This document shows positions 1 to 43,519 of a DNA stretch of 43,519 bases, piece by piece (position 1 is the stretch's first letter; each line of letters starts with the position of its first letter). The notes beneath the pieces are model-generated. The model made no database searches and was not told the origin of the DNA. It was given only the letters and a program-made list of their open reading frames with translations. Origin of the DNA: a virus; the IMG/VR virus record IMGVR_UViG_3300017971_000116, positions 1-43,519 of that record; one strand, given 5' to 3'. A program made the translations under genes and the position numbers.

Positions 1-123
1 AGCCGTTCCGCGATCATCCGGCTGGCGCTTTCCCGGTTCTTCGAGTCCCCGCCTGAGTGGCTGGCAGATGCCGTCACCAAGCGGGATGCCGTCAACCAGA
101 CCCGGCGCCGTCGTCGACGCGCC
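1..123. repeat. Direct terminal repeat, left copy
   Basis: Bases 1..123 are identical to 43397..43519. Such an exact end repeat means the contig closes on itself, either as a circular map or as a terminally redundant linear genome. The repeat lies inside the ribbon-helix-helix gene and keeps its reading frame, so it need not be a biological packaging terminus. It may only be the assembler's overlap. Confidence 0.97.
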
Positions 124-132
124 AAGTCGTAG
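1..132 (+). CDS. Ribbon-helix-helix protein, C-terminal part (continues from 43292)
   Basis: This is the 3' part of the gene that begins at 43292. Codon 1 here (AGC) is in phase with codon 36 of the right-end fragment, and the frame ends at TAG 130..132. The joined protein is 78 residues. This part holds the second helix region (SRSAIIRLALSRFF) and a basic tail with six consecutive arginines. It overlaps nothing and is followed after 7 bases by the next gene, so it probably heads the small leftmost operon. Confidence 0.85.
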   Translation, partial: SRSAIIRLALSRFFESPPEWLADAVTKRDAVNQTRRRRRRAKS

Positions 133-139
133 GAATCCC

Positions 140-346
140 ATGCGAACAGCTCTCATCGTTGTTGCTGCCCTGCTCGGCATCGTGCTCTCGTTCGCGGCCA
201 TGCAGGCCACCGATCGGGCGGTCAAGGCCCAGAATCGGTGTCTCATGCTCGAGCGCCAGCTCGGTGTGTTCCGTGCCGCCAATCAGGACATCTGTGACCG
301 GCTCGACGCGCTCGAGTCGCTGTCCCACTGCCATCGGAGCCGGTGA
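140..346 (+). CDS. Small single-pass membrane protein with short coil
   Basis: 68 residues, starting at ATG 140 with an AGGA-type ribosome site just upstream. The N-terminus (about residues 3-22) is a clear hydrophobic segment preceded by one arginine, which fits an inner-membrane anchor. The remaining residues are polar with heptad-like leucines (LERQLGVFRA, LDALESL) and two cysteines. Size and layout resemble small phage inner-membrane spanins or holin-associated proteins, but no diagnostic motif was seen. It lies between the ribbon-helix-helix gene and a gene of unknown role, and overlaps the latter by one base (TGATG). Function unknown; a lysis role is only inference. Confidence 0.7.
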   Translation: MRTALIVVAALLGIVLSFAAMQATDRAVKAQNRCLMLERQLGVFRAANQDICDRLDALESLSHCHRSR

Positions 347-579
347 TGCCCAAGGGTTCCCCTCCGCCCAAGCCCCCGGGGCACGTGTTCGCCGTCAAGG
401 TCGAGTGTGTTCTCGAGCACCCGTATGGCGACGAGCCCGACAGGTGCGTCATCGAGATCGAGGTGCCTGCGGACCATGACCTCGATGCCGCCATGCGCGC
501 CAGCGTCCGGCTGACCGCGTGGTACGGGCTCAAGCCCGTTCGCGTGCTTCAGGCGTGGAAGGTGGATGGCGATGGGTGA
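346..579 (+). CDS. Hypothetical protein, Pro-rich N-terminus
   Basis: 77 residues from ATG 346, whose A is shared with the TGA of the preceding gene. A GTG at 343 would add one residue. The protein starts with a proline/lysine-rich stretch and then alternates beta-like segments (FAVKVECVLEH, CVIEIEVPA) with one helix (AAMRASVRLTAWYGL). No known motif was recognised. The coupled start indicates one transcript with its neighbours. Confidence 0.7.
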   Translation: MPKGSPPPKPPGHVFAVKVECVLEHPYGDEPDRCVIEIEVPADHDLDAAMRASVRLTAWYGLKPVRVLQAWKVDGDG

Positions 580-1084
580 TATCGCTCGTCGCTGTTTTGC
601 GTGCCACCACCCGGTCGAGCCCACGGCACGCAGGAACCCCCGGCGACGGTGGCTCCGTGATGCGTACTGGTGCGACGGGTGCCGAACGACGATACCCACG
701 TCGGGCACGTACATCACCGTCGCGCCGGCGCCGTCCCAGGCTCTGGATTGGGCGCGGGACGAGGCGGCCATTCAGCCCACCCCGCCCGCCGGGCGCGACG
801 GCGAGGCGTTCCGTCGCTGGGTCGAGCGCGAGTACGGGCAGATTCCTGAGTACCAACGCGCATGGCTGGGCGCTGGCTGGATGGCCCGCGCCGCCGCTGC
901 CCCCGCTCCCGATGCCGAGGCGGTCCGGGCGGCGGCGCTGGAGGAGGCGGCGAGGGTGTGCGAGGGGCACGCTCGACGGGCGCGTGCGTGCGGTGGCCGC
1001 TACCGGGGGGAGCAGGAGGGGGCGGATGCGTGCGCCATGAAGATCCGCGCCCTCAAGTGCAAGGAGCAGACCGATGCCGAGTGA
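566..1084 (+). CDS. Hypothetical Cys4 zinc-finger-like protein
   Basis: 172 residues from ATG 566; ATG 572 is equally possible, and both overlap the upstream stop at 577..579. The N-terminal 50 residues carry two CxxC pairs (CFAC and CDGC) about 29 residues apart, a zinc-ribbon-like arrangement. The C-terminal half is an Ala/Glu-rich helix (VRAAALEEAARVCEG) of a kind common in small phage proteins. It overlaps the next gene by 11 bases. Function unknown; nucleic-acid or protein binding through the metal site is inference. Confidence 0.75.
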   Translation: MAMGDIARRCFACHHPVEPTARRNPRRRWLRDAYWCDGCRTTIPTSGTYITVAPAPSQALDWARDEAAIQPTPPAGRDGEAFRRWVEREYGQIPEYQRAWLGAGWMARAAAAPAPDAEAVRAAALEEAARVCEGHARRARACGGRYRGEQEGADACAMKIRALKCKEQTDAE

Positions 1085-1547
1085 CTACATCAGGCGCGAG
1101 GATGCGGTGCGGGCCGTTGGTAGGATCCGCTCCGTCTACACGGGCGAGGAGATGTGGAACCGGGCCGTGGATGCAGCGGAACACAAGATCAGCGCCCTCC
1201 CCGCCGATCCGCTTGTCCTGCAAGGAGGTCTGATGCCCACCTACGACCCCGACGGGCGTGAGGAGCGCAACGACGCGATCCAGGGCGCCAAGGCACTCGA
1301 GGCCGTCAAGCGCGGGATCGACGAGATGGTCGCGATCCACGGGCCCGGCGCCAAGCTCATCGTGCTCATGGGCAACGAGGTCTACCGGCTCTACATCGAT
1401 GCGACCAAGCGTGCCTACGGCTCGTCGAGGCCATTGATGCGGCTCGACGACAGGCTGGAGTTCTGCGGCGTGCCGGTCTTCCACTCCCCCTTCATCGAGG
1501 CTGAAGCGGCCTACGTGATGGTCGAGGCCTGGCGCCTCAGGACATGA
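1074..1547 (+). CDS. Hypothetical protein, possible fusion of two small genes
   Basis: 157 residues from ATG 1074. Residues 1-53 are a helical module (YIRREDAVRAV), and residues 54-157 form a second module with a hydrophobic beta strand (AKLIVLMGNEVYRLYI) and a C-terminal strand-helix unit. An unusually good Shine-Dalgarno sequence (AAGGAGG, 1222..1228) sits five bases before an internal in-frame ATG at 1233, so the second module may also be made as a separate 104-residue protein. Neither module was recognised. The gene ends eight bases inside the last stretch before a GC-rich hairpin that separates it from a convergent gene. Confidence 0.7.
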   Translation: MPSDYIRREDAVRAVGRIRSVYTGEEMWNRAVDAAEHKISALPADPLVLQGGLMPTYDPDGREERNDAIQGAKALEAVKRGIDEMVAIHGPGAKLIVLMGNEVYRLYIDATKRAYGSSRPLMRLDDRLEFCGVPVFHSPFIEAEAAYVMVEAWRLRT

Positions 1548-1550
1548 GAA

Positions 1551-1580
1551 CGCCCCCGCCGACGTCTGCCGGCAGGGGCG
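1551..1580. terminator. GC-rich hairpin between convergent genes
   Basis: CGCCCC at 1551 pairs with GGGGCG at 1580, followed after one mismatch by GCCG/CGGC, with a loop of about 8 bases. It sits three bases after the + stop at 1547 and 22 bases before the stop of the convergent gene at 1603. There is no T-run on either side, so factor-independent termination is uncertain. Confidence 0.5.
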
Positions 1581-1602
1581 CAGGTTCGCTATCCGTTACG
1601 GA

Positions 1603-1941
1603 TTACGAGGACGGTCGGTTGAGAGCTTTGAGCTCCGTCGCCAGCTCGCGCAAAGGGGCCGCGGCCACTCGGCCAGCCACCTCCTCCGCTTCGATGCGGG
1701 CCATCGAGCGCCCGCGGCGATACATCCCCAGGGTCAGCAAGACCATGGCGAGGGTCGAACCCCCGACCGCCGGCCAGTTGCCGGTGGACAGCGCCTCGAT
1801 CTGCTGGTCTTGGATCTGCTCGTACTGGGCGAGCTCGGCCTTGGTTGCGGGAGTCACGGAATCCATGGCTTCCGAAAGGCCCGAGCATCCGCCCGCGAGG
1901 ATTGCTACGCTCACCAGTGCGAGCGCCACGATCAGTCTCAT
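1603..1941 (-). CDS. Lipoprotein with C-terminal transmembrane segment
   Basis: 112 residues from ATG 1941, preceded by a GGAGA ribosome site. The N-terminus is a textbook lipoprotein signal: MRLIVALALVSVAILAGGC, with the lipobox LAGG|C at residues 16-20. After a helical linker rich in Glu and Gln comes a second hydrophobic segment (about residues 60-76) followed by RRGR and a helical basic tail. A lipid anchor plus a membrane span in 112 residues is unusual. It is the only leftward gene in this part and faces the small + operon. Such proteins in phages can be spanins or superinfection-exclusion lipoproteins; the sequence does not choose between them. Confidence 0.8.
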   Translation of the reverse strand: MRLIVALALVSVAILAGGCSGLSEAMDSVTPATKAELAQYEQIQDQQIEALSTGNWPAVGGSTLAMVLLTLGMYRRGRSMARIEAEEVAGRVAAAPLRELATELKALNRPSS

Positions 1942-1972
1942 GTTTTGTCTCCGTTGGCGCGGTGTACATGGG

Positions 1973-2004
1973 GCAGAGAGTGGCGCTCCACTTCCTCTCT
2001 CTGC
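1973..2004. promoter_or_regulatory. Hairpin in divergent intergenic region
   Basis: Between the divergent genes starting at 1941 (-) and 2063 (+), GCAGAGAG (1973..1980) pairs with CTCTCTGC (1997..2004), and TGG/CCA can pair inside it around CGCT. The 121-base gap must hold the start signals for both the lipoprotein gene and the late virion block. I could not identify a convincing -35/-10 pair here. The hairpin could be a regulatory leader or a terminator for transcription from the left. Confidence 0.4.
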
Positions 2005-2062
2005 GTGAGTGAGCATCATCTCCGGTAGGCACAGAACAGCAAGTCTTAAGTACTGAGGGTTC

Positions 2063-2380
2063 ATGAACCAGAACGACGCTATTGCCTTGGTGGAGAAGGA
2101 GTTCCGCATGAGCGGGACGAAGGTGCAGGCGAGCGGCAACCCGTTCCCCGCGTTCCACTTCACGCCGATCACGTTCACCAACGAGGAGATCGAGGGCTTC
2201 GGTCACGACAAGTTCCTGCAGGCGCTTCGCATTCGCATCGAGAAGGCGCGTGGCAAGAACCGTGAGCGTGCGAACCACTCCATGCACCTGCTCGGCGACG
2301 AGGCGGTGGTGGGCCCGATCGACCTGAGGCCGGCGGGCAGGCCGGGCATCTCGTGGCTCCTCCTGATCCAGCGGCTGTGA
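2063..2380 (+). CDS. Hypothetical protein upstream of terminase
   Basis: 105 residues from ATG 2063, preceded by GAGGG. The chain has an N-terminal helix, a phenylalanine/proline-rich centre (NPFPAFHFTPITF) and a charged helix (QALRIRIEKARGKNRER). It heads the rightward virion block and couples to the next gene by a GTGA overlap. Genes in this position often encode the small terminase or a packaging accessory, but no helix-turn-helix pattern was convincing here. Function unknown. Confidence 0.75.
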   Translation: MNQNDAIALVEKEFRMSGTKVQASGNPFPAFHFTPITFTNEEIEGFGHDKFLQALRIRIEKARGKNRERANHSMHLLGDEAVVGPIDLRPAGRPGISWLLLIQRL

Positions 2381-2610
2381 AGCGCTTCAAGGACGAGAGC
2401 ACGCCCGACCTCTTCGACGACCCGTCGGGTCGGGGCGACGGGTGGCGGCAGAAGGGCGGCAAGCCCAAGGAGTTCGACAAGACCCTGGCCCGTAGACTCG
2501 GGATGACGGTCGAGGAGTACCGTCAGGACTTCAAGATGAAGCACGCACGCTCGGTCCGGTGGCACAAGCGGTTCTCGGCGAGGGTGGCGCGGGAGAACGG
2601 CCTGGCATGA
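2377..2610 (+). CDS. Hypothetical protein, possible packaging accessory
   Basis: 77 residues if it starts at GTG 2377, which shares GTGA with the preceding stop. An upstream GTG at 2353 would add eight residues. The coupled start is preferred. The product is strongly basic and helical in its second half (TLARRLGMTVEEYRQDFKMK). It overlaps the large terminase start by four bases (ATGA, 2607..2610), so it is translated together with it. Position and charge make a DNA-binding packaging role possible; this is inference only. Confidence 0.7.
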   Translation: MKRFKDESTPDLFDDPSGRGDGWRQKGGKPKEFDKTLARRLGMTVEEYRQDFKMKHARSVRWHKRFSARVARENGLA

Positions 2611-4157
2611 GTCTGCAGCTCGAGAAACCCGCCCCGATCAACTACGACGTCGGGCCCCACAACGGGCGCAGGCGCTACCGGCAGCGGGTTCCAGGGATCG
2701 GCATGATCGGCGGGCAGAAGCTCCTGATCTGGATGGTGCTCAACTTCCAGCGCATCATCGCGCCGGTCGGGCGCCGCTTCGGCAAGACCACCGGCCTGCT
2801 CTTCGTCTTCCTCGAGCTCGCCGCCGTCACCAGGGGGCGGTGCTACATCGGCGTCTGGTCCCAGGACCACGATCGAGCCAAGGAGCTGATGGAGATCTTC
2901 ATCGCCGCCTACGGCGAGCTTATCTCCAAGGTCAAGCGCGCCGACGGGCAGGGCCGGTACATCGAGCTGGTCGGCATCTCGGGCGTCAACGAGGGCCTGA
3001 GGATCTACTTCTGGTCCGCCAGCCACCCGGCCTACAACCGCGTCCGAGGGTTCACGCACCCCTTCCACCTGATCGTGGCCGACGAGTCGACCTACGTCCG
3101 GGCCAACGCGGTCCTGAAGGTGAGCCTCAAGATGCTCGCCGACTGCGGTGGAAAGTTCCTTGCCATCGGCACCCCCGATCTCGAGGGGGTGGGCTTCGCG
3201 TGGTTCTCCGCCTTCTGGGGCCGGGCGCAGTCCTCCGCCAAGAAGTGGCGCGACTGGGTGGGGATGAACTTCCCGTCCGAGGCCAACCCCACGATCCCGC
3301 TCGACTACATCGAGACGATGCGGAAGGAGTGTGTCAGCGAGGAGGAAGAGAAGCAGGAGATCGACGCCCTCTTCCTCGAGGACACGTCCGCCGTCTTCGG
3401 CAAGCTCGCCCACGTGTTCACGATGCAGTGGCACAACCATGAAGGTTTCGTGACAAAGGCGCTGCACGAATCCAACCTCTCGCTCGACGAGGTGCAGGTC
3501 TGGATCGGCGACCGCCCCCGCGGCGGCGTGCCCTACGTCATCGGGATCGACTGGGGTCGTAAGCTCGACGAGACGATCATCACCGTTTGGCGACAGGACA
3601 CGCGCCGGGAGGTGGCCCGCTTCGCCGTCTCGGGGTCCGACTGGACCTCCCAGATGGAGTTCCTGATCCACATCAGGAAGGCCTACGGGGACTGCTCGGT
3701 GAAGTCGGACGCCCACGGCGTCGGCGACGGCATGACCCAGATGCTGCAGGCCAAGTACGGCGAGGCCGTCACCGCGGTCACGTGGCACGGCCACAAGAAG
3801 GAGCACCTCGTCCGCCGGCTCGAGGCCCTGATCAACAACCGCGAGATCCAGTTCCTCGACATCCCCGAGGCCCGGGAGCAGTACCGGATCTACCAGGGCG
3901 AGAAGAACGAGAAGACCGGGCGCGTCCGGTTCTCGGCGCCCGAGGGCGAGCACGATGACCACGTCGACGCCGTCCTCCTCGTGACCGAGCCCCTGCTCGA
4001 GGCGATCCTCCCCTTACAGGACACGGACTCCAACCGGGTCGAGATCGACCAGCCGAAGCCAGGCACGATGGCGGAGATCCGGGCGGCGCTCGATGCCGAG
4101 CGGGTGGACTACATCGCGCCGATGCAGATCGGCCCGAGGATCGGGCCCAGGATGTAG
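2607..4157 (+). CDS. terL: Terminase large subunit
   Basis: 516 residues from ATG 2607, which overlaps the upstream TGA. This is the motor that translocates DNA into the prohead and cuts it. The N-terminal ATPase shows a Walker A variant GRRFGKT (residues 55-61) and a Walker B strand ending in DE (LIVADE, D159-E160). The C-terminal RNase H-like nuclease shows the first acidic strand VIGIDWG (D315), an SDAHGVGD stretch (D368, D374), and the final acidic motif in DDHVDAVLL (D454). Length is normal for the family. It would act with the portal protein encoded 280 bases downstream. Identity is secure; the packaging mode (headful, cos or terminal repeats) cannot be told from this. Confidence 0.96.
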   Translation: MSLQLEKPAPINYDVGPHNGRRRYRQRVPGIGMIGGQKLLIWMVLNFQRIIAPVGRRFGKTTGLLFVFLELAAVTRGRCYIGVWSQDHDRAKELMEIFIAAYGELISKVKRADGQGRYIELVGISGVNEGLRIYFWSASHPAYNRVRGFTHPFHLIVADESTYVRANAVLKVSLKMLADCGGKFLAIGTPDLEGVGFAWFSAFWGRAQSSAKKWRDWVGMNFPSEANPTIPLDYIETMRKECVSEEEEKQEIDALFLEDTSAVFGKLAHVFTMQWHNHEGFVTKALHESNLSLDEVQVWIGDRPRGGVPYVIGIDWGRKLDETIITVWRQDTRREVARFAVSGSDWTSQMEFLIHIRKAYGDCSVKSDAHGVGDGMTQMLQAKYGEAVTAVTWHGHKKEHLVRRLEALINNREIQFLDIPEAREQYRIYQGEKNEKTGRVRFSAPEGEHDDHVDAVLLVTEPLLEAILPLQDTDSNRVEIDQPKPGTMAEIRAALDAERVDYIAPMQIGPRIGPRM

Positions 4158-4160
4158 ACC

Positions 4161-4189
4161 TTGTCGGTGGCCGGGCCGGGCCATAGGAT
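4161..4189 (+). promoter_or_regulatory. Candidate promoter, TTGTCG-17-TAGGAT
   Basis: TTGTCG (4161..4166) and TAGGAT (4184..4189) are separated by 17 bases, each matching four of six sigma70 consensus positions. It lies in the short gap after the terminase gene and 25 bases before ATG 4215. A second element with the same TTGTCG and 17-base spacing lies at 7186..7214. Confidence 0.45.
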
Positions 4190-4214
4190 TCGGGGGTCCT
4201 TGACCGGAGAATCC

Positions 4215-4445
4215 ATGTCCGAGCAGATCGAGAAGGCGACCGCGCAGCCCGAGCCCAAGACGCGCCCGCGGAAGTCGAAGCACAAGCGGCTCAACCGCCA
4301 CGAGTTCTACGAGCAGACCTACATCGCGTGGATCGCCCACCAGGGCGTCATGGCGATGGGCAACCTCCGCCCGTTCTGCTCGAACCTCCCGAAGGCCTTC
4401 GACGCCTACGAGGAGCTGATGGACAGCGCCGACTCCGATGCCTAG
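4215..4445 (+). CDS. Hypothetical small protein between terminase and portal
   Basis: 76 residues from ATG 4215, with GGAGA eight bases upstream. The first 30 residues are charged and Pro/Lys-rich; the rest is one or two helices with aromatic residues (HEFYEQTYIAWIAHQ) and a short acidic end. It overlaps the portal gene start by eight bases. Not recognised; placement suggests a packaging or head-assembly accessory. Confidence 0.75.
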   Translation: MSEQIEKATAQPEPKTRPRKSKHKRLNRHEFYEQTYIAWIAHQGVMAMGNLRPFCSNLPKAFDAYEELMDSADSDA

Positions 4446-6729
4446 CGGACCCTCCCTTCTCGGTCGCAGAACCGAGGCGGGGAAGGAGACGTGGGAGTTC
4501 TGGCAGACTCAGCTCTTCGAGGCCCGCAGCCAGTGGGACCGCTCGTCCGAGCGGCGAGAGCAGATCCGCCGCGTGGTCAGCGAGCTCCAGTTCCCCGTCA
4601 TGATGTGGCGGGACCGGGACGACTACATCGACGACAAGACGGCTGCGAGCCAGCAACCGCACGTCGACCAGATCGACCTCAACCTCGCGATCCGCTACCT
4701 CCAGAAGCTCGTCAGCAACGTCGGCGACGAGGTGCCGAAGATCACGTGGGAGCGCGAGTGGACCTCCCCCTGGGAGCGCCACGCGGCGAAGTTCGACACG
4801 CTGCAGGAGCGCCAGGCGTCCCGGGCTGGGATGCCCGAGAACAACGCCGAGGGCGCCAAGGACGTCTGCGTCGATGGGGTCACCTCGTATTGGATCAACT
4901 TCGTCGAGCCCCTGACTGCCAGCGACCTGTACCGGGCGACCGAGTCGGTCGATCAGGTCATCGACCGGGTGCTCGCCGACCCCGAGGGCTATCAGCCGGC
5001 GCCGGGCGCCGAGCACGCGATGATGGCCGAGGTCTTCGAGTCGAGGGCTGACGACTTCCAGACCGACGAGCGCGACCCCTCCGGCCTCGTGGCCAACGCG
5101 CTCTACCTCGCGGCCCAGAAGCACTACGAGGCGGCGGCGAAGGACGCCAAGCACCCGTGGCTCTGGCGCCGCGACCGCCTCGAGCTCCAGCACGAGCGGC
5201 TTCCCTACGGCTCGCACGCGCTGATGGACCCGTCTGCGACCTCCTTCCGGAACTGCCGGTGGGTGGCTCGCCTCATCCGTATGCCGGTGGCTGACGCCAG
5301 AGCGCACCCCGCCTTCCACCCTCGGATTCGTAAGGATCTGGTGCAGGATTCTGCGGAGGCCACCACCGACCCCGTCAAGAACGAGATGCGCCGCTGGTCC
5401 GACGCGGTCGATCAGACCGAGAAGGGTGAGTGGCTGGGGATGTGCTCGATCTGGGAGATCCACGATCGCAAGCACAAGGAGATCATCTACTTCAACCAGA
5501 ACGTGAACCGCTTCCTCAACGCGGGGAAGGTGAACGGCACGTCTCGGATGCGGCATCCGTTCCTTGACCAGAAGGGGATGGCGCTGATCCCGCCGATCGG
5601 CCCGTACCCCGGATTCTTCCCGTGCTTCTTCTTCGCGCCGAGCGAGCCGCAGCGTGAGGACTACGATCGCAAGACCGGGCAGCCCCTGCTCGAGCCGGGG
5701 ATGAACATCCTCTTCGCGATCACGAAGCTCCTGTCCCACTACGTGGGGACGGTGAAGCGGGCCTCGAGCGCGATCTACGAGGCGCACCCCAAGCTCGGGG
5801 ACGCGGCGCGCAGGTCGATCAAGAGCGGCAAGGACGGGACGATCTTCACGAGGCCGGCGGACGTGCCGCCGGGCGAGTCGATCGTCGCCGTGCAGTGGAA
5901 GCCGCCGAGCGAGCAGCTCTTCCGCCAGATCTACGAGTTCATCCAGAACTGGTGCATGGTCCAGTCCTTCCCGCTCGGGGAGCTGACGACGAAGCCCGTC
6001 GCCGAGACTGCGACCCAGGAGAAGATGGGGCAGGCCGCGGGCGATGCCTGGCAGCAAGAGATCATCCGGAAGTTCGAGATCTCCTACGCCGTCCAGTGCC
6101 ACATTCTCGCGCACCTCGGGATGTACTTCACCGACCGGACCGACTGGGCCGAGTTGGTGGGGATGCAGGAGGCAACCCTCCTCCACAAGCTCGTCAGCGA
6201 GATCCGCTTCCCGCCGGAGCTCCCTGGCGTCCGCCTCGCGTCCAAGCGCCGCGGCGGGGACGTGGTACGCATCGAGCAGCTCATGACGCTCGACGAGCGC
6301 GTGGCGTCCTACGTGGACCCGCTGAGTGGCCTGCCGGTCAACGACCGGGGGCCGATCCTCGACGAGCTCGCTCGCGTGCTCGAGGTCGGCAAGCTCCAGC
6401 GGTACGTGCCGGACGAGAAGATGATGCAGATGATCGCCGAGGCGAAGGTCCGGATGGCGCAGGAGCAGAACCTCGCCCAGCCGGCGGAGTCCGGCGGCCC
6501 CGCGGCAAGACAGACCTCCTCGGGCAACGGTCAAGGACAGACCCCGCCCGGGGCAAACCCCGTCGAGATGAGGCCCGCCCAGGGCGGATCACCCGGAGGC
6601 AGCGCGTCGAACGGTCGGACGTCTGACTCGGCTAAGAAGTCTCGTCGGGGCGGAAGGCGCGGGCGTGCGGGTGGCGCCCCGACCGCCGATGCCCTAGACT
6701 CGAAGGCCCAAGACGTGAGGAAGAACTGA
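4438..6729 (+). CDS. Portal protein
   Basis: 763 residues from ATG 4438. The portal is the dodecameric ring at one head vertex through which DNA enters and leaves. Evidence is position directly after terminase and before scaffold and capsid, and the length typical of podovirus portals. Further support comes from features such as a tryptophan-rich wing-like centre (CSIWEIHDRKHKEIIYF) and a late helical stretch with KPVAETATQEKMGQAAGD, which resembles the tunnel-loop/crown transition of podovirus-type portals. The last 110 residues are disordered, rich in Gly, Ser, Pro and finally Arg/Lys (KKSRRGGRRGRAGG). The family assignment is by pattern, without a diagnostic catalytic motif. Confidence 0.85.
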   Translation: MPSGPSLLGRRTEAGKETWEFWQTQLFEARSQWDRSSERREQIRRVVSELQFPVMMWRDRDDYIDDKTAASQQPHVDQIDLNLAIRYLQKLVSNVGDEVPKITWEREWTSPWERHAAKFDTLQERQASRAGMPENNAEGAKDVCVDGVTSYWINFVEPLTASDLYRATESVDQVIDRVLADPEGYQPAPGAEHAMMAEVFESRADDFQTDERDPSGLVANALYLAAQKHYEAAAKDAKHPWLWRRDRLELQHERLPYGSHALMDPSATSFRNCRWVARLIRMPVADARAHPAFHPRIRKDLVQDSAEATTDPVKNEMRRWSDAVDQTEKGEWLGMCSIWEIHDRKHKEIIYFNQNVNRFLNAGKVNGTSRMRHPFLDQKGMALIPPIGPYPGFFPCFFFAPSEPQREDYDRKTGQPLLEPGMNILFAITKLLSHYVGTVKRASSAIYEAHPKLGDAARRSIKSGKDGTIFTRPADVPPGESIVAVQWKPPSEQLFRQIYEFIQNWCMVQSFPLGELTTKPVAETATQEKMGQAAGDAWQQEIIRKFEISYAVQCHILAHLGMYFTDRTDWAELVGMQEATLLHKLVSEIRFPPELPGVRLASKRRGGDVVRIEQLMTLDERVASYVDPLSGLPVNDRGPILDELARVLEVGKLQRYVPDEKMMQMIAEAKVRMAQEQNLAQPAESGGPAARQTSSGNGQGQTPPGANPVEMRPAQGGSPGGSASNGRTSDSAKKSRRGGRRGRAGGAPTADALDSKAQDVRKN

Positions 6730-6971
6730 TGGCCCAGATGCGAGAGCAAGGTCACTACAACCAGCCTGCCCCCGCGGCGGGCTGTCGGAAGCAGCCCCAG
6801 AACGTGGTGCGCTCCCGGTCCCCGAGGAAGCAGGAGCCCCCGAAGAACCCGGCGAAGACCCCCGCCCCCGTGAAGGGGAAGGCCGGCTCGCCTGGCTCCG
6901 TCGCCGGACAGAAGGGCGCCAAGATGAGCGCCCAGGAGTCGGCGGTCCGGAAGAAGGTGAGGAAGCCTTGA
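6729..6971 (+). CDS. Small basic disordered protein
   Basis: 80 residues from ATG 6729, sharing one base with the portal stop (TGATG). The composition is extreme: Lys, Arg, Pro, Ala, Gly and Ser dominate, with repeated PxKxP-like stretches, and there is no predicted fold. It is coupled to the next small basic gene by a TTGA overlap. A role as a DNA-neutralising virion or assembly protein is plausible from charge and position, but it was not recognised. Confidence 0.65.
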   Translation: MAQMREQGHYNQPAPAAGCRKQPQNVVRSRSPRKQEPPKNPAKTPAPVKGKAGSPGSVAGQKGAKMSAQESAVRKKVRKP

Positions 6972-7177
6972 AGCAGCGTCCCATCAAGACCCCCGCCCCG
7001 CTCGGCTCGGGCCGCTCCAAGCAGGCCAAGACGGTGAAGGGCGCCATCTCCCCCCAGGAAGCGAAGCTCGGCGGGCACCGCAAGAGCGACGGCGGCGGCA
7101 AGGGCACTCCCCCTCCGGAGGAGTACCACGGCTCCAAGCAGCCGGACATGAGCGCTTCCGACGACCGCGGCAAGTAG
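6968..7177 (+). CDS. Small basic protein, TTG start
   Basis: 69 residues from TTG 6968, which overlaps the upstream TGA (TTGA). Like its neighbour it is Lys/Gly/Ser/Pro-rich and probably disordered. The only weakly hydrophobic part is around AKTVKGAISPQEAKLGG. It ends the portal transcription segment and is followed by a candidate promoter and a hairpin. Function unknown. The TTG start rests on the coupling and reading-frame limits. Confidence 0.6.
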   Translation: MKQRPIKTPAPLGSGRSKQAKTVKGAISPQEAKLGGHRKSDGGGKGTPPPEEYHGSKQPDMSASDDRGK

Positions 7178-7185
7178 ATAGGTTC

Positions 7186-7214
7186 TTGTCGTCCGCCGGA
7201 TCTTCCGATAGTCT
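7186..7214 (+). promoter_or_regulatory. Candidate promoter, TTGTCG-17-TAGTCT
   Basis: TTGTCG (7186..7191) and TAGTCT (7209..7214) with a 17-base spacer, in the gap between the small basic gene and the scaffold-like gene. The -35 hexamer and spacing are the same as at 4161..4189. The -10 matches only three of six consensus bases, so it is a weak call. Confidence 0.35.
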
Positions 7215-7235
7215 CCATCGCCATAACCGATGGAG
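7213..7235 (+). promoter_or_regulatory. Hairpin covering the scaffold-gene ribosome site
   Basis: CTCCATCG (7213..7220) and CGATGGAG (7228..7235) form a perfect 8-bp stem with a 7-base loop. The Shine-Dalgarno GGAGG (7232..7236) lies almost wholly in the 3' arm, eight bases before ATG 7244. In the folded RNA the ribosome site would be paired. Confidence 0.6.
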
Positions 7236-7243
7236 GCGCATTC

Positions 7244-8128
7244 ATGGCAGACGGCACGGCCCCCGCACCGGGACAAGCCGCCCCGAACGTCGAAGGCACG
7301 CAGGGTGACCAGGGAGACAACCGTGGGGAGCACCCCCCGGCCTCGCCTCGGTTCAGCCGCGATGCCTATCTGAGCAGCCTCCCCGAGGACGAGAGGACCG
7401 TGAAGGCGGGCCTCCCTGACTTCATTCTCGAGCGTGACGCGCAGCGTGGGATGCTGCGCTCCGACTACGACCGCAAGCGCATGATGGAGAGCCGCGAGCT
7501 GTCCCGTCTCCAGGGGCAGGTCGAGGCGCTCATGCAGGGCCAGAACGGCAACGGGCAGGCGCCCGATCCCGCCGATCTGGTCAAGCAGGGCTTCGAGGCC
7601 GAAACCCCCGAGCAGTGGGGCGAGGCCGTGGGGCGCATCGTCGAGCAGCGAGTCGGTCAGGTCGTCGACGAGGTTCTCGGCTCTCACCCCGTCTTGAGGC
7701 AGGTCGGCCAGGCAGCCGCCATGCAGCAAGCTCGCGGGCCGGGCCGAGCGGTATCGGACGAGGTGTTTCTCGCGGGGCAGCAATCCCTCGAGAACCAGCT
7801 CGCCCACGAGGGGGTGGACCCCGCCGCGCTGGACCCCGCCGCGCTGAGAATCCTGCTCCAGCCTCACCTCGAGCTCGCCCAGGCTCGACTCGGTGGGCAG
7901 TCGAAGCAGCAAGTCCAGGGGGACAACCAGCCGGCACCGTCGTCCGAGCCGCGGGGGCACGTCACGCTTCCTGTCCGAGGCTCTGGCACTGGTGGTGGGA
8001 TGCCCGCCGCCCCGTCGGCTCCGGCTGGAACACAGTCCAAGGATCCGGTGGGGGACGCGGTCTCTCGCATTCATCAGCGCATGGGCCTCTCCGAGGAACA
8101 GGTCGCTGAGCTGCGAAAGAACACGTAG
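7244..8128 (+). CDS. Scaffold-like head assembly protein
   Basis: 294 residues from ATG 7244. It sits immediately before the major capsid gene, the usual place of the phage scaffolding protein that organises the prohead and leaves before DNA entry. The protein is Ala/Gln/Glu-rich, with disordered ends and a helical, coil-prone centre (residues about 85-215, including SRLQGQVEALMQGQ). The last 25 residues form a charged helix (SRIHQRMGLSEEQVAELRK), matching the C-terminal capsid-binding helix known in scaffolds. Assignment is by composition and position. Translation may be restrained by the hairpin over its ribosome site. Confidence 0.75.
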   Translation: MADGTAPAPGQAAPNVEGTQGDQGDNRGEHPPASPRFSRDAYLSSLPEDERTVKAGLPDFILERDAQRGMLRSDYDRKRMMESRELSRLQGQVEALMQGQNGNGQAPDPADLVKQGFEAETPEQWGEAVGRIVEQRVGQVVDEVLGSHPVLRQVGQAAAMQQARGPGRAVSDEVFLAGQQSLENQLAHEGVDPAALDPAALRILLQPHLELAQARLGGQSKQQVQGDNQPAPSSEPRGHVTLPVRGSGTGGGMPAAPSAPAGTQSKDPVGDAVSRIHQRMGLSEEQVAELRKNT

Positions 8129-8130
8129 CA

Positions 8131-8155
8131 GCTCAGCCTTCAAGAAGGACTGAGC
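8131..8155 (+). promoter_or_regulatory. Hairpin covering the capsid-gene ribosome site
   Basis: GCTCAG (8131..8136) pairs with CTGAGC (8150..8155), and CCTT (8137..8140) with AAGG (8145..8148) around a CAAG loop, leaving A8149 bulged. The AAGGA ribosome site for ATG 8160 lies in the 3' arm. The element fills nearly the whole gap between the scaffold and capsid genes. Confidence 0.6.
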
Positions 8156-8159
8156 CCCC

Positions 8160-9185
8160 ATGGCAGATCAGAACATCCCGAAGACGCAGCTCGTTGCGGA
8201 CTTCGGTGACCTGCTCACTGCCTACCTCCGAGACGTCCGCGAGGGCCTGCCGATCGAGCAGGCCTACGACGGCACCCGGCTGCTTTCGCAGTTCGAGGTG
8301 GACCGCGAGCGCGCAATCAACGGTGGTGGGTACGTGCAGACGCAGATCTCGGCCTCTCTGCCCGCGCTGGGCGCGTGGTACGAGGGCGACGACACCATCG
8401 GTCAGGACAAGTCGTCCGAGGACACGATGGCCCAGACCGAGCTCAAGATGATCTCGGAGCCGATCCGAGTGACTCGCGAGGAGATCCTGAAGACAGGGCC
8501 GGGCCCGCGCTCGCTCTACACCTTCATGCAGAACAAGTTCAACCAGGGGATGCGCCGGCTGCGTATCGCGATCGAGTCGGGCCTCATGGCCGGGTCGCAG
8601 AACGCCAAGGCCATCACCTCGTTCCTCCTCTCCTGCGCCGTCGACCCGACGACGGGCACCGTGGACGGCATCAACCGCGCCACGGCGGGGAACGAGTACT
8701 GGCGGAACCAGTCCGAGAACATCGGCTCCCTCACGGGCGGCGGGTACGAGAAGCTCGAGAAGCTCTCGCTCGACTGCCAGAAGGGCGGCGAGTCGGACTG
8801 GGACTACGGGTTCTGCGACTCGCAGACCTTCCTCGCGCTCAAGAAGCACCACCGGCAGTTCCTCGAGGTTTCGATCTCGAGCACCCAGTCGGCGCTGGGC
8901 AAGCGCATGGTCGACCTCTCGATCCCGGTGATCGAGTTCGAGGGGAAGCCGATCTTCTGGTCGCCCCGCGTCCCGAACGCGGACGGCCTCTCCGGCCTCC
9001 TCTACCTCGTCCGCAAGGACGCCTTCGACCTCGCCGTCCACCCGGACGAGGAGTTCAAGCTCCTGGGGCCCTTCCCCATGGAGAACCAGAACAAGCACGG
9101 CATGAAGTGGCACCTGATGTGGGCCGGCCAGCTCTGCTGGAAGCTCCCGTCCGCGTGCGGCGTCGGCCACTCCATCGCCGAGTAG
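8160..9185 (+). CDS. Major capsid protein
   Basis: 341 residues from ATG 8160, with AAGGA upstream. It follows the scaffold-like gene and precedes a strong hairpin, as expected for the most highly expressed virion gene. The chain is well ordered, with an N-terminal helical arm, a glycine-rich turn followed by long charged segments (ALGAWYEGDDTIGQDK), and a C-terminal domain of alternating strands and helices (FCDSQTFLALKKHHRQF, GLLYLVRKDAFDLAV) consistent with the HK97 fold. It contains few basic patches and no repeats. The call rests on position, size and fold-like pattern rather than a signature motif. Confidence 0.87.
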   Translation: MADQNIPKTQLVADFGDLLTAYLRDVREGLPIEQAYDGTRLLSQFEVDRERAINGGGYVQTQISASLPALGAWYEGDDTIGQDKSSEDTMAQTELKMISEPIRVTREEILKTGPGPRSLYTFMQNKFNQGMRRLRIAIESGLMAGSQNAKAITSFLLSCAVDPTTGTVDGINRATAGNEYWRNQSENIGSLTGGGYEKLEKLSLDCQKGGESDWDYGFCDSQTFLALKKHHRQFLEVSISSTQSALGKRMVDLSIPVIEFEGKPIFWSPRVPNADGLSGLLYLVRKDAFDLAVHPDEEFKLLGPFPMENQNKHGMKWHLMWAGQLCWKLPSACGVGHSIAE

Positions 9186-9194
9186 CCCATCTCC

Positions 9195-9220
9195 CGGGCG
9201 GGGGGTACGCCCCCCGCCCG
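9195..9220 (+). terminator. Perfect 11-bp GC hairpin after the capsid gene
   Basis: CGGGCGGGGGG (9195..9205) and CCCCCCGCCCG (9210..9220) pair perfectly around a TACG tetraloop, starting 10 bases after the capsid stop. No T-run follows. It may terminate part of the transcripts or protect the 3' end of a capsid message from exonucleases, which would raise capsid expression over the downstream genes. Confidence 0.7.
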
Positions 9221-9239
9221 ACCCCGACACGGAGGCGTG

Positions 9240-9824
9240 ATGCGGTTACTGAAGCGATGGCGAGAGATCATCGGGCTCTGGAAGCCCGCATGGGACGACC
9301 TCACGTTCCCGTCCCAGGGGATCAACCCGCCTGGCGGCGTGAGCGACCCGGCGCGGTCCCAGGTCAACGGGCTGCTCCAGTTCAGCGCTTCGGCGACGAA
9401 CATGATCGCCGGCGTGGCGCAGTTGAAGCACGGGTGGAAGCACGGCACGACCGTCGAGCCGCACCTCCACTACCGGGCCGCGACAGAAGAGCCCGGCGGC
9501 AACTCTCGGTGGCTGCTCGAGTACCGGATCTACAACCCGAACGACGGGACGGTGCTCGGTGCCTACACCGAGCTCTACCTGACGATCGGGCACGTCTCGA
9601 ACGACCGTGGCAACTACGTCATAGGGTTTGAGTCCGACATCCCCATGCCCGGCATGGGCGACTCCGCGATGATCGAGTGGCGCCTGTCGCGCCTCGGTGG
9701 TGACGCCCTGGATACCTTCGGGGGGCTCATCACGCTGGTGGACATCGACTTCCACTTCCAGAGGTTCAGCATCGGCTCTCCCACTTCAGATGGGGATCGA
9801 TACGGTGAGCAGTACCTCGGCTAG
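9240..9824 (+). CDS. Virion protein, probable jelly-roll (head fibre/decoration candidate)
   Basis: 194 residues. ATG 9240 is preferred over GTG 9237 because GGAGG lies at 9231..9235. After a short helix the chain is almost entirely beta, with the recognisable sequence WDDLTFPSQGINPPG near residues 18-32. Further on are GWKHGTTVEPHLHY and repeated aromatic strands. I recognise this pattern from conserved phage structural proteins of jelly-roll type, often of unknown location on the virion. Position next to the capsid gene favours a head decoration or fibre. Enzymatic residues were not seen. Confidence 0.8.
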   Translation: MRLLKRWREIIGLWKPAWDDLTFPSQGINPPGGVSDPARSQVNGLLQFSASATNMIAGVAQLKHGWKHGTTVEPHLHYRAATEEPGGNSRWLLEYRIYNPNDGTVLGAYTELYLTIGHVSNDRGNYVIGFESDIPMPGMGDSAMIEWRLSRLGGDALDTFGGLITLVDIDFHFQRFSIGSPTSDGDRYGEQYLG

Positions 9825-9846
9825 ACTCCGTCGAACAGGAGACGCG

Positions 9847-9990
9847 ATGCGCGAGAAGAAGGCACCCGCTGGCAAGAAGATGAAGCGGGCGAAGAACAAG
9901 GGTGGGGCCAGGGCGCTGAAGGGGAAGACCTACGGCGCGAAGAAGGCCCGCAAGGTCCGGCAGTCGCCGAAGGGCAGGAAGAGCTACTAG
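9847..9990 (+). CDS. Very basic 47-residue protein
   Basis: Starts at ATG 9847 with AGGAG upstream. It contains 20 Lys/Arg among 47 residues and one acidic residue, with Gly and Ala filling the rest and a Tyr at the end. The next gene's ATG follows its stop directly (TAGATG), so the pair is co-translated. The composition is like DNA-condensing core peptides of viruses or ribosomal-protein tails. As it lies in the head module, a role in neutralising packaged DNA is a reasonable inference, but no family was recognised. Confidence 0.7.
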   Translation: MREKKAPAGKKMKRAKNKGGARALKGKTYGAKKARKVRQSPKGRKSY

Positions 9991-10338
9991 ATGGGCACGA
10001 TCCGCCGCATGGCCGGCATCGAGAAGAAGGTGGTCGGCTCCGCTGCCACCACGATCGATCTCGGCATCGAGGGCGCCGCCATCGGCGCCATCTACCTCCC
10101 CGCCGCCTCGCCGCTCGCTGGCGCCGTCACGCTCGAGATCGCGCATCTCGACAAGGACGGGTCCGAGATCATCTCGGGGCCGCTCGCCGACGACACGGGC
10201 GCCGCGATCGGCATGACGCTGACGGCAGATCAGGTCAACGTCCTGCCGCCCAGCGCGCTCGTTGGCCAGACGCTTCGTCTGGTCTTCGGCGCGGCGCCTG
10301 GCGCGGACGCGGCGCTCTACCTCCTCACCAAGACGTAG
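9991..10338 (+). CDS. Small beta-rich virion protein candidate
   Basis: 115 residues from ATG 9991, directly adjacent to the upstream stop, with AGGAAGAG as ribosome site inside the preceding gene. The sequence is Ala/Gly/Leu-rich with regular strands (TIDLGIEGAAIGAIYL, AVTLEIAHLDKDGSEI, TLRLVFGAAPGADAALYLL). It resembles a small beta-sandwich capsid decoration or spike protein in composition and position. Not recognised at family level. Confidence 0.75.
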   Translation: MGTIRRMAGIEKKVVGSAATTIDLGIEGAAIGAIYLPAASPLAGAVTLEIAHLDKDGSEIISGPLADDTGAAIGMTLTADQVNVLPPSALVGQTLRLVFGAAPGADAALYLLTKT

Positions 10339-10344
10339 CCCCTG

Positions 10345-11751
10345 GTGACCACGTCCTGGGCCCAGCTCCGAGAGTACTACCGCGACGTCTTGGACGGCGG
10401 CTCGTTCACCCCGTGGGGTGACGCGCCCACGGGGTCCATGATCTACATGGCGGAGCCCGAGTACCTCTCGACCGATGCGGCGCTTTCGCTCGACGGGGCC
10501 TCCGGTATCGGCGGAAGCGACTCCGGCCTTCTTGGATCCCCGGTTTCCGATATGCAGGGCGGGGAGGCGTTCTTCGTCGGAGCGTGGGTCAAGATCCCGA
10601 CCTTCCGACAGTACTCCCCCATCATCCAGTTCGGTGACCCGGGAGCCGCTGGCGGCGGGTGGTCCCTGGCTCAGGGCAACGTAGCCGCCAACGGATACAG
10701 GGTGGATGTTCGTCATGCAGACGACACCGCCAAGTCCAACTACCAGGGCGGCGGACCGATGCCCACGGGATCGTGGGCCTACGTCTTGTTCTGGCATGAT
10801 GGCGCATCAGACGAGATCGGGATCGTCATCAACAACGGGACGCCATCCACGCACACACACTCCGCTGGGGTCTACTCGTCCGCAACGCGGAACGTCACCA
10901 TCGGCTACGGGTTTTCTGGCCCCGTCCGGTATCACGAGGGACTGATTCAGCAGATCGTGAAGGTGGACAAGGTTCCTTCGTCCGCTGACATCGCGTGGCT
11001 CTACAACTCCGGATCCGGTCGAACCGACGCCGAAGTCCGCACACGCTTCGGGTCCGATCTCAAGGGCCTGATCCCGCTCCACGAGGCAACGGGCGCTCGC
11101 GAGGACACGGAGAACACAGGGTCCTATGCAGCCGTGAACACGCCGTCCTACGACACGGGGATCATCACGAACCCCGCCGTGGACCGTGCGACGATCAAGG
11201 CGTGGGAGGACCGGCTGGGGGTGGGTAACGACTTCCTTCAGGCCACGATCACCAAGCAAGCCGTCTACGACGCTTCCAGCAAGGCCGTTGACCCTGACGG
11301 CGTTGATGACGAGTACAGCGCCACGCTGGCGGCGAAGGCGCAGCCGAACACGTACCTCTTCGTCTTGACCGATGGCGTAATCGGCAACGGCAAGTACCTG
11401 TTCACGGGCACGTCCCCGAACCGGAACGGGTTCTGGCAGGGCTCGCTTACGCAGTACGCTGTCTACGCCGGGTCGGGCCAGAACGTGGCGCTGACGCCGG
11501 ACACGGACCCGCACGTCTTCACGGCGCTGTTCAGCGGCGCGAGCACGGTGGTACGCATGGATGGCGTGGCCGCCGCTGCCGTGAGCCCTGGCACGGAGGG
11601 GATGGGGAACCCGCATCTGTTCCGATCCGCTGGCGGGTCGCTGTTCGGGAGGTCCCCCATGGGGTACTGGCAGATGGTCCCCAGCACGATCACCGACGAC
11701 TACCGCGATGCCGCCGAGGCGTACCTCAAGACCTACTACGGGGTCGCCTGA
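10345..11751 (+). CDS. Lectin-like (concanavalin A/LamG fold) virion protein, copy 1
   Basis: 468 residues from GTG 10345. The paralog's N-terminus aligns from residue 4 on, which supports this start although no clear ribosome site is visible. Residues 1-40 are a conserved anchor shared with the next gene (REYYRDVLDGGSFTPWGD). Residues about 50-230 look like a LamG/concanavalin sandwich closing with ADIAWLYNSGSGRT, a typical ending of such domains. Residues about 300-460 form a second sandwich starting near DPDGVDDEYSATL and ending in a helix shared with the paralog (EAYLKTYYGV). Probable role: a surface fibre or decoration that binds host or environmental glycans. Overlaps copy 2 by one base. 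Confidence 0.85.
   Translation: MTTSWAQLREYYRDVLDGGSFTPWGDAPTGSMIYMAEPEYLSTDAALSLDGASGIGGSDSGLLGSPVSDMQGGEAFFVGAWVKIPTFRQYSPIIQFGDPGAAGGGWSLAQGNVAANGYRVDVRHADDTAKSNYQGGGPMPTGSWAYVLFWHDGASDEIGIVINNGTPSTHTHSAGVYSSATRNVTIGYGFSGPVRYHEGLIQQIVKVDKVPSSADIAWLYNSGSGRTDAEVRTRFGSDLKGLIPLHEATGAREDTENTGSYAAVNTPSYDTGIITNPAVDRATIKAWEDRLGVGNDFLQATITKQAVYDASSKAVDPDGVDDEYSATLAAKAQPNTYLFVLTDGVIGNGKYLFTGTSPNRNGFWQGSLTQYAVYAGSGQNVALTPDTDPHVFTALFSGASTVVRMDGVAAAAVSPGTEGMGNPHLFRSAGGSLFGRSPMGYWQMVPSTITDDYRDAAEAYLKTYYGVA
10393..10457 (+). repeat. 65-bp in-frame direct repeat, copy 1
   Basis: Identical base for base to 11799..11863, in the same codon phase near the start of each of two neighbouring lectin-like genes. 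It encodes the conserved anchor segment. Identity at all wobble positions points to recent duplication or ongoing gene conversion. Confidence 0.95.
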
Positions 11752-13166
11752 TGAGCCGTGCCTGGCAGCAGCTCCGAGAGTACTACAGGGACGTCCTCGA
11801 CGGCGGCTCGTTCACCCCGTGGGGTGACGCGCCCACGGGGTCCATGATCTACATGGCGGAGCCGGAGTACCTCAAGACGGGCGCGGCATACGAGGGGAAC
11901 AACGTCAACCGCTACCTCGCCGTGGGTGATGACGCGGCGCTCAGGCCTCACGCCGATGGGTTCTCTTGCGCGTTCTGGTGCAAGGATCCCTCCACGGGGA
12001 TGGCAGCCGTGGACAAGGGTGCCGCGCTCAACGCGGGGCCCACGGCTGAGTGGGGGTTCAAGACCTCCAACGGAACTTCGGGAGTCAATCGGTTCGCCTT
12101 CTACAACTCCCTGGGCACGCCCTTCATTGCCCAGGACACGGTGCGAACCGATGACGGTTCGTGGCATCTCATCTTCGGGGTCTACGACCCGGTGGCCGGC
12201 ACCGTGGCCGTACAGTCCGACCTGAACACCGAGGTCACCACGGCGTTCACGGGAACGCCCAGGACGGGCGAGACGAACGACCTCAACATCGGAAGGTCTA
12301 CGGGCGCTCTCGCGTACTTCAGCGGCGACATCGCCCAGGTTCTCATCTTCTCGGGCTATGCGCTCACCTCCGCCGACCGGACGTGGCTCTACAACTCCGG
12401 GTCGGGGCGCACGCGCTCGGAGATCAAGACGCGCTTCGGCTCGAACATCACGGCGGGATACGCGCTCCATGAGAAGACCGGGCTCCGCGCCGACTTCGTC
12501 GGGTCGAACGACCTCACGTCCTACAATAACCCCGGATCCGTTCAGGGCCCCATCGAGGACGAAGCCGTAGACAGCGCCCCCGTCGCGAAGTGGAGCGACC
12601 GACTGGGCAACGGTGACGACCTCGTTCAGACGACCGTCGCTGACCAGCCCATCTACGACTCGTCCGAGAAGGCCCTGGACTTCGATGGGGTGAATGACTA
12701 CATCGGCCTCCCGGCCCTCCTGTCCTCGCCCCTGTCCGACCCGATGGAGTTTTTCGCCGTCGCGCAGCGCGGGACGGGCATCAACAAGCGCCACATCTTC
12801 GACTGTCCGGCTGGTGCCACGAATACGACGCGCAAGATCCTGGGCTACAACACGGCGGGGAGCCAGGGCTACCTCTTCTGGAACGGATCCGGGTACGGCT
12901 ACTCGCTCCAGTACGACAGCCTGAAGCACGTCTTCACCCTCAGGCTCCCGGGCTCTGGGAACGACACGCTCAGAGATGGCGGCACGCAGATCAAGTCCAT
13001 CGCCGCTGGCGTGTCCACATGGACGGGCTTCCGGGTCGGCGCTAACGCTCTTGGGGGCGAGAACTGGGACGGCACCGTTGCCTATGTCGCCATGGTCCCG
13101 TCGCTGGATGACGACTACCGCGATGCCGTCGAGGCGTACCTCAAGACCTACTACGGAGTCTCCTGA
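11751..13166 (+). CDS. Lectin-like (concanavalin A/LamG fold) virion protein, copy 2
   Basis: 471 residues from ATG 11751, coupled to copy 1 (TGATG). It has the same plan as copy 1: the 40-residue anchor, a first sandwich domain ending in TWLYNSGSGRTRSEIKTRFG, and a second one beginning with ALDFDGVNDYIGLP. The C-terminal helix ending EAYLKTYYGV is also shared. The domain interiors differ strongly while the ends are nearly identical. This is the pattern expected for attachment proteins that keep the virion docking parts and vary the ligand-facing parts. It precedes connector-like genes, so it could sit on the head or the neck. Ligand unknown. Confidence 0.85.
   Translation: MSRAWQQLREYYRDVLDGGSFTPWGDAPTGSMIYMAEPEYLKTGAAYEGNNVNRYLAVGDDAALRPHADGFSCAFWCKDPSTGMAAVDKGAALNAGPTAEWGFKTSNGTSGVNRFAFYNSLGTPFIAQDTVRTDDGSWHLIFGVYDPVAGTVAVQSDLNTEVTTAFTGTPRTGETNDLNIGRSTGALAYFSGDIAQVLIFSGYALTSADRTWLYNSGSGRTRSEIKTRFGSNITAGYALHEKTGLRADFVGSNDLTSYNNPGSVQGPIEDEAVDSAPVAKWSDRLGNGDDLVQTTVADQPIYDSSEKALDFDGVNDYIGLPALLSSPLSDPMEFFAVAQRGTGINKRHIFDCPAGATNTTRKILGYNTAGSQGYLFWNGSGYGYSLQYDSLKHVFTLRLPGSGNDTLRDGGTQIKSIAAGVSTWTGFRVGANALGGENWDGTVAYVAMVPSLDDDYRDAVEAYLKTYYGVS
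11799..11863 (+). repeat. 65-bp in-frame direct repeat, copy 2
   Basis: Exact copy of 10393..10457. A further near-identical stretch occurs at the 3' ends of the two genes (for example 11695..11713 matches the corresponding codons near 13111..13129), so both termini of the paralogs are conserved at DNA level. Confidence 0.95.
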
Positions 13167-13762
13167 TGACCTTCAAGCCGTACCTTCCCGCGCAGCAAGA
13201 GAAGGTCCTCGTCATCAACCGGGTGGCGAACATCGTGTCCGTGCCGGGCCCGCTCCGCGACCTGATCGACGAGCCGCTCGACGTCGAGGAGCAGGCAGCC
13301 GACATCGCCGCCGACCTCGTCGACCGGATGTACGACGCCGCCGAGGAGATCCGCTTCAACTCGTTCGGACACTACACGGACCCGTCCCACCTGGGCGACG
13401 TCGATCCGAACGTCGGCGCCGTGCAGGACAACATGACCGCGCCGTGCCGGTACGAGGTCATCAAGACCCGGACGGTCCCGAACCCTGAGCCCCCGCCCGC
13501 CGAGATCGAGGAGCGGTACTACGCCCCCGGCCCGACGATGGCCGAGCTGCTCGCGCCCACCCTGTGGCCGACGGCGACGATGCTCTTCAGCGTCACGATG
13601 CAGAGCGTGGACGCGAAGCGGACCATGGACGACAACCAGATCTCGTTCGTGCTGCGGTGCGAGATGGTGGTCGGCGTGACGAGGTTCGCGTTCGACGTCG
13701 GCGTCGGCTATCGTGGCGACGAGCTGACCACCACGTACTACGAGGTCGAAGAGGAGGCCTGA
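13166..13762 (+). CDS. Hypothetical virion-module protein
   Basis: 198 residues from ATG 13166, overlapping the previous stop by one base. The first 75 residues include an acidic helix (DVEEQAADIAADLVDRMYDAAEEI), followed by a Pro/Glu-rich linker (PNPEPPPAEIEERYYAPG) and a beta-rich C-terminal part. The gene is coupled to the connector candidate downstream by TGATG. Location between head fibres and connector suggests a head-completion or neck component, not recognised by motif. Confidence 0.75.
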   Translation: MTFKPYLPAQQEKVLVINRVANIVSVPGPLRDLIDEPLDVEEQAADIAADLVDRMYDAAEEIRFNSFGHYTDPSHLGDVDPNVGAVQDNMTAPCRYEVIKTRTVPNPEPPPAEIEERYYAPGPTMAELLAPTLWPTATMLFSVTMQSVDAKRTMDDNQISFVLRCEMVVGVTRFAFDVGVGYRGDELTTTYYEVEEEA

Positions 13763-14652
13763 TGATCCCCGAGACGTTCGGCGAGATGCGGGACTTCGTG
13801 GCGGAGCGCGTCGGCGCGTCCCGGGCGGCGGACGTGGCTCGCATCGACACGTACTGCGAGATCTCGCTGGACAAGGTCTGGCGCCGCCTCAAGCTCCCCG
13901 AGTCCCGGCGCGAGACGGTCATCGAGGCCACCAAGTCGATCGAGGCCACGGTGGCGGCGACCGAGGGGTCTAAGGTCGTCACCCTCGTCTCCGGGGACCC
14001 CTTCACCGCCGCGCTGGTCGGGATGAAGATGATCGTGCTCGGCCTGGCGCCCTACACGGTCGCCACCTACACCGACCCGAACACGATCGAGCTCTCGCGG
14101 GCCTACTTCGAGGAGTCGGACACAGCCCTCGAGATCATCTTCTACGACGACGAGATCCGGCTCCCCGACACGGTGGCGGAGGTCATCGAGGACGACATCA
14201 GGCTGCTCGTCGACGAGGGTGACAGGGTCCGGTGGATGGACCGGACCGAGGGGCGCTCCGTAGCGCCATGGCCGTCGAGCTCGGGCCAGCCGAACTGGGT
14301 GACGCCCGGGAAGCGCGTCTTCGACTCGAGCGATGTCTTCGTAGCCCGGACCCTCCGCCTGGGCCCGGTGGCCTGCGACAGGGCGTATCCGGTCGAGGTG
14401 CCCTACCACTGCCGATACCCCGCTCTGCCGACCACGGAAGTGGACCGGCTGGCGGAGAAGATCCACCTCCCCCGTGAGCGGCGTGACCTCGCCACGTGGC
14501 ACGCGCTGGCGTCCGCGTACAGCGAGCACCCCTTCACGGACCAGAACCAGCAAGAGCGCTGGGAGTCCAAGTACGAGCGCGAAATGGACATCGCGCTCAA
14601 GGCGCTTCAGGATGAGCGCACGGACGTCCACTACATCGAACCAGGGTGCTAG
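13762..14652 (+). CDS. Head-to-tail adaptor/connector candidate
   Basis: 296 residues from ATG 13762. The N-terminus (MRDFVAERVGASRAADVARIDTYCEISLDKVWRRL, spanning residues 8-42) is a helical bundle like the start of many podovirus adaptor proteins that plug into the portal. The centre is beta-rich, and the last 80 residues are helical and charged, ending in a Tyr/Glu-rich tail. Size and place (after capsid genes, before the nozzle-like gene) fit an adaptor. The family match is by architecture only. Confidence 0.6.
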   Translation: MIPETFGEMRDFVAERVGASRAADVARIDTYCEISLDKVWRRLKLPESRRETVIEATKSIEATVAATEGSKVVTLVSGDPFTAALVGMKMIVLGLAPYTVATYTDPNTIELSRAYFEESDTALEIIFYDDEIRLPDTVAEVIEDDIRLLVDEGDRVRWMDRTEGRSVAPWPSSSGQPNWVTPGKRVFDSSDVFVARTLRLGPVACDRAYPVEVPYHCRYPALPTTEVDRLAEKIHLPRERRDLATWHALASAYSEHPFTDQNQQERWESKYEREMDIALKALQDERTDVHYIEPGC

Positions 14653-14664
14653 GAGGCTCCCAGC

Positions 14665-14847
14665 ATGGGCAGCGACAAGACGAACCGTTTCCCCACCCCG
14701 ACGACGGGTCCGACGGGCGAGACGCAGATGAACACCAACCTCGACGCCGTGCGGGAGAACAAGAACCCGTCGGCCTCCTGGGCGGACGACGCGGACTACG
14801 TCCTCGCGCAGGCGAAGACGTGGATTGCGACGATCACCCCGACGTAG
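14665..14847 (+). CDS. Small hypothetical protein
   Basis: 60 residues from ATG 14665, with a strong AGGAGG ribosome site (14651..14656). The first part is Pro/Thr/Gly-rich (FPTPTTGPTGET), the rest a single amphipathic helix with two tryptophans. It lies between the connector candidate and a beta-rich protein. Not recognised; perhaps a small head-tail joining peptide. Confidence 0.7.
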   Translation: MGSDKTNRFPTPTTGPTGETQMNTNLDAVRENKNPSASWADDADYVLAQAKTWIATITPT

Positions 14848-14854
14848 CCCACGA

Positions 14855-15700
14855 GTGCCCCAGGTACAGGTCTACAACCGATCCTTCCTCCGCGGTCTAG
14901 AGACGACCCGCGAGGAGGGCGGTGCGCCCGACTTCGGGGGCTTCCGGACCTTCCTGAACAGCCGTGTCGGGGATGCAGACGCAGAACGGCGCCCCGGCAT
15001 GGCTGTCATCTCACGCATCACCGAGCCGGCCACCTCGATGCACTTCACGGGTGGCGAGATCACGCTCTACTCCAACCCGGAGGTCTGGGCCCTGGACCGG
15101 CCCGCGTGGCTGCTCGAGGCCCTGATCGAGCCCGAGAACCCGACAGCCAACCTCGTCCTGATCAACAACGGTGTGATCAAGATCGAGCAGTCGTCGGGCA
15201 ACTGGGTGGTCACGGTCGGCGGCGCCACGCTCTCCGCTCCCTTGACCGCCGGAAAGCGCCACCTCGCCGTGTCGAAGGACGAGTCCGCGCTCTCGCTCCT
15301 GATCGACGGCACGGTGGCCGACACGGCTACGTGGGGTGCGCTCGGAACGCTCGCCCCGGCTACGGTGGTTGGCGCCCCGTGGCAGGGGTTCATCGACTTC
15401 CTGCGGCTTCGTGCGATTCCCGCGATCCCCTCCGTCGCGCAACGGGAGCTTCGACTCCTCAATCCGCGGAGCCGCAGGGTTCTCCTCTGCCTGCGTGATG
15501 GCCCCGACACGAACGAGATCGTCTGGGATCGCTCCGTGTTCGAGTGCCACGGCAGGTCGTCCGGGTCCGTTGAATCGGCCCCACGGATCTCCAGCGTGCC
15601 GCACAATCCCGTGCAGCTCATCCGAACCTACTTGGACGAAAACGACCGTCGGCGCCTCTTCGTGGTGGCCGGCGGCAAAGAGCATGACGCAGCCTACTGA
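14855..15700 (+). CDS. LamG-like beta-sandwich virion protein
   Basis: 281 residues from GTG 14855; an upstream TTG at 14825 is possible but would overlap the preceding gene. Residues about 50-200 read as a concanavalin/LamG sandwich: AWLLEALIEPENPTANL, a paired strand block (WVVTVGGATLSAPL), SALSLLIDGTVAD, and a closing FIDFLRLRAIPAI. The remainder is Arg/Leu-rich and ends TGATG into the nozzle gene. It is the third sandwich-type protein in this region and may form a fibre or collar part. No catalytic residues were seen. Confidence 0.75.
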   Translation: MPQVQVYNRSFLRGLETTREEGGAPDFGGFRTFLNSRVGDADAERRPGMAVISRITEPATSMHFTGGEITLYSNPEVWALDRPAWLLEALIEPENPTANLVLINNGVIKIEQSSGNWVVTVGGATLSAPLTAGKRHLAVSKDESALSLLIDGTVADTATWGALGTLAPATVVGAPWQGFIDFLRLRAIPAIPSVAQRELRLLNPRSRRVLLCLRDGPDTNEIVWDRSVFECHGRSSGSVESAPRISSVPHNPVQLIRTYLDENDRRRLFVVAGGKEHDAAY

Positions 15701-18700
15701 TGACCGGACCCTACGATCCCCTTTCCGCCGGCCCGCAAAGCCGACCCGCCCTCGCAAGGGAGTGGGTGCCTGGCGCCGGTATTGGCGAGCTCGGTCTGGA
15801 CTCCTTGCCGCTCTCCGTCGCTGATCTCCCCGATGTCCAGGGACTGATCTACGGAGATGGGTTTCAGCGGATGCGCCATGTGGTGCGAGCAACGACGCTT
15901 CCGACCGGGTTGCTCCCGCCGAAGGGGTTCGACGAGGCAGGTGGCAGCCCGTCGGGCCCCGTCTCCCCCTACTCCGGCCAGGGGACCCTCTATCAGGACT
16001 TTGAGGCCGATCCCATCGAGCAGGATGCTGGATCGAACACACTGATCTGGCAGCTCTCGCGTGACGGCACGCAGAACTACCCGCTCTTCTCCGCCGTGAT
16101 CGTGAACCAGCTCGGCATCACGCCGCAGCAATACGTCTGGCAGATCGTCCAGCAAGACACGGACGAAGAGACGATTCAGGCCCTGGTCGACGCGCTCAAC
16201 AACGACTCCGCGACGGCAGGCGTCACGTGGCAGCCCGCCTCGCTGCTCATCGGCGTGGCGGGCGCCGTCAACGAGCGCGAGACAGCCGCCTCCTCGTTCA
16301 TCACGGGCACGAAGATCAACGCCCATCGCGATGGGCGTAAGCTCTACATCGACTGGCAGGACCACGAGCTCGCCCTCTCGAGCAGCGAGCCCGCCGGCGC
16401 ACCGACGAACCCGCTTCAGATCGTGTCGAAGATCACGAAGGCTGGCACGGTCATCATCACGCCGCAGGTCGAGGGCTCGACCGGCACGGGCATGGCTGCG
16501 GGCGGGCGCCCCGTGGTCGGCATCGACCTCCCGAACAACCCTGGCCCGTACACCTACGGCGCCAGCATCTACATCGCCGACGGCACCACGCTCCCGAACG
16601 ACATCATGATGGAGATCGTGGTCACGAACGGAACGGGCGGGTGGCCTGCCGCCGGGACGCGCACGAAGTACTACGTCGACGGGAGCCTCCTCTTCCCCGA
16701 CGTCAGCATGATCCTCCAGTACCTCTTCAACGACTTCAACGAGGGCGTCGAGTGGGTCGGTCCGGATCAGGCTGGTAGTGCGAGGCGGCACACCCAGTTC
16801 GGATTCAGGCAAAGGGGCCCGAACGGCGGATTCATCTACTACAAGACGCCAGGCGCCGCCTACAACAATCTCCAGCTCCGACAGGACGTCGACACGAGCG
16901 TGGGGGCCTATCCGCCCGTCCTTGCGTTCCAGCCCTTCACGGGCGGCACGGACCCCGTCACCCTCGGTGGCGTCGGGGGCTCGCTCGAGACTGGCGACTA
17001 CCGCTACGCTCCGAGCTGGTACAGGCAGATCGACAAGGCACGGTCCGGCATCGGCCAGTGGGCGTTGCTCGACGAGCACCCTGGCGGCGACGTCAAGATC
17101 GCCGACTTCCCCACCGCCGAGGATCCCGGCGTCGACTTCATGCGCCTGTGGCGCACGCTGGTCGATGGGCTCGGGGACTACTTCAAGGTCGATGACGTCC
17201 CGGTGACAGATACGGAGTACCGGGACGAGAAGAGCGACCTCGAGATCGCGGGCGGCTTCGGCTCGCTGCTCTACAACCCGAGGGACTACCGCTCCCGCGA
17301 GGCGGGGTATCCCCCGAAGAACCGCTTCCTCGCCCGGCACCTCGCCTCGATCTGGGGTGGAGGGCTCTCCCGGTCGGCCCCGCAGGAGGGGACGGCCACC
17401 TTCACGAACGGGTCGGACGAGATCCAGATCGACGGTCCCTGGGTCCCGACGCGACTCTGGGTCGGTCGCTACATCCGCCGCAAGGGCACGAACGAGAAGT
17501 ACGTCATCATCGACGTCGAAGAGGCCGGTGCCTTGGTCACGATCGCCTCGGACTACACCGGCGATACCGAGGCGAACGTCGATTTCGTGTGCGAGGACGA
17601 GCGCCAGGCCTACGCCACCCACCGGGCCACCACGAACTTCCACAACCAGTGGCCGGCGAGGCCCTTTGAGGGCACGGACGGCGTCGACGCGGACGGGATC
17701 ACGTCCTACCTCGCTCGCCGGCAGGCGCTCTACGTCTGGACCCGCGGCGGTGCATGGGTCATCACCGGGTCGGCATCCGGAGGGTTCGCCGTCGAGCCCG
17801 TCTCGGATTCGGTGGGCTGCGTCAACCAGCGCGTGCTCGTGATGAACGACAACATCGCGTACTGGCTCGAGGGCGCCGCTGGGTTCTACCGCTGGGACTT
17901 CGCCGGGCCCCCGCAGCGCATCTCCAACCTCCCCTTCCAGGGTAGCACGGAGCCCCAGGGCATTCAGGGCACGGTCGACCGGATCAACTGGGACGCCGTC
18001 GACTGGGCCCACGCCGTGGCTGACCCGGATAGCCGCCTGATCCGATGGTTCGTCCCCGTCGACGGGAGCGAGTACCCCAACTACTGCATCACGCTCGACA
18101 CGAAGTCCATGACCTGGGGCGAGGAGACGTGCCCTCCGATCACGTCGAGCTGCCGCGTGCTCCTCGACGACGGGTGGTACATCATCTCGGGCGACGTCGA
18201 GGGCCGTATCTGGCTGCACGATGTCGGTGACTCCGACGGCGCCTACGAGATCGAGCCCAACCAGTCGATCGTCAGTGGGGACGGGGAGAGCGTGACTCTC
18301 GCCTCTGCCCCCACTGTGGATCTGACTGGGGCCTCTGTCATGCTCGTCGACGTAACGGGTGAGCAGCTCCACCTCGCACGTGTGTCGGCGCAGGCCGGGG
18401 CCTCCCTCTACTTCCGCGAGGCGCTCCCGTGGACCCCCCAGAATGGCGACATCGCTGTTCTCGGCGCCATCCCGCAGGACTTCATCCCGAACCGCTTCGA
18501 CGCCGGGGTGAAGGACGAAGAGAAGATGGTCCCCGTCATGTGGGTTCACACAAGAGAGGAGGTGATCGGGGAGTACTACCTGTGGGTCTGGGATGGAGAG
18601 ACGAAGACTTACACCGCGCCCAGATTCGACTCGCAGGTCGGGGACCTCACCCTCGATGAGCAGACCGAGCGCTTCCGCGTGAATATGCGCGGGCACGAGC

Positions 18701-18801
18701 TCGGCTTCCGAGTCATGACCTACGCACCGGGCTTCCGCCCCTCGTTCCGGCGCTTCGAGCTTCAGTTCATCGTGAGGGGCAAGGCGCAGCAATCGCTGTG
18801 A
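15700..18801 (+). CDS. Tail nozzle/tube-like protein
   Basis: 1033 residues from ATG 15700, coupled to the preceding gene. Podovirus tail nozzles are large, beta-rich, with a propeller domain. Here residues about 640-820 show the matching pattern of short repeated strand units (RRQALYVWTRGGAWVITG, NIAYWLEGAAGFYRWDF, AVADPDSRLIRWFVPVDG). The first third is extended and beta-rich, with an early region that contacts neighbours in known nozzles. The C-terminus ends in strands typical of such proteins (FRRFELQFIVRGKAQ). The product would close the tail and gate DNA exit. Evidence is length, propeller-like repeats and position; no enzymatic motif was found. Confidence 0.7.
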   Translation: MTGPYDPLSAGPQSRPALAREWVPGAGIGELGLDSLPLSVADLPDVQGLIYGDGFQRMRHVVRATTLPTGLLPPKGFDEAGGSPSGPVSPYSGQGTLYQDFEADPIEQDAGSNTLIWQLSRDGTQNYPLFSAVIVNQLGITPQQYVWQIVQQDTDEETIQALVDALNNDSATAGVTWQPASLLIGVAGAVNERETAASSFITGTKINAHRDGRKLYIDWQDHELALSSSEPAGAPTNPLQIVSKITKAGTVIITPQVEGSTGTGMAAGGRPVVGIDLPNNPGPYTYGASIYIADGTTLPNDIMMEIVVTNGTGGWPAAGTRTKYYVDGSLLFPDVSMILQYLFNDFNEGVEWVGPDQAGSARRHTQFGFRQRGPNGGFIYYKTPGAAYNNLQLRQDVDTSVGAYPPVLAFQPFTGGTDPVTLGGVGGSLETGDYRYAPSWYRQIDKARSGIGQWALLDEHPGGDVKIADFPTAEDPGVDFMRLWRTLVDGLGDYFKVDDVPVTDTEYRDEKSDLEIAGGFGSLLYNPRDYRSREAGYPPKNRFLARHLASIWGGGLSRSAPQEGTATFTNGSDEIQIDGPWVPTRLWVGRYIRRKGTNEKYVIIDVEEAGALVTIASDYTGDTEANVDFVCEDERQAYATHRATTNFHNQWPARPFEGTDGVDADGITSYLARRQALYVWTRGGAWVITGSASGGFAVEPVSDSVGCVNQRVLVMNDNIAYWLEGAAGFYRWDFAGPPQRISNLPFQGSTEPQGIQGTVDRINWDAVDWAHAVADPDSRLIRWFVPVDGSEYPNYCITLDTKSMTWGEETCPPITSSCRVLLDDGWYIISGDVEGRIWLHDVGDSDGAYEIEPNQSIVSGDGESVTLASAPTVDLTGASVMLVDVTGEQLHLARVSAQAGASLYFREALPWTPQNGDIAVLGAIPQDFIPNRFDAGVKDEEKMVPVMWVHTREEVIGEYYLWVWDGETKTYTAPRFDSQVGDLTLDEQTERFRVNMRGHELGFRVMTYAPGFRPSFRRFELQFIVRGKAQQSL

Positions 18802-20798
18802 AGATCACGCTCGGCCCCTACCGCGTCATCGGTCAGAACCTGATCATCCAGCACATCAGGCTCTGGGTGCCCAGGGACTACCCCAAGCAGGAAGGCGTGG
18901 TCATCCGCGCCGGGGTCCTTCGGGACGAGTCTGTCGCCAGGGTGGCGGAGTGGAAGCAGTCCGAGGCGCCGCTGAAGAAGGACTCCTCCTACTTCATGAC
19001 GGGCCGGAACAGCGTCGGCTACCCGCTGCAGGAGGGCGACATCCTGATCGCCGACGTCGACGGCGGAGGGGTGGGTGGCTGCATCGTCGAGTTCCAGCTC
19101 ACGCGAGCCGGGTCCGTGCGGGAGAACGCCATCGAGGCGGGCTCGCTCTCGATCGCCGGTCGCGATACCACCCGCCCGCTCTTCTCGGTGAGCGAGCGCG
19201 ACGACGAGCCCTCGTCCCGCCTGGCCCGGCAGATCAATGAGTCGGGCGTGCCCGACCTGTCGGTCCCGATCTACTTCCCCTGGAGCATCCTCGAGGACGG
19301 CACTCCGCCGGACGGCTCCCAGGACGGCGACATCATCGTGGTCGAGGACGGCGAGTACGTGCTCAAGCACATCGGACTCGTCTGGGAGGGCCCGCAGGAG
19401 GAAGGCGAGGCGTACTCCGCCGGCGAGATGGTGCTCGACGAGGGGTGGCTGGCGGTCGCGAACGAGGACACGTCCGACCCTGCGGCGCCGGTCGCGATCG
19501 GCGATCCGGCCTACGCCTACACCGGGGCGATCGGGTCGGGGTCGGTGGGCGCCAAGCAGATCATCATGGGCCAACGGTACGATCCGCCTGGCTCCGCCTA
19601 CGTGACCGGCTACCGCATCTGGACGGTGATCGGGAACCGCTATCAGGTCTACTCGGTCGCCGACCCGGGAACGGATGAGGAGATCACGCAGCTCCTCGAC
19701 TTCGTCGCGATCGAGTCCGGCTGGCTTGAGACGACGACGGCGCCCATCCTCATCCCCGAGGGGCGCTCATTCGACCTGATCGCCATCGTCAGCGAGCCCG
19801 ACCCCGCGCCCGTCACCTTCACCGGGGACTGGGCCTACCTCACGAACCTTGGCGGGGCGCCCGGAACCCAGGACCCGCTGTCCGGCGAGATCGCGCACGA
19901 CGTGCGGCTGCCCACCCCGATGAAGATCAGCAAGTGGGACGCGGCGCTCGCGGACCGCAGCGCCGAGCTCCTCGCGCTGGTCCCTGGCGACATCATCGAC
20001 GGCGCGGGCGTGCGGTGGTCGATCCAGTCCGTGGTCGAGCGAGATACGCACGTGGAGTTCGGGGTCGCTCCGCTGGACATCGGACCCGAGGGCCTTCAGA
20101 CCTTCACCTTCGAGACGGTCGCATCGAACCCGATCACCTACGGGCTCGACCCTGGGTTCTGGCTCAACAACGAGAACGTCCGTGGGCTGCTCGCCGTCGA
20201 CGCCCCCTACGACAGCATCGTGCCGGACGACAACCAGTACGGGGTGGACATCCGGGTTCAGGAGGCCTACGCATCGCCCTCCTGGGATCGCCTCGCCTAC
20301 TCGGAGATCCTTCGGCCTCCCCCGGCCTCGCACGAAAACGCCGTCGCGACCCTGTCGTCGGTCGGCGAGCGCTCCACCCTGCGCGTGACCGAGGACGCCG
20401 GCTTCGACATCGACGCCGCCGCCGGGCTGAACACGATCCTCTGGACCCGGATCGACCAGACCATCGGGAGCCCCGACGTCTCGATCAACCCGCCCGGGAC
20501 CACGCTCGAGGTCCAGCGGCGCGGGGTGTACGCGATGAGCTGCACCCTGGCCTTCGAGGCGGGGACCGGCGTCTACGAGGGGGACCTCCGCTTCGTCGTC
20601 AACGGCACGCCCCTGACCTACCGTGGCCGGGCATGGATCATCAACAAGCGTGGGGGCGCCACGCTGACCACCCTTTCCGTTCCGCTCGAGGTGGGGGATA
20701 CTGTCGAGGTGGCGGTCGAGAGAATCACGGCGGACGGCGTGGTCGCGCTGGATGCGGATGCGTCGTTCTTCGAGATCAGACGAGTCAGCAATCTGTAA
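18798..20798 (+). CDS. Tail fibre/spike-like protein with C1q-like end
   Basis: 666 residues from GTG 18798, sharing GTGA with the nozzle stop. The N-terminal 130 residues are beta-rich and probably dock to the tail. The centre contains Gly/Asp-rich sandwich-like segments (AYTGAIGSGSVGAKQI, YQVYSVADPGTDEE). The final 130 residues match a C1q/TNF-like jelly-roll: RRGVYAMSCTLAFEAG, LRFVVNGTPL, LEVGDTVEVAVERI and a closing ASFFEIRRV. Such ends are common trimeric host-binding tips of phage fibres. Placement after the nozzle supports a tail-associated receptor-binding role. Confidence 0.75.
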   Translation: MKITLGPYRVIGQNLIIQHIRLWVPRDYPKQEGVVIRAGVLRDESVARVAEWKQSEAPLKKDSSYFMTGRNSVGYPLQEGDILIADVDGGGVGGCIVEFQLTRAGSVRENAIEAGSLSIAGRDTTRPLFSVSERDDEPSSRLARQINESGVPDLSVPIYFPWSILEDGTPPDGSQDGDIIVVEDGEYVLKHIGLVWEGPQEEGEAYSAGEMVLDEGWLAVANEDTSDPAAPVAIGDPAYAYTGAIGSGSVGAKQIIMGQRYDPPGSAYVTGYRIWTVIGNRYQVYSVADPGTDEEITQLLDFVAIESGWLETTTAPILIPEGRSFDLIAIVSEPDPAPVTFTGDWAYLTNLGGAPGTQDPLSGEIAHDVRLPTPMKISKWDAALADRSAELLALVPGDIIDGAGVRWSIQSVVERDTHVEFGVAPLDIGPEGLQTFTFETVASNPITYGLDPGFWLNNENVRGLLAVDAPYDSIVPDDNQYGVDIRVQEAYASPSWDRLAYSEILRPPPASHENAVATLSSVGERSTLRVTEDAGFDIDAAAGLNTILWTRIDQTIGSPDVSINPPGTTLEVQRRGVYAMSCTLAFEAGTGVYEGDLRFVVNGTPLTYRGRAWIINKRGGATLTTLSVPLEVGDTVEVAVERITADGVVALDADASFFEIRRVSNL

Positions 20799-20808
20799 GG
20801 GAGGAGCC

Positions 20809-21138
20809 ATGAAGAACCCCACTCGCACCATCCTGATTCTGACCATCCTCGCGATGGCCGGTCTGATGATCGGCTGCACTGCGAAGGAGGCGACCCTGCG
20901 CCCTTTCAGCCTCGAGGGGCTGGTCTGCCCTCCGAAGCCGATGTGCTTCCCCGCGGACTCCAGGGTGGTGTGCCCCGACGGCTGGTCCCCGTGCGGCAGC
21001 AAGCCCGAGGATCCGGGCGCTGTGATCCCCCTCCCCGAAGCCGCCTTCCTGAAGATGCTGGATGTCCGACGTGATGAGCCGGAAGGTGCGGTGGTTCACC
21101 GTACCGTGACTAGGACGTTCGAGGTTCCGGAAGACTGA
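20809..21138 (+). CDS. Lipoprotein with Cys-rich centre
   Basis: 109 residues from ATG 20809, with GGAGG five bases upstream. The lipoprotein signal is clear (ILAMAGLMIGC, lipid-modified Cys at residue 23). The mature part has five more cysteines in 25 residues (VCPPKPMCFPADSRVVCPDG and on), which could form disulfides in the periplasm. It lies between fibre and ejection genes, where phages sometimes encode an outer-membrane spanin or an exclusion lipoprotein. The function cannot be fixed from sequence. Confidence 0.8.
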   Translation: MKNPTRTILILTILAMAGLMIGCTAKEATLRPFSLEGLVCPPKPMCFPADSRVVCPDGWSPCGSKPEDPGAVIPLPEAAFLKMLDVRRDEPEGAVVHRTVTRTFEVPED

Positions 21139-21154
21139 AGATAGGATCTCCCCC

Positions 21155-21955
21155 ATGGCACTCGACAGCGGACTCGACAGCCTGAACAAGGCGACCAAGA
21201 ACGCCTACCCCGGGACCCGTGTCCCGGCTGCGGAAAGGGCTTCTGGCTCCTTCTCTCAGGGGGCGCCTTCCACGCGGAGCCCTTACCAGAGCCGGGTGGC
21301 CGGCCTGATGGAGTGGCCGACGAGGCCGGACGGCTCGCCCCGCGGCAGCGAGGCGGCGTCTTCGCGCTTCACGCAGCGCTTCATGGGGGAGTCGCTCGCC
21401 GAGTCGTTCCGCCTGGCCGACGTCGAGCAGGCGGGGATCGACGAGGCGAAGGCCATGTTCCGGCAGGAGATGCCGGGGGTCATGGCCTCGCCTCTCGACG
21501 ACCGCGACGTGGGCAACCTCTACGCCGGGATGCTCGAGGACATCGCCCGCCAGAAGGCGTCCGACATGGCTGCCGTCACCGAGCACACCGGCGCCGCCGG
21601 TCTTCGTGGCGGGGTGGCGGCGGACCTCGCCGCCCAGGTCGAGCTCGGCGCGCTCGGAGCCGTCTCCCGCGGGATGCGGGACATGAGGCAGATCCAGACC
21701 CAGGTGGAGGCGCAGCACAAGCTCACGCAGCTCAACGCCATGGGGCTCGGGGCGCAGGTGCTCTCGCAGCCGCCGTCCACCCTGGCCCAGCAAGCGCTCG
21801 CCGACGCGACCTCGTGGTACGGCACCCGCTGGATGACCGAGCGCGGCGCCAGGGCCCAGCGCGAGGGGGCCGAGGCCGCGAAGTCCGGCAACATCCTGGG
21901 GGGCATCCTCGGTGGCGTCGGCCAGATCGCCCAGGGAGCCATCCCCTTCCTCTAA
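21155..21955 (+). CDS. Internal virion (ejection) protein candidate
   Basis: 266 residues from ATG 21155, with AGGA nine bases upstream. The sequence is mostly helical and Ala/Gln-rich (QIQTQVEAQHKLTQL), with a disordered Ser/Pro N-terminus. It ends in a glycine-rich amphipathic stretch (ILGGILGGVGQIAQGAIPFL) suited to membrane insertion. It precedes two coiled proteins and a giant protein, the same order as the internal core proteins of T7-like phages, which leave the head to build a DNA conduit. Call is by architecture and order. Confidence 0.65.
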   Translation: MALDSGLDSLNKATKNAYPGTRVPAAERASGSFSQGAPSTRSPYQSRVAGLMEWPTRPDGSPRGSEAASSRFTQRFMGESLAESFRLADVEQAGIDEAKAMFRQEMPGVMASPLDDRDVGNLYAGMLEDIARQKASDMAAVTEHTGAAGLRGGVAADLAAQVELGALGAVSRGMRDMRQIQTQVEAQHKLTQLNAMGLGAQVLSQPPSTLAQQALADATSWYGTRWMTERGARAQREGAEAAKSGNILGGILGGVGQIAQGAIPFL

Positions 21956-21964
21956 GGAATCGCC

Positions 21965-22465
21965 ATGCCCGCACAGAGCCGACCGTTCCGACTCGACCCG
22001 ACGCCCTTCATGCAGGGGCTCTCCCTCAAGACGCAGGGCCAGCTCTCCGGGGCGTCTGCGATCGGTCGGGGTATCGGTAGCCTGGGTGCGGGCATCGGTG
22101 GTGGGCTCCTCGCCAAGCGCAAGCTCGAGCAGGATCAGGCCCAGTTCGACGCCAACCTCCGGCTCCGCGACGAGCAGTTCAAGAAGAACCTCGGGCTGGC
22201 GGAGCAGCGGCTGTCGCTCGACCGGGCCAAGATGGGCATCGACAACAAGCTCAAGGCCCTGAACGCGCTCGGCTCCCAGCGTGCCCTGGTGCAGGACCAG
22301 CTCCAGAGCCTGTACGCGGACCCGACCTCCGACCCGAACGACCCCCGGATCGCCTCGCTGAACCAGCAGCTCGACAGGCTCAACAAGTCCTTCTCCGCCG
22401 GGGTCGACGACATCAGGGCCACCGCCAACCGCGGGAAGCAGGTGGCTGTCGCCGGGTCGACCTGA
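21965..22465 (+). CDS. Internal virion protein candidate, ends at an in-frame UGA
   Basis: 166 residues from ATG 21965. It opens with a Gly-rich hydrophobic stretch (GRGIGSLGAGIGGGLLAKRK) and continues as a long charged coil. The frame stops at TGA 22463..22465 but stays open in the same phase up to 23663. No good start codon exists for the downstream frame until GTG 22610. The two parts may thus be one 566-residue protein made by readthrough, a gene split by mutation or sequencing error, or two genes. Codon use in the 15 codons around the stop is less typical than either side. Confidence 0.7.
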   Translation: MPAQSRPFRLDPTPFMQGLSLKTQGQLSGASAIGRGIGSLGAGIGGGLLAKRKLEQDQAQFDANLRLRDEQFKKNLGLAEQRLSLDRAKMGIDNKLKALNALGSQRALVQDQLQSLYADPTSDPNDPRIASLNQQLDRLNKSFSAGVDDIRATANRGKQVAVAGST

Positions 22466-22495
22466 AGTGCGAGGGGTGACTGCGGAGTTCCGCAG
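22463..22495 (+). promoter_or_regulatory. In-frame UGA with downstream hairpin (possible readthrough signal)
   Basis: TGA at 22463..22465 is followed after 14 bases by CTGCGG-AGTT-CCGCAG (22480..22495), a perfect 6-bp stem with a 4-base loop. Structured RNA 8-15 bases past a stop is a known stimulator of readthrough, and the loop contains GU. Alternatively the hairpin is a boundary element between two genes. Confidence 0.35.
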
Positions 22496-22609
22496 AAGAA
22501 GACCACTCTCGCGCAGGGCAAGGACGGCGGCATCCCGAAGAACCACAAGATCTTCGAGGCCGTCAAGGCAGAGGTCGACGGGCTGCAGGCCAGAGTCGCG
22601 ACTTCCTCG

Positions 22610-23665
22610 GTGGGGTCCAAGATGACCCCGCAGGTCCAGCGCGCCCAGGCGCTGCGGAAGTACATCGCCGATCAGAACGCCGCCACTCCCAAGAACCACG
22701 GACAGTTCCTCGCCCAGCGTGCGCGCATCGCCGAGGCGAAGCGGCAACTCGCCCAGACCGAGGCCCAGATCAAGGTGGCCGGCGCCGAGGAGGAGGCCAA
22801 GAAGGTGGAGTCGCTGGAGCGCTCCCGGCTCACCTTCAAGAAGAACCTCGACGGGCGCGTCAACGAGGCGTACCCCGACCGCGAGGGCTACCTCTCTCGG
22901 ATGCAGGCGATGATCGACGGAGCCGAGGACTCCGACCAGATCGATGCCCTGAACGAGCGCATCGACGACGACATGAACCAGTTCCGGGCCGACAAGCGGC
23001 TGGCGCTGGCGAACATCAAGGAGGGGCGCATCGCCGAGGACTCCGCGGCGCGGCTCAAGCTCGCCCAGGACGCCTACGATCTCGCGCTCCAGAAGTTCGA
23101 TCAGTCGAAGGGGAAGGACGAGCGCCAGGCAGCCGACGCCCAGAAGCGCCTCCGCATCGCAGAGGAGAACCTCCAGCTCGCGAAGGATCGCGAGGCCCGG
23201 CTGGCGGCGGGCACCGGCAAGGGTGGCCCGACGAAGGAGCAGATCCGAGACGAGATCAACCAGATCCGCCTCGATCCGAGCGGTCCGCGGATGCAGGCTG
23301 CGTTCCAGATGCGCGAGCCCCTCTACAGGACCGAGTACCTGAAGCAGATCGCCAAGTCGCAGAAGCAGGCCCAGGACGAGTGGGATGCGGCCCAGGCCGG
23401 TGTACCCAAGATGGACCGGGAGCCCCTCCCCGAGGACCGGAAGCAGATCGCCATCCAGAACGCCGAGGCCATCGCCCGGACCAACGTCACCGCCTACCTG
23501 CGGCAGGAGCTCGGGATCGAGTTGCTGACTGAGCAGGCGCTCTTCGACGAGGACGCCGAGTACAAGGCGTGGCTGAAGACCCAGGTCAAGGACCCGGCCT
23601 CGGTCGACTCGATGACGCCCGAGCAGGTCGAGGCTGCGCGGAACAAGATGCCCAAGGGGAGCTGA
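22610..23665 (+). CDS. Coiled-coil internal virion protein candidate
   Basis: 351 residues from GTG 22610, the first usable start; ATG 22622 is the next. The chain is nearly all helical and Gln/Ala/Lys/Glu-rich with strong heptads (LAQTEAQIKVAGAEEEAKK, RLKLAQDAYDLALQKF). The coding pattern (G or C at third positions) extends upstream of this start to about 22493 in the same frame, so the true N-terminus is probably further up or comes from readthrough of the UGA at 22463. It couples to the giant protein by TGATG. Likely a core or ejection protein. Confidence 0.75.
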   Translation: MGSKMTPQVQRAQALRKYIADQNAATPKNHGQFLAQRARIAEAKRQLAQTEAQIKVAGAEEEAKKVESLERSRLTFKKNLDGRVNEAYPDREGYLSRMQAMIDGAEDSDQIDALNERIDDDMNQFRADKRLALANIKEGRIAEDSAARLKLAQDAYDLALQKFDQSKGKDERQAADAQKRLRIAEENLQLAKDREARLAAGTGKGGPTKEQIRDEINQIRLDPSGPRMQAAFQMREPLYRTEYLKQIAKSQKQAQDEWDAAQAGVPKMDREPLPEDRKQIAIQNAEAIARTNVTAYLRQELGIELLTEQALFDEDAEYKAWLKTQVKDPASVDSMTPEQVEAARNKMPKGS

Positions 23666-26600
23666 TGCCCGAGAACAAGCCCTCCCTCGAGGAGCTCCTG
23701 GGCTCGGCGGAGGGGAAGCCCTCCCTCGATGAGCTGATCGGGTCCACGGAGCCGAAGCCGCCCACGGACACGGCGCCGCCGCGTGACGAGCGCGAGGCCA
23801 GGGCGATCCGCCGCGAGGCGACGAAGCCAATCGAGACGCCCAAGCAGATCCTCGGGACGGCGGAGCGGTACGAGGACGTGCCCAGCCGGATCGGCGCGGA
23901 GGCGATGAAGGCCGAGCCCGTGGCGCCCGGGGTCGAGTCCTCGATCAAGATGGGCAGTCTCGAGGCCAAGATCCCTGGCTCGGAGGAGACGCTCCGGTCC
24001 TACGCCGAGAAGCTCACGGGCTCCCAGGCCGGGAACCCGACCGCCCTGGCCAAGGCCCTGGTGGCCGGCGGGCTCAAGCCCGAGGGAGCCTCGGATCCGA
24101 AGGCCGTCATGGATGCGGCGCAGGCCCACTTCCTCAAGAGCACCCAGGAGATGTGGGAGCTTCGCCAGTCCTGGGAGCCGGACGTCGTCAAGTCTCGGAT
24201 GCCCCTCAACTTCGAGGAGGCGGCGCTCTGGCGCGAGCGCGAGATGGAGATGGACGAGCAGGCCTACGAGCGCATGACGTGGGCCCAGAAGGCCGTGGGC
24301 GCGGTCCTCGGGTCGCTCGGGGACTTCGAGGCGAACGCGCTGAACCTCTTCTCTGAGGTGCTCTCAGGCTCCGACGAGGACCACTGGCGCTTCGGGATCG
24401 AGGGGATGCGCCAGATGGCGCCCCGCGCCACCGCCGCCCTCGAGCGCTCCATCGCCGAGGACAACTGGCTCCAGGGAATCAACGCTGTCGGGCTCGGGGC
24501 TAGCCACCTCGCCGGCACGATCGGGGGCACCGTCGTAGCCGGTCCGGCTGGCGGCGCAACGGCCTCCTTCCTGGGGTCCGAGGGCGACCTGCGCGACCGG
24601 ACGATCAGCGCGGCTCAGATGTACGCCTTCCTGAAGATCGCCAAGTTGACCGAGCCGTGGCTGAACGCCGTGTCCCAGACGTCGGGGCGCCTGGCTGCCT
24701 ACGGGGCGGAGGCCGGGATCGAGCTGACCACCGAGGCCCTGGCTGCCATGGCGACGGGCCGCGACATCACCGGCGCCGACCTCGTCTTCTCGCTCGGTGG
24801 GCCCGCTGTAGGCGCCGCTGCGCGTGGCCGCGGGCTGCCCAAGCGAGACGTCATGCCCTCCGTGAAGTCCCGGCAGACGGCGCCACAGCCCCAGGAGACC
24901 CCCAAGGGGCTCGAGGGGCGCGGGCTCACCGTCGAGGAGAGGCCCTCGGACACAGGGATCGACCTCCGCCTGATGAAGGACGGGAAGCAGGTCGGCGACT
25001 TCACCCTCACCGACGCCTCGAAGGCCGAGCCCTACAAGGAGGGGATCCCCGAGAACGTCGCGCCAGGCACGCCCAGCCCCTGGGAGGAGGGCAACTGGCT
25101 CTACATCGACGGGGTCCAGATCGAGGAGGCGCTCCGCGGGAAGGGCGCCGGGACCGACTTCTACCGGGAGATGCTCCGCATCGCCGGCGAGAAGGGCTAC
25201 GCCGGGGTTCTCGGGGAGATCTCATGGCAGTCCGACGCGGCAAAGGGCGTCTGGAAGAAGCTCGGCGGCAAGGTCACAGAGGACGAGGGCTTCGTCTACG
25301 CCCTGACCCAGCCGAAGAAGCCCGCCAAGGTGAGGCGCTTCAAGGAGGAGCTCGGGGTGGCTGGCGCCACGGGGCGCCCCCTCGACGCGCCGAAGATCTC
25401 CCGCGGCGTGAAGGACCAGCTCGCCATCTGGCTCGGCGACCTCAAGACCCGGGTCGGGGTGGCGGGCACGCCCACCGCCAAGCAGATGGCCGCCGAGGCC
25501 AGGGACATCGAGACGCGCTCGGCGACCGCCGCCGGCGAGATGTCCAAGGCCCTGGACCCGCTCCGCAAGACCCTGTCTGCGGGGCCCGCCACCAAGAAGG
25601 GCCAAGAGATCGCCGAGATCTCGAAGCTCGAGCAGGTCGAGCCGGACTCCCCCGGCTACCGCCCGGTCTGGGCCGACATCATCGAGGGCAACCGCAAGCC
25701 GGCCAACGCGACCGAGGCCCAGGCCGCGAAGGAGATGCAGGATCTGATCCTCTCCCGCGGCGAGATGCTCGAAGCCGAGCTCACCATGCAGATGGACGGG
25801 GCTGCCGCCAAGGAGATCCGCTCGCTTCAGGCCAAGGCCGAGGAGGCCAGGCAGAATGGCGAGTACGGTCTGGTCGAGCAGTACGATGACCAGATCAGGG
25901 CGATCCGGGGGAACACGAACGACCTCGCCAGGGCCCTCGACGAGTACCGCGCAGCCCGCGAGGCCGGCGATCAGGTGGGCATGGCCGACGCCAGGGCCGA
26001 AATCGACGCCTACTCCGGGCGGCTCTGGCGCCCCTTCAAGAACGTGCCCGGGGTCGTCCCCCTCGAGCCGACCGGCGAGATGTACGACATCCTCCGCGGC
26101 GGCGGCGGGGACAGGTGGGATGCAGTCACCACAGCCTTCGCCGACGCCAACAACATGGACGTCAAGAAGGTCCGCCGGATCTTCCGCAAGATGCGGGAGG
26201 ATCTGCTCGGCGAGGCCGACGTCATCGGCGGCACCAGGGCCGCGAGCCTGGGCGGCAGCCTTCAGGCGGACTTCCAGCGCTCCTTCCCGCGGAACCCCTA
26301 CGCCGTCCAGCTCCCGGGCTCGAAGAAGCGGATCTACCTCTTCGAGCACGATCCCATGAAGTACGCCCAGCGCTTCACCGCACGCGGCGCCCTGCAGGTC
26401 GGCTTCCGCCAGAAGTACGGGCAGGACATCCGCGGCGACGGCGGCGCCTGGGCGAGGCGCCTCGATGAGCTCCAGAAGGAGGGCGCGAACGAGGCCCAGA
26501 TGCGGGCGGCGGTCCAGCTCGGGCAGTCCCTCCAGGGCACGCCGATCGAGCGCTCGATCTTCGGCATCGAGGAGCCGGGCGGGACGACGGGCCGGATCAT

Positions 26601-28080
26601 GCGCGGCCTGGGCTCGATCTACAACGCGACGAAGACCACGCTCTCCGCCATCCCGAACCTCGCCGAGACTCCGGGCGCGATCATCGAGCACGCCGGCTTC
26701 CGTGGCGCGCTGAAGTCCATCGGCGACAAGCGGATCCTCACCAAGGCCGGGCGCCAGGCACGGAGGCTCGAGGTCGAGAAGCTCCGCCGCGAGGCGACGA
26801 TCACCGCCGACGTGATCGATATGCACTGGGACCCGTCGCGACCCGTCGAGTCCCTGCGCCGGATGTCGAACGAGACGCTCCGGTTCGTCTCCGGCTCCCG
26901 GGCCGTGGGCGAGGCGCAGGAGACGATGATGGGCCGTCGGGCCCTCGAGTGGACCCAGGAGATGCAGCGGGGCACCCGCAGGGCCCCGAGTGGCGGCGAC
27001 ATCTCCCGGCTCCGTGCGCTCGGCTTCGACTACGACACGGCGAAGAAGATCTCGACCGGGCAGGCCGCCGAGGCCCAGTACCGGGACGTCCGGCAGCGGA
27101 TGGTCCAGCGCTCCTTCGGCGCCAACTCCCCGAAGAGCGACCTGTCCCGGGCCGAGCAGAACAGGTGGCACCGCCTGCTCACCCGCTTCGACAAGGTGGC
27201 CTCCGCCTACATCCGGAAGACGTGGCGCGGCATCGGTGGCTCGCTCGACACGATGATCAAGGCCGGCGGCGATACGTCCCTCACCAAGCGTGAGCGGCGC
27301 ATGGCCCAGGCCGGGGCGCTCGGGCAGTTGTTCCGCATCCTCTCGGGCCGCACTGTCTCGGGCGCGGGCCAGTCCTTCCTCTACGGCCTGGCGCTCGGCG
27401 GCGAGGGCGGGGTCGAGGAGCAGTGGGAGCGCCTGAAGGACAACCCCGCGAAGTTCGCCTGGGAGAGCATGGTTTCGGCCACCCTCTTCGGGAAGTGGGC
27501 GCAGATCCAGCGAGCCAGGGACGGCGACTTCGACATGAGCCGGTCCATCTGGTTCCTCGACCTCGCCCAGAACGTCAAGGACGCGATGACGAACGAGGGC
27601 CGGTACTCCGATCAGGAGGGCTGGGGCACGTTCATGAAGCTCGTGAGCGGGCAGATGCCGATGCTGAAGGCGGCGCACACCCTCGGGGCCGTCACCGGGA
27701 TCTCGAGCTACGACTCCCACCAGATGCAGACGGCGCGCAAGGCCTACTGGAACTGGCACCGGGCTCGCGGGACCATGCCCGACTTCTCCTCCTTCGGTTC
27801 GTCGAAGACGCCCGAGCTGTCGAAGGCGCTGCGCGTGCTGCGCCACAAGGCCCGGAGCGCGAAGGGCGTCGAGACGCTCAAGCCCGAGATCCGGAAGATC
27901 TTCTCCAAGTACGACGCCTCGCCGGCGAAGATCGCGGCGCGCATCCGGAATGCGAAGACCCTCGCGAAGCTCGGCAAGGAGCAACGCGAGGATCTCAGGG
28001 ACTACATCGGGGATGGGAACTACCAGCGGCTGGAACTCGAGGACTCGATCTTCGAGAGCCTCGCTGGGATGATCAACTAG
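23665..28080 (+). CDS. Giant internal virion protein with GNAT-like domain
   Basis: 1471 residues from ATG 23665. The start holds two tandem linear motifs KPSL(E/D)EL(L/I)GS. Residues about 100-390 are helical with Gly/Ala-rich hydrophobic stretches (HLAGTIGGTVVAGPAGGA) that could enter membranes. Residues about 430-550 resemble a GNAT acetyltransferase fold: strand WLYIDGVQI, then the acyl-CoA loop RGKGAG (491-496), then helix and a final GVWKKLGGKV. The rest (about 560-1471) is helical and charged. Length and position fit the largest ejection protein of podoviruses. No lysozyme motif was found. An active acetyltransferase is possible but the domain may be structural. The stop overlaps the convergent primase gene by four bases. 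Confidence 0.85.
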   Translation: MPENKPSLEELLGSAEGKPSLDELIGSTEPKPPTDTAPPRDEREARAIRREATKPIETPKQILGTAERYEDVPSRIGAEAMKAEPVAPGVESSIKMGSLEAKIPGSEETLRSYAEKLTGSQAGNPTALAKALVAGGLKPEGASDPKAVMDAAQAHFLKSTQEMWELRQSWEPDVVKSRMPLNFEEAALWREREMEMDEQAYERMTWAQKAVGAVLGSLGDFEANALNLFSEVLSGSDEDHWRFGIEGMRQMAPRATAALERSIAEDNWLQGINAVGLGASHLAGTIGGTVVAGPAGGATASFLGSEGDLRDRTISAAQMYAFLKIAKLTEPWLNAVSQTSGRLAAYGAEAGIELTTEALAAMATGRDITGADLVFSLGGPAVGAAARGRGLPKRDVMPSVKSRQTAPQPQETPKGLEGRGLTVEERPSDTGIDLRLMKDGKQVGDFTLTDASKAEPYKEGIPENVAPGTPSPWEEGNWLYIDGVQIEEALRGKGAGTDFYREMLRIAGEKGYAGVLGEISWQSDAAKGVWKKLGGKVTEDEGFVYALTQPKKPAKVRRFKEELGVAGATGRPLDAPKISRGVKDQLAIWLGDLKTRVGVAGTPTAKQMAAEARDIETRSATAAGEMSKALDPLRKTLSAGPATKKGQEIAEISKLEQVEPDSPGYRPVWADIIEGNRKPANATEAQAAKEMQDLILSRGEMLEAELTMQMDGAAAKEIRSLQAKAEEARQNGEYGLVEQYDDQIRAIRGNTNDLARALDEYRAAREAGDQVGMADARAEIDAYSGRLWRPFKNVPGVVPLEPTGEMYDILRGGGGDRWDAVTTAFADANNMDVKKVRRIFRKMREDLLGEADVIGGTRAASLGGSLQADFQRSFPRNPYAVQLPGSKKRIYLFEHDPMKYAQRFTARGALQVGFRQKYGQDIRGDGGAWARRLDELQKEGANEAQMRAAVQLGQSLQGTPIERSIFGIEEPGGTTGRIMRGLGSIYNATKTTLSAIPNLAETPGAIIEHAGFRGALKSIGDKRILTKAGRQARRLEVEKLRREATITADVIDMHWDPSRPVESLRRMSNETLRFVSGSRAVGEAQETMMGRRALEWTQEMQRGTRRAPSGGDISRLRALGFDYDTAKKISTGQAAEAQYRDVRQRMVQRSFGANSPKSDLSRAEQNRWHRLLTRFDKVASAYIRKTWRGIGGSLDTMIKAGGDTSLTKRERRMAQAGALGQLFRILSGRTVSGAGQSFLYGLALGGEGGVEEQWERLKDNPAKFAWESMVSATLFGKWAQIQRARDGDFDMSRSIWFLDLAQNVKDAMTNEGRYSDQEGWGTFMKLVSGQMPMLKAAHTLGAVTGISSYDSHQMQTARKAYWNWHRARGTMPDFSSFGSSKTPELSKALRVLRHKARSAKGVETLKPEIRKIFSKYDASPAKIAARIRNAKTLAKLGKEQREDLRDYIGDGNYQRLELEDSIFESLAGMIN
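28077..28080. other. Four-base tail-to-tail gene overlap (CTAG)
   Basis: The palindrome CTAG supplies TAG stops to both the rightward giant protein gene (28078..28080) and the leftward primase gene (28079..28077). There is no room for a terminator between the blocks, so transcripts from each side probably run into the other as antisense. Confidence 0.95.
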
Positions 28081-30773
28081 CGGGTTTCCCGCATTCGCCT
28101 GACCGCCATCTCCATCAGGTCGTAGGCCTCCGCCGTCAGGCCGATCCCCTCCCACCCACGGGCCTTCTTCTGGGGCTTCGCGGGGTCGGAGATATCCACG
28201 TAGGCGACCTTCTCACCCATCGTGACGAGGGGCTCTCCGTGCGAGACGTCCATCAGCGCCTTGTCGCGCAGGATGTTGTTCATCGCCCGGGACAGGCGAG
28301 CCTGGGTCCAGCGCCGATCGAGCGCGTCGTTCTCGTCGATCGCCATGCCCTGGAACGCCCAGAAGAGCTCCTTGCGCGAGAGCGTGCCGATGCCGCCCTC
28401 ACGCCCCTTGGTGGACCGCACGTCGAGCAGCTCGTCGCCCGTGAGCCGCAGGTACTCGTCGAAGAACCGGCGGGCGTCCGTGCGGTTGTCGTCTTCCATC
28501 GCCGCCTTCGCACGCTCGGTGGACTTCGACGTGCCCCACGCCTTGCGCTTCAGGAAGTCGCGAGCCGCGGCTGCACACCAGAGGAAGACGCCGTCGCGCT
28601 CCTCCTCACGCAGCCTATCCTTCAGGTCGCCGTCCGCCGTCCCGCCTTCGCCGAGGGTCTTCTTGTTCGTCATGCGGATGACGACCATCCGGTTGAGGTA
28701 GGCAGAAGAGGACTTCTCGCTGAAGGAGGGCGGCTTGTTGGTGCAGAGCACGAGGGTGGCCATGGGCCGGAACGTGCGCTGCGGTCCGAACTTCACGCTG
28801 GCTGAGATCGAGTCGCCGCCGCCGGTCAAGGACTTGAACGAGTCGCTGTCCATGACCGTGCTCTGGTACGAGTCGCCTGTGTCCTCGACCACGGCCAGGC
28901 GCTTGCCCTCCAGCCGTGCGAGGGGCTCGTTCGCCCCGCTGCCCTGGTCCCGGTAGAGGATCGACATGGGGATGGGCGCCCACCCGTCATCTCCGACGGC
29001 GATCTGCATGATCGTGGTGATCACACCCTTGCCCGTGTTCGAGACGCCCCAGAGGACGAGGCACTTCTTCGTGTACTCGCTCCCGTAGCCGGACAGGGCG
29101 TTGCCCGCCACCATCCGCACTACCTCCAGAGTTTCCTCGTCCTTGAGCGCGTCCCGCAGGAACGGGAGGAGGCTGGGCGCGAGCTCGTCGACGTCGGCAT
29201 CCCAGCCGTGCCACGTGGCCTCGGAGCAGTGGGTGAGGAAGTCACCGGGGAACCATCGCCCCTCAAAGAACTCCTCGGTCCTGAGGTCGATGGTGCCGTT
29301 GGCGCACGCGATCCTCGTCTTGGATGCCTCGATGCGGCGGGGCTTCGCGACGAGGTCGGAGGCGAGATCGAAGGCCTTGCGCTGGGGGCCGATCGACTTG
29401 ACCTGGGCGCGCTCCTTCGCCTTCCACTTCTCCCAGTCCTTGTTCTCCATGTCCTCGGGCTGCTCGATCTCGGCGAGCAGGAACCGGGTCAGGATCCGGA
29501 GCACGGGGTAGATCTTGTTGCGGACGTGGGCCTCTGCCGTGGCGCCGTCGACCCAGTGCGTGCCCGCCCAGGCGAGGTGGAAGTGCCGCCCGCGGAAGCC
29601 GGGCTCGCAGTACCAGTACTTGCCGAGCGCCCAGACCAGCATGGCGGCGCGGCCCTGGTCCCCGAACCCGAACATCTGCGAGCGAAGGTGGATGGGGCAG
29701 TCGTCGAAGTCGCCCGGGTCATACCCGGTGGCGCCCAGAAGCTCGTCGCGAACGGTGCTCGGTGACTCCTCCGTGCTCGTCGAAGACGACGTGGACTCCG
29801 GGTGCGAGCCGGAAGGACTGCCGTCGGAAGGGGGGACCGACGCCCGCCCCTCCTCGATCAGCGGGCGGGGGCACTCGGAGCCACGGTTCATGCCCGAGGC
29901 GAAGGTCTTGTCGAACTCCTTGGGGCCCTCGGGCTCCCCGAGCATCCCGTTCTCTTCGCACGCCGCTGACATGGCGCCGTGGATCTGGTCCTCCGTGAGG
30001 TAGCCCTTGGCGTAGAAGCCGGCGAGCCCGAACGTCTCACGGTTCAGCTCGTCATTGCGACGGCCATCGGGGGCCTGCGCCACGGCCTTGTGCGCCTTCT
30101 CCAGGGCGGCCCGGACGTAGGCCTTGATCGAGGTCACCCGCACGGGCGGGCGCGAGTCCTTGAACTCCTTCGACGTCCGCTTCAGGCAGAGCGCGAGCAG
30201 CGAGTCGGGGATCATCGGCGGGACGAAGTGGAGGAGCGTGCGGTCGTCGTCGTCCCACGTGTAGGCCTTGCCGCCCTTCACGCTGCCAGGCATCACGCAG
30301 TTCTGGTTCTTGAGGACGTCGATGCCGGGGATCGCGTCCTCCTTCCGGCCCGTGGTCGAGAGGAAGTTGTGGACCTCGACCCCCCTGGGAATGGACCACC
30401 AGTGATGGGTCCCGTTCCTCGGGGTGTGTGCGGCGATCGGCATCTCGGGCGGGCTGTGCTGCTCGTAGAGCGCGTGGAGCGCCGACACGCCATCGGCCTC
30501 GCCGTGGTTGTCGCCATCGAAGACGACGCAGTCGGCGAGCCCAGGCTTGCACCCGATGTTCGCTTGGGCCTCTGTCGCCCAGCGACCCGCGACCTGCTCG
30601 AGGTCGGAGGTGGGAGCCTCGTCGGCCTCCTTCATCAGGCGCGTGCCCTTGCCGGGGATCAGCCTGTAGACCGGGTAGCCCGCGGCGGCTAGGCGGAGCG
30701 CGGCGACCCCTTGATCTGCTAGACCGCGGCTATACTTGTTGACCAGCCGCGTCTTCCTGATAGCATCCCTCAC
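28077..30773 (-). CDS. Primase-polymerase fused to SF3 (D5/P4-like) helicase
   Basis: 898 residues from GTG 30773, confirmed by GGGAGG five bases upstream. The N-terminal AEP primase-polymerase shows the metal-binding FDGDNH (D86, D88) and a THHWW strand (H123/H124). After a helical region and a Ser/Pro linker (about 312-345) comes a D5_N-like part. The SF3 ATPase follows, with Walker A GVSNTGKG (576-583), Walker B LAVVED (E630, D631), sensor LCTNKPP (N679) and a downstream Arg in AYLNRM. The protein would open the origin, prime, and possibly polymerise. It is the only recognisable replicative enzyme here. First gene to meet the late block; its stop shares CTAG with it. Confidence 0.93.
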   Translation of the reverse strand: MRDAIRKTRLVNKYSRGLADQGVAALRLAAAGYPVYRLIPGKGTRLMKEADEAPTSDLEQVAGRWATEAQANIGCKPGLADCVVFDGDNHGEADGVSALHALYEQHSPPEMPIAAHTPRNGTHHWWSIPRGVEVHNFLSTTGRKEDAIPGIDVLKNQNCVMPGSVKGGKAYTWDDDDRTLLHFVPPMIPDSLLALCLKRTSKEFKDSRPPVRVTSIKAYVRAALEKAHKAVAQAPDGRRNDELNRETFGLAGFYAKGYLTEDQIHGAMSAACEENGMLGEPEGPKEFDKTFASGMNRGSECPRPLIEEGRASVPPSDGSPSGSHPESTSSSTSTEESPSTVRDELLGATGYDPGDFDDCPIHLRSQMFGFGDQGRAAMLVWALGKYWYCEPGFRGRHFHLAWAGTHWVDGATAEAHVRNKIYPVLRILTRFLLAEIEQPEDMENKDWEKWKAKERAQVKSIGPQRKAFDLASDLVAKPRRIEASKTRIACANGTIDLRTEEFFEGRWFPGDFLTHCSEATWHGWDADVDELAPSLLPFLRDALKDEETLEVVRMVAGNALSGYGSEYTKKCLVLWGVSNTGKGVITTIMQIAVGDDGWAPIPMSILYRDQGSGANEPLARLEGKRLAVVEDTGDSYQSTVMDSDSFKSLTGGGDSISASVKFGPQRTFRPMATLVLCTNKPPSFSEKSSSAYLNRMVVIRMTNKKTLGEGGTADGDLKDRLREEERDGVFLWCAAAARDFLKRKAWGTSKSTERAKAAMEDDNRTDARRFFDEYLRLTGDELLDVRSTKGREGGIGTLSRKELFWAFQGMAIDENDALDRRWTQARLSRAMNNILRDKALMDVSHGEPLVTMGEKVAYVDISDPAKPQKKARGWEGIGLTAEAYDLMEMAVRRMRETR

Positions 30774-30779
30774 GTCAGC

Positions 30780-30791
30780 CTCCCTAGGGAG
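30780..30791 (-). promoter_or_regulatory. Palindrome over the primase ribosome site
   Basis: CTCCCTAGGGAG is a perfect 12-base palindrome. On the - strand its half AGGGAG is the core of the AGGGAGG ribosome site for GTG 30773. Self-pairing within one RNA would need a tight loop; pairing between RNAs or a protein operator are other options. Confidence 0.35.
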
Positions 30792-30802
30792 TCCGGCATC
30801 TC

Positions 30803-31192
30803 CTATCGCATGGCGCCCCCCTGGTCACGGTGGCCAGGGGGGTTTCCATTTCTGGAGAGCTCGACCAGACTCACGATCTCGCGTACCGATTCGTCGAGGT
30901 CACAACCGGCGCGGGCCACGATGTGGATCCCGCCCTCTCGGTTGACCATCTCGCCCCAGCGCTCCTGCTCCTTGCGGACGCGACCACGCGGGGCTTTCAC
31001 CTCGATCGACAGGAACCGCCCGTCGATCATCCCGAAGATGTCTGCCTGGCCGGGGACTCCGACCTTGACGATCTGCTCCGGGTTGCTGTAGGCGCGGAAC
31101 GTGCCGACCACGTTGCGCCAGACCTTGCACCCCTGGACCCTGGAGAGCGCGACGAGCAGCATCGACTGGAACTTGTGCTCGGTGAGTCTCAT
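30803..31192 (-). CDS. VRR-NUC family nuclease
   Basis: 129 residues from ATG 31192; no good ribosome site is visible, so coupling from the helicase gene is likely. The compact PD-(D/E)xK nuclease signature is present: GVPGQADIFG (first acidic Asp), then strand-motif FLSIEVKAPRG (E and K), then QERWGEMVNREGGIHIVARAG with the conserved Gln. VRR-NUC stand-alone proteins in phages act on branched or flapped DNA, often next to a helicase and primase, as here. The last 20 residues are a polar tail. Role: processing of replication or recombination intermediates (inference from family and neighbours). Confidence 0.88.
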   Translation of the reverse strand: MRLTEHKFQSMLLVALSRVQGCKVWRNVVGTFRAYSNPEQIVKVGVPGQADIFGMIDGRFLSIEVKAPRGRVRKEQERWGEMVNREGGIHIVARAGCDLDESVREIVSLVELSRNGNPPGHRDQGGAMR

Positions 31193-31207
31193 GGGGGCAT
31201 CGGGCGA

Positions 31208-32680
31208 CTATACGACCGTCCCGACGCTGGGCAAGTACGAACCGCAGAAGCGGCAATGCTGCGCCTCAGTGCGCTTGTGTGAGCACCTTTGCATGATGAC
31301 CGTCTCCTGCAGGCGCACCCACTCCAGGGCTCTCGAGGGCCAGCATCCGGTCTTCTCGTTGAACTTCACGCGGGCAGCCTTGAGCTTCCAGCCCTTCTCC
31401 TGGGCCTCGTTCAAGAGGGACCAGTACAGCATCTTGAGGTCCGCCACGCGCTCGGGCTCGGCAGCCACAATCTGTAGTAGGTCACCCCGCCTGTGCTGCA
31501 CCTTCCGGCGCTTGCGCGTGACCGGGTAGGCCTCGCCGCAGACGGGGCACTCCTTCCTTCCGGCGGGCCCGACGGCGAAGCAGAAGGGGCACGTGCGGAT
31601 GGCGGGGACCGAGTCGCCGCTGACCTTCCCGTTGAGGGTCCACTCGATCGGGTCGTCCGGCAGCCCGCACCGGCTGGCGTTGCCCGCCATGTCGACGATG
31701 ACGGCGGGGCGACCGTCCCGCTTCGGCCTCAGGGCTCGACCGCAGGACTGGCGGTGGAAGACGAGGCTCTTCGTGGGGCGGGCAAGGATGACGCCGTCGC
31801 ACTCGGGCACGTCGAACCCCTCGTCCACGAGCTGCACGTTGGTGAGCACCCGGATCTCGCCCGAGCGGAACCGGCTCATGATCTCATCGCGCTCGGCCTT
31901 GGGGGTGGAAGCGTCGGCGTGCGAGCACGGAACCCCGCCCTCGTTGAACGCCTCCTCGTAGGCGATCGACTGCTCGACCGTGGCGCAGAAGACGATTGCC
32001 TGGCGCCCGTCGAGGAAGCGGCGATACCACTTGAGGGGGCCACCGACCAGGGAACCCATCCGCTCACCGGCATCGCCCCTGGCGAAGTCACCACCTCGAG
32101 AGCGCACGCCCTGAAGCTCCGGAGCCTCGGGCGCCCAGTAGTCGTAGCGTGCTAGGTATCCGTTCTCGATGAGCCACCGGACGGTGGGGCCCTCGACGAT
32201 CACGTCCCAGCCAGCCTCGCCCAGCCCGCGCCCGTCGAGCCGTGCGGGGGTGGCTGTGAGCCCGAGCCAGAAGGCGTCCCGGTAGCGCCCCAGAGCGGCC
32301 ATGTGGCCCTTGGCTACGGAGTGGTGTGCTTCATCGTCGATGACCAGCGCGCCCGGAGGAGGCTCTCTCCGGGCCAGGGAGGCTACGCTGGCTACCTGCA
32401 CGGGCTTGGAGGCGTCCGGCTTCTCGCCGGCCATGATCAGGCCGGGGTCGAGGCCGGCGTCTACGAGGTGGTCCGCCATCTGGAGCACGAGCTCCCGGCG
32501 GTGGACCATGGCGATGACGGGGTGGCGCCTGGCGACGGCGTCCTGGGCAACGGACGCCGCCACCACGCTCTTCCCGGCCCCGGTCGGCATCACGGCGAGC
32601 ACGTGCCGACGGCCCGCCCTCATGTTGCCGTAGACGCCCCGAACGACCTCGGTCTGGTGGTCGTAGAGCCGGACCGCCAC
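31208..32680 (-). CDS. SF2 DEAD/DEAH-type helicase with zinc ribbon
   Basis: 490 residues from GTG 32680. SF2 motifs are complete: Walker A MPTGAGKS (31-38), DEAH at 116-119, motif III TATP (142-145), and motif VI QSCGRALRPK (311-320). A four-cysteine ribbon follows (CPFC at 364-367 and CPVC at 378-381), and the C-terminus carries another CxxC-type site (CRFCG). The domain order resembles phage and bacterial DNA helicases of the RecQ-like/ComFA-like or restriction-helicase type. It is adjacent to VRR-NUC and primase, so DNA unwinding in replication or repair is likely. The ribosome site is weak and the start is close to the upstream stop. Confidence 0.92.
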   Translation of the reverse strand: MAVRLYDHQTEVVRGVYGNMRAGRRHVLAVMPTGAGKSVVAASVAQDAVARRHPVIAMVHRRELVLQMADHLVDAGLDPGLIMAGEKPDASKPVQVASVASLARREPPPGALVIDDEAHHSVAKGHMAALGRYRDAFWLGLTATPARLDGRGLGEAGWDVIVEGPTVRWLIENGYLARYDYWAPEAPELQGVRSRGGDFARGDAGERMGSLVGGPLKWYRRFLDGRQAIVFCATVEQSIAYEEAFNEGGVPCSHADASTPKAERDEIMSRFRSGEIRVLTNVQLVDEGFDVPECDGVILARPTKSLVFHRQSCGRALRPKRDGRPAVIVDMAGNASRCGLPDDPIEWTLNGKVSGDSVPAIRTCPFCFAVGPAGRKECPVCGEAYPVTRKRRKVQHRRGDLLQIVAAEPERVADLKMLYWSLLNEAQEKGWKLKAARVKFNEKTGCWPSRALEWVRLQETVIMQRCSHKRTEAQHCRFCGSYLPSVGTVV

Positions 32681-32683
32681 GGT

Positions 32684-32992
32684 CTACTTGAGGCCCTTCA
32701 GCATCTCGCCGAACGCAGCGAGCTTCTTCTTGACCTGAGCCTTCCTCGACCGGATCACATCGAGTTCGTGCTCGAGCCTCGAGATCTTGTGCTCGATCGC
32801 GAGACGCTTGGTCGAGAAGAAGCCCTTCCTGCTGATCTCGGTGCGGCGGATCGTGTGCTCCCAGGACCAGCGCATCCCACCCCGCGCCTCGACCTGCTTG
32901 ACCTTCACGGTCTTGGGCGTCTCCTTGACGACCTCGTACTCCTCGATCTCATCGCCGTAGTCGGCGACCTTGTAGAGCCTATCTGAGGGCAT
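32684..32992 (-). CDS. Hypothetical beta-coil protein
   Basis: 102 residues from ATG 32992, overlapping the methyltransferase stop by 14 bases. The N-terminal half is beta-rich (YEVVKETPKTVKVKQVEAR) and the C-terminal half a Lys-rich helix or coil (ISRLEHELDVIRSRKAQVKK). Similar small phage proteins with a strand module and a terminal coil occur near replication genes, but the function is not established. Translational coupling links it to methyltransferase and helicase. Confidence 0.7.
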   Translation of the reverse strand: MPSDRLYKVADYGDEIEEYEVVKETPKTVKVKQVEARGGMRWSWEHTIRRTEISRKGFFSTKRLAIEHKISRLEHELDVIRSRKAQVKKKLAAFGEMLKGLK

Positions 32993-34175
32993 GGATGCGT
33001 TCTCCAATCCAGCGGACAACGGGCACGGGGAAGGCGTTCCCGAGCGCCCTGTACCTGGGTGCGTCCTTGGCCGGCTTGCCCCGGTAGGGCACGTCGGTCC
33101 ATCCTTCGGGGAACCCCTGGAGTCGCTCGCACTCCAGCGGGGTGAGGCGCCGGACGCCAGCGCAGGACTCGACCGCCGGGGAGACGATCGCATGGGTATC
33201 CCGGCTACCCGAGTCGAACTGGTTCAGCGTGTTTGCCTGCTCCGCCTCGGCCCACGTCTCGGCATCGTCCTTCGACGCTGCTCGGTGGACCTTGCGGAAG
33301 ACCGCCTGCACGTTGCGGAGGCGGAAGTTGTTACTCCCCTCCTGCGTGTAGGTGCCCTGCTCCTTGACGGTGAGCGGGTCGGCGACCTCCCGGTTGGTGA
33401 CGATCCTCGTCTCCTCCCGGTCCAGCCTGCCGTGGTGTGCGCTCAGGCAGTAGGAGACGTCGGGTGCCACGATGACGGGGGCCCCCTTGTTGGCGCCAGG
33501 GTCGTTGCCTCCGCTGACGGCGTTCAGAGCTCGGGAGACTTCGGGGACTCCTCCAGCCTGCTTGCCACCTCCCGTAGTGCCTCGTCGAGAACCGGAGGCA
33601 ATGCGCGCTCGCGCTTCGTCGCTCTCCGGAGGATCCCCGCGCAGGCCTTGGGGCTCAAAAAGTACCGCGGCGGCACGTCGCCAGTCTCCAAGGCATCCAA
33701 CAAGGAAGAGACGCTTGCGTCGTTGGGCCAGTCCGAAGTACTGAGCGTCCAGCACTCGCCAGGCGAACCCATACCCGAGTTCTTGAAGCGCCCCGATGAG
33801 GGCTCCAAAGCCCCGTCCTCGGTCTGTCGACAGAGCACCGGGGACGTTTTCCCAGACGAGCCATGTAGGCCGTAGGTCGCGAGCAAGTCGGAGATACTCA
33901 AGGAGGACTCGACCTCGGGGGTCCTCGAGTCCGCGCTGGAATCCGGCGACTGAGAAGGACTGGCAGGGGGTTCCTCCGACCAGAAGGTCAACTGCCCGAT
34001 CAGATCGGGATGGCGTGTACGCATGGACGTCTCCGATGTTGGGGCCGATCTTGTGGTGGTCGAGCACGGCGCAGGCGAAGGGCTCGATCTCGCTGACGAA
34101 CTTGGACTCCCAGCCGAGCTCCTGCCACGCCACCTCTGCGCCACCGATGCCTGTGCAGATAGAGGCGTACTTCAC
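32979..34175 (-). CDS. DNA (cytosine-5-)-methyltransferase
   Basis: 398 residues from GTG 34175 with AAGGAGG seven bases upstream. It transfers methyl from S-adenosylmethionine to C5 of cytosine. Motifs in order: I (SICTGIGGAEVAW, residues 5-17), IV with catalytic Cys71 (GGTPCQSFS), VI (ENV, 109-111), VIII (QRRKRLFLVG, 151-160), a target-recognition region about 190-320, IX (LTPLECERLQGFPEGW) and X (RALGNAFPVPVV). All motifs are intact, so it is likely active. No restriction enzyme partner is seen, which points to self-protection against host restriction or to epigenetic control. The recognised site cannot be read from sequence. Confidence 0.96.
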   Translation of the reverse strand: MKYASICTGIGGAEVAWQELGWESKFVSEIEPFACAVLDHHKIGPNIGDVHAYTPSRSDRAVDLLVGGTPCQSFSVAGFQRGLEDPRGRVLLEYLRLARDLRPTWLVWENVPGALSTDRGRGFGALIGALQELGYGFAWRVLDAQYFGLAQRRKRLFLVGCLGDWRRAAAVLFEPQGLRGDPPESDEARARIASGSRRGTTGGGKQAGGVPEVSRALNAVSGGNDPGANKGAPVIVAPDVSYCLSAHHGRLDREETRIVTNREVADPLTVKEQGTYTQEGSNNFRLRNVQAVFRKVHRAASKDDAETWAEAEQANTLNQFDSGSRDTHAIVSPAVESCAGVRRLTPLECERLQGFPEGWTDVPYRGKPAKDAPRYRALGNAFPVPVVRWIGERIHALR

Positions 34176-34178
34176 AGC

Positions 34179-34406
34179 CTAGCCCTCCTTGTCCTCGGAG
34201 AGGCTGCGGAAGATGGCGAACAGTTCCTGCGACCGACCCCGCCAGGCAGGGTGGGAAGCGACGTCGTTGGCGAGCACGCGCATCGCATCGTGCGTGACGC
34301 CGTGCTCCTTGATGATGGCCGGGACCGTCTTGGAGGCGTCGATGCGGCGCTTGCGCCGGTGCCACCAGTCGAGCAGCCCGTGCTTCTCTCTATCGCTCAG
34401 AGGCAT
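34179..34406 (-). CDS. Small helical protein, possible DNA binding
   Basis: 75 residues from ATG 34406, with AGGAGA six bases upstream. The protein is basic and helical (DWWHRRKRRIDASKTV), and contains a pattern TVPAIIKEHGVTHDAMRVLAND that could form a helix-turn-helix. It ends one codon before the methyltransferase gene. It begins just downstream of the structured RNA region 34424..34691, so its leader would be that RNA. No family recognised. Confidence 0.7.
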   Translation of the reverse strand: MPLSDREKHGLLDWWHRRKRRIDASKTVPAIIKEHGVTHDAMRVLANDVASHPAWRGRSQELFAIFRSLSEDKEG

Positions 34407-34423
34407 GGTGATCTCCTGAAAGG

Positions 34424-34542
34424 GCTGACGTGGAGGGCTGCGGGTTCCGACCCCGCCTGCGGTCTTGAGCGCCCTCACGCTCTATCGCACCAGCACAGTG
34501 GCCGGAATCGAACCGGCCTGCGCGCACCAGCGGCACGTCAGC
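34424..34542 (-). ncRNA. Multi-branched RNA with two T-arm-like hairpins
   Basis: On the - strand GCTGACGTG (34542..34534) pairs perfectly with CACGTCAGC (34432..34424), enclosing 101 bases. Inside are a T-arm-like hairpin GCCGG-TTCGATT-CCGGC (34517..34501) with a canonical tRNA T-loop and a second arm GCGGG-GTCGGAA-CCCGC (34456..34440). The second arm is flanked by GAGGGC/GCCCTC (34476..34471 with 34438..34433), which stacks on the outer stem. No complete cloverleaf can be drawn. The element occupies the leader of the gene starting at 34406. Function unknown. Confidence 0.5.
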
Positions 34543-34552
34543 AAGTCGTAGG

Positions 34553-34617
34553 TCGAGGCGCTCGGAATCGAACCGAGGCAGGGGGGAGTGAGTCCCCCGC
34601 GCCACCCGGCCACCTCG
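34553..34617 (-). tRNA. tRNA-like cloverleaf, degenerate
   Basis: A 64-base - strand segment folds as a cloverleaf. The acceptor is 7 bp (CGAGGTG 34617..34611 with CGCCTCG 34560..34554, one G-U), the D-arm is a shortened 3 bp with GGGT loop, and the anticodon arm is 5 bp GGGGG/CCCCC. The T-arm is canonical (CTCGG-TTCGATT-CCGAG). The 7-base anticodon loop ACTCACT lacks U33 in that register: its central triplet is TCA, while shifting by one gives CAC with a shortened stem. A73 is followed by CC but no CCA is encoded. It is about 10 bases shorter than a normal tRNA, so it may be a decayed tRNA or a tRNA mimic. Confidence 0.5.
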
Positions 34618-34625
34618 GTGAGGGT

Positions 34626-34691
34626 GCCCCGCCCCCAGGCGGGAAGCCGAACTCTTCCACGTCCAGACCATCTGGACGGCGGGGGCGGGGC
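34626..34691 (-). ncRNA. Three-way-junction RNA after the RecT-like gene
   Basis: An 11-bp perfect closing stem (GCCCCGCCCCC 34691..34681 with GGGGGCGGGGC 34636..34626, - strand) encloses two 17-base hairpins: GTCCAGA-TGG-TCTGGAC (34677..34661) and GGAAG-AGTTCGG-CTTCC (34658..34642). It starts seven bases after the RecT-like stop. It could be a terminator-like end for the recombination genes, or the first of the tRNA-like units in this stretch. No T-run follows. Confidence 0.5.
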
Positions 34692-34697
34692 GGATGA

Positions 34698-35813
34698 TCA
34701 CTTCTTGAGGTCGGCCTTGAAGGCGACCGCGGCCTTGGCGAGGTTGACCACGTAGACGCGGATCTCGTCCACGTCCTCGGTGACGTCCCAGTTGGGGCTC
34801 GCCTCCTGCGCGGCCTTGCGGGCCTTCAGGGCGATGGTGAGCTCGTCGCCGTCACGCCCCTCGGTGAACCAGTCCTCCAGTTCCGTGGCCTTGTCGCAGA
34901 GGGCGTCGAAGTCGAGGTCGGCGTACTTCTTCTCGATCGAGTCGTCACCCTTCTTGGTCGACGCCTTCTTGGTGCTCCGCTTCTTGCGCGTCCGCGTCTT
35001 CGGCGGGTCCTCCTCTTCCTTCTTCGGAGGCTCGGACTCCGACGCATCGGCGTCCGACGTAGAAGCCGTCGAGGACGAGTCCGTGGAGGTGGGCTCGCTG
35101 GACTCGCTGGCGTCCCTTGCGGAAGCGATACGGGACTGGAGGTCGCTCACGCCGTCCTCCAGCGCCTGCTCCCGGTTCGGGTCCGGGTCGGTCGTCGGCG
35201 GCGTCTCCTCGAAAGGGGTTTCGATCGCCGGCTCCTCCTCGGGCTCGGGCTCGGACTCGGGCGAAAGCTCGACCACGGGCGCCTCGCTCGGGGGCGCCAT
35301 CTTGGTCTTGACCCCGTCCTCGGGATCCTCCTCGAGACCCATCTCGTCGGGCGTGTAGAGGCCGTGGATCACGTCGGCGGCGAGCATCCGGTTGAGGATG
35401 GTGGTGGCCCGAGCGTAGAGCATCTGCTTCGGGTGCTTCTTCCAGTTCTGCTTGCCGGTGAGGCCCGCGAGCTTCGCGTCCTCCATGTCGTAGGTGACCT
35501 GCGTCCACTCCTCGTTGGGGTGGCGACGACCCTTGACGGTACACTTGTCGCGCTCGTAGGCGACGAGCACCACCTCGTACTGCGGGAGGGCCCGGCGGGT
35601 GACGGCCTGCAGGAGGCCCGCCATGATCGTCGGCTTGCCGTCGACCACCACGATGCCGCGGACGGCCTCGTAGGGGTTGATGCCGAGCAGGTGCCCCTGC
35701 GCCAGGCAGACCATGGTCTGCTCGTAGGTCATGCGAGAGGGGAGCAGCCCCGCCCGCTGGTGGATGGTGACGACCTGCTTCAGGTCGTTCCAGGGAATCA
35801 TCGCGTTCGGCAT
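34698..35813 (-). CDS. RecT-like single-strand annealing protein with long disordered extension
   Basis: 371 residues from ATG 35813, coupled to the exonuclease gene by TGATG. The core, residues 1-165, matches RecT-type annealing proteins: MTYEQTMVCLAQGHLLGINP, then IVVVDGKPTIMAGLLQAVTRR, a strand-turn CTVKGRR, QVTYDMEDAKLAGL, and the WKKHPKQMLYARATTILNRM helix. Residues 170-290 are low-complexity, first Glu/Pro-rich, then Ser/Thr-rich, then Lys/Arg-rich. The last 80 residues form a helical domain. The extension is far longer than in classical RecT. It should anneal complementary strands made by the exonuclease for recombination-dependent replication. Confidence 0.85.
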   Translation of the reverse strand: MPNAMIPWNDLKQVVTIHQRAGLLPSRMTYEQTMVCLAQGHLLGINPYEAVRGIVVVDGKPTIMAGLLQAVTRRALPQYEVVLVAYERDKCTVKGRRHPNEEWTQVTYDMEDAKLAGLTGKQNWKKHPKQMLYARATTILNRMLAADVIHGLYTPDEMGLEEDPEDGVKTKMAPPSEAPVVELSPESEPEPEEEPAIETPFEETPPTTDPDPNREQALEDGVSDLQSRIASARDASESSEPTSTDSSSTASTSDADASESEPPKKEEEDPPKTRTRKKRSTKKASTKKGDDSIEKKYADLDFDALCDKATELEDWFTEGRDGDELTIALKARKAAQEASPNWDVTEDVDEIRVYVVNLAKAAVAFKADLKK

Positions 35814-36643
35814 CAGAGGTTGTACTCCTTCTTGATCCAGCCGGGGAAGTCGGGCGAGACGACCGTCGGCCACCCCGGCCAACGGTTCTCCTCCACGCAC
35901 GTGGCGTAGAGGTCGAGCAGCGCACGCCACTTCTCGGTCTCCTTCATGAGGACGTCGGTGGGCACGGGGATGAGGGCGTTCTCGTAGGGACGGGAGTCGA
36001 CGACGGCGAGGAGCACGCCCATGGTGGGCGGCTCGATCGCGACGAGCCCTGCCTCGGCGAGCCAGCGCGCCGTGGCCTTGTAGAACGCGATCTGCGAGAA
36101 GTACCCCAGGTCGTAGGCCTGCCTGAGGAAGGCGCTGACCGAGGTCTTCACGGTCTTCTTGAGGTCGACGATGATGCGCTCGGCCCAGCACCACTTGTCG
36201 GGGCGGGAGCGCGTCATGACGCCGGTCACCGGGTCCTGCACGAGGATGGTGGACTCGATCGAGCCCTTGGCGTCGAGCAGCACGCGGGCGTCCGAGTTGC
36301 GCCAGACCGAGTCGCGGATCGCGAGAGCTCGGTTGGCGTCCTCCTTCTTGAGCACGATGGGGTACTGCCCCTCCATCTGCTCCTTGAGCGCCTTGCCAGC
36401 CTTGGTCCTGCCGTTGAAGTCCCCGGGCAGCACGCCGACGACGTCGTCGAAGCGCTCGGGCTCCAGCACGGCGGTGTGAATCGCCGAGCCGAGCACCATG
36501 GCGTCGGTCGACGGCGTCACGAAGCCCCGCTCGGCCAGGCACTTGGCGGGCGAGCGCTTCATGTTCTTCAGGTCGGAGTGGCTAACCGCATCGACGGCGA
36601 GGTACTCCTCCATCTTCATGCCTCGGTGGAGGCCTTGCTTCAT
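35813..36643 (-). CDS. RecE-like PD-(D/E)xK exonuclease
   Basis: 276 residues from ATG 36643, preceded by AGGAGG. The sequence carries the marks of the RecE/exodeoxyribonuclease VIII-like family: HSDLKNMKRSP near the start, LGSAIHTAVLEPERFDD, the metal-binding RSRPDKW and IVDLKKTVK strand (Asp, then Asp...Lys), and the helix YDLGYFSQIAFY with its Gln/Tyr pattern. It should degrade one strand of duplex DNA from ends, giving tails for the adjacent RecT-like protein. Pairing and order are those of phage RecET or Red systems. Stop and RecT start overlap by one base. Confidence 0.9.
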   Translation of the reverse strand: MKQGLHRGMKMEEYLAVDAVSHSDLKNMKRSPAKCLAERGFVTPSTDAMVLGSAIHTAVLEPERFDDVVGVLPGDFNGRTKAGKALKEQMEGQYPIVLKKEDANRALAIRDSVWRNSDARVLLDAKGSIESTILVQDPVTGVMTRSRPDKWCWAERIIVDLKKTVKTSVSAFLRQAYDLGYFSQIAFYKATARWLAEAGLVAIEPPTMGVLLAVVDSRPYENALIPVPTDVLMKETEKWRALLDLYATCVEENRWPGWPTVVSPDFPGWIKKEYNL

Positions 36644-36656
36644 GGGTCCGTTCCTC

Positions 36657-36986
36657 CTATCGGAAAGTCGCGACAATGAGTGCCACGAGGGAGATGATGA
36701 TAGCACCGATCGAGCAAAGTACAGCAATCTTTGCCGACCACAAGTTGATCGCCTCGATCCCGTCGTCGCAGTCGGGGATGTCGGGCGGCATCCGGAACGG
36801 GGGCGGGGTGGGCTGCTCAAGCAGAAGCTTGCGCTCCTCCTCGCTCATCTCGAGGTTGGTTTCGCGGATGGCGGCGAGCGCATCCGGGCAGAGCTGTGTG
36901 ACGATCTCGTCGTCGGGACCGGGCGCTCCGCCGCCGTCGATCCAATGCCAGGGGTCGCAGTAGGTGCAGCGTCTACGAATGGACAC
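36657..36986 (-). CDS. Small membrane protein with N-terminal CxxC
   Basis: 109 residues from GTG 36986, with AGGAGGAG seven bases upstream. The N-terminus contains RRCTYCDPWHW, a possible metal site; the middle is acidic and Pro-rich. A C-terminal hydrophobic stretch (about residues 84-107, AKIAVLCSIGAIIISLVALI) is a single transmembrane span. It may tether to the inner membrane with the soluble part in the cytoplasm. It overlaps the next upstream gene by 14 bases. Function unknown. Confidence 0.75.
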   Translation of the reverse strand: MSIRRRCTYCDPWHWIDGGGAPGPDDEIVTQLCPDALAAIRETNLEMSEEERKLLLEQPTPPPFRMPPDIPDCDDGIEAINLWSAKIAVLCSIGAIIISLVALIVATFR

Positions 36987-37242
36987 GCCGTCTCCTCCTC
37001 ACGGTGACGAGCGGGGCGCCGCACGTCGCGCAGTCGATGTTGTCGGTGGTCTTGTGGTTCTTCATGAGCATCTTCCACCGGCCAGGCAGCCGGCGACCGA
37101 GGCCCAGGTAGTAGATGGAGAACGGGGCGCAGTCGATGCAGTGGGCCCCGTGCTCGTGGTGGATGCAACCCACCCCGGGCTTGATCGCGCAGGGCGCGTT
37201 GAAGGGGTAGGTCGGGGCCTTGACGAAGTCAGGACGTGCCAT
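36973..37242 (-). CDS. Cys-rich small protein, zinc-binding candidate
   Basis: 89 residues from ATG 37242. Cysteines and histidines cluster as CAIKPGVGCIHHEHGAHCIDC and later CATCG, enough for one or two zinc sites; the C-terminus is a run of arginines. It resembles small phage zinc-ribbon proteins that modify host enzymes or bind nucleic acid, with no specific family seen. It overlaps both neighbours, typical of this dense early block. Confidence 0.72.
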   Translation of the reverse strand: MARPDFVKAPTYPFNAPCAIKPGVGCIHHEHGAHCIDCAPFSIYYLGLGRRLPGRWKMLMKNHKTTDNIDCATCGAPLVTVRRRRRVHS

Positions 37243-37546
37243 CGCGTACCGGCCTCTCGCAGCGGACCTCGACCGTCCGGCCCGTGGTGATCAGGTGGAC
37301 CGTGGTCTTGGCGGTGATCCTCTTGTCGAGGGTCTCGAGGAAGGCGCACTCGACGTCGTTCACGCCGTAGTCCATGCCCTCGGCCAACTGGATCGCGGCG
37401 CCGTACCGGAGCACGCCGGTCCTCACCGCCTCGGAGAGGTTATCCGGGTCCTGCACGCCGAGGATCAGGGCTGTGATCAGCATCTCCGCCGCGTCCTCCG
37501 CCGTCTTCGGGAAGACCAGCGCGCCCTCCTTCGGGGTCCACGTCAT
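37229..37546 (-). CDS. Hypothetical protein
   Basis: 105 residues from ATG 37546, with AAGGAGG six bases upstream, a strong site that decides this start over longer readings. Contains a helical stretch (EDAAEMLITALILGVQDP) and a beta-rich end (TAKTTVHLITTGRTVEV). No motif recognised. Overlaps the next gene by 14 bases and the previous by four. Confidence 0.72.
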   Translation of the reverse strand: MTWTPKEGALVFPKTAEDAAEMLITALILGVQDPDNLSEAVRTGVLRYGAAIQLAEGMDYGVNDVECAFLETLDKRITAKTTVHLITTGRTVEVRCERPVRDGTS

Positions 37547-37767
37547 CTGCGCCTCCTTCTCACTTGCGCCATGGCCACGCCACGGGCGTAGCCGTCGAGC
37601 CAGGGTCGTATCCGGGCCGGGGTATCCCACGCCGTGAGGGTGTGCTCACCGCATCGGATCCGGTGGTGGCGACCGTTCGTTTCCAGCACGAGCTCGTCGC
37701 CGGTCAGTTCATTGCACGCCTCGATCAGGCCCTGCAGCGTACCCGCCGTCGTATAGGAGCGGGCCAT
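37543..37767 (-). CDS. Hypothetical protein, basic C-terminus
   Basis: 74 residues from ATG 37767, one base after the stop of the upstream gene at 37769. It has a leading helix (LQGLIEACNEL), two strands (ELVLETNGRHHRIRC) and ends in five arginines. The ribosome site is weak, so translation is likely coupled. Not recognised. Confidence 0.65.
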   Translation of the reverse strand: MARSYTTAGTLQGLIEACNELTGDELVLETNGRHHRIRCGEHTLTAWDTPARIRPWLDGYARGVAMAQVRRRRR

Positions 37768-37768
37768 G

Positions 37769-38092
37769 TCAGACGATCCCGCAGCGGACGCACTTGCCGG
37801 GGCGACCGATGGCCGAGTTGTCCTCGGTCAGGGGCGTGCCGCAGCCCTCGCAGAACGAATCCTCGATCGCCTTCTCAGCGATCACCTGCAGGCACAGGGC
37901 GTACTGGTCGACGTCGAGCCCCGCCAGCACGGCCATGTCCTCGTCGAAGTCCTCTGCCTGGCCGGCAGTCAGGGCGGGCTTGCCGCTCTGGAAGTCGACG
38001 TACTCGGCGCCAGCGTCGTCGGGGTGGAAGCCCCCGCCGAGCACCTCGTACCACTTCTCGATGATCTCTCGCGCCTTCTGTTCAGCCGTCAT
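37769..38092 (-). CDS. Small protein with C-terminal Cys4 site
   Basis: 107 residues from ATG 38092, with GGAGG four bases upstream. The N-terminal 75 residues are helical and acidic, including an EIIEKWYEVL helix similar to ones in many small phage proteins. The C-terminus carries CEGC and CVRC separated by about 20 residues, a zinc-ribbon-like end. Early-block location suggests host takeover or regulation, not provable here. Confidence 0.75.
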   Translation of the reverse strand: MTAEQKAREIIEKWYEVLGGGFHPDDAGAEYVDFQSGKPALTAGQAEDFDEDMAVLAGLDVDQYALCLQVIAEKAIEDSFCEGCGTPLTEDNSAIGRPGKCVRCGIV

Positions 38093-38240
38093 GGTCCTCC
38101 AGTTCCGCGTCCTCCCACTCGCAGGAGGGCGCCATGATCGAGCGCGACGACGCGAGCTCGACGAGGTCGATGCAGTCGGGGCAGCCTAGGTCTGCGCCGC
38201 CCCCGAGGGGGCGGTCGCAGCATCCGCACTTGGCCCTCAC
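38082..38240 (-). CDS. 52-residue Cys4 zinc-finger-like protein
   Basis: Small gene starting at GTG 38240, which shares GTGA with the upstream stop, and ending at TGA inside the next gene. The product has CGCC and CPDC pairs 13 residues apart within its first 25 residues, followed by an acidic helix and tail. GAGG lies nine bases before the start. It is easily missed because of size. Likely folds around one zinc ion; partner unknown. Confidence 0.65.
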   Translation of the reverse strand: MRAKCGCCDRPLGGGADLGCPDCIDLVELASSRSIMAPSCEWEDAELEDHDG

Positions 38241-39040
38241 GGGCGGTTCCTCACGAGCCCGTCCTTCATGGCCCTGTTGATCACGATGGAGACGGCGGCC
38301 TTGTAGACCAGCACGTCGCGCTTCAGGTTGCCGTTGAAGTGGACCTCGGGCTCTTCGATGCTGTGCGGGGCGGGGTCCTCGTCGCCGGTCTGGATGCTGA
38401 CGCAGACCAGGGACATCGGCTCGTCCCAGCCCCACGTGGCGTAGACGAACTGGTTCACGTTGCGGTGGTGGCAGTACCAGTAGACGCCGCCGGACGGGGA
38501 GGTGCCCAGCGACCAGCGGCGACCGAGGCTGTCGGTCAGGTACTCGCCGGTGCTGTCGAGGTGGTGGGTGACGGCATCCCACGCATCGCGCTGGAACTTC
38601 TCGTCGCGCTCCCTGGCCATGGCGGCGCACGCCTCCGAGCCAGGCAGAGGCATGGGCGGCTCCTTGGCCCCGAGCGCCCTCATGCCGTCCCAGATCTCGG
38701 CGAGGGTGGCGGCCTCGACGGCGTTCTCGACGTCGCCGTCCCAGAGCCCGTAGATCGTGGTGTAGGCGTCCCTGAGGGACATGAGGGCCTTGCGCTTGCT
38801 CTCGTCCTCCTTCGCCGCCTCCTGGGCGCACTCGCGCACCCAGTGGATGGTGCGGTAGGCCACGCCGGTCAGGGTCTGCCTGATCTCGTCGTAGGCCTCC
38901 TCCTCTTCCATCGCCCACCAGCCGCCCAGGTCGCACGTGCGCTCGGCGTCGAGGTTGCTGGCCAGGGAGAGGAAGGCGGCGTCTACCGCCTCGCCTGCGA
39001 GATCCTGCGCCCTGTCTTGCTGCCTCTCGTTCTCGGTCAT
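38237..39040 (-). CDS. Hypothetical early protein
   Basis: 267 residues from ATG 39040, with AGGAG seven bases upstream. The first 140 residues are helical and acidic (AMEEEEAYDEIRQTL), then a beta-rich part with many aromatics (GRRWSLGTSPSGGVYWYCHH, FVYATWGWDEPMSL) and a final strand-helix unit. It may be two domains. No catalytic motif recognised. It is preceded by a 110-base gap containing GC hairpins. Confidence 0.75.
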   Translation of the reverse strand: MTENERQQDRAQDLAGEAVDAAFLSLASNLDAERTCDLGGWWAMEEEEAYDEIRQTLTGVAYRTIHWVRECAQEAAKEDESKRKALMSLRDAYTTIYGLWDGDVENAVEAATLAEIWDGMRALGAKEPPMPLPGSEACAAMARERDEKFQRDAWDAVTHHLDSTGEYLTDSLGRRWSLGTSPSGGVYWYCHHRNVNQFVYATWGWDEPMSLVCVSIQTGDEDPAPHSIEEPEVHFNGNLKRDVLVYKAAVSIVINRAMKDGLVRNRP

Positions 39041-39150
39041 CCGCTGACTCCTATGCGGCATCCACGCAGCCGCTGCGCCACCCAGATCGGTGGTGTGCGG
39101 GCCTCTCTAGGGCGGGCCCACTTGCCCTGATTTACAAGAGCTGGAGCCGC

Positions 39151-39642
39151 CTACGACCCCTTCTGGCGCATGAACTGGGTGATCGCAGCCACCGGCCAGC
39201 GGTACAGGCGACCGTCCGAGGCGCTGGTGCAGACGGGGTACTTGGGGGCGCGGGCGTTCCACCCGGTGATGCGGTGGGTGCGCCCCTTCCCGTCCTTGAA
39301 GGAGCCGTCAAGCCAGCCCCAGTCGAAGTCGTCATGCCCCCAGACGAGGCGGTTCTGGGCCTGCATCCGGAGCCACGTGGCGCGCTCAGGGCTGGTCGTA
39401 TCGGGCGCGGGCATCGGGCCCCCGTCGACGATCACCTCCCCGTCGCGCAGCACAGCGCCCGGGTGCAGGTGCTGGTACTCGACCTCGTCGAGGTGCTCGT
39501 CGAGGTAGCCGGGGTCGGCGTCGTACTGCCTGGCGTGGGCCTTCCAGCCCTCCCGCAGTTGGGCGAGCGCGCCCTCCTTCGTGGTGGCCAGGGACTGGAA
39601 GGTGAACGAGCGCGTCTCAAGGGTGGCGAGGACCAGATGCAT
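39151..39642 (-). CDS. Hypothetical early protein, Trp-rich C-terminus
   Basis: 163 residues from ATG 39642, preceded by GGGAGG. Starts with an alpha/beta unit (FQSLATTKEGALAQLREGWKAH) and continues with an acidic, His/Tyr-containing part (YLDEHLDEVEYQHLHPG), then a basic Trp-containing end (ITGWNARAPKYPV). The N-terminal unit resembles small domains of phage proteins that bind other proteins, but I cannot name it. It starts two bases after the preceding gene's stop. Confidence 0.72.
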   Translation of the reverse strand: MHLVLATLETRSFTFQSLATTKEGALAQLREGWKAHARQYDADPGYLDEHLDEVEYQHLHPGAVLRDGEVIVDGGPMPAPDTTSPERATWLRMQAQNRLVWGHDDFDWGWLDGSFKDGKGRTHRITGWNARAPKYPVCTSASDGRLYRWPVAAITQFMRQKGS

Positions 39643-39643
39643 C

Positions 39644-40051
39644 TCACACCTCCCCGGTGAAGTCGAAGAAGCGACCGTCGGCGGAGCACTCACGGGCACG
39701 AGCCCGCGCCTCGGCGAGGTCGAGGAAGAGGCAGTCGGGCACCTCGTAGTCTTCGTCGCTGGCGTCACGGACGCACCAGTCGGTCCCGCCGTGGCAGGTG
39801 GCGACGACGTAGGCGGGGATGACGACGGTGGCGAAGCCGCCGGACAGGTCGACGAGCCCGTCTTCGTTCGTCGGGATGTCCTCCAGCCCGCCGTCGTCTT
39901 CCCAGCCGTGCTGGGCCATGTCGAGGATCATGTTGCCCCGCGTGACGGGGTCGACGGCCACGTTGTCGAAGCCGTTCCACGTGCCAGGCATCCGGGTGCC
40001 GTGGTACTGGCCGACCATGTCGCCCAGTCGGAAGATGCAGCGGCGCCCCAT
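39644..40051 (-). CDS. Hypothetical acidic early protein
   Basis: 135 residues from ATG 40051, coupled to the upstream stop (TGATG) and with GGGAG nine bases upstream. Acidic overall, with about 25 Asp/Glu in 135 residues, some aromatics and three cysteines. The strand VVIPAYVVATCHGG is the hydrophobic core. Acidic early phage proteins are sometimes DNA mimics, but this one also has many hydrophobic residues and is not clearly one. Confidence 0.72.
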   Translation of the reverse strand: MGRRCIFRLGDMVGQYHGTRMPGTWNGFDNVAVDPVTRGNMILDMAQHGWEDDGGLEDIPTNEDGLVDLSGGFATVVIPAYVVATCHGGTDWCVRDASDEDYEVPDCLFLDLAEARARARECSADGRFFDFTGEV

Positions 40052-40407
40052 CAGACCGACTCCCTGTGCGTCTCGCCGAGCAGGGCGTAGAGGAAGTCCT
40101 CGGTCACGTCGAGGGCGGGGGCGGCGGTCTTGCCCATGAACGTCCCCGTTTCGATGACGCCGAGCGAGTCGGTGACCTCGACGCGGGCGGTGCCGACCTT
40201 CGGCCACTCGACGGGGGGGAACGAGACGCCCCGGGTCTGGCCGTCGCGGTCGATGCGGGCGGTGAAGTAGCGGGAGCCGCCATCCCAATGGGGCGCGGTC
40301 ACCTCGACGAGGGAACCGTGGGGGTGGGTGCGGCAGGACGCGGTGTGCTTCCGCGTCCCCAGCGTCTTGCGCTGGGCCGGTGTGAGTCGGATCCGGAAGA
40401 AGGCCAT
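40051..40407 (-). CDS. Hypothetical early protein, first of its operon
   Basis: 118 residues from ATG 40407, with AGGAG in CGATAGGAGA seven bases upstream. Beta-rich, with the regular strands SLVEVTAPH, YFTARIDRDG and TARVEVTDSLGVIETG; the N-terminus is basic and helical. It follows a promoter/operator-like region and probably opens the transcript running down to 39151. Not recognised. Confidence 0.73.
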   Translation of the reverse strand: MAFFRIRLTPAQRKTLGTRKHTASCRTHPHGSLVEVTAPHWDGGSRYFTARIDRDGQTRGVSFPPVEWPKVGTARVEVTDSLGVIETGTFMGKTAAPALDVTEDFLYALLGETHRESV

Positions 40408-40410
40408 ATG

Positions 40411-40468
40411 CTGTCTCCTATCGATCAGGTGCTAGCAGCGTAGCACAGACGGGGTGGGATTGTCGCAA
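40411..40468 (-). promoter_or_regulatory. Candidate leftward promoter with TGCTAGCA operator
   Basis: Upstream of the gene at 40407 the - strand has a weak GCGACA (40466..40461) and TACGCT (40442..40437) pair with 18 bases between. The palindromes TGCTAGCA (40430..40437) and the wider GTGCTA-GCAGCG-TAGCAC (40429..40446) overlap and follow it. TGCTAGCA also occurs in the promoter region at 42411. The leader ends in CGATAGGAG. Confidence 0.4.
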
Positions 40469-40495
40469 CTTTCCAGGGGGACCTCGTGGTCGGTT

Positions 40496-40546
40496 CGCGT
40501 CGAGCTCGTGGCGAGGACAGACCTCGAGCGCCACGAGCTCGACGCG
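40496..40546. terminator. 18-bp perfect inverted repeat (strong hairpin)
   Basis: CGCGTCGAGCTCGTGGCG (40496..40513) and its exact complement (40529..40546) enclose 15 bases that can pair partly (AGG/CCT). It begins 35 bases past the stop of the - strand gene ending at 40582 and lies before the promoter region of the gene at 40407. It therefore probably ends the leftward transcript from 42346. Each arm contains the palindrome CGAGCTCG. No T-run. Confidence 0.65.
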
Positions 40547-40581
40547 CTCGTTTCCGAAAGCCGGCGGTCAGGGGGCGGGGG

Positions 40582-40902
40582 CTAGTCGCCCCGGTTGAAC
40601 GCCTCGGCCAGCCACTCGTAGCGCTGGCTGTCGAACGTCATCACCTCCTCGACGGTCAGCCCCTTGCCGCTCAGGACGTCGAGCAGCACCTCGACGCTGA
40701 CGGTCCGGACGCGGGGCTCGCCGTGGACGTTGTCGGCGGTGATCTCGACGTAGGCCCACGGGTCGCGGTCGCTGACGGCGGGCCCGCCCGGATCACGGAG
40801 GGGCATCCAGTCATGGACCCAGCCCTGGTCGGTCGCCTCGACGAGGGCTCGGCGGGCGAGTACGCGGATCACGTCGCGGTAGGGGTCGCTCTGGTCGGTC
40901 AT
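40582..40902 (-). CDS. Hypothetical early protein
   Basis: 106 residues from ATG 40902, with TAGGA ten bases upstream; a GTG at 40923 would place the ribosome site inside the gene. Helical N-terminus (YRDVIRVLARRALVEA), a beta pair (WAYVEITADNVHGEPRVRTVSVEV) and a terminal helix with FDSQRYEWLAEAFNRG. Compact alpha/beta of unknown role. It ends before the 18-bp inverted repeat. Confidence 0.73.
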   Translation of the reverse strand: MTDQSDPYRDVIRVLARRALVEATDQGWVHDWMPLRDPGGPAVSDRDPWAYVEITADNVHGEPRVRTVSVEVLLDVLSGKGLTVEEVMTFDSQRYEWLAEAFNRGD

Positions 40903-40931
40903 CGGCTCGGTTCCTATCGCCACATCGGCGG

Positions 40932-40975
40932 ATGCCTGGCTGGCCAGGCATTTCGCCCCCTGGTGGCTCGGGGGC
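40932..40975. terminator. Two adjacent hairpins
   Basis: ATGCCTGG-CTGG-CCAGGCAT (40932..40951) is a perfect 8-bp stem with a 4-base loop, and GCCCCC...GGGGGC (40955..40960 with 40970..40975) is a second perfect stem. Both lie between the stop at 40979 and the ribosome site of the gene at 40902. They may reduce transcription into that gene or mark a processing site. Confidence 0.5.
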
Positions 40976-40978
40976 TCG

Positions 40979-41242
40979 TCAGCGCCGGAGTCGGATCATG
41001 CCGCGGCGGCAGACCTCGCAAAGGGTCCCGTGGCCGCTTGTGGGCCGCTGGCCGCATTCCTCGCATTCGTAGCCGGTCGCGGGCTGGAGAGCCCGCAGGC
41101 AGGCTGCAGCGGTCTGGTTGGTGGCGCCCCCGTGCTGCAGAGCGCTGACCCAGCAGTCGTAGCATTGCGGGTCCAAGCCGTCATCGTGGAGCAGGGGCAC
41201 GTGCTCCATGCAATGGGGGCATTCTAGGGCGGGGGTGGTCAT
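40979..41242 (-). CDS. Double zinc-ribbon protein
   Basis: 87 residues from ATG 41242, overlapping the upstream stop (ATGA). Two CxxC pairs at each end (CPHC with CYDC, and CEEC with CEVC) make two four-cysteine sites linked by a helix (QTAAACLRAL). Such double ribbons in phage early genes often bind DNA, RNA or RNA polymerase. No specific family recognised. Confidence 0.75.
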   Translation of the reverse strand: MTTPALECPHCMEHVPLLHDDGLDPQCYDCWVSALQHGGATNQTAAACLRALQPATGYECEECGQRPTSGHGTLCEVCRRGMIRLRR

Positions 41243-41544
41243 GACGCGGCTCCCTTGATGGTGACGATGGAGGGGGTGGTACGGGCGGCGCTGTAGCGCT
41301 CGGCGCCGCCGATGGAGGGGTCGACCTTGCGGCTGCAGAGGTCGACGACGGGCCGATCGGCGGACCCCGCTACCTTACGGGCCCTGCCGTCGACGGTACG
41401 GGGTGGGAAGTGCAGGCGGATGGCGTCGGGGCCAAACTCGACGCTGTAGGGCTCACCATGCTTGATGGCGAGGGTTCGGCATGAGGCCCGATCCAACCAG
41501 ATACGGGCATTCCCCCGGTTCCGAGCCGTCTTGAGCGTGATCAT
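41239..41544 (-). CDS. Hypothetical early protein, basic
   Basis: 101 residues from ATG 41544, with GGGAG upstream. The product is a beta-rich, basic small protein (NARIWLDRASCRTLAIKHG, YSVEFGPDAIRLHF) like a swapped-hairpin or SH3-like module, followed by a Ser/Ala tail. It is coupled by ATGA to the gene downstream and overlaps the upstream one by four bases. Function unknown. Confidence 0.72.
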   Translation of the reverse strand: MITLKTARNRGNARIWLDRASCRTLAIKHGEPYSVEFGPDAIRLHFPPRTVDGRARKVAGSADRPVVDLCSRKVDPSIGGAERYSAARTTPSIVTIKGAAS

Positions 41545-42236
41545 CGGACCTTGCTCCCGTTGATGCCGTGGGCGGTAATGGCGATGGACCGAGCGGTAGT
41601 CGAGGCGCCGCGGCACAGTCGGCAGGCGCTGCACGAGACGCGGTCAGAGGGGCAGGGAACCTCCGCATCGGTGACGAGCTTCTCGCCGATGGGGGCTACG
41701 CGGAAGGTGCGCCAGCCCTTCCGGTGTGCTTCGTCCCGTTCGGCTTCCGAGTCGACGCTGGCCATACAGAGGTGGCGGAGGGAGGGACGGGAGCGCCACT
41801 GGTGGGTGTACCCAGTCCACCCCTTGGAGACCCGCGTCAGGGCCCGCAGCACGTCGGTGGGGACGGCTGCAGGATCGCCATAGGCGCCGAGCCGAACGAG
41901 CCGATCGCCGAAGGTGGCAGGCCAATGGATGGAGGGAAGGCGAGGGTAGCGCCCACGGTGGAAGGCTCGGTAGATGGACAGCGGCGCCTTGGCGACGTCG
42001 ACGTAACAGGTACGGGGCGAGTCGCCCGAGCCCCGGTGGGGGCAGTCCCCGCAGATGGCCGAGTCAGCGCCGGACCGGATGGCGTCAAGCGGGCTACGGT
42101 CGGTCCTCAGGATCCAAGTCTGGACCATGGGACCAGTCTTCCGGTTGGTCGTCTTGAGGGTGGCGATCATGACGATCGGTGAGCCGTCAAGACGGGACCG
42201 ACCCTCCCACAGCACGAAGCCACGGGGGCGACTCAC
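41541..42236 (-). CDS. Conserved Cys-rich phage protein of unknown function
   Basis: 231 residues from GTG 42236, which shares GTGA with the stop of the 37-residue gene upstream. I recognise a widespread phage pattern: KTGPMVQTWILRTDRSP, then an AIRSGADSAICGDCPHRG segment, TCYVDVAKAPLSIYRAF and HRGRYP. A second cysteine cluster (CPSDRVSCSACRLC) lies near the end. The spacing suggests two metal or iron-sulfur sites. Its function is not established. It is the first large product of the early leftward transcript, so a host-takeover or replication-control role is plausible. Confidence 0.82.
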   Translation of the reverse strand: MSRPRGFVLWEGRSRLDGSPIVMIATLKTTNRKTGPMVQTWILRTDRSPLDAIRSGADSAICGDCPHRGSGDSPRTCYVDVAKAPLSIYRAFHRGRYPRLPSIHWPATFGDRLVRLGAYGDPAAVPTDVLRALTRVSKGWTGYTHQWRSRPSLRHLCMASVDSEAERDEAHRKGWRTFRVAPIGEKLVTDAEVPCPSDRVSCSACRLCRGASTTARSIAITAHGINGSKVR

Positions 42237-42346
42237 AGTACACCCCGGATATCGGCGATGGCGAGAAGGGCGACAATGGCACAGAGGCCCATTGTGGCGA
42301 CAATGGCAAGATCAGCGAGCGCTTGCCGGTAGGTCTGACGAGTCAT
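42233..42346 (-). CDS. 37-residue single-pass membrane peptide
   Basis: Small gene from ATG 42346, with AGGAG in CGATAGGAGA nine bases upstream and its TGA overlapping the next GTG (GTGA). The peptide has a polar N-terminus (MTRQTYRQ) and one hydrophobic segment (residues about 11-32). The 12-base repeat GCCATTGTCGCC occurs twice in the membrane segment, nine codons apart (42307..42296 and 42280..42269). It is the first gene of the leftward early operon. Its role could be a membrane-active inhibitor or regulator; not recognised. Confidence 0.65.
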   Translation of the reverse strand: MTRQTYRQALADLAIVATMGLCAIVALLAIADIRGVL

Positions 42347-42396
42347 GGCTCAGGGTCTCCTATCGCTGTAACCCCATGTCTTAGGGTCTGGGGGGG

Positions 42397-42426
42397 ATAC
42401 TAGCACGGGCTGCTAGCACTTGTCTA
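42397..42426 (-). promoter_or_regulatory. Candidate early leftward promoter
   Basis: TAGACA (42426..42421) matches five of six -35 positions, and TAGTAT (42402..42397) four of six -10 positions, with an 18-base spacer. The spacer contains the TGCTAGCA palindrome and a direct repeat CTAGCAC (42400..42406 and 42413..42419 on the + strand). It lies about 50 bases before ATG 42346 and probably drives the early - strand genes. Confidence 0.55.
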
Positions 42427-42470
42427 TCGTTATTATCGGAGAATCGCCATTTTCCTTTAGCGTGAAATCG

Positions 42471-42690
42471 TCACAATCTGAAAGTGTGAAAGTGTACTGG
42501 TTTGGATCGGGAAGTGTGACAGCCGCAAAGCCCAGAGCTGTGGGGGTTTGGGGCTGGTTGGCACAGAGTCACAGAGTCTAGTACCTTTACCGTATGTAGA
42601 GAAAAGGAAGAGGGAAGAGAGGGAAGAGAGGAGGGAAGAGAGAATGCGTATATATATGTATGCGCTCGATACTGTGACTCTGTGCCGCTG
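42471..42690. other. Putative replication origin
   Basis: This non-coding region between the divergent early genes is AT- and purine-rich in a GC-rich genome. A 15-bp perfect inverted repeat GGCACAGAGTCACAG (42560..42574) and its complement (42672..42686) flanks a long purine-only run (about 42598..42645) and a TATATATATG tract (about 42649..42658). Boxes AAGTGTGA/TCACA recur on the left (42471..42475, 42482..42489, 42512..42519). Such a mix of iteron-like boxes, duplex-unwinding AT tract and inverted repeats is typical of origins used by SF3/primase systems. No experimental support. Confidence 0.5.
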
Positions 42691-42791
42691 GTAGATGGGG
42701 CGGACTGTGGGTAGAGTCACCGCCCACGTGGTCGGCATCCCAAGCCAGGCTTGGGGTAGGGCGACATCTGTATGAGGCCTCAATCGAAACC

Positions 42792-43079
42792 ATGAGCAGC
42801 CACAAGTCGCGACTTCGGACAGCGATCCTCGACATAGCCGATCCTGAGGCGGTGGCGCGCAAGTTGTGGAGGCTGACCGATTCCAAGGACAACAGGGTGC
42901 GCCTACGATCGCTGGAATCGATCATCCGGATCGCCGGCCTCGATAGCGCCAGGGGGAAAGGCGCCGCCGATGGCGATGATCGGGCCGTCCGATTGAACTT
43001 CCGCAGTGCCCTATCCAACGCTGATCCCGATGGCTTGGATCGTCTAGACCAAGAGCTCGACGATCTGATCGATCGGTAG
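42792..43079 (+). CDS. Small helical protein, possible small terminase or DNA-binding factor
   Basis: 95 residues from ATG 42792. Residues 5-50 form two or three helices of a kind seen in small DNA-binding or terminase-like proteins (EAVARKLWRLTDSKDNRVRL, ESIIRIAGLDSARG). The tail is acidic. It is preceded by the origin-like region and followed by the CCGAT-box array and a hairpin. Separated from the large terminase by about 2.9 kb across the contig junction, so a terminase role is only a suggestion. Confidence 0.7.
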   Translation: MSSHKSRLRTAILDIADPEAVARKLWRLTDSKDNRVRLRSLESIIRIAGLDSARGKGAADGDDRAVRLNFRSALSNADPDGLDRLDQELDDLIDR

Positions 43080-43175
43080 AACCGATGCCATCGGCCAAGC
43101 CTCTCGAGGCCATCGGGAGGACCGATAGGCCAGGCGCATAGGGGATACCGATCGCCGGCATCGGAGCCTCCGATG
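43070..43175 (+). promoter_or_regulatory. CCGAT/ATCGG box array with terminal hairpin
   Basis: Within about 105 bases there are eight copies of CCGAT or its complement, several as inverted pairs: CCGATG-C-CATCGG (43082..43094) and CATCGGA-GCC-TCCGATG (43159..43175). The last pair is a perfect 7-bp hairpin followed by TTTCG, so it may also terminate the transcript ending at 43079. The array lies upstream of the ribbon-helix-helix gene, whose family typically binds repeated short palindromic boxes. Confidence 0.5.
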
Positions 43176-43255
43176 TTTCGGGAAAGGTCGCGTCCCATCC
43201 GGGGGGCGCGGGATGATCTGGAGGAGTAACCCCCCCCTCTCCCCCCGAATGAATC

Positions 43256-43283
43256 TTGCGCCTCGATCTATCCCTGCTATATT
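43256..43283 (+). promoter_or_regulatory. Candidate promoter giving a (near) leaderless mRNA
   Basis: TATATT (43278..43283) is a good -10 with five of six matches, and TTGCGC (43256..43261) a weak -35 at 16-base spacing. The predicted start lies within a few bases of ATG 43292, and no ribosome-binding site precedes this ATG. Leaderless or near-leaderless translation of the ribbon-helix-helix gene is therefore likely if the promoter is real. Confidence 0.5.
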
Positions 43284-43291
43284 CCTGCTCC

Positions 43292-43519
43292 ATGAGTAAA
43301 GCATCCAAGCGCATTCCGATCATGATCCGGTCCGAGCCCAAGGACGTTCGGGACATCGACTTCGCCGCGAAGCATTTCCCGTTGCCTGGCGGCACAAGCC
43401 GTTCCGCGATCATCCGGCTGGCGCTTTCCCGGTTCTTCGAGTCCCCGCCTGAGTGGCTGGCAGATGCCGTCACCAAGCGGGATGCCGTCAACCAGACCCG
43501 GCGCCGTCGTCGACGCGCC
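43292..43519 (+). CDS. Ribbon-helix-helix protein, N-terminal part (continues at 1)
   Basis: The first 76 codons of a 78-residue protein that is cut by the contig end and finishes with AAG TCG TAG at 124..132. The MetJ/Arc pattern is visible: an N-terminal strand RIPIMIRSEP, helix A around VRDIDFAAKHF, then a TSRSAIIRLALSRFFE helix B. Such dimers insert the strand into the DNA major groove and usually repress their own promoter. An array of CCGAT boxes lies just upstream. The six-arginine tail could add nonspecific DNA contact. Start chosen at ATG 43292 because it immediately precedes the strand and follows the -10. Confidence 0.85.
   Translation, partial: MSKASKRIPIMIRSEPKDVRDIDFAAKHFPLPGGTSRSAIIRLALSRFFESPPEWLADAVTKRDAVNQTRRRRRRA
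43397..43519. repeat. Direct terminal repeat, right copy
   Basis: Exact copy of bases 1..123, extending to the last base of the window. Joining the copies gives a genome unit of about 43,396 bp and restores one intact gene across the junction. The sequence alone cannot separate a true short terminal redundancy from an assembly overlap. Confidence 0.97.

Follow-up and report, generated by a model that had tools for sequence, protein, structure and literature searches.

Putative tRNA-mimic RNA modules in a phage recombination operon and a mini-tRNA family that recurs between phage genes

What does a phage encode in a gap between its recombination genes that bears the marks of tRNA and lacks a gene for a decoding tRNA? 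The gap in question, 291 bases long (34407..34697, - strand), lies in the IMG/VR record IMGVR_UViG_3300017971_000116, which we analysed over its whole length of 43,519 bases (67% GC) and refer to here as the window. Rightward genes of the window include those for the terminase large subunit and the major head protein, and its leftward genes include those for a primase, an endonuclease, a helicase, a C5 methyltransferase, a small ORF, RecT and an exonuclease VIII-like protein. The gap sits inside this leftward operon. On one side it is opened by the stop codon (34698..34700) of a gene for a recT-like ssDNA annealing protein (34698..35825, - strand; PHROG 561, E = 5e-21; Pfam RecT, 24.1 bits) and on the other it ends at ATG 34406 of the small ORF (34179..34406, - strand), which encodes 75 amino acids of no known family and has a Shine-Dalgarno-like AGGAG before its start. 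Downstream follows the gene for the C5-cytosine DNA methyltransferase (32979..34175, - strand; Pfam DNA_methylase, 186 bits), for which we found distant homologues only, the best with 46% identity overall. Near relatives of this phage were absent from the phage, viral-contig and bacterial-genome collections that we searched, using the DNA against the phages, the RecT, small-ORF, terminase and capsid proteins against the viral contigs, and the primase against the bacterial genomes; BLAST of the two tRNA-like units described below against the phages likewise gave short, weak matches only. Elsewhere in the window, 41541..42236 (- strand) encodes a strongly conserved protein whose function is not known (phrog_2554, E = 5e-75) and which is about 50% identical to Caulobacter and Mycobacterium phage proteins, although the genome is otherwise without close relatives.

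An initial annotation, made from the sequence alone, had described the gap as non-coding, and this description is borne out by the recT stop and the ATG that bound it and by the GC content by codon position, which departs in the gap from the pattern of the neighbouring genes. In addition, an ORF on the + strand that spans the gap (34023..34697) is without the codon pattern of real genes. Read along the - strand, the gap consists of a three-way-junction hairpin (34691..34626), a tRNA-like unit 1 (34617..34551) and a second unit, unit 2 (34542..34424). On folding of the entire 34407..34697 interval, which the annotation had proposed as a check, the gap as a whole barely beats its shuffles (z -1.5; 13 of 200 shuffles equally good). 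The strongest single fold is the GC-rich hairpin just past the recT stop (34626..34691, - strand), where the predicted three-way junction closed by 11 bp is confirmed at -44.2 kcal/mol, with a z of -4.2 on the - strand and none of 200 shuffles equally good. This hairpin is not tRNA-like, and the + strand is equally stable (z = -5.0). Its core is a perfect 8-bp inverted repeat of the GTCCAGA-TGG-TCTGGAC type. No T run follows the hairpin and no terminator-type site was found at 34626..34691; it could be a transcript-end or processing structure.

The tRNA-like character of the gap is seen in two strict T-arms, CTCGGTTCGATTCCGAG (34577..34561) in unit 1 and GCCGGTTCGATTCCGGC (34517..34501) in unit 2, which share the core GGTTCGATTCC and stand 60 bases apart. 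None of 100 dinucleotide-shuffled versions of the full window had two strict T-arms on the same strand at a distance of 150 bases or less. Three T-arm-like hairpins spaced by 60 and 61 bases had been claimed here, and while this holds for the two strict T-arms, the third (34456..34440) has the loop GTCGGAA, which fails the T-loop consensus. Rather than a tandem array of three, the gap contains two T-arm units of different architectures plus an unrelated strong hairpin.

Unit 1 (34551..34617, - strand) is a tRNA-like cloverleaf with no usable anticodon. Its 7-bp acceptor stem, CGAGGTG/CGCCTCG with one G-U pair, is formed by 34617..34611 with 34560..34554 and is followed by A-CC, so that the 3' end, A-CC-T, comes near to CCA. 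The canonical T-arm CTCGG-TTCGATT-CCGAG (34561..34577, - strand) was detected in a strict T-arm scan and scores 17 bits, for the T-arm alone, with the covariance model introduced below. From the sequence and the ARAGORN relaxed drawing we further recognise a mini D-arm, GCC-GGGT-GGC, of 3 bp and 10 bases (34601..34610, - strand), similar to the short arms that other phage tRNAs have, and an anticodon-type arm of 5 bp, GGGGG-ACTCACT-CCCCC (34582..34598, - strand). An anticodon loop with U33 and a purine at position 37 is lacking: the loop can be read as ACTCACT, with C33 and C37, or as CTCACTC, with the anticodon CAC, an A-C closing mismatch and T37, and neither register is normal. ARAGORN draws unit 1 in relaxed mode only and reports 0 genes by default, and the Rfam tRNA models give no match to it at gathering score. 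Among the 180 hairpins of the window with 5 bp and a 7-base loop, however, only that of unit 1 is accompanied, at the expected positions, by a 7-bp acceptor stem and an anticodon-type arm of 5 bp. The 64-base cloverleaf with a canonical T-arm that had been proposed is thus present and unique, but it is not the minimum-energy fold, having -31.4 kcal/mol versus -34.8 kcal/mol for an alternative that is 3.4 kcal/mol better. The acceptor stem pairs with a probability of 0.94-1.0 and the T-arm with 0.17, and the folding of the unit is modest compared with shuffles (z -1.5). A scan showed that minimal D-arms like that of unit 1 also exist in further phage genes resembling tRNAs, among them genes of Gly(TCC) type in four large contigs. 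The Gly(TCC)-type tRNA genes in L104, L122, L140 and L160, which encode CCA, have some 14 bases in their D-arm region and are missed by ARAGORN even in relaxed mode. They share with unit 1 a D-arm region of 10-14 bases with GGCCGGGTGGC, but have a normal anticodon loop and an encoded CCA, whereas unit 1 has neither.

Unit 2 (34424..34542, - strand) is built differently. It is a 119-base RNA closed by a 9-bp stem, GCTGACGTG/CACGTCAGC (34542..34534 with 34432..34424; closing-stem probabilities 0.91-1.0), whose 5' strand is followed by CCGC, the box TGGTGCG, CGCAG, the canonical T-arm (34501..34517, - strand; strict T-arm scan), CACTGTGC, a second TGGTGCG, two hairpins and the 3' strand of the stem. 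The first box (34523..34529, - strand), which is D-loop-like, precedes the T-arm by 5 bases, and the second (34486..34492, - strand) lies 8 bases past it; GCTGGTGCG occurs in the window only at these two sites. The hairpins are GAGCGT-GAGG-GCGCTC (34467..34482, - strand; pairing probability ~0.85) and GCGGG-GTCGGAA-CCCGC (34440..34456, - strand), the latter being the supposed third T-arm. A 119-base unit closed by 9 bp had been claimed with two T-arm-like hairpins; the unit exists, its closing stem and T-arm pairing with probabilities of 0.9-1.0, but the loop of the second hairpin is not canonical. Folding of unit 2 as a whole is again modest relative to shuffles (z -2.1). Since this genome should contain about 0.3 such helices (9 bp, loop of 60-120 bases) in every 291 bases, the stem alone is weak evidence; for a stem anchored 4 bases before the box, the shuffle p is 0.004, a post hoc value. 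The chance of finding the box within 3-12 bases of a given T-arm is about 0.001. The 3' end of unit 2 lies 17 bases before the next ATG.

The combination of TGGTGCG box and T-arm recurs widely between the genes of other phages. Using this motif of unit 2, which was picked after the window had been seen, we found matches in at least 119 stretches of viral contigs. Full 5-bp T-stems are present in 96 of the 118 viral matches listed versus 30 of the 119 bacterial matches listed, the pattern used for the bacterial-genome control being one base longer than the viral one, and several of the bacterial full-T-stem matches are tRNA-Leu variable arms. Moreover, among the matches listed and after removal of ARAGORN tRNAs, an acceptor-like helix surrounds box and T-arm in 39 of 52 distinct viral cases compared with 17 when the flanks are swapped, while the bacterial cases show no excess (7 versus 6). 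From the matches listed, 27 sequences, selected for having the acceptor-like helix and required to pair in the T-stem, align as covarying, anticodon-less RNAs in the order acceptor, TGGTGCG, T-arm, acceptor. Their covariation score is 0.64 against 0.18 for shuffled and at most 0.26 for slid alignments, and 90 cells are changed on both sides versus 34; TGGTGCG and GGTTCGANTCC are constant in this alignment by the search pattern, and the acceptor-stem share of the score is partly built in because pairing was a criterion of selection. The comparison with swapped flanks puts the family to a fairer test. This covariation pertains to the mini-tRNA family, whose defining motif unit 2 shares. Rfam gives no match at gathering score for seven loci with such mini-tRNA modules. 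A covarying mini-tRNA of tailed phages for which Rfam appears to have no model would add a new family to the non-coding RNAs. For example, one member lies between gp38 and the capsid gene of cyanophage Syn5 and another between gp88 and gp87 of mycobacteriophage Phantastic. Phantastic also has a second mini-tRNA-like hairpin (L548:~867-914; T-arm at record ~49001, - strand), GGATCGG...GAGGG-TTCGATG-CCCTT-CCGATCC, with a 7-bp stem and then a T run.

How does unit 2 relate to this family? Model R1, the covariance model of the mini-tRNA family, recognises its box and T-arm with 35 bits (E = 6e-9), but this match is inflated and not independent, as unit 2 itself supplied the motif by which the family had been gathered, and the same non-independence applies to the position of the box 3-7 bases before a canonical T-arm. 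Like the family members, unit 2 has the box before a canonical T-arm, has no anticodon arm and is intergenic. In addition, the 9-bp stem of unit 2 ends 4 bases before its box, and in the family the corresponding distance for the 5' acceptor strand is 0-5 bases. The acceptor stem of the family, however, is 5-7 bp long and flush with the T-arm, whereas the 9-bp stem of unit 2 closes with a 3' strand that is 68 bases farther downstream; four of the six model pairs are mismatched in unit 2, and no flush acceptor helix was found around its box and T-arm. Since the flush acceptor fails and the 9-bp stem is displaced, unit 2 resembles a mini-tRNA with an inserted domain, and we do not file it as a proven member. 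Judged by its sequence, it would be of the same general kind as the mini-tRNA that recurs in the intergenic gaps of unrelated phages, and it may function like one into which a domain has been inserted.

We consider it probable that the gap contains genuine RNA elements of tRNA origin that do not serve in decoding. Our best explanation, which we hold with somewhat less than even confidence, is that these are tRNA-mimic RNA modules and not translating tRNAs. The gap would be transcribed leftward with the recombination operon to give two such modules, unit 1 with an acceptor, a T-arm and a near-CCA end but with a shrunken D-arm and no decoding anticodon loop, and unit 2 as an anticodon-less module in which the GG of the D-loop-like TGGTGCG box may contact the loop of the T-arm beside it, as in a tRNA elbow. 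Excision could be carried out by host tRNA-processing enzymes, and the modules may then act in trans as decoys or competitors directed at host proteins that recognise the elbow or the acceptor of tRNA. The most likely use for an acceptor and an elbow without an anticodon would be to occupy the proteins that read those parts, and the tRNA-like domain of bacterial YrlA has been proposed to act as such an inhibitor (PMC7790460). A specific trans-decoy role is nevertheless a tentative proposal. The same caution applies to the wider picture, possible rather than probable, of phage-specific mini-tRNAs of about 45 bases that are widespread between genes and act in trans on host tRNA-binding enzymes, the window holding a divergent member with an inserted domain beside an anticodon-defective mimic. 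Two reports describe phage tRNAs as evading tRNA-targeting defences (PMC10264068, PMC11555353), and the mini-tRNA could bear on how phages handle tRNA-cutting defences.

The first reading of this DNA, as miniature or decayed tRNAs or a tRNA mimic, points in the right direction, apart from the tandem of three: the features derived from tRNA are genuine, and T-arms at close spacing are found again at many phage loci. Pairs of T-arm cores with too little room for two full tRNAs occur in at least 120 stretches of viral contigs; most T-stems in those listed are complete, and tRNAs are present at many of these loci. They comprise tRNAs minus the anticodon arm, RNAs with a T-arm at the place of the D-arm and, by eye, tmRNA-like 3' ends. 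In L203, L255, L198, L257, L295, L260, L200 and L182, a T-arm replaces the D-arm and is accompanied by a second T-arm and an acceptor stem of 6-7 bp, with L198 and L255 sharing a common module; these RNAs appear to represent one more type made by phages and not yet described. Such loci also bear on decay, that is, on the view that the gap is the relic of a short phage tRNA cluster in which unit 1 has lost bases of its D-loop and anticodon loop and unit 2 everything but the T-arm. In 47 of the 125 pairs listed, the first T-arm belongs to a called tRNA and the second does not, leaving a partial unit with an orphan T-arm after a tRNA, and L211 and L266 are clearly tRNAs that have lost part of the anticodon arm. 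Plain decay has to be reckoned with above all for unit 1, which has no usable anticodon loop. Decay should be random, whereas the acceptor, the T-stem and both T-loops are intact; moreover, the TGGTGCG box is common to a covarying family, and ARAGORN finds no intact tRNA gene in the window. We regard decay of the gap as fairly unlikely.

A serious alternative to tRNA-mimic modules, which we nevertheless hold to be unlikely, is that the tRNA-like folds work in cis and have no function as free RNA, either by marking the operon mRNA for cutting of the RNase P or RNase Z type or by controlling translation of the next ORF. The gap does lie between co-directional genes, with unit 2 ending close to the next ATG, and the Syn5 and Phantastic members are also intergenic. 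RNase P cuts phage RNAs and polycistronic mRNAs (PMC11143913), and one report describes control of translation by the yjdF riboswitch through a tRNA-like fold (PMC9142559). On the other hand, the neighbouring genes vary among phages (recT; capsid; genes of unknown function), so that no shared gene is regulated, and Rfam gives no riboswitch match. A cis cutting signal could also be the first step of the same pathway as the proposed trans role.

Anticodon-less tRNA mimics are known from tmRNA, bacterial Y RNAs and the RNA ends of plant viruses. At gathering and relaxed thresholds, Rfam returned nothing at gathering score in the window; a weak 17.7-bit match to tRNA-Sec was judged to be chance. 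Neither the bacterial Y RNAs nor the tmRNAs that Rfam knows include the gap RNA. It shares with tmRNA a tRNA-like domain without an anticodon arm, but has no tag-coding region, and ARAGORN and Rfam find no tmRNA in the window. The likeness to a Y RNA of the YrlA type, which would bind an Rsr/Ro60 protein, is closer, as YrlA also joins a basal stem formed from its two ends to a T-arm/D-arm module within 90-150 bases and has no anticodon arm (PMC8394870). We rejected this identity, which we consider very improbable, on RF02553 and TROVE: the window has no RF02553 match at E up to 1, and a TROVE/Ro60 gene is absent from the window and from 45 other viral records with T-arm units, outside which a host Rsr could exist. 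The Rsr-side motif GAAUGC of the YrlA model is also absent. In Variovorax (L543:1400-1623), a true YrlA (76 bits) follows directly after a second Y RNA-like RNA that bears TGGTGCG and a T-arm, an adjacency that speaks for a link to Y RNAs; TROVE gave no match in that Variovorax genome. A YrlA match of 26.9 bits in the phage contig L416 is false, as it spans two tandem tRNAs. T4 RNA C (rnaC, 139 bases) comes close in being a phage-encoded stable RNA with a canonical T-arm and no tRNA cloverleaf, but it lies in a tRNA cluster, has no TGGTGCG box and differs in size and fold. T4 RNA D has no T-arm, and the phi80 M3 RNA, an RNase P substrate (NC_021190 36229..36288), has neither a T-loop motif nor a T-arm.

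Phage attachment sites often hold tRNA T-arms, and long helices are not rare in this genome, whose gap barely outfolds its shuffles, but chance folds of GC-rich sequence or an attachment site with part of a host tRNA gene are highly improbable, since shuffling does not produce the close pair of canonical T-arms, no integrase is found among the proteins scanned (a subset of the ORFs), and neither T-arm precedes an acceptor strand ending in CCA.

Finally, the mini-tRNA possibly bears on the right-end region of mycobacteriophages L5 and D29, for which an abundant and toxic non-coding RNA has been reported (PMC5712189). A paper mentions the gene 63-64 region of D29 as a candidate for a non-coding RNA, and the record searched shows no strict T-arm there. 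A canonical T-arm does lie just upstream of D29 gene 89, near the non-coding right end (L551:4588-4604; NC_001900 47987..48003, - strand), and is followed by CTACCC, which is able to pair with an upstream GGGTAG; as far as the sequence can tell, the abundant RNA of D29 may end in a tRNA-like structure.
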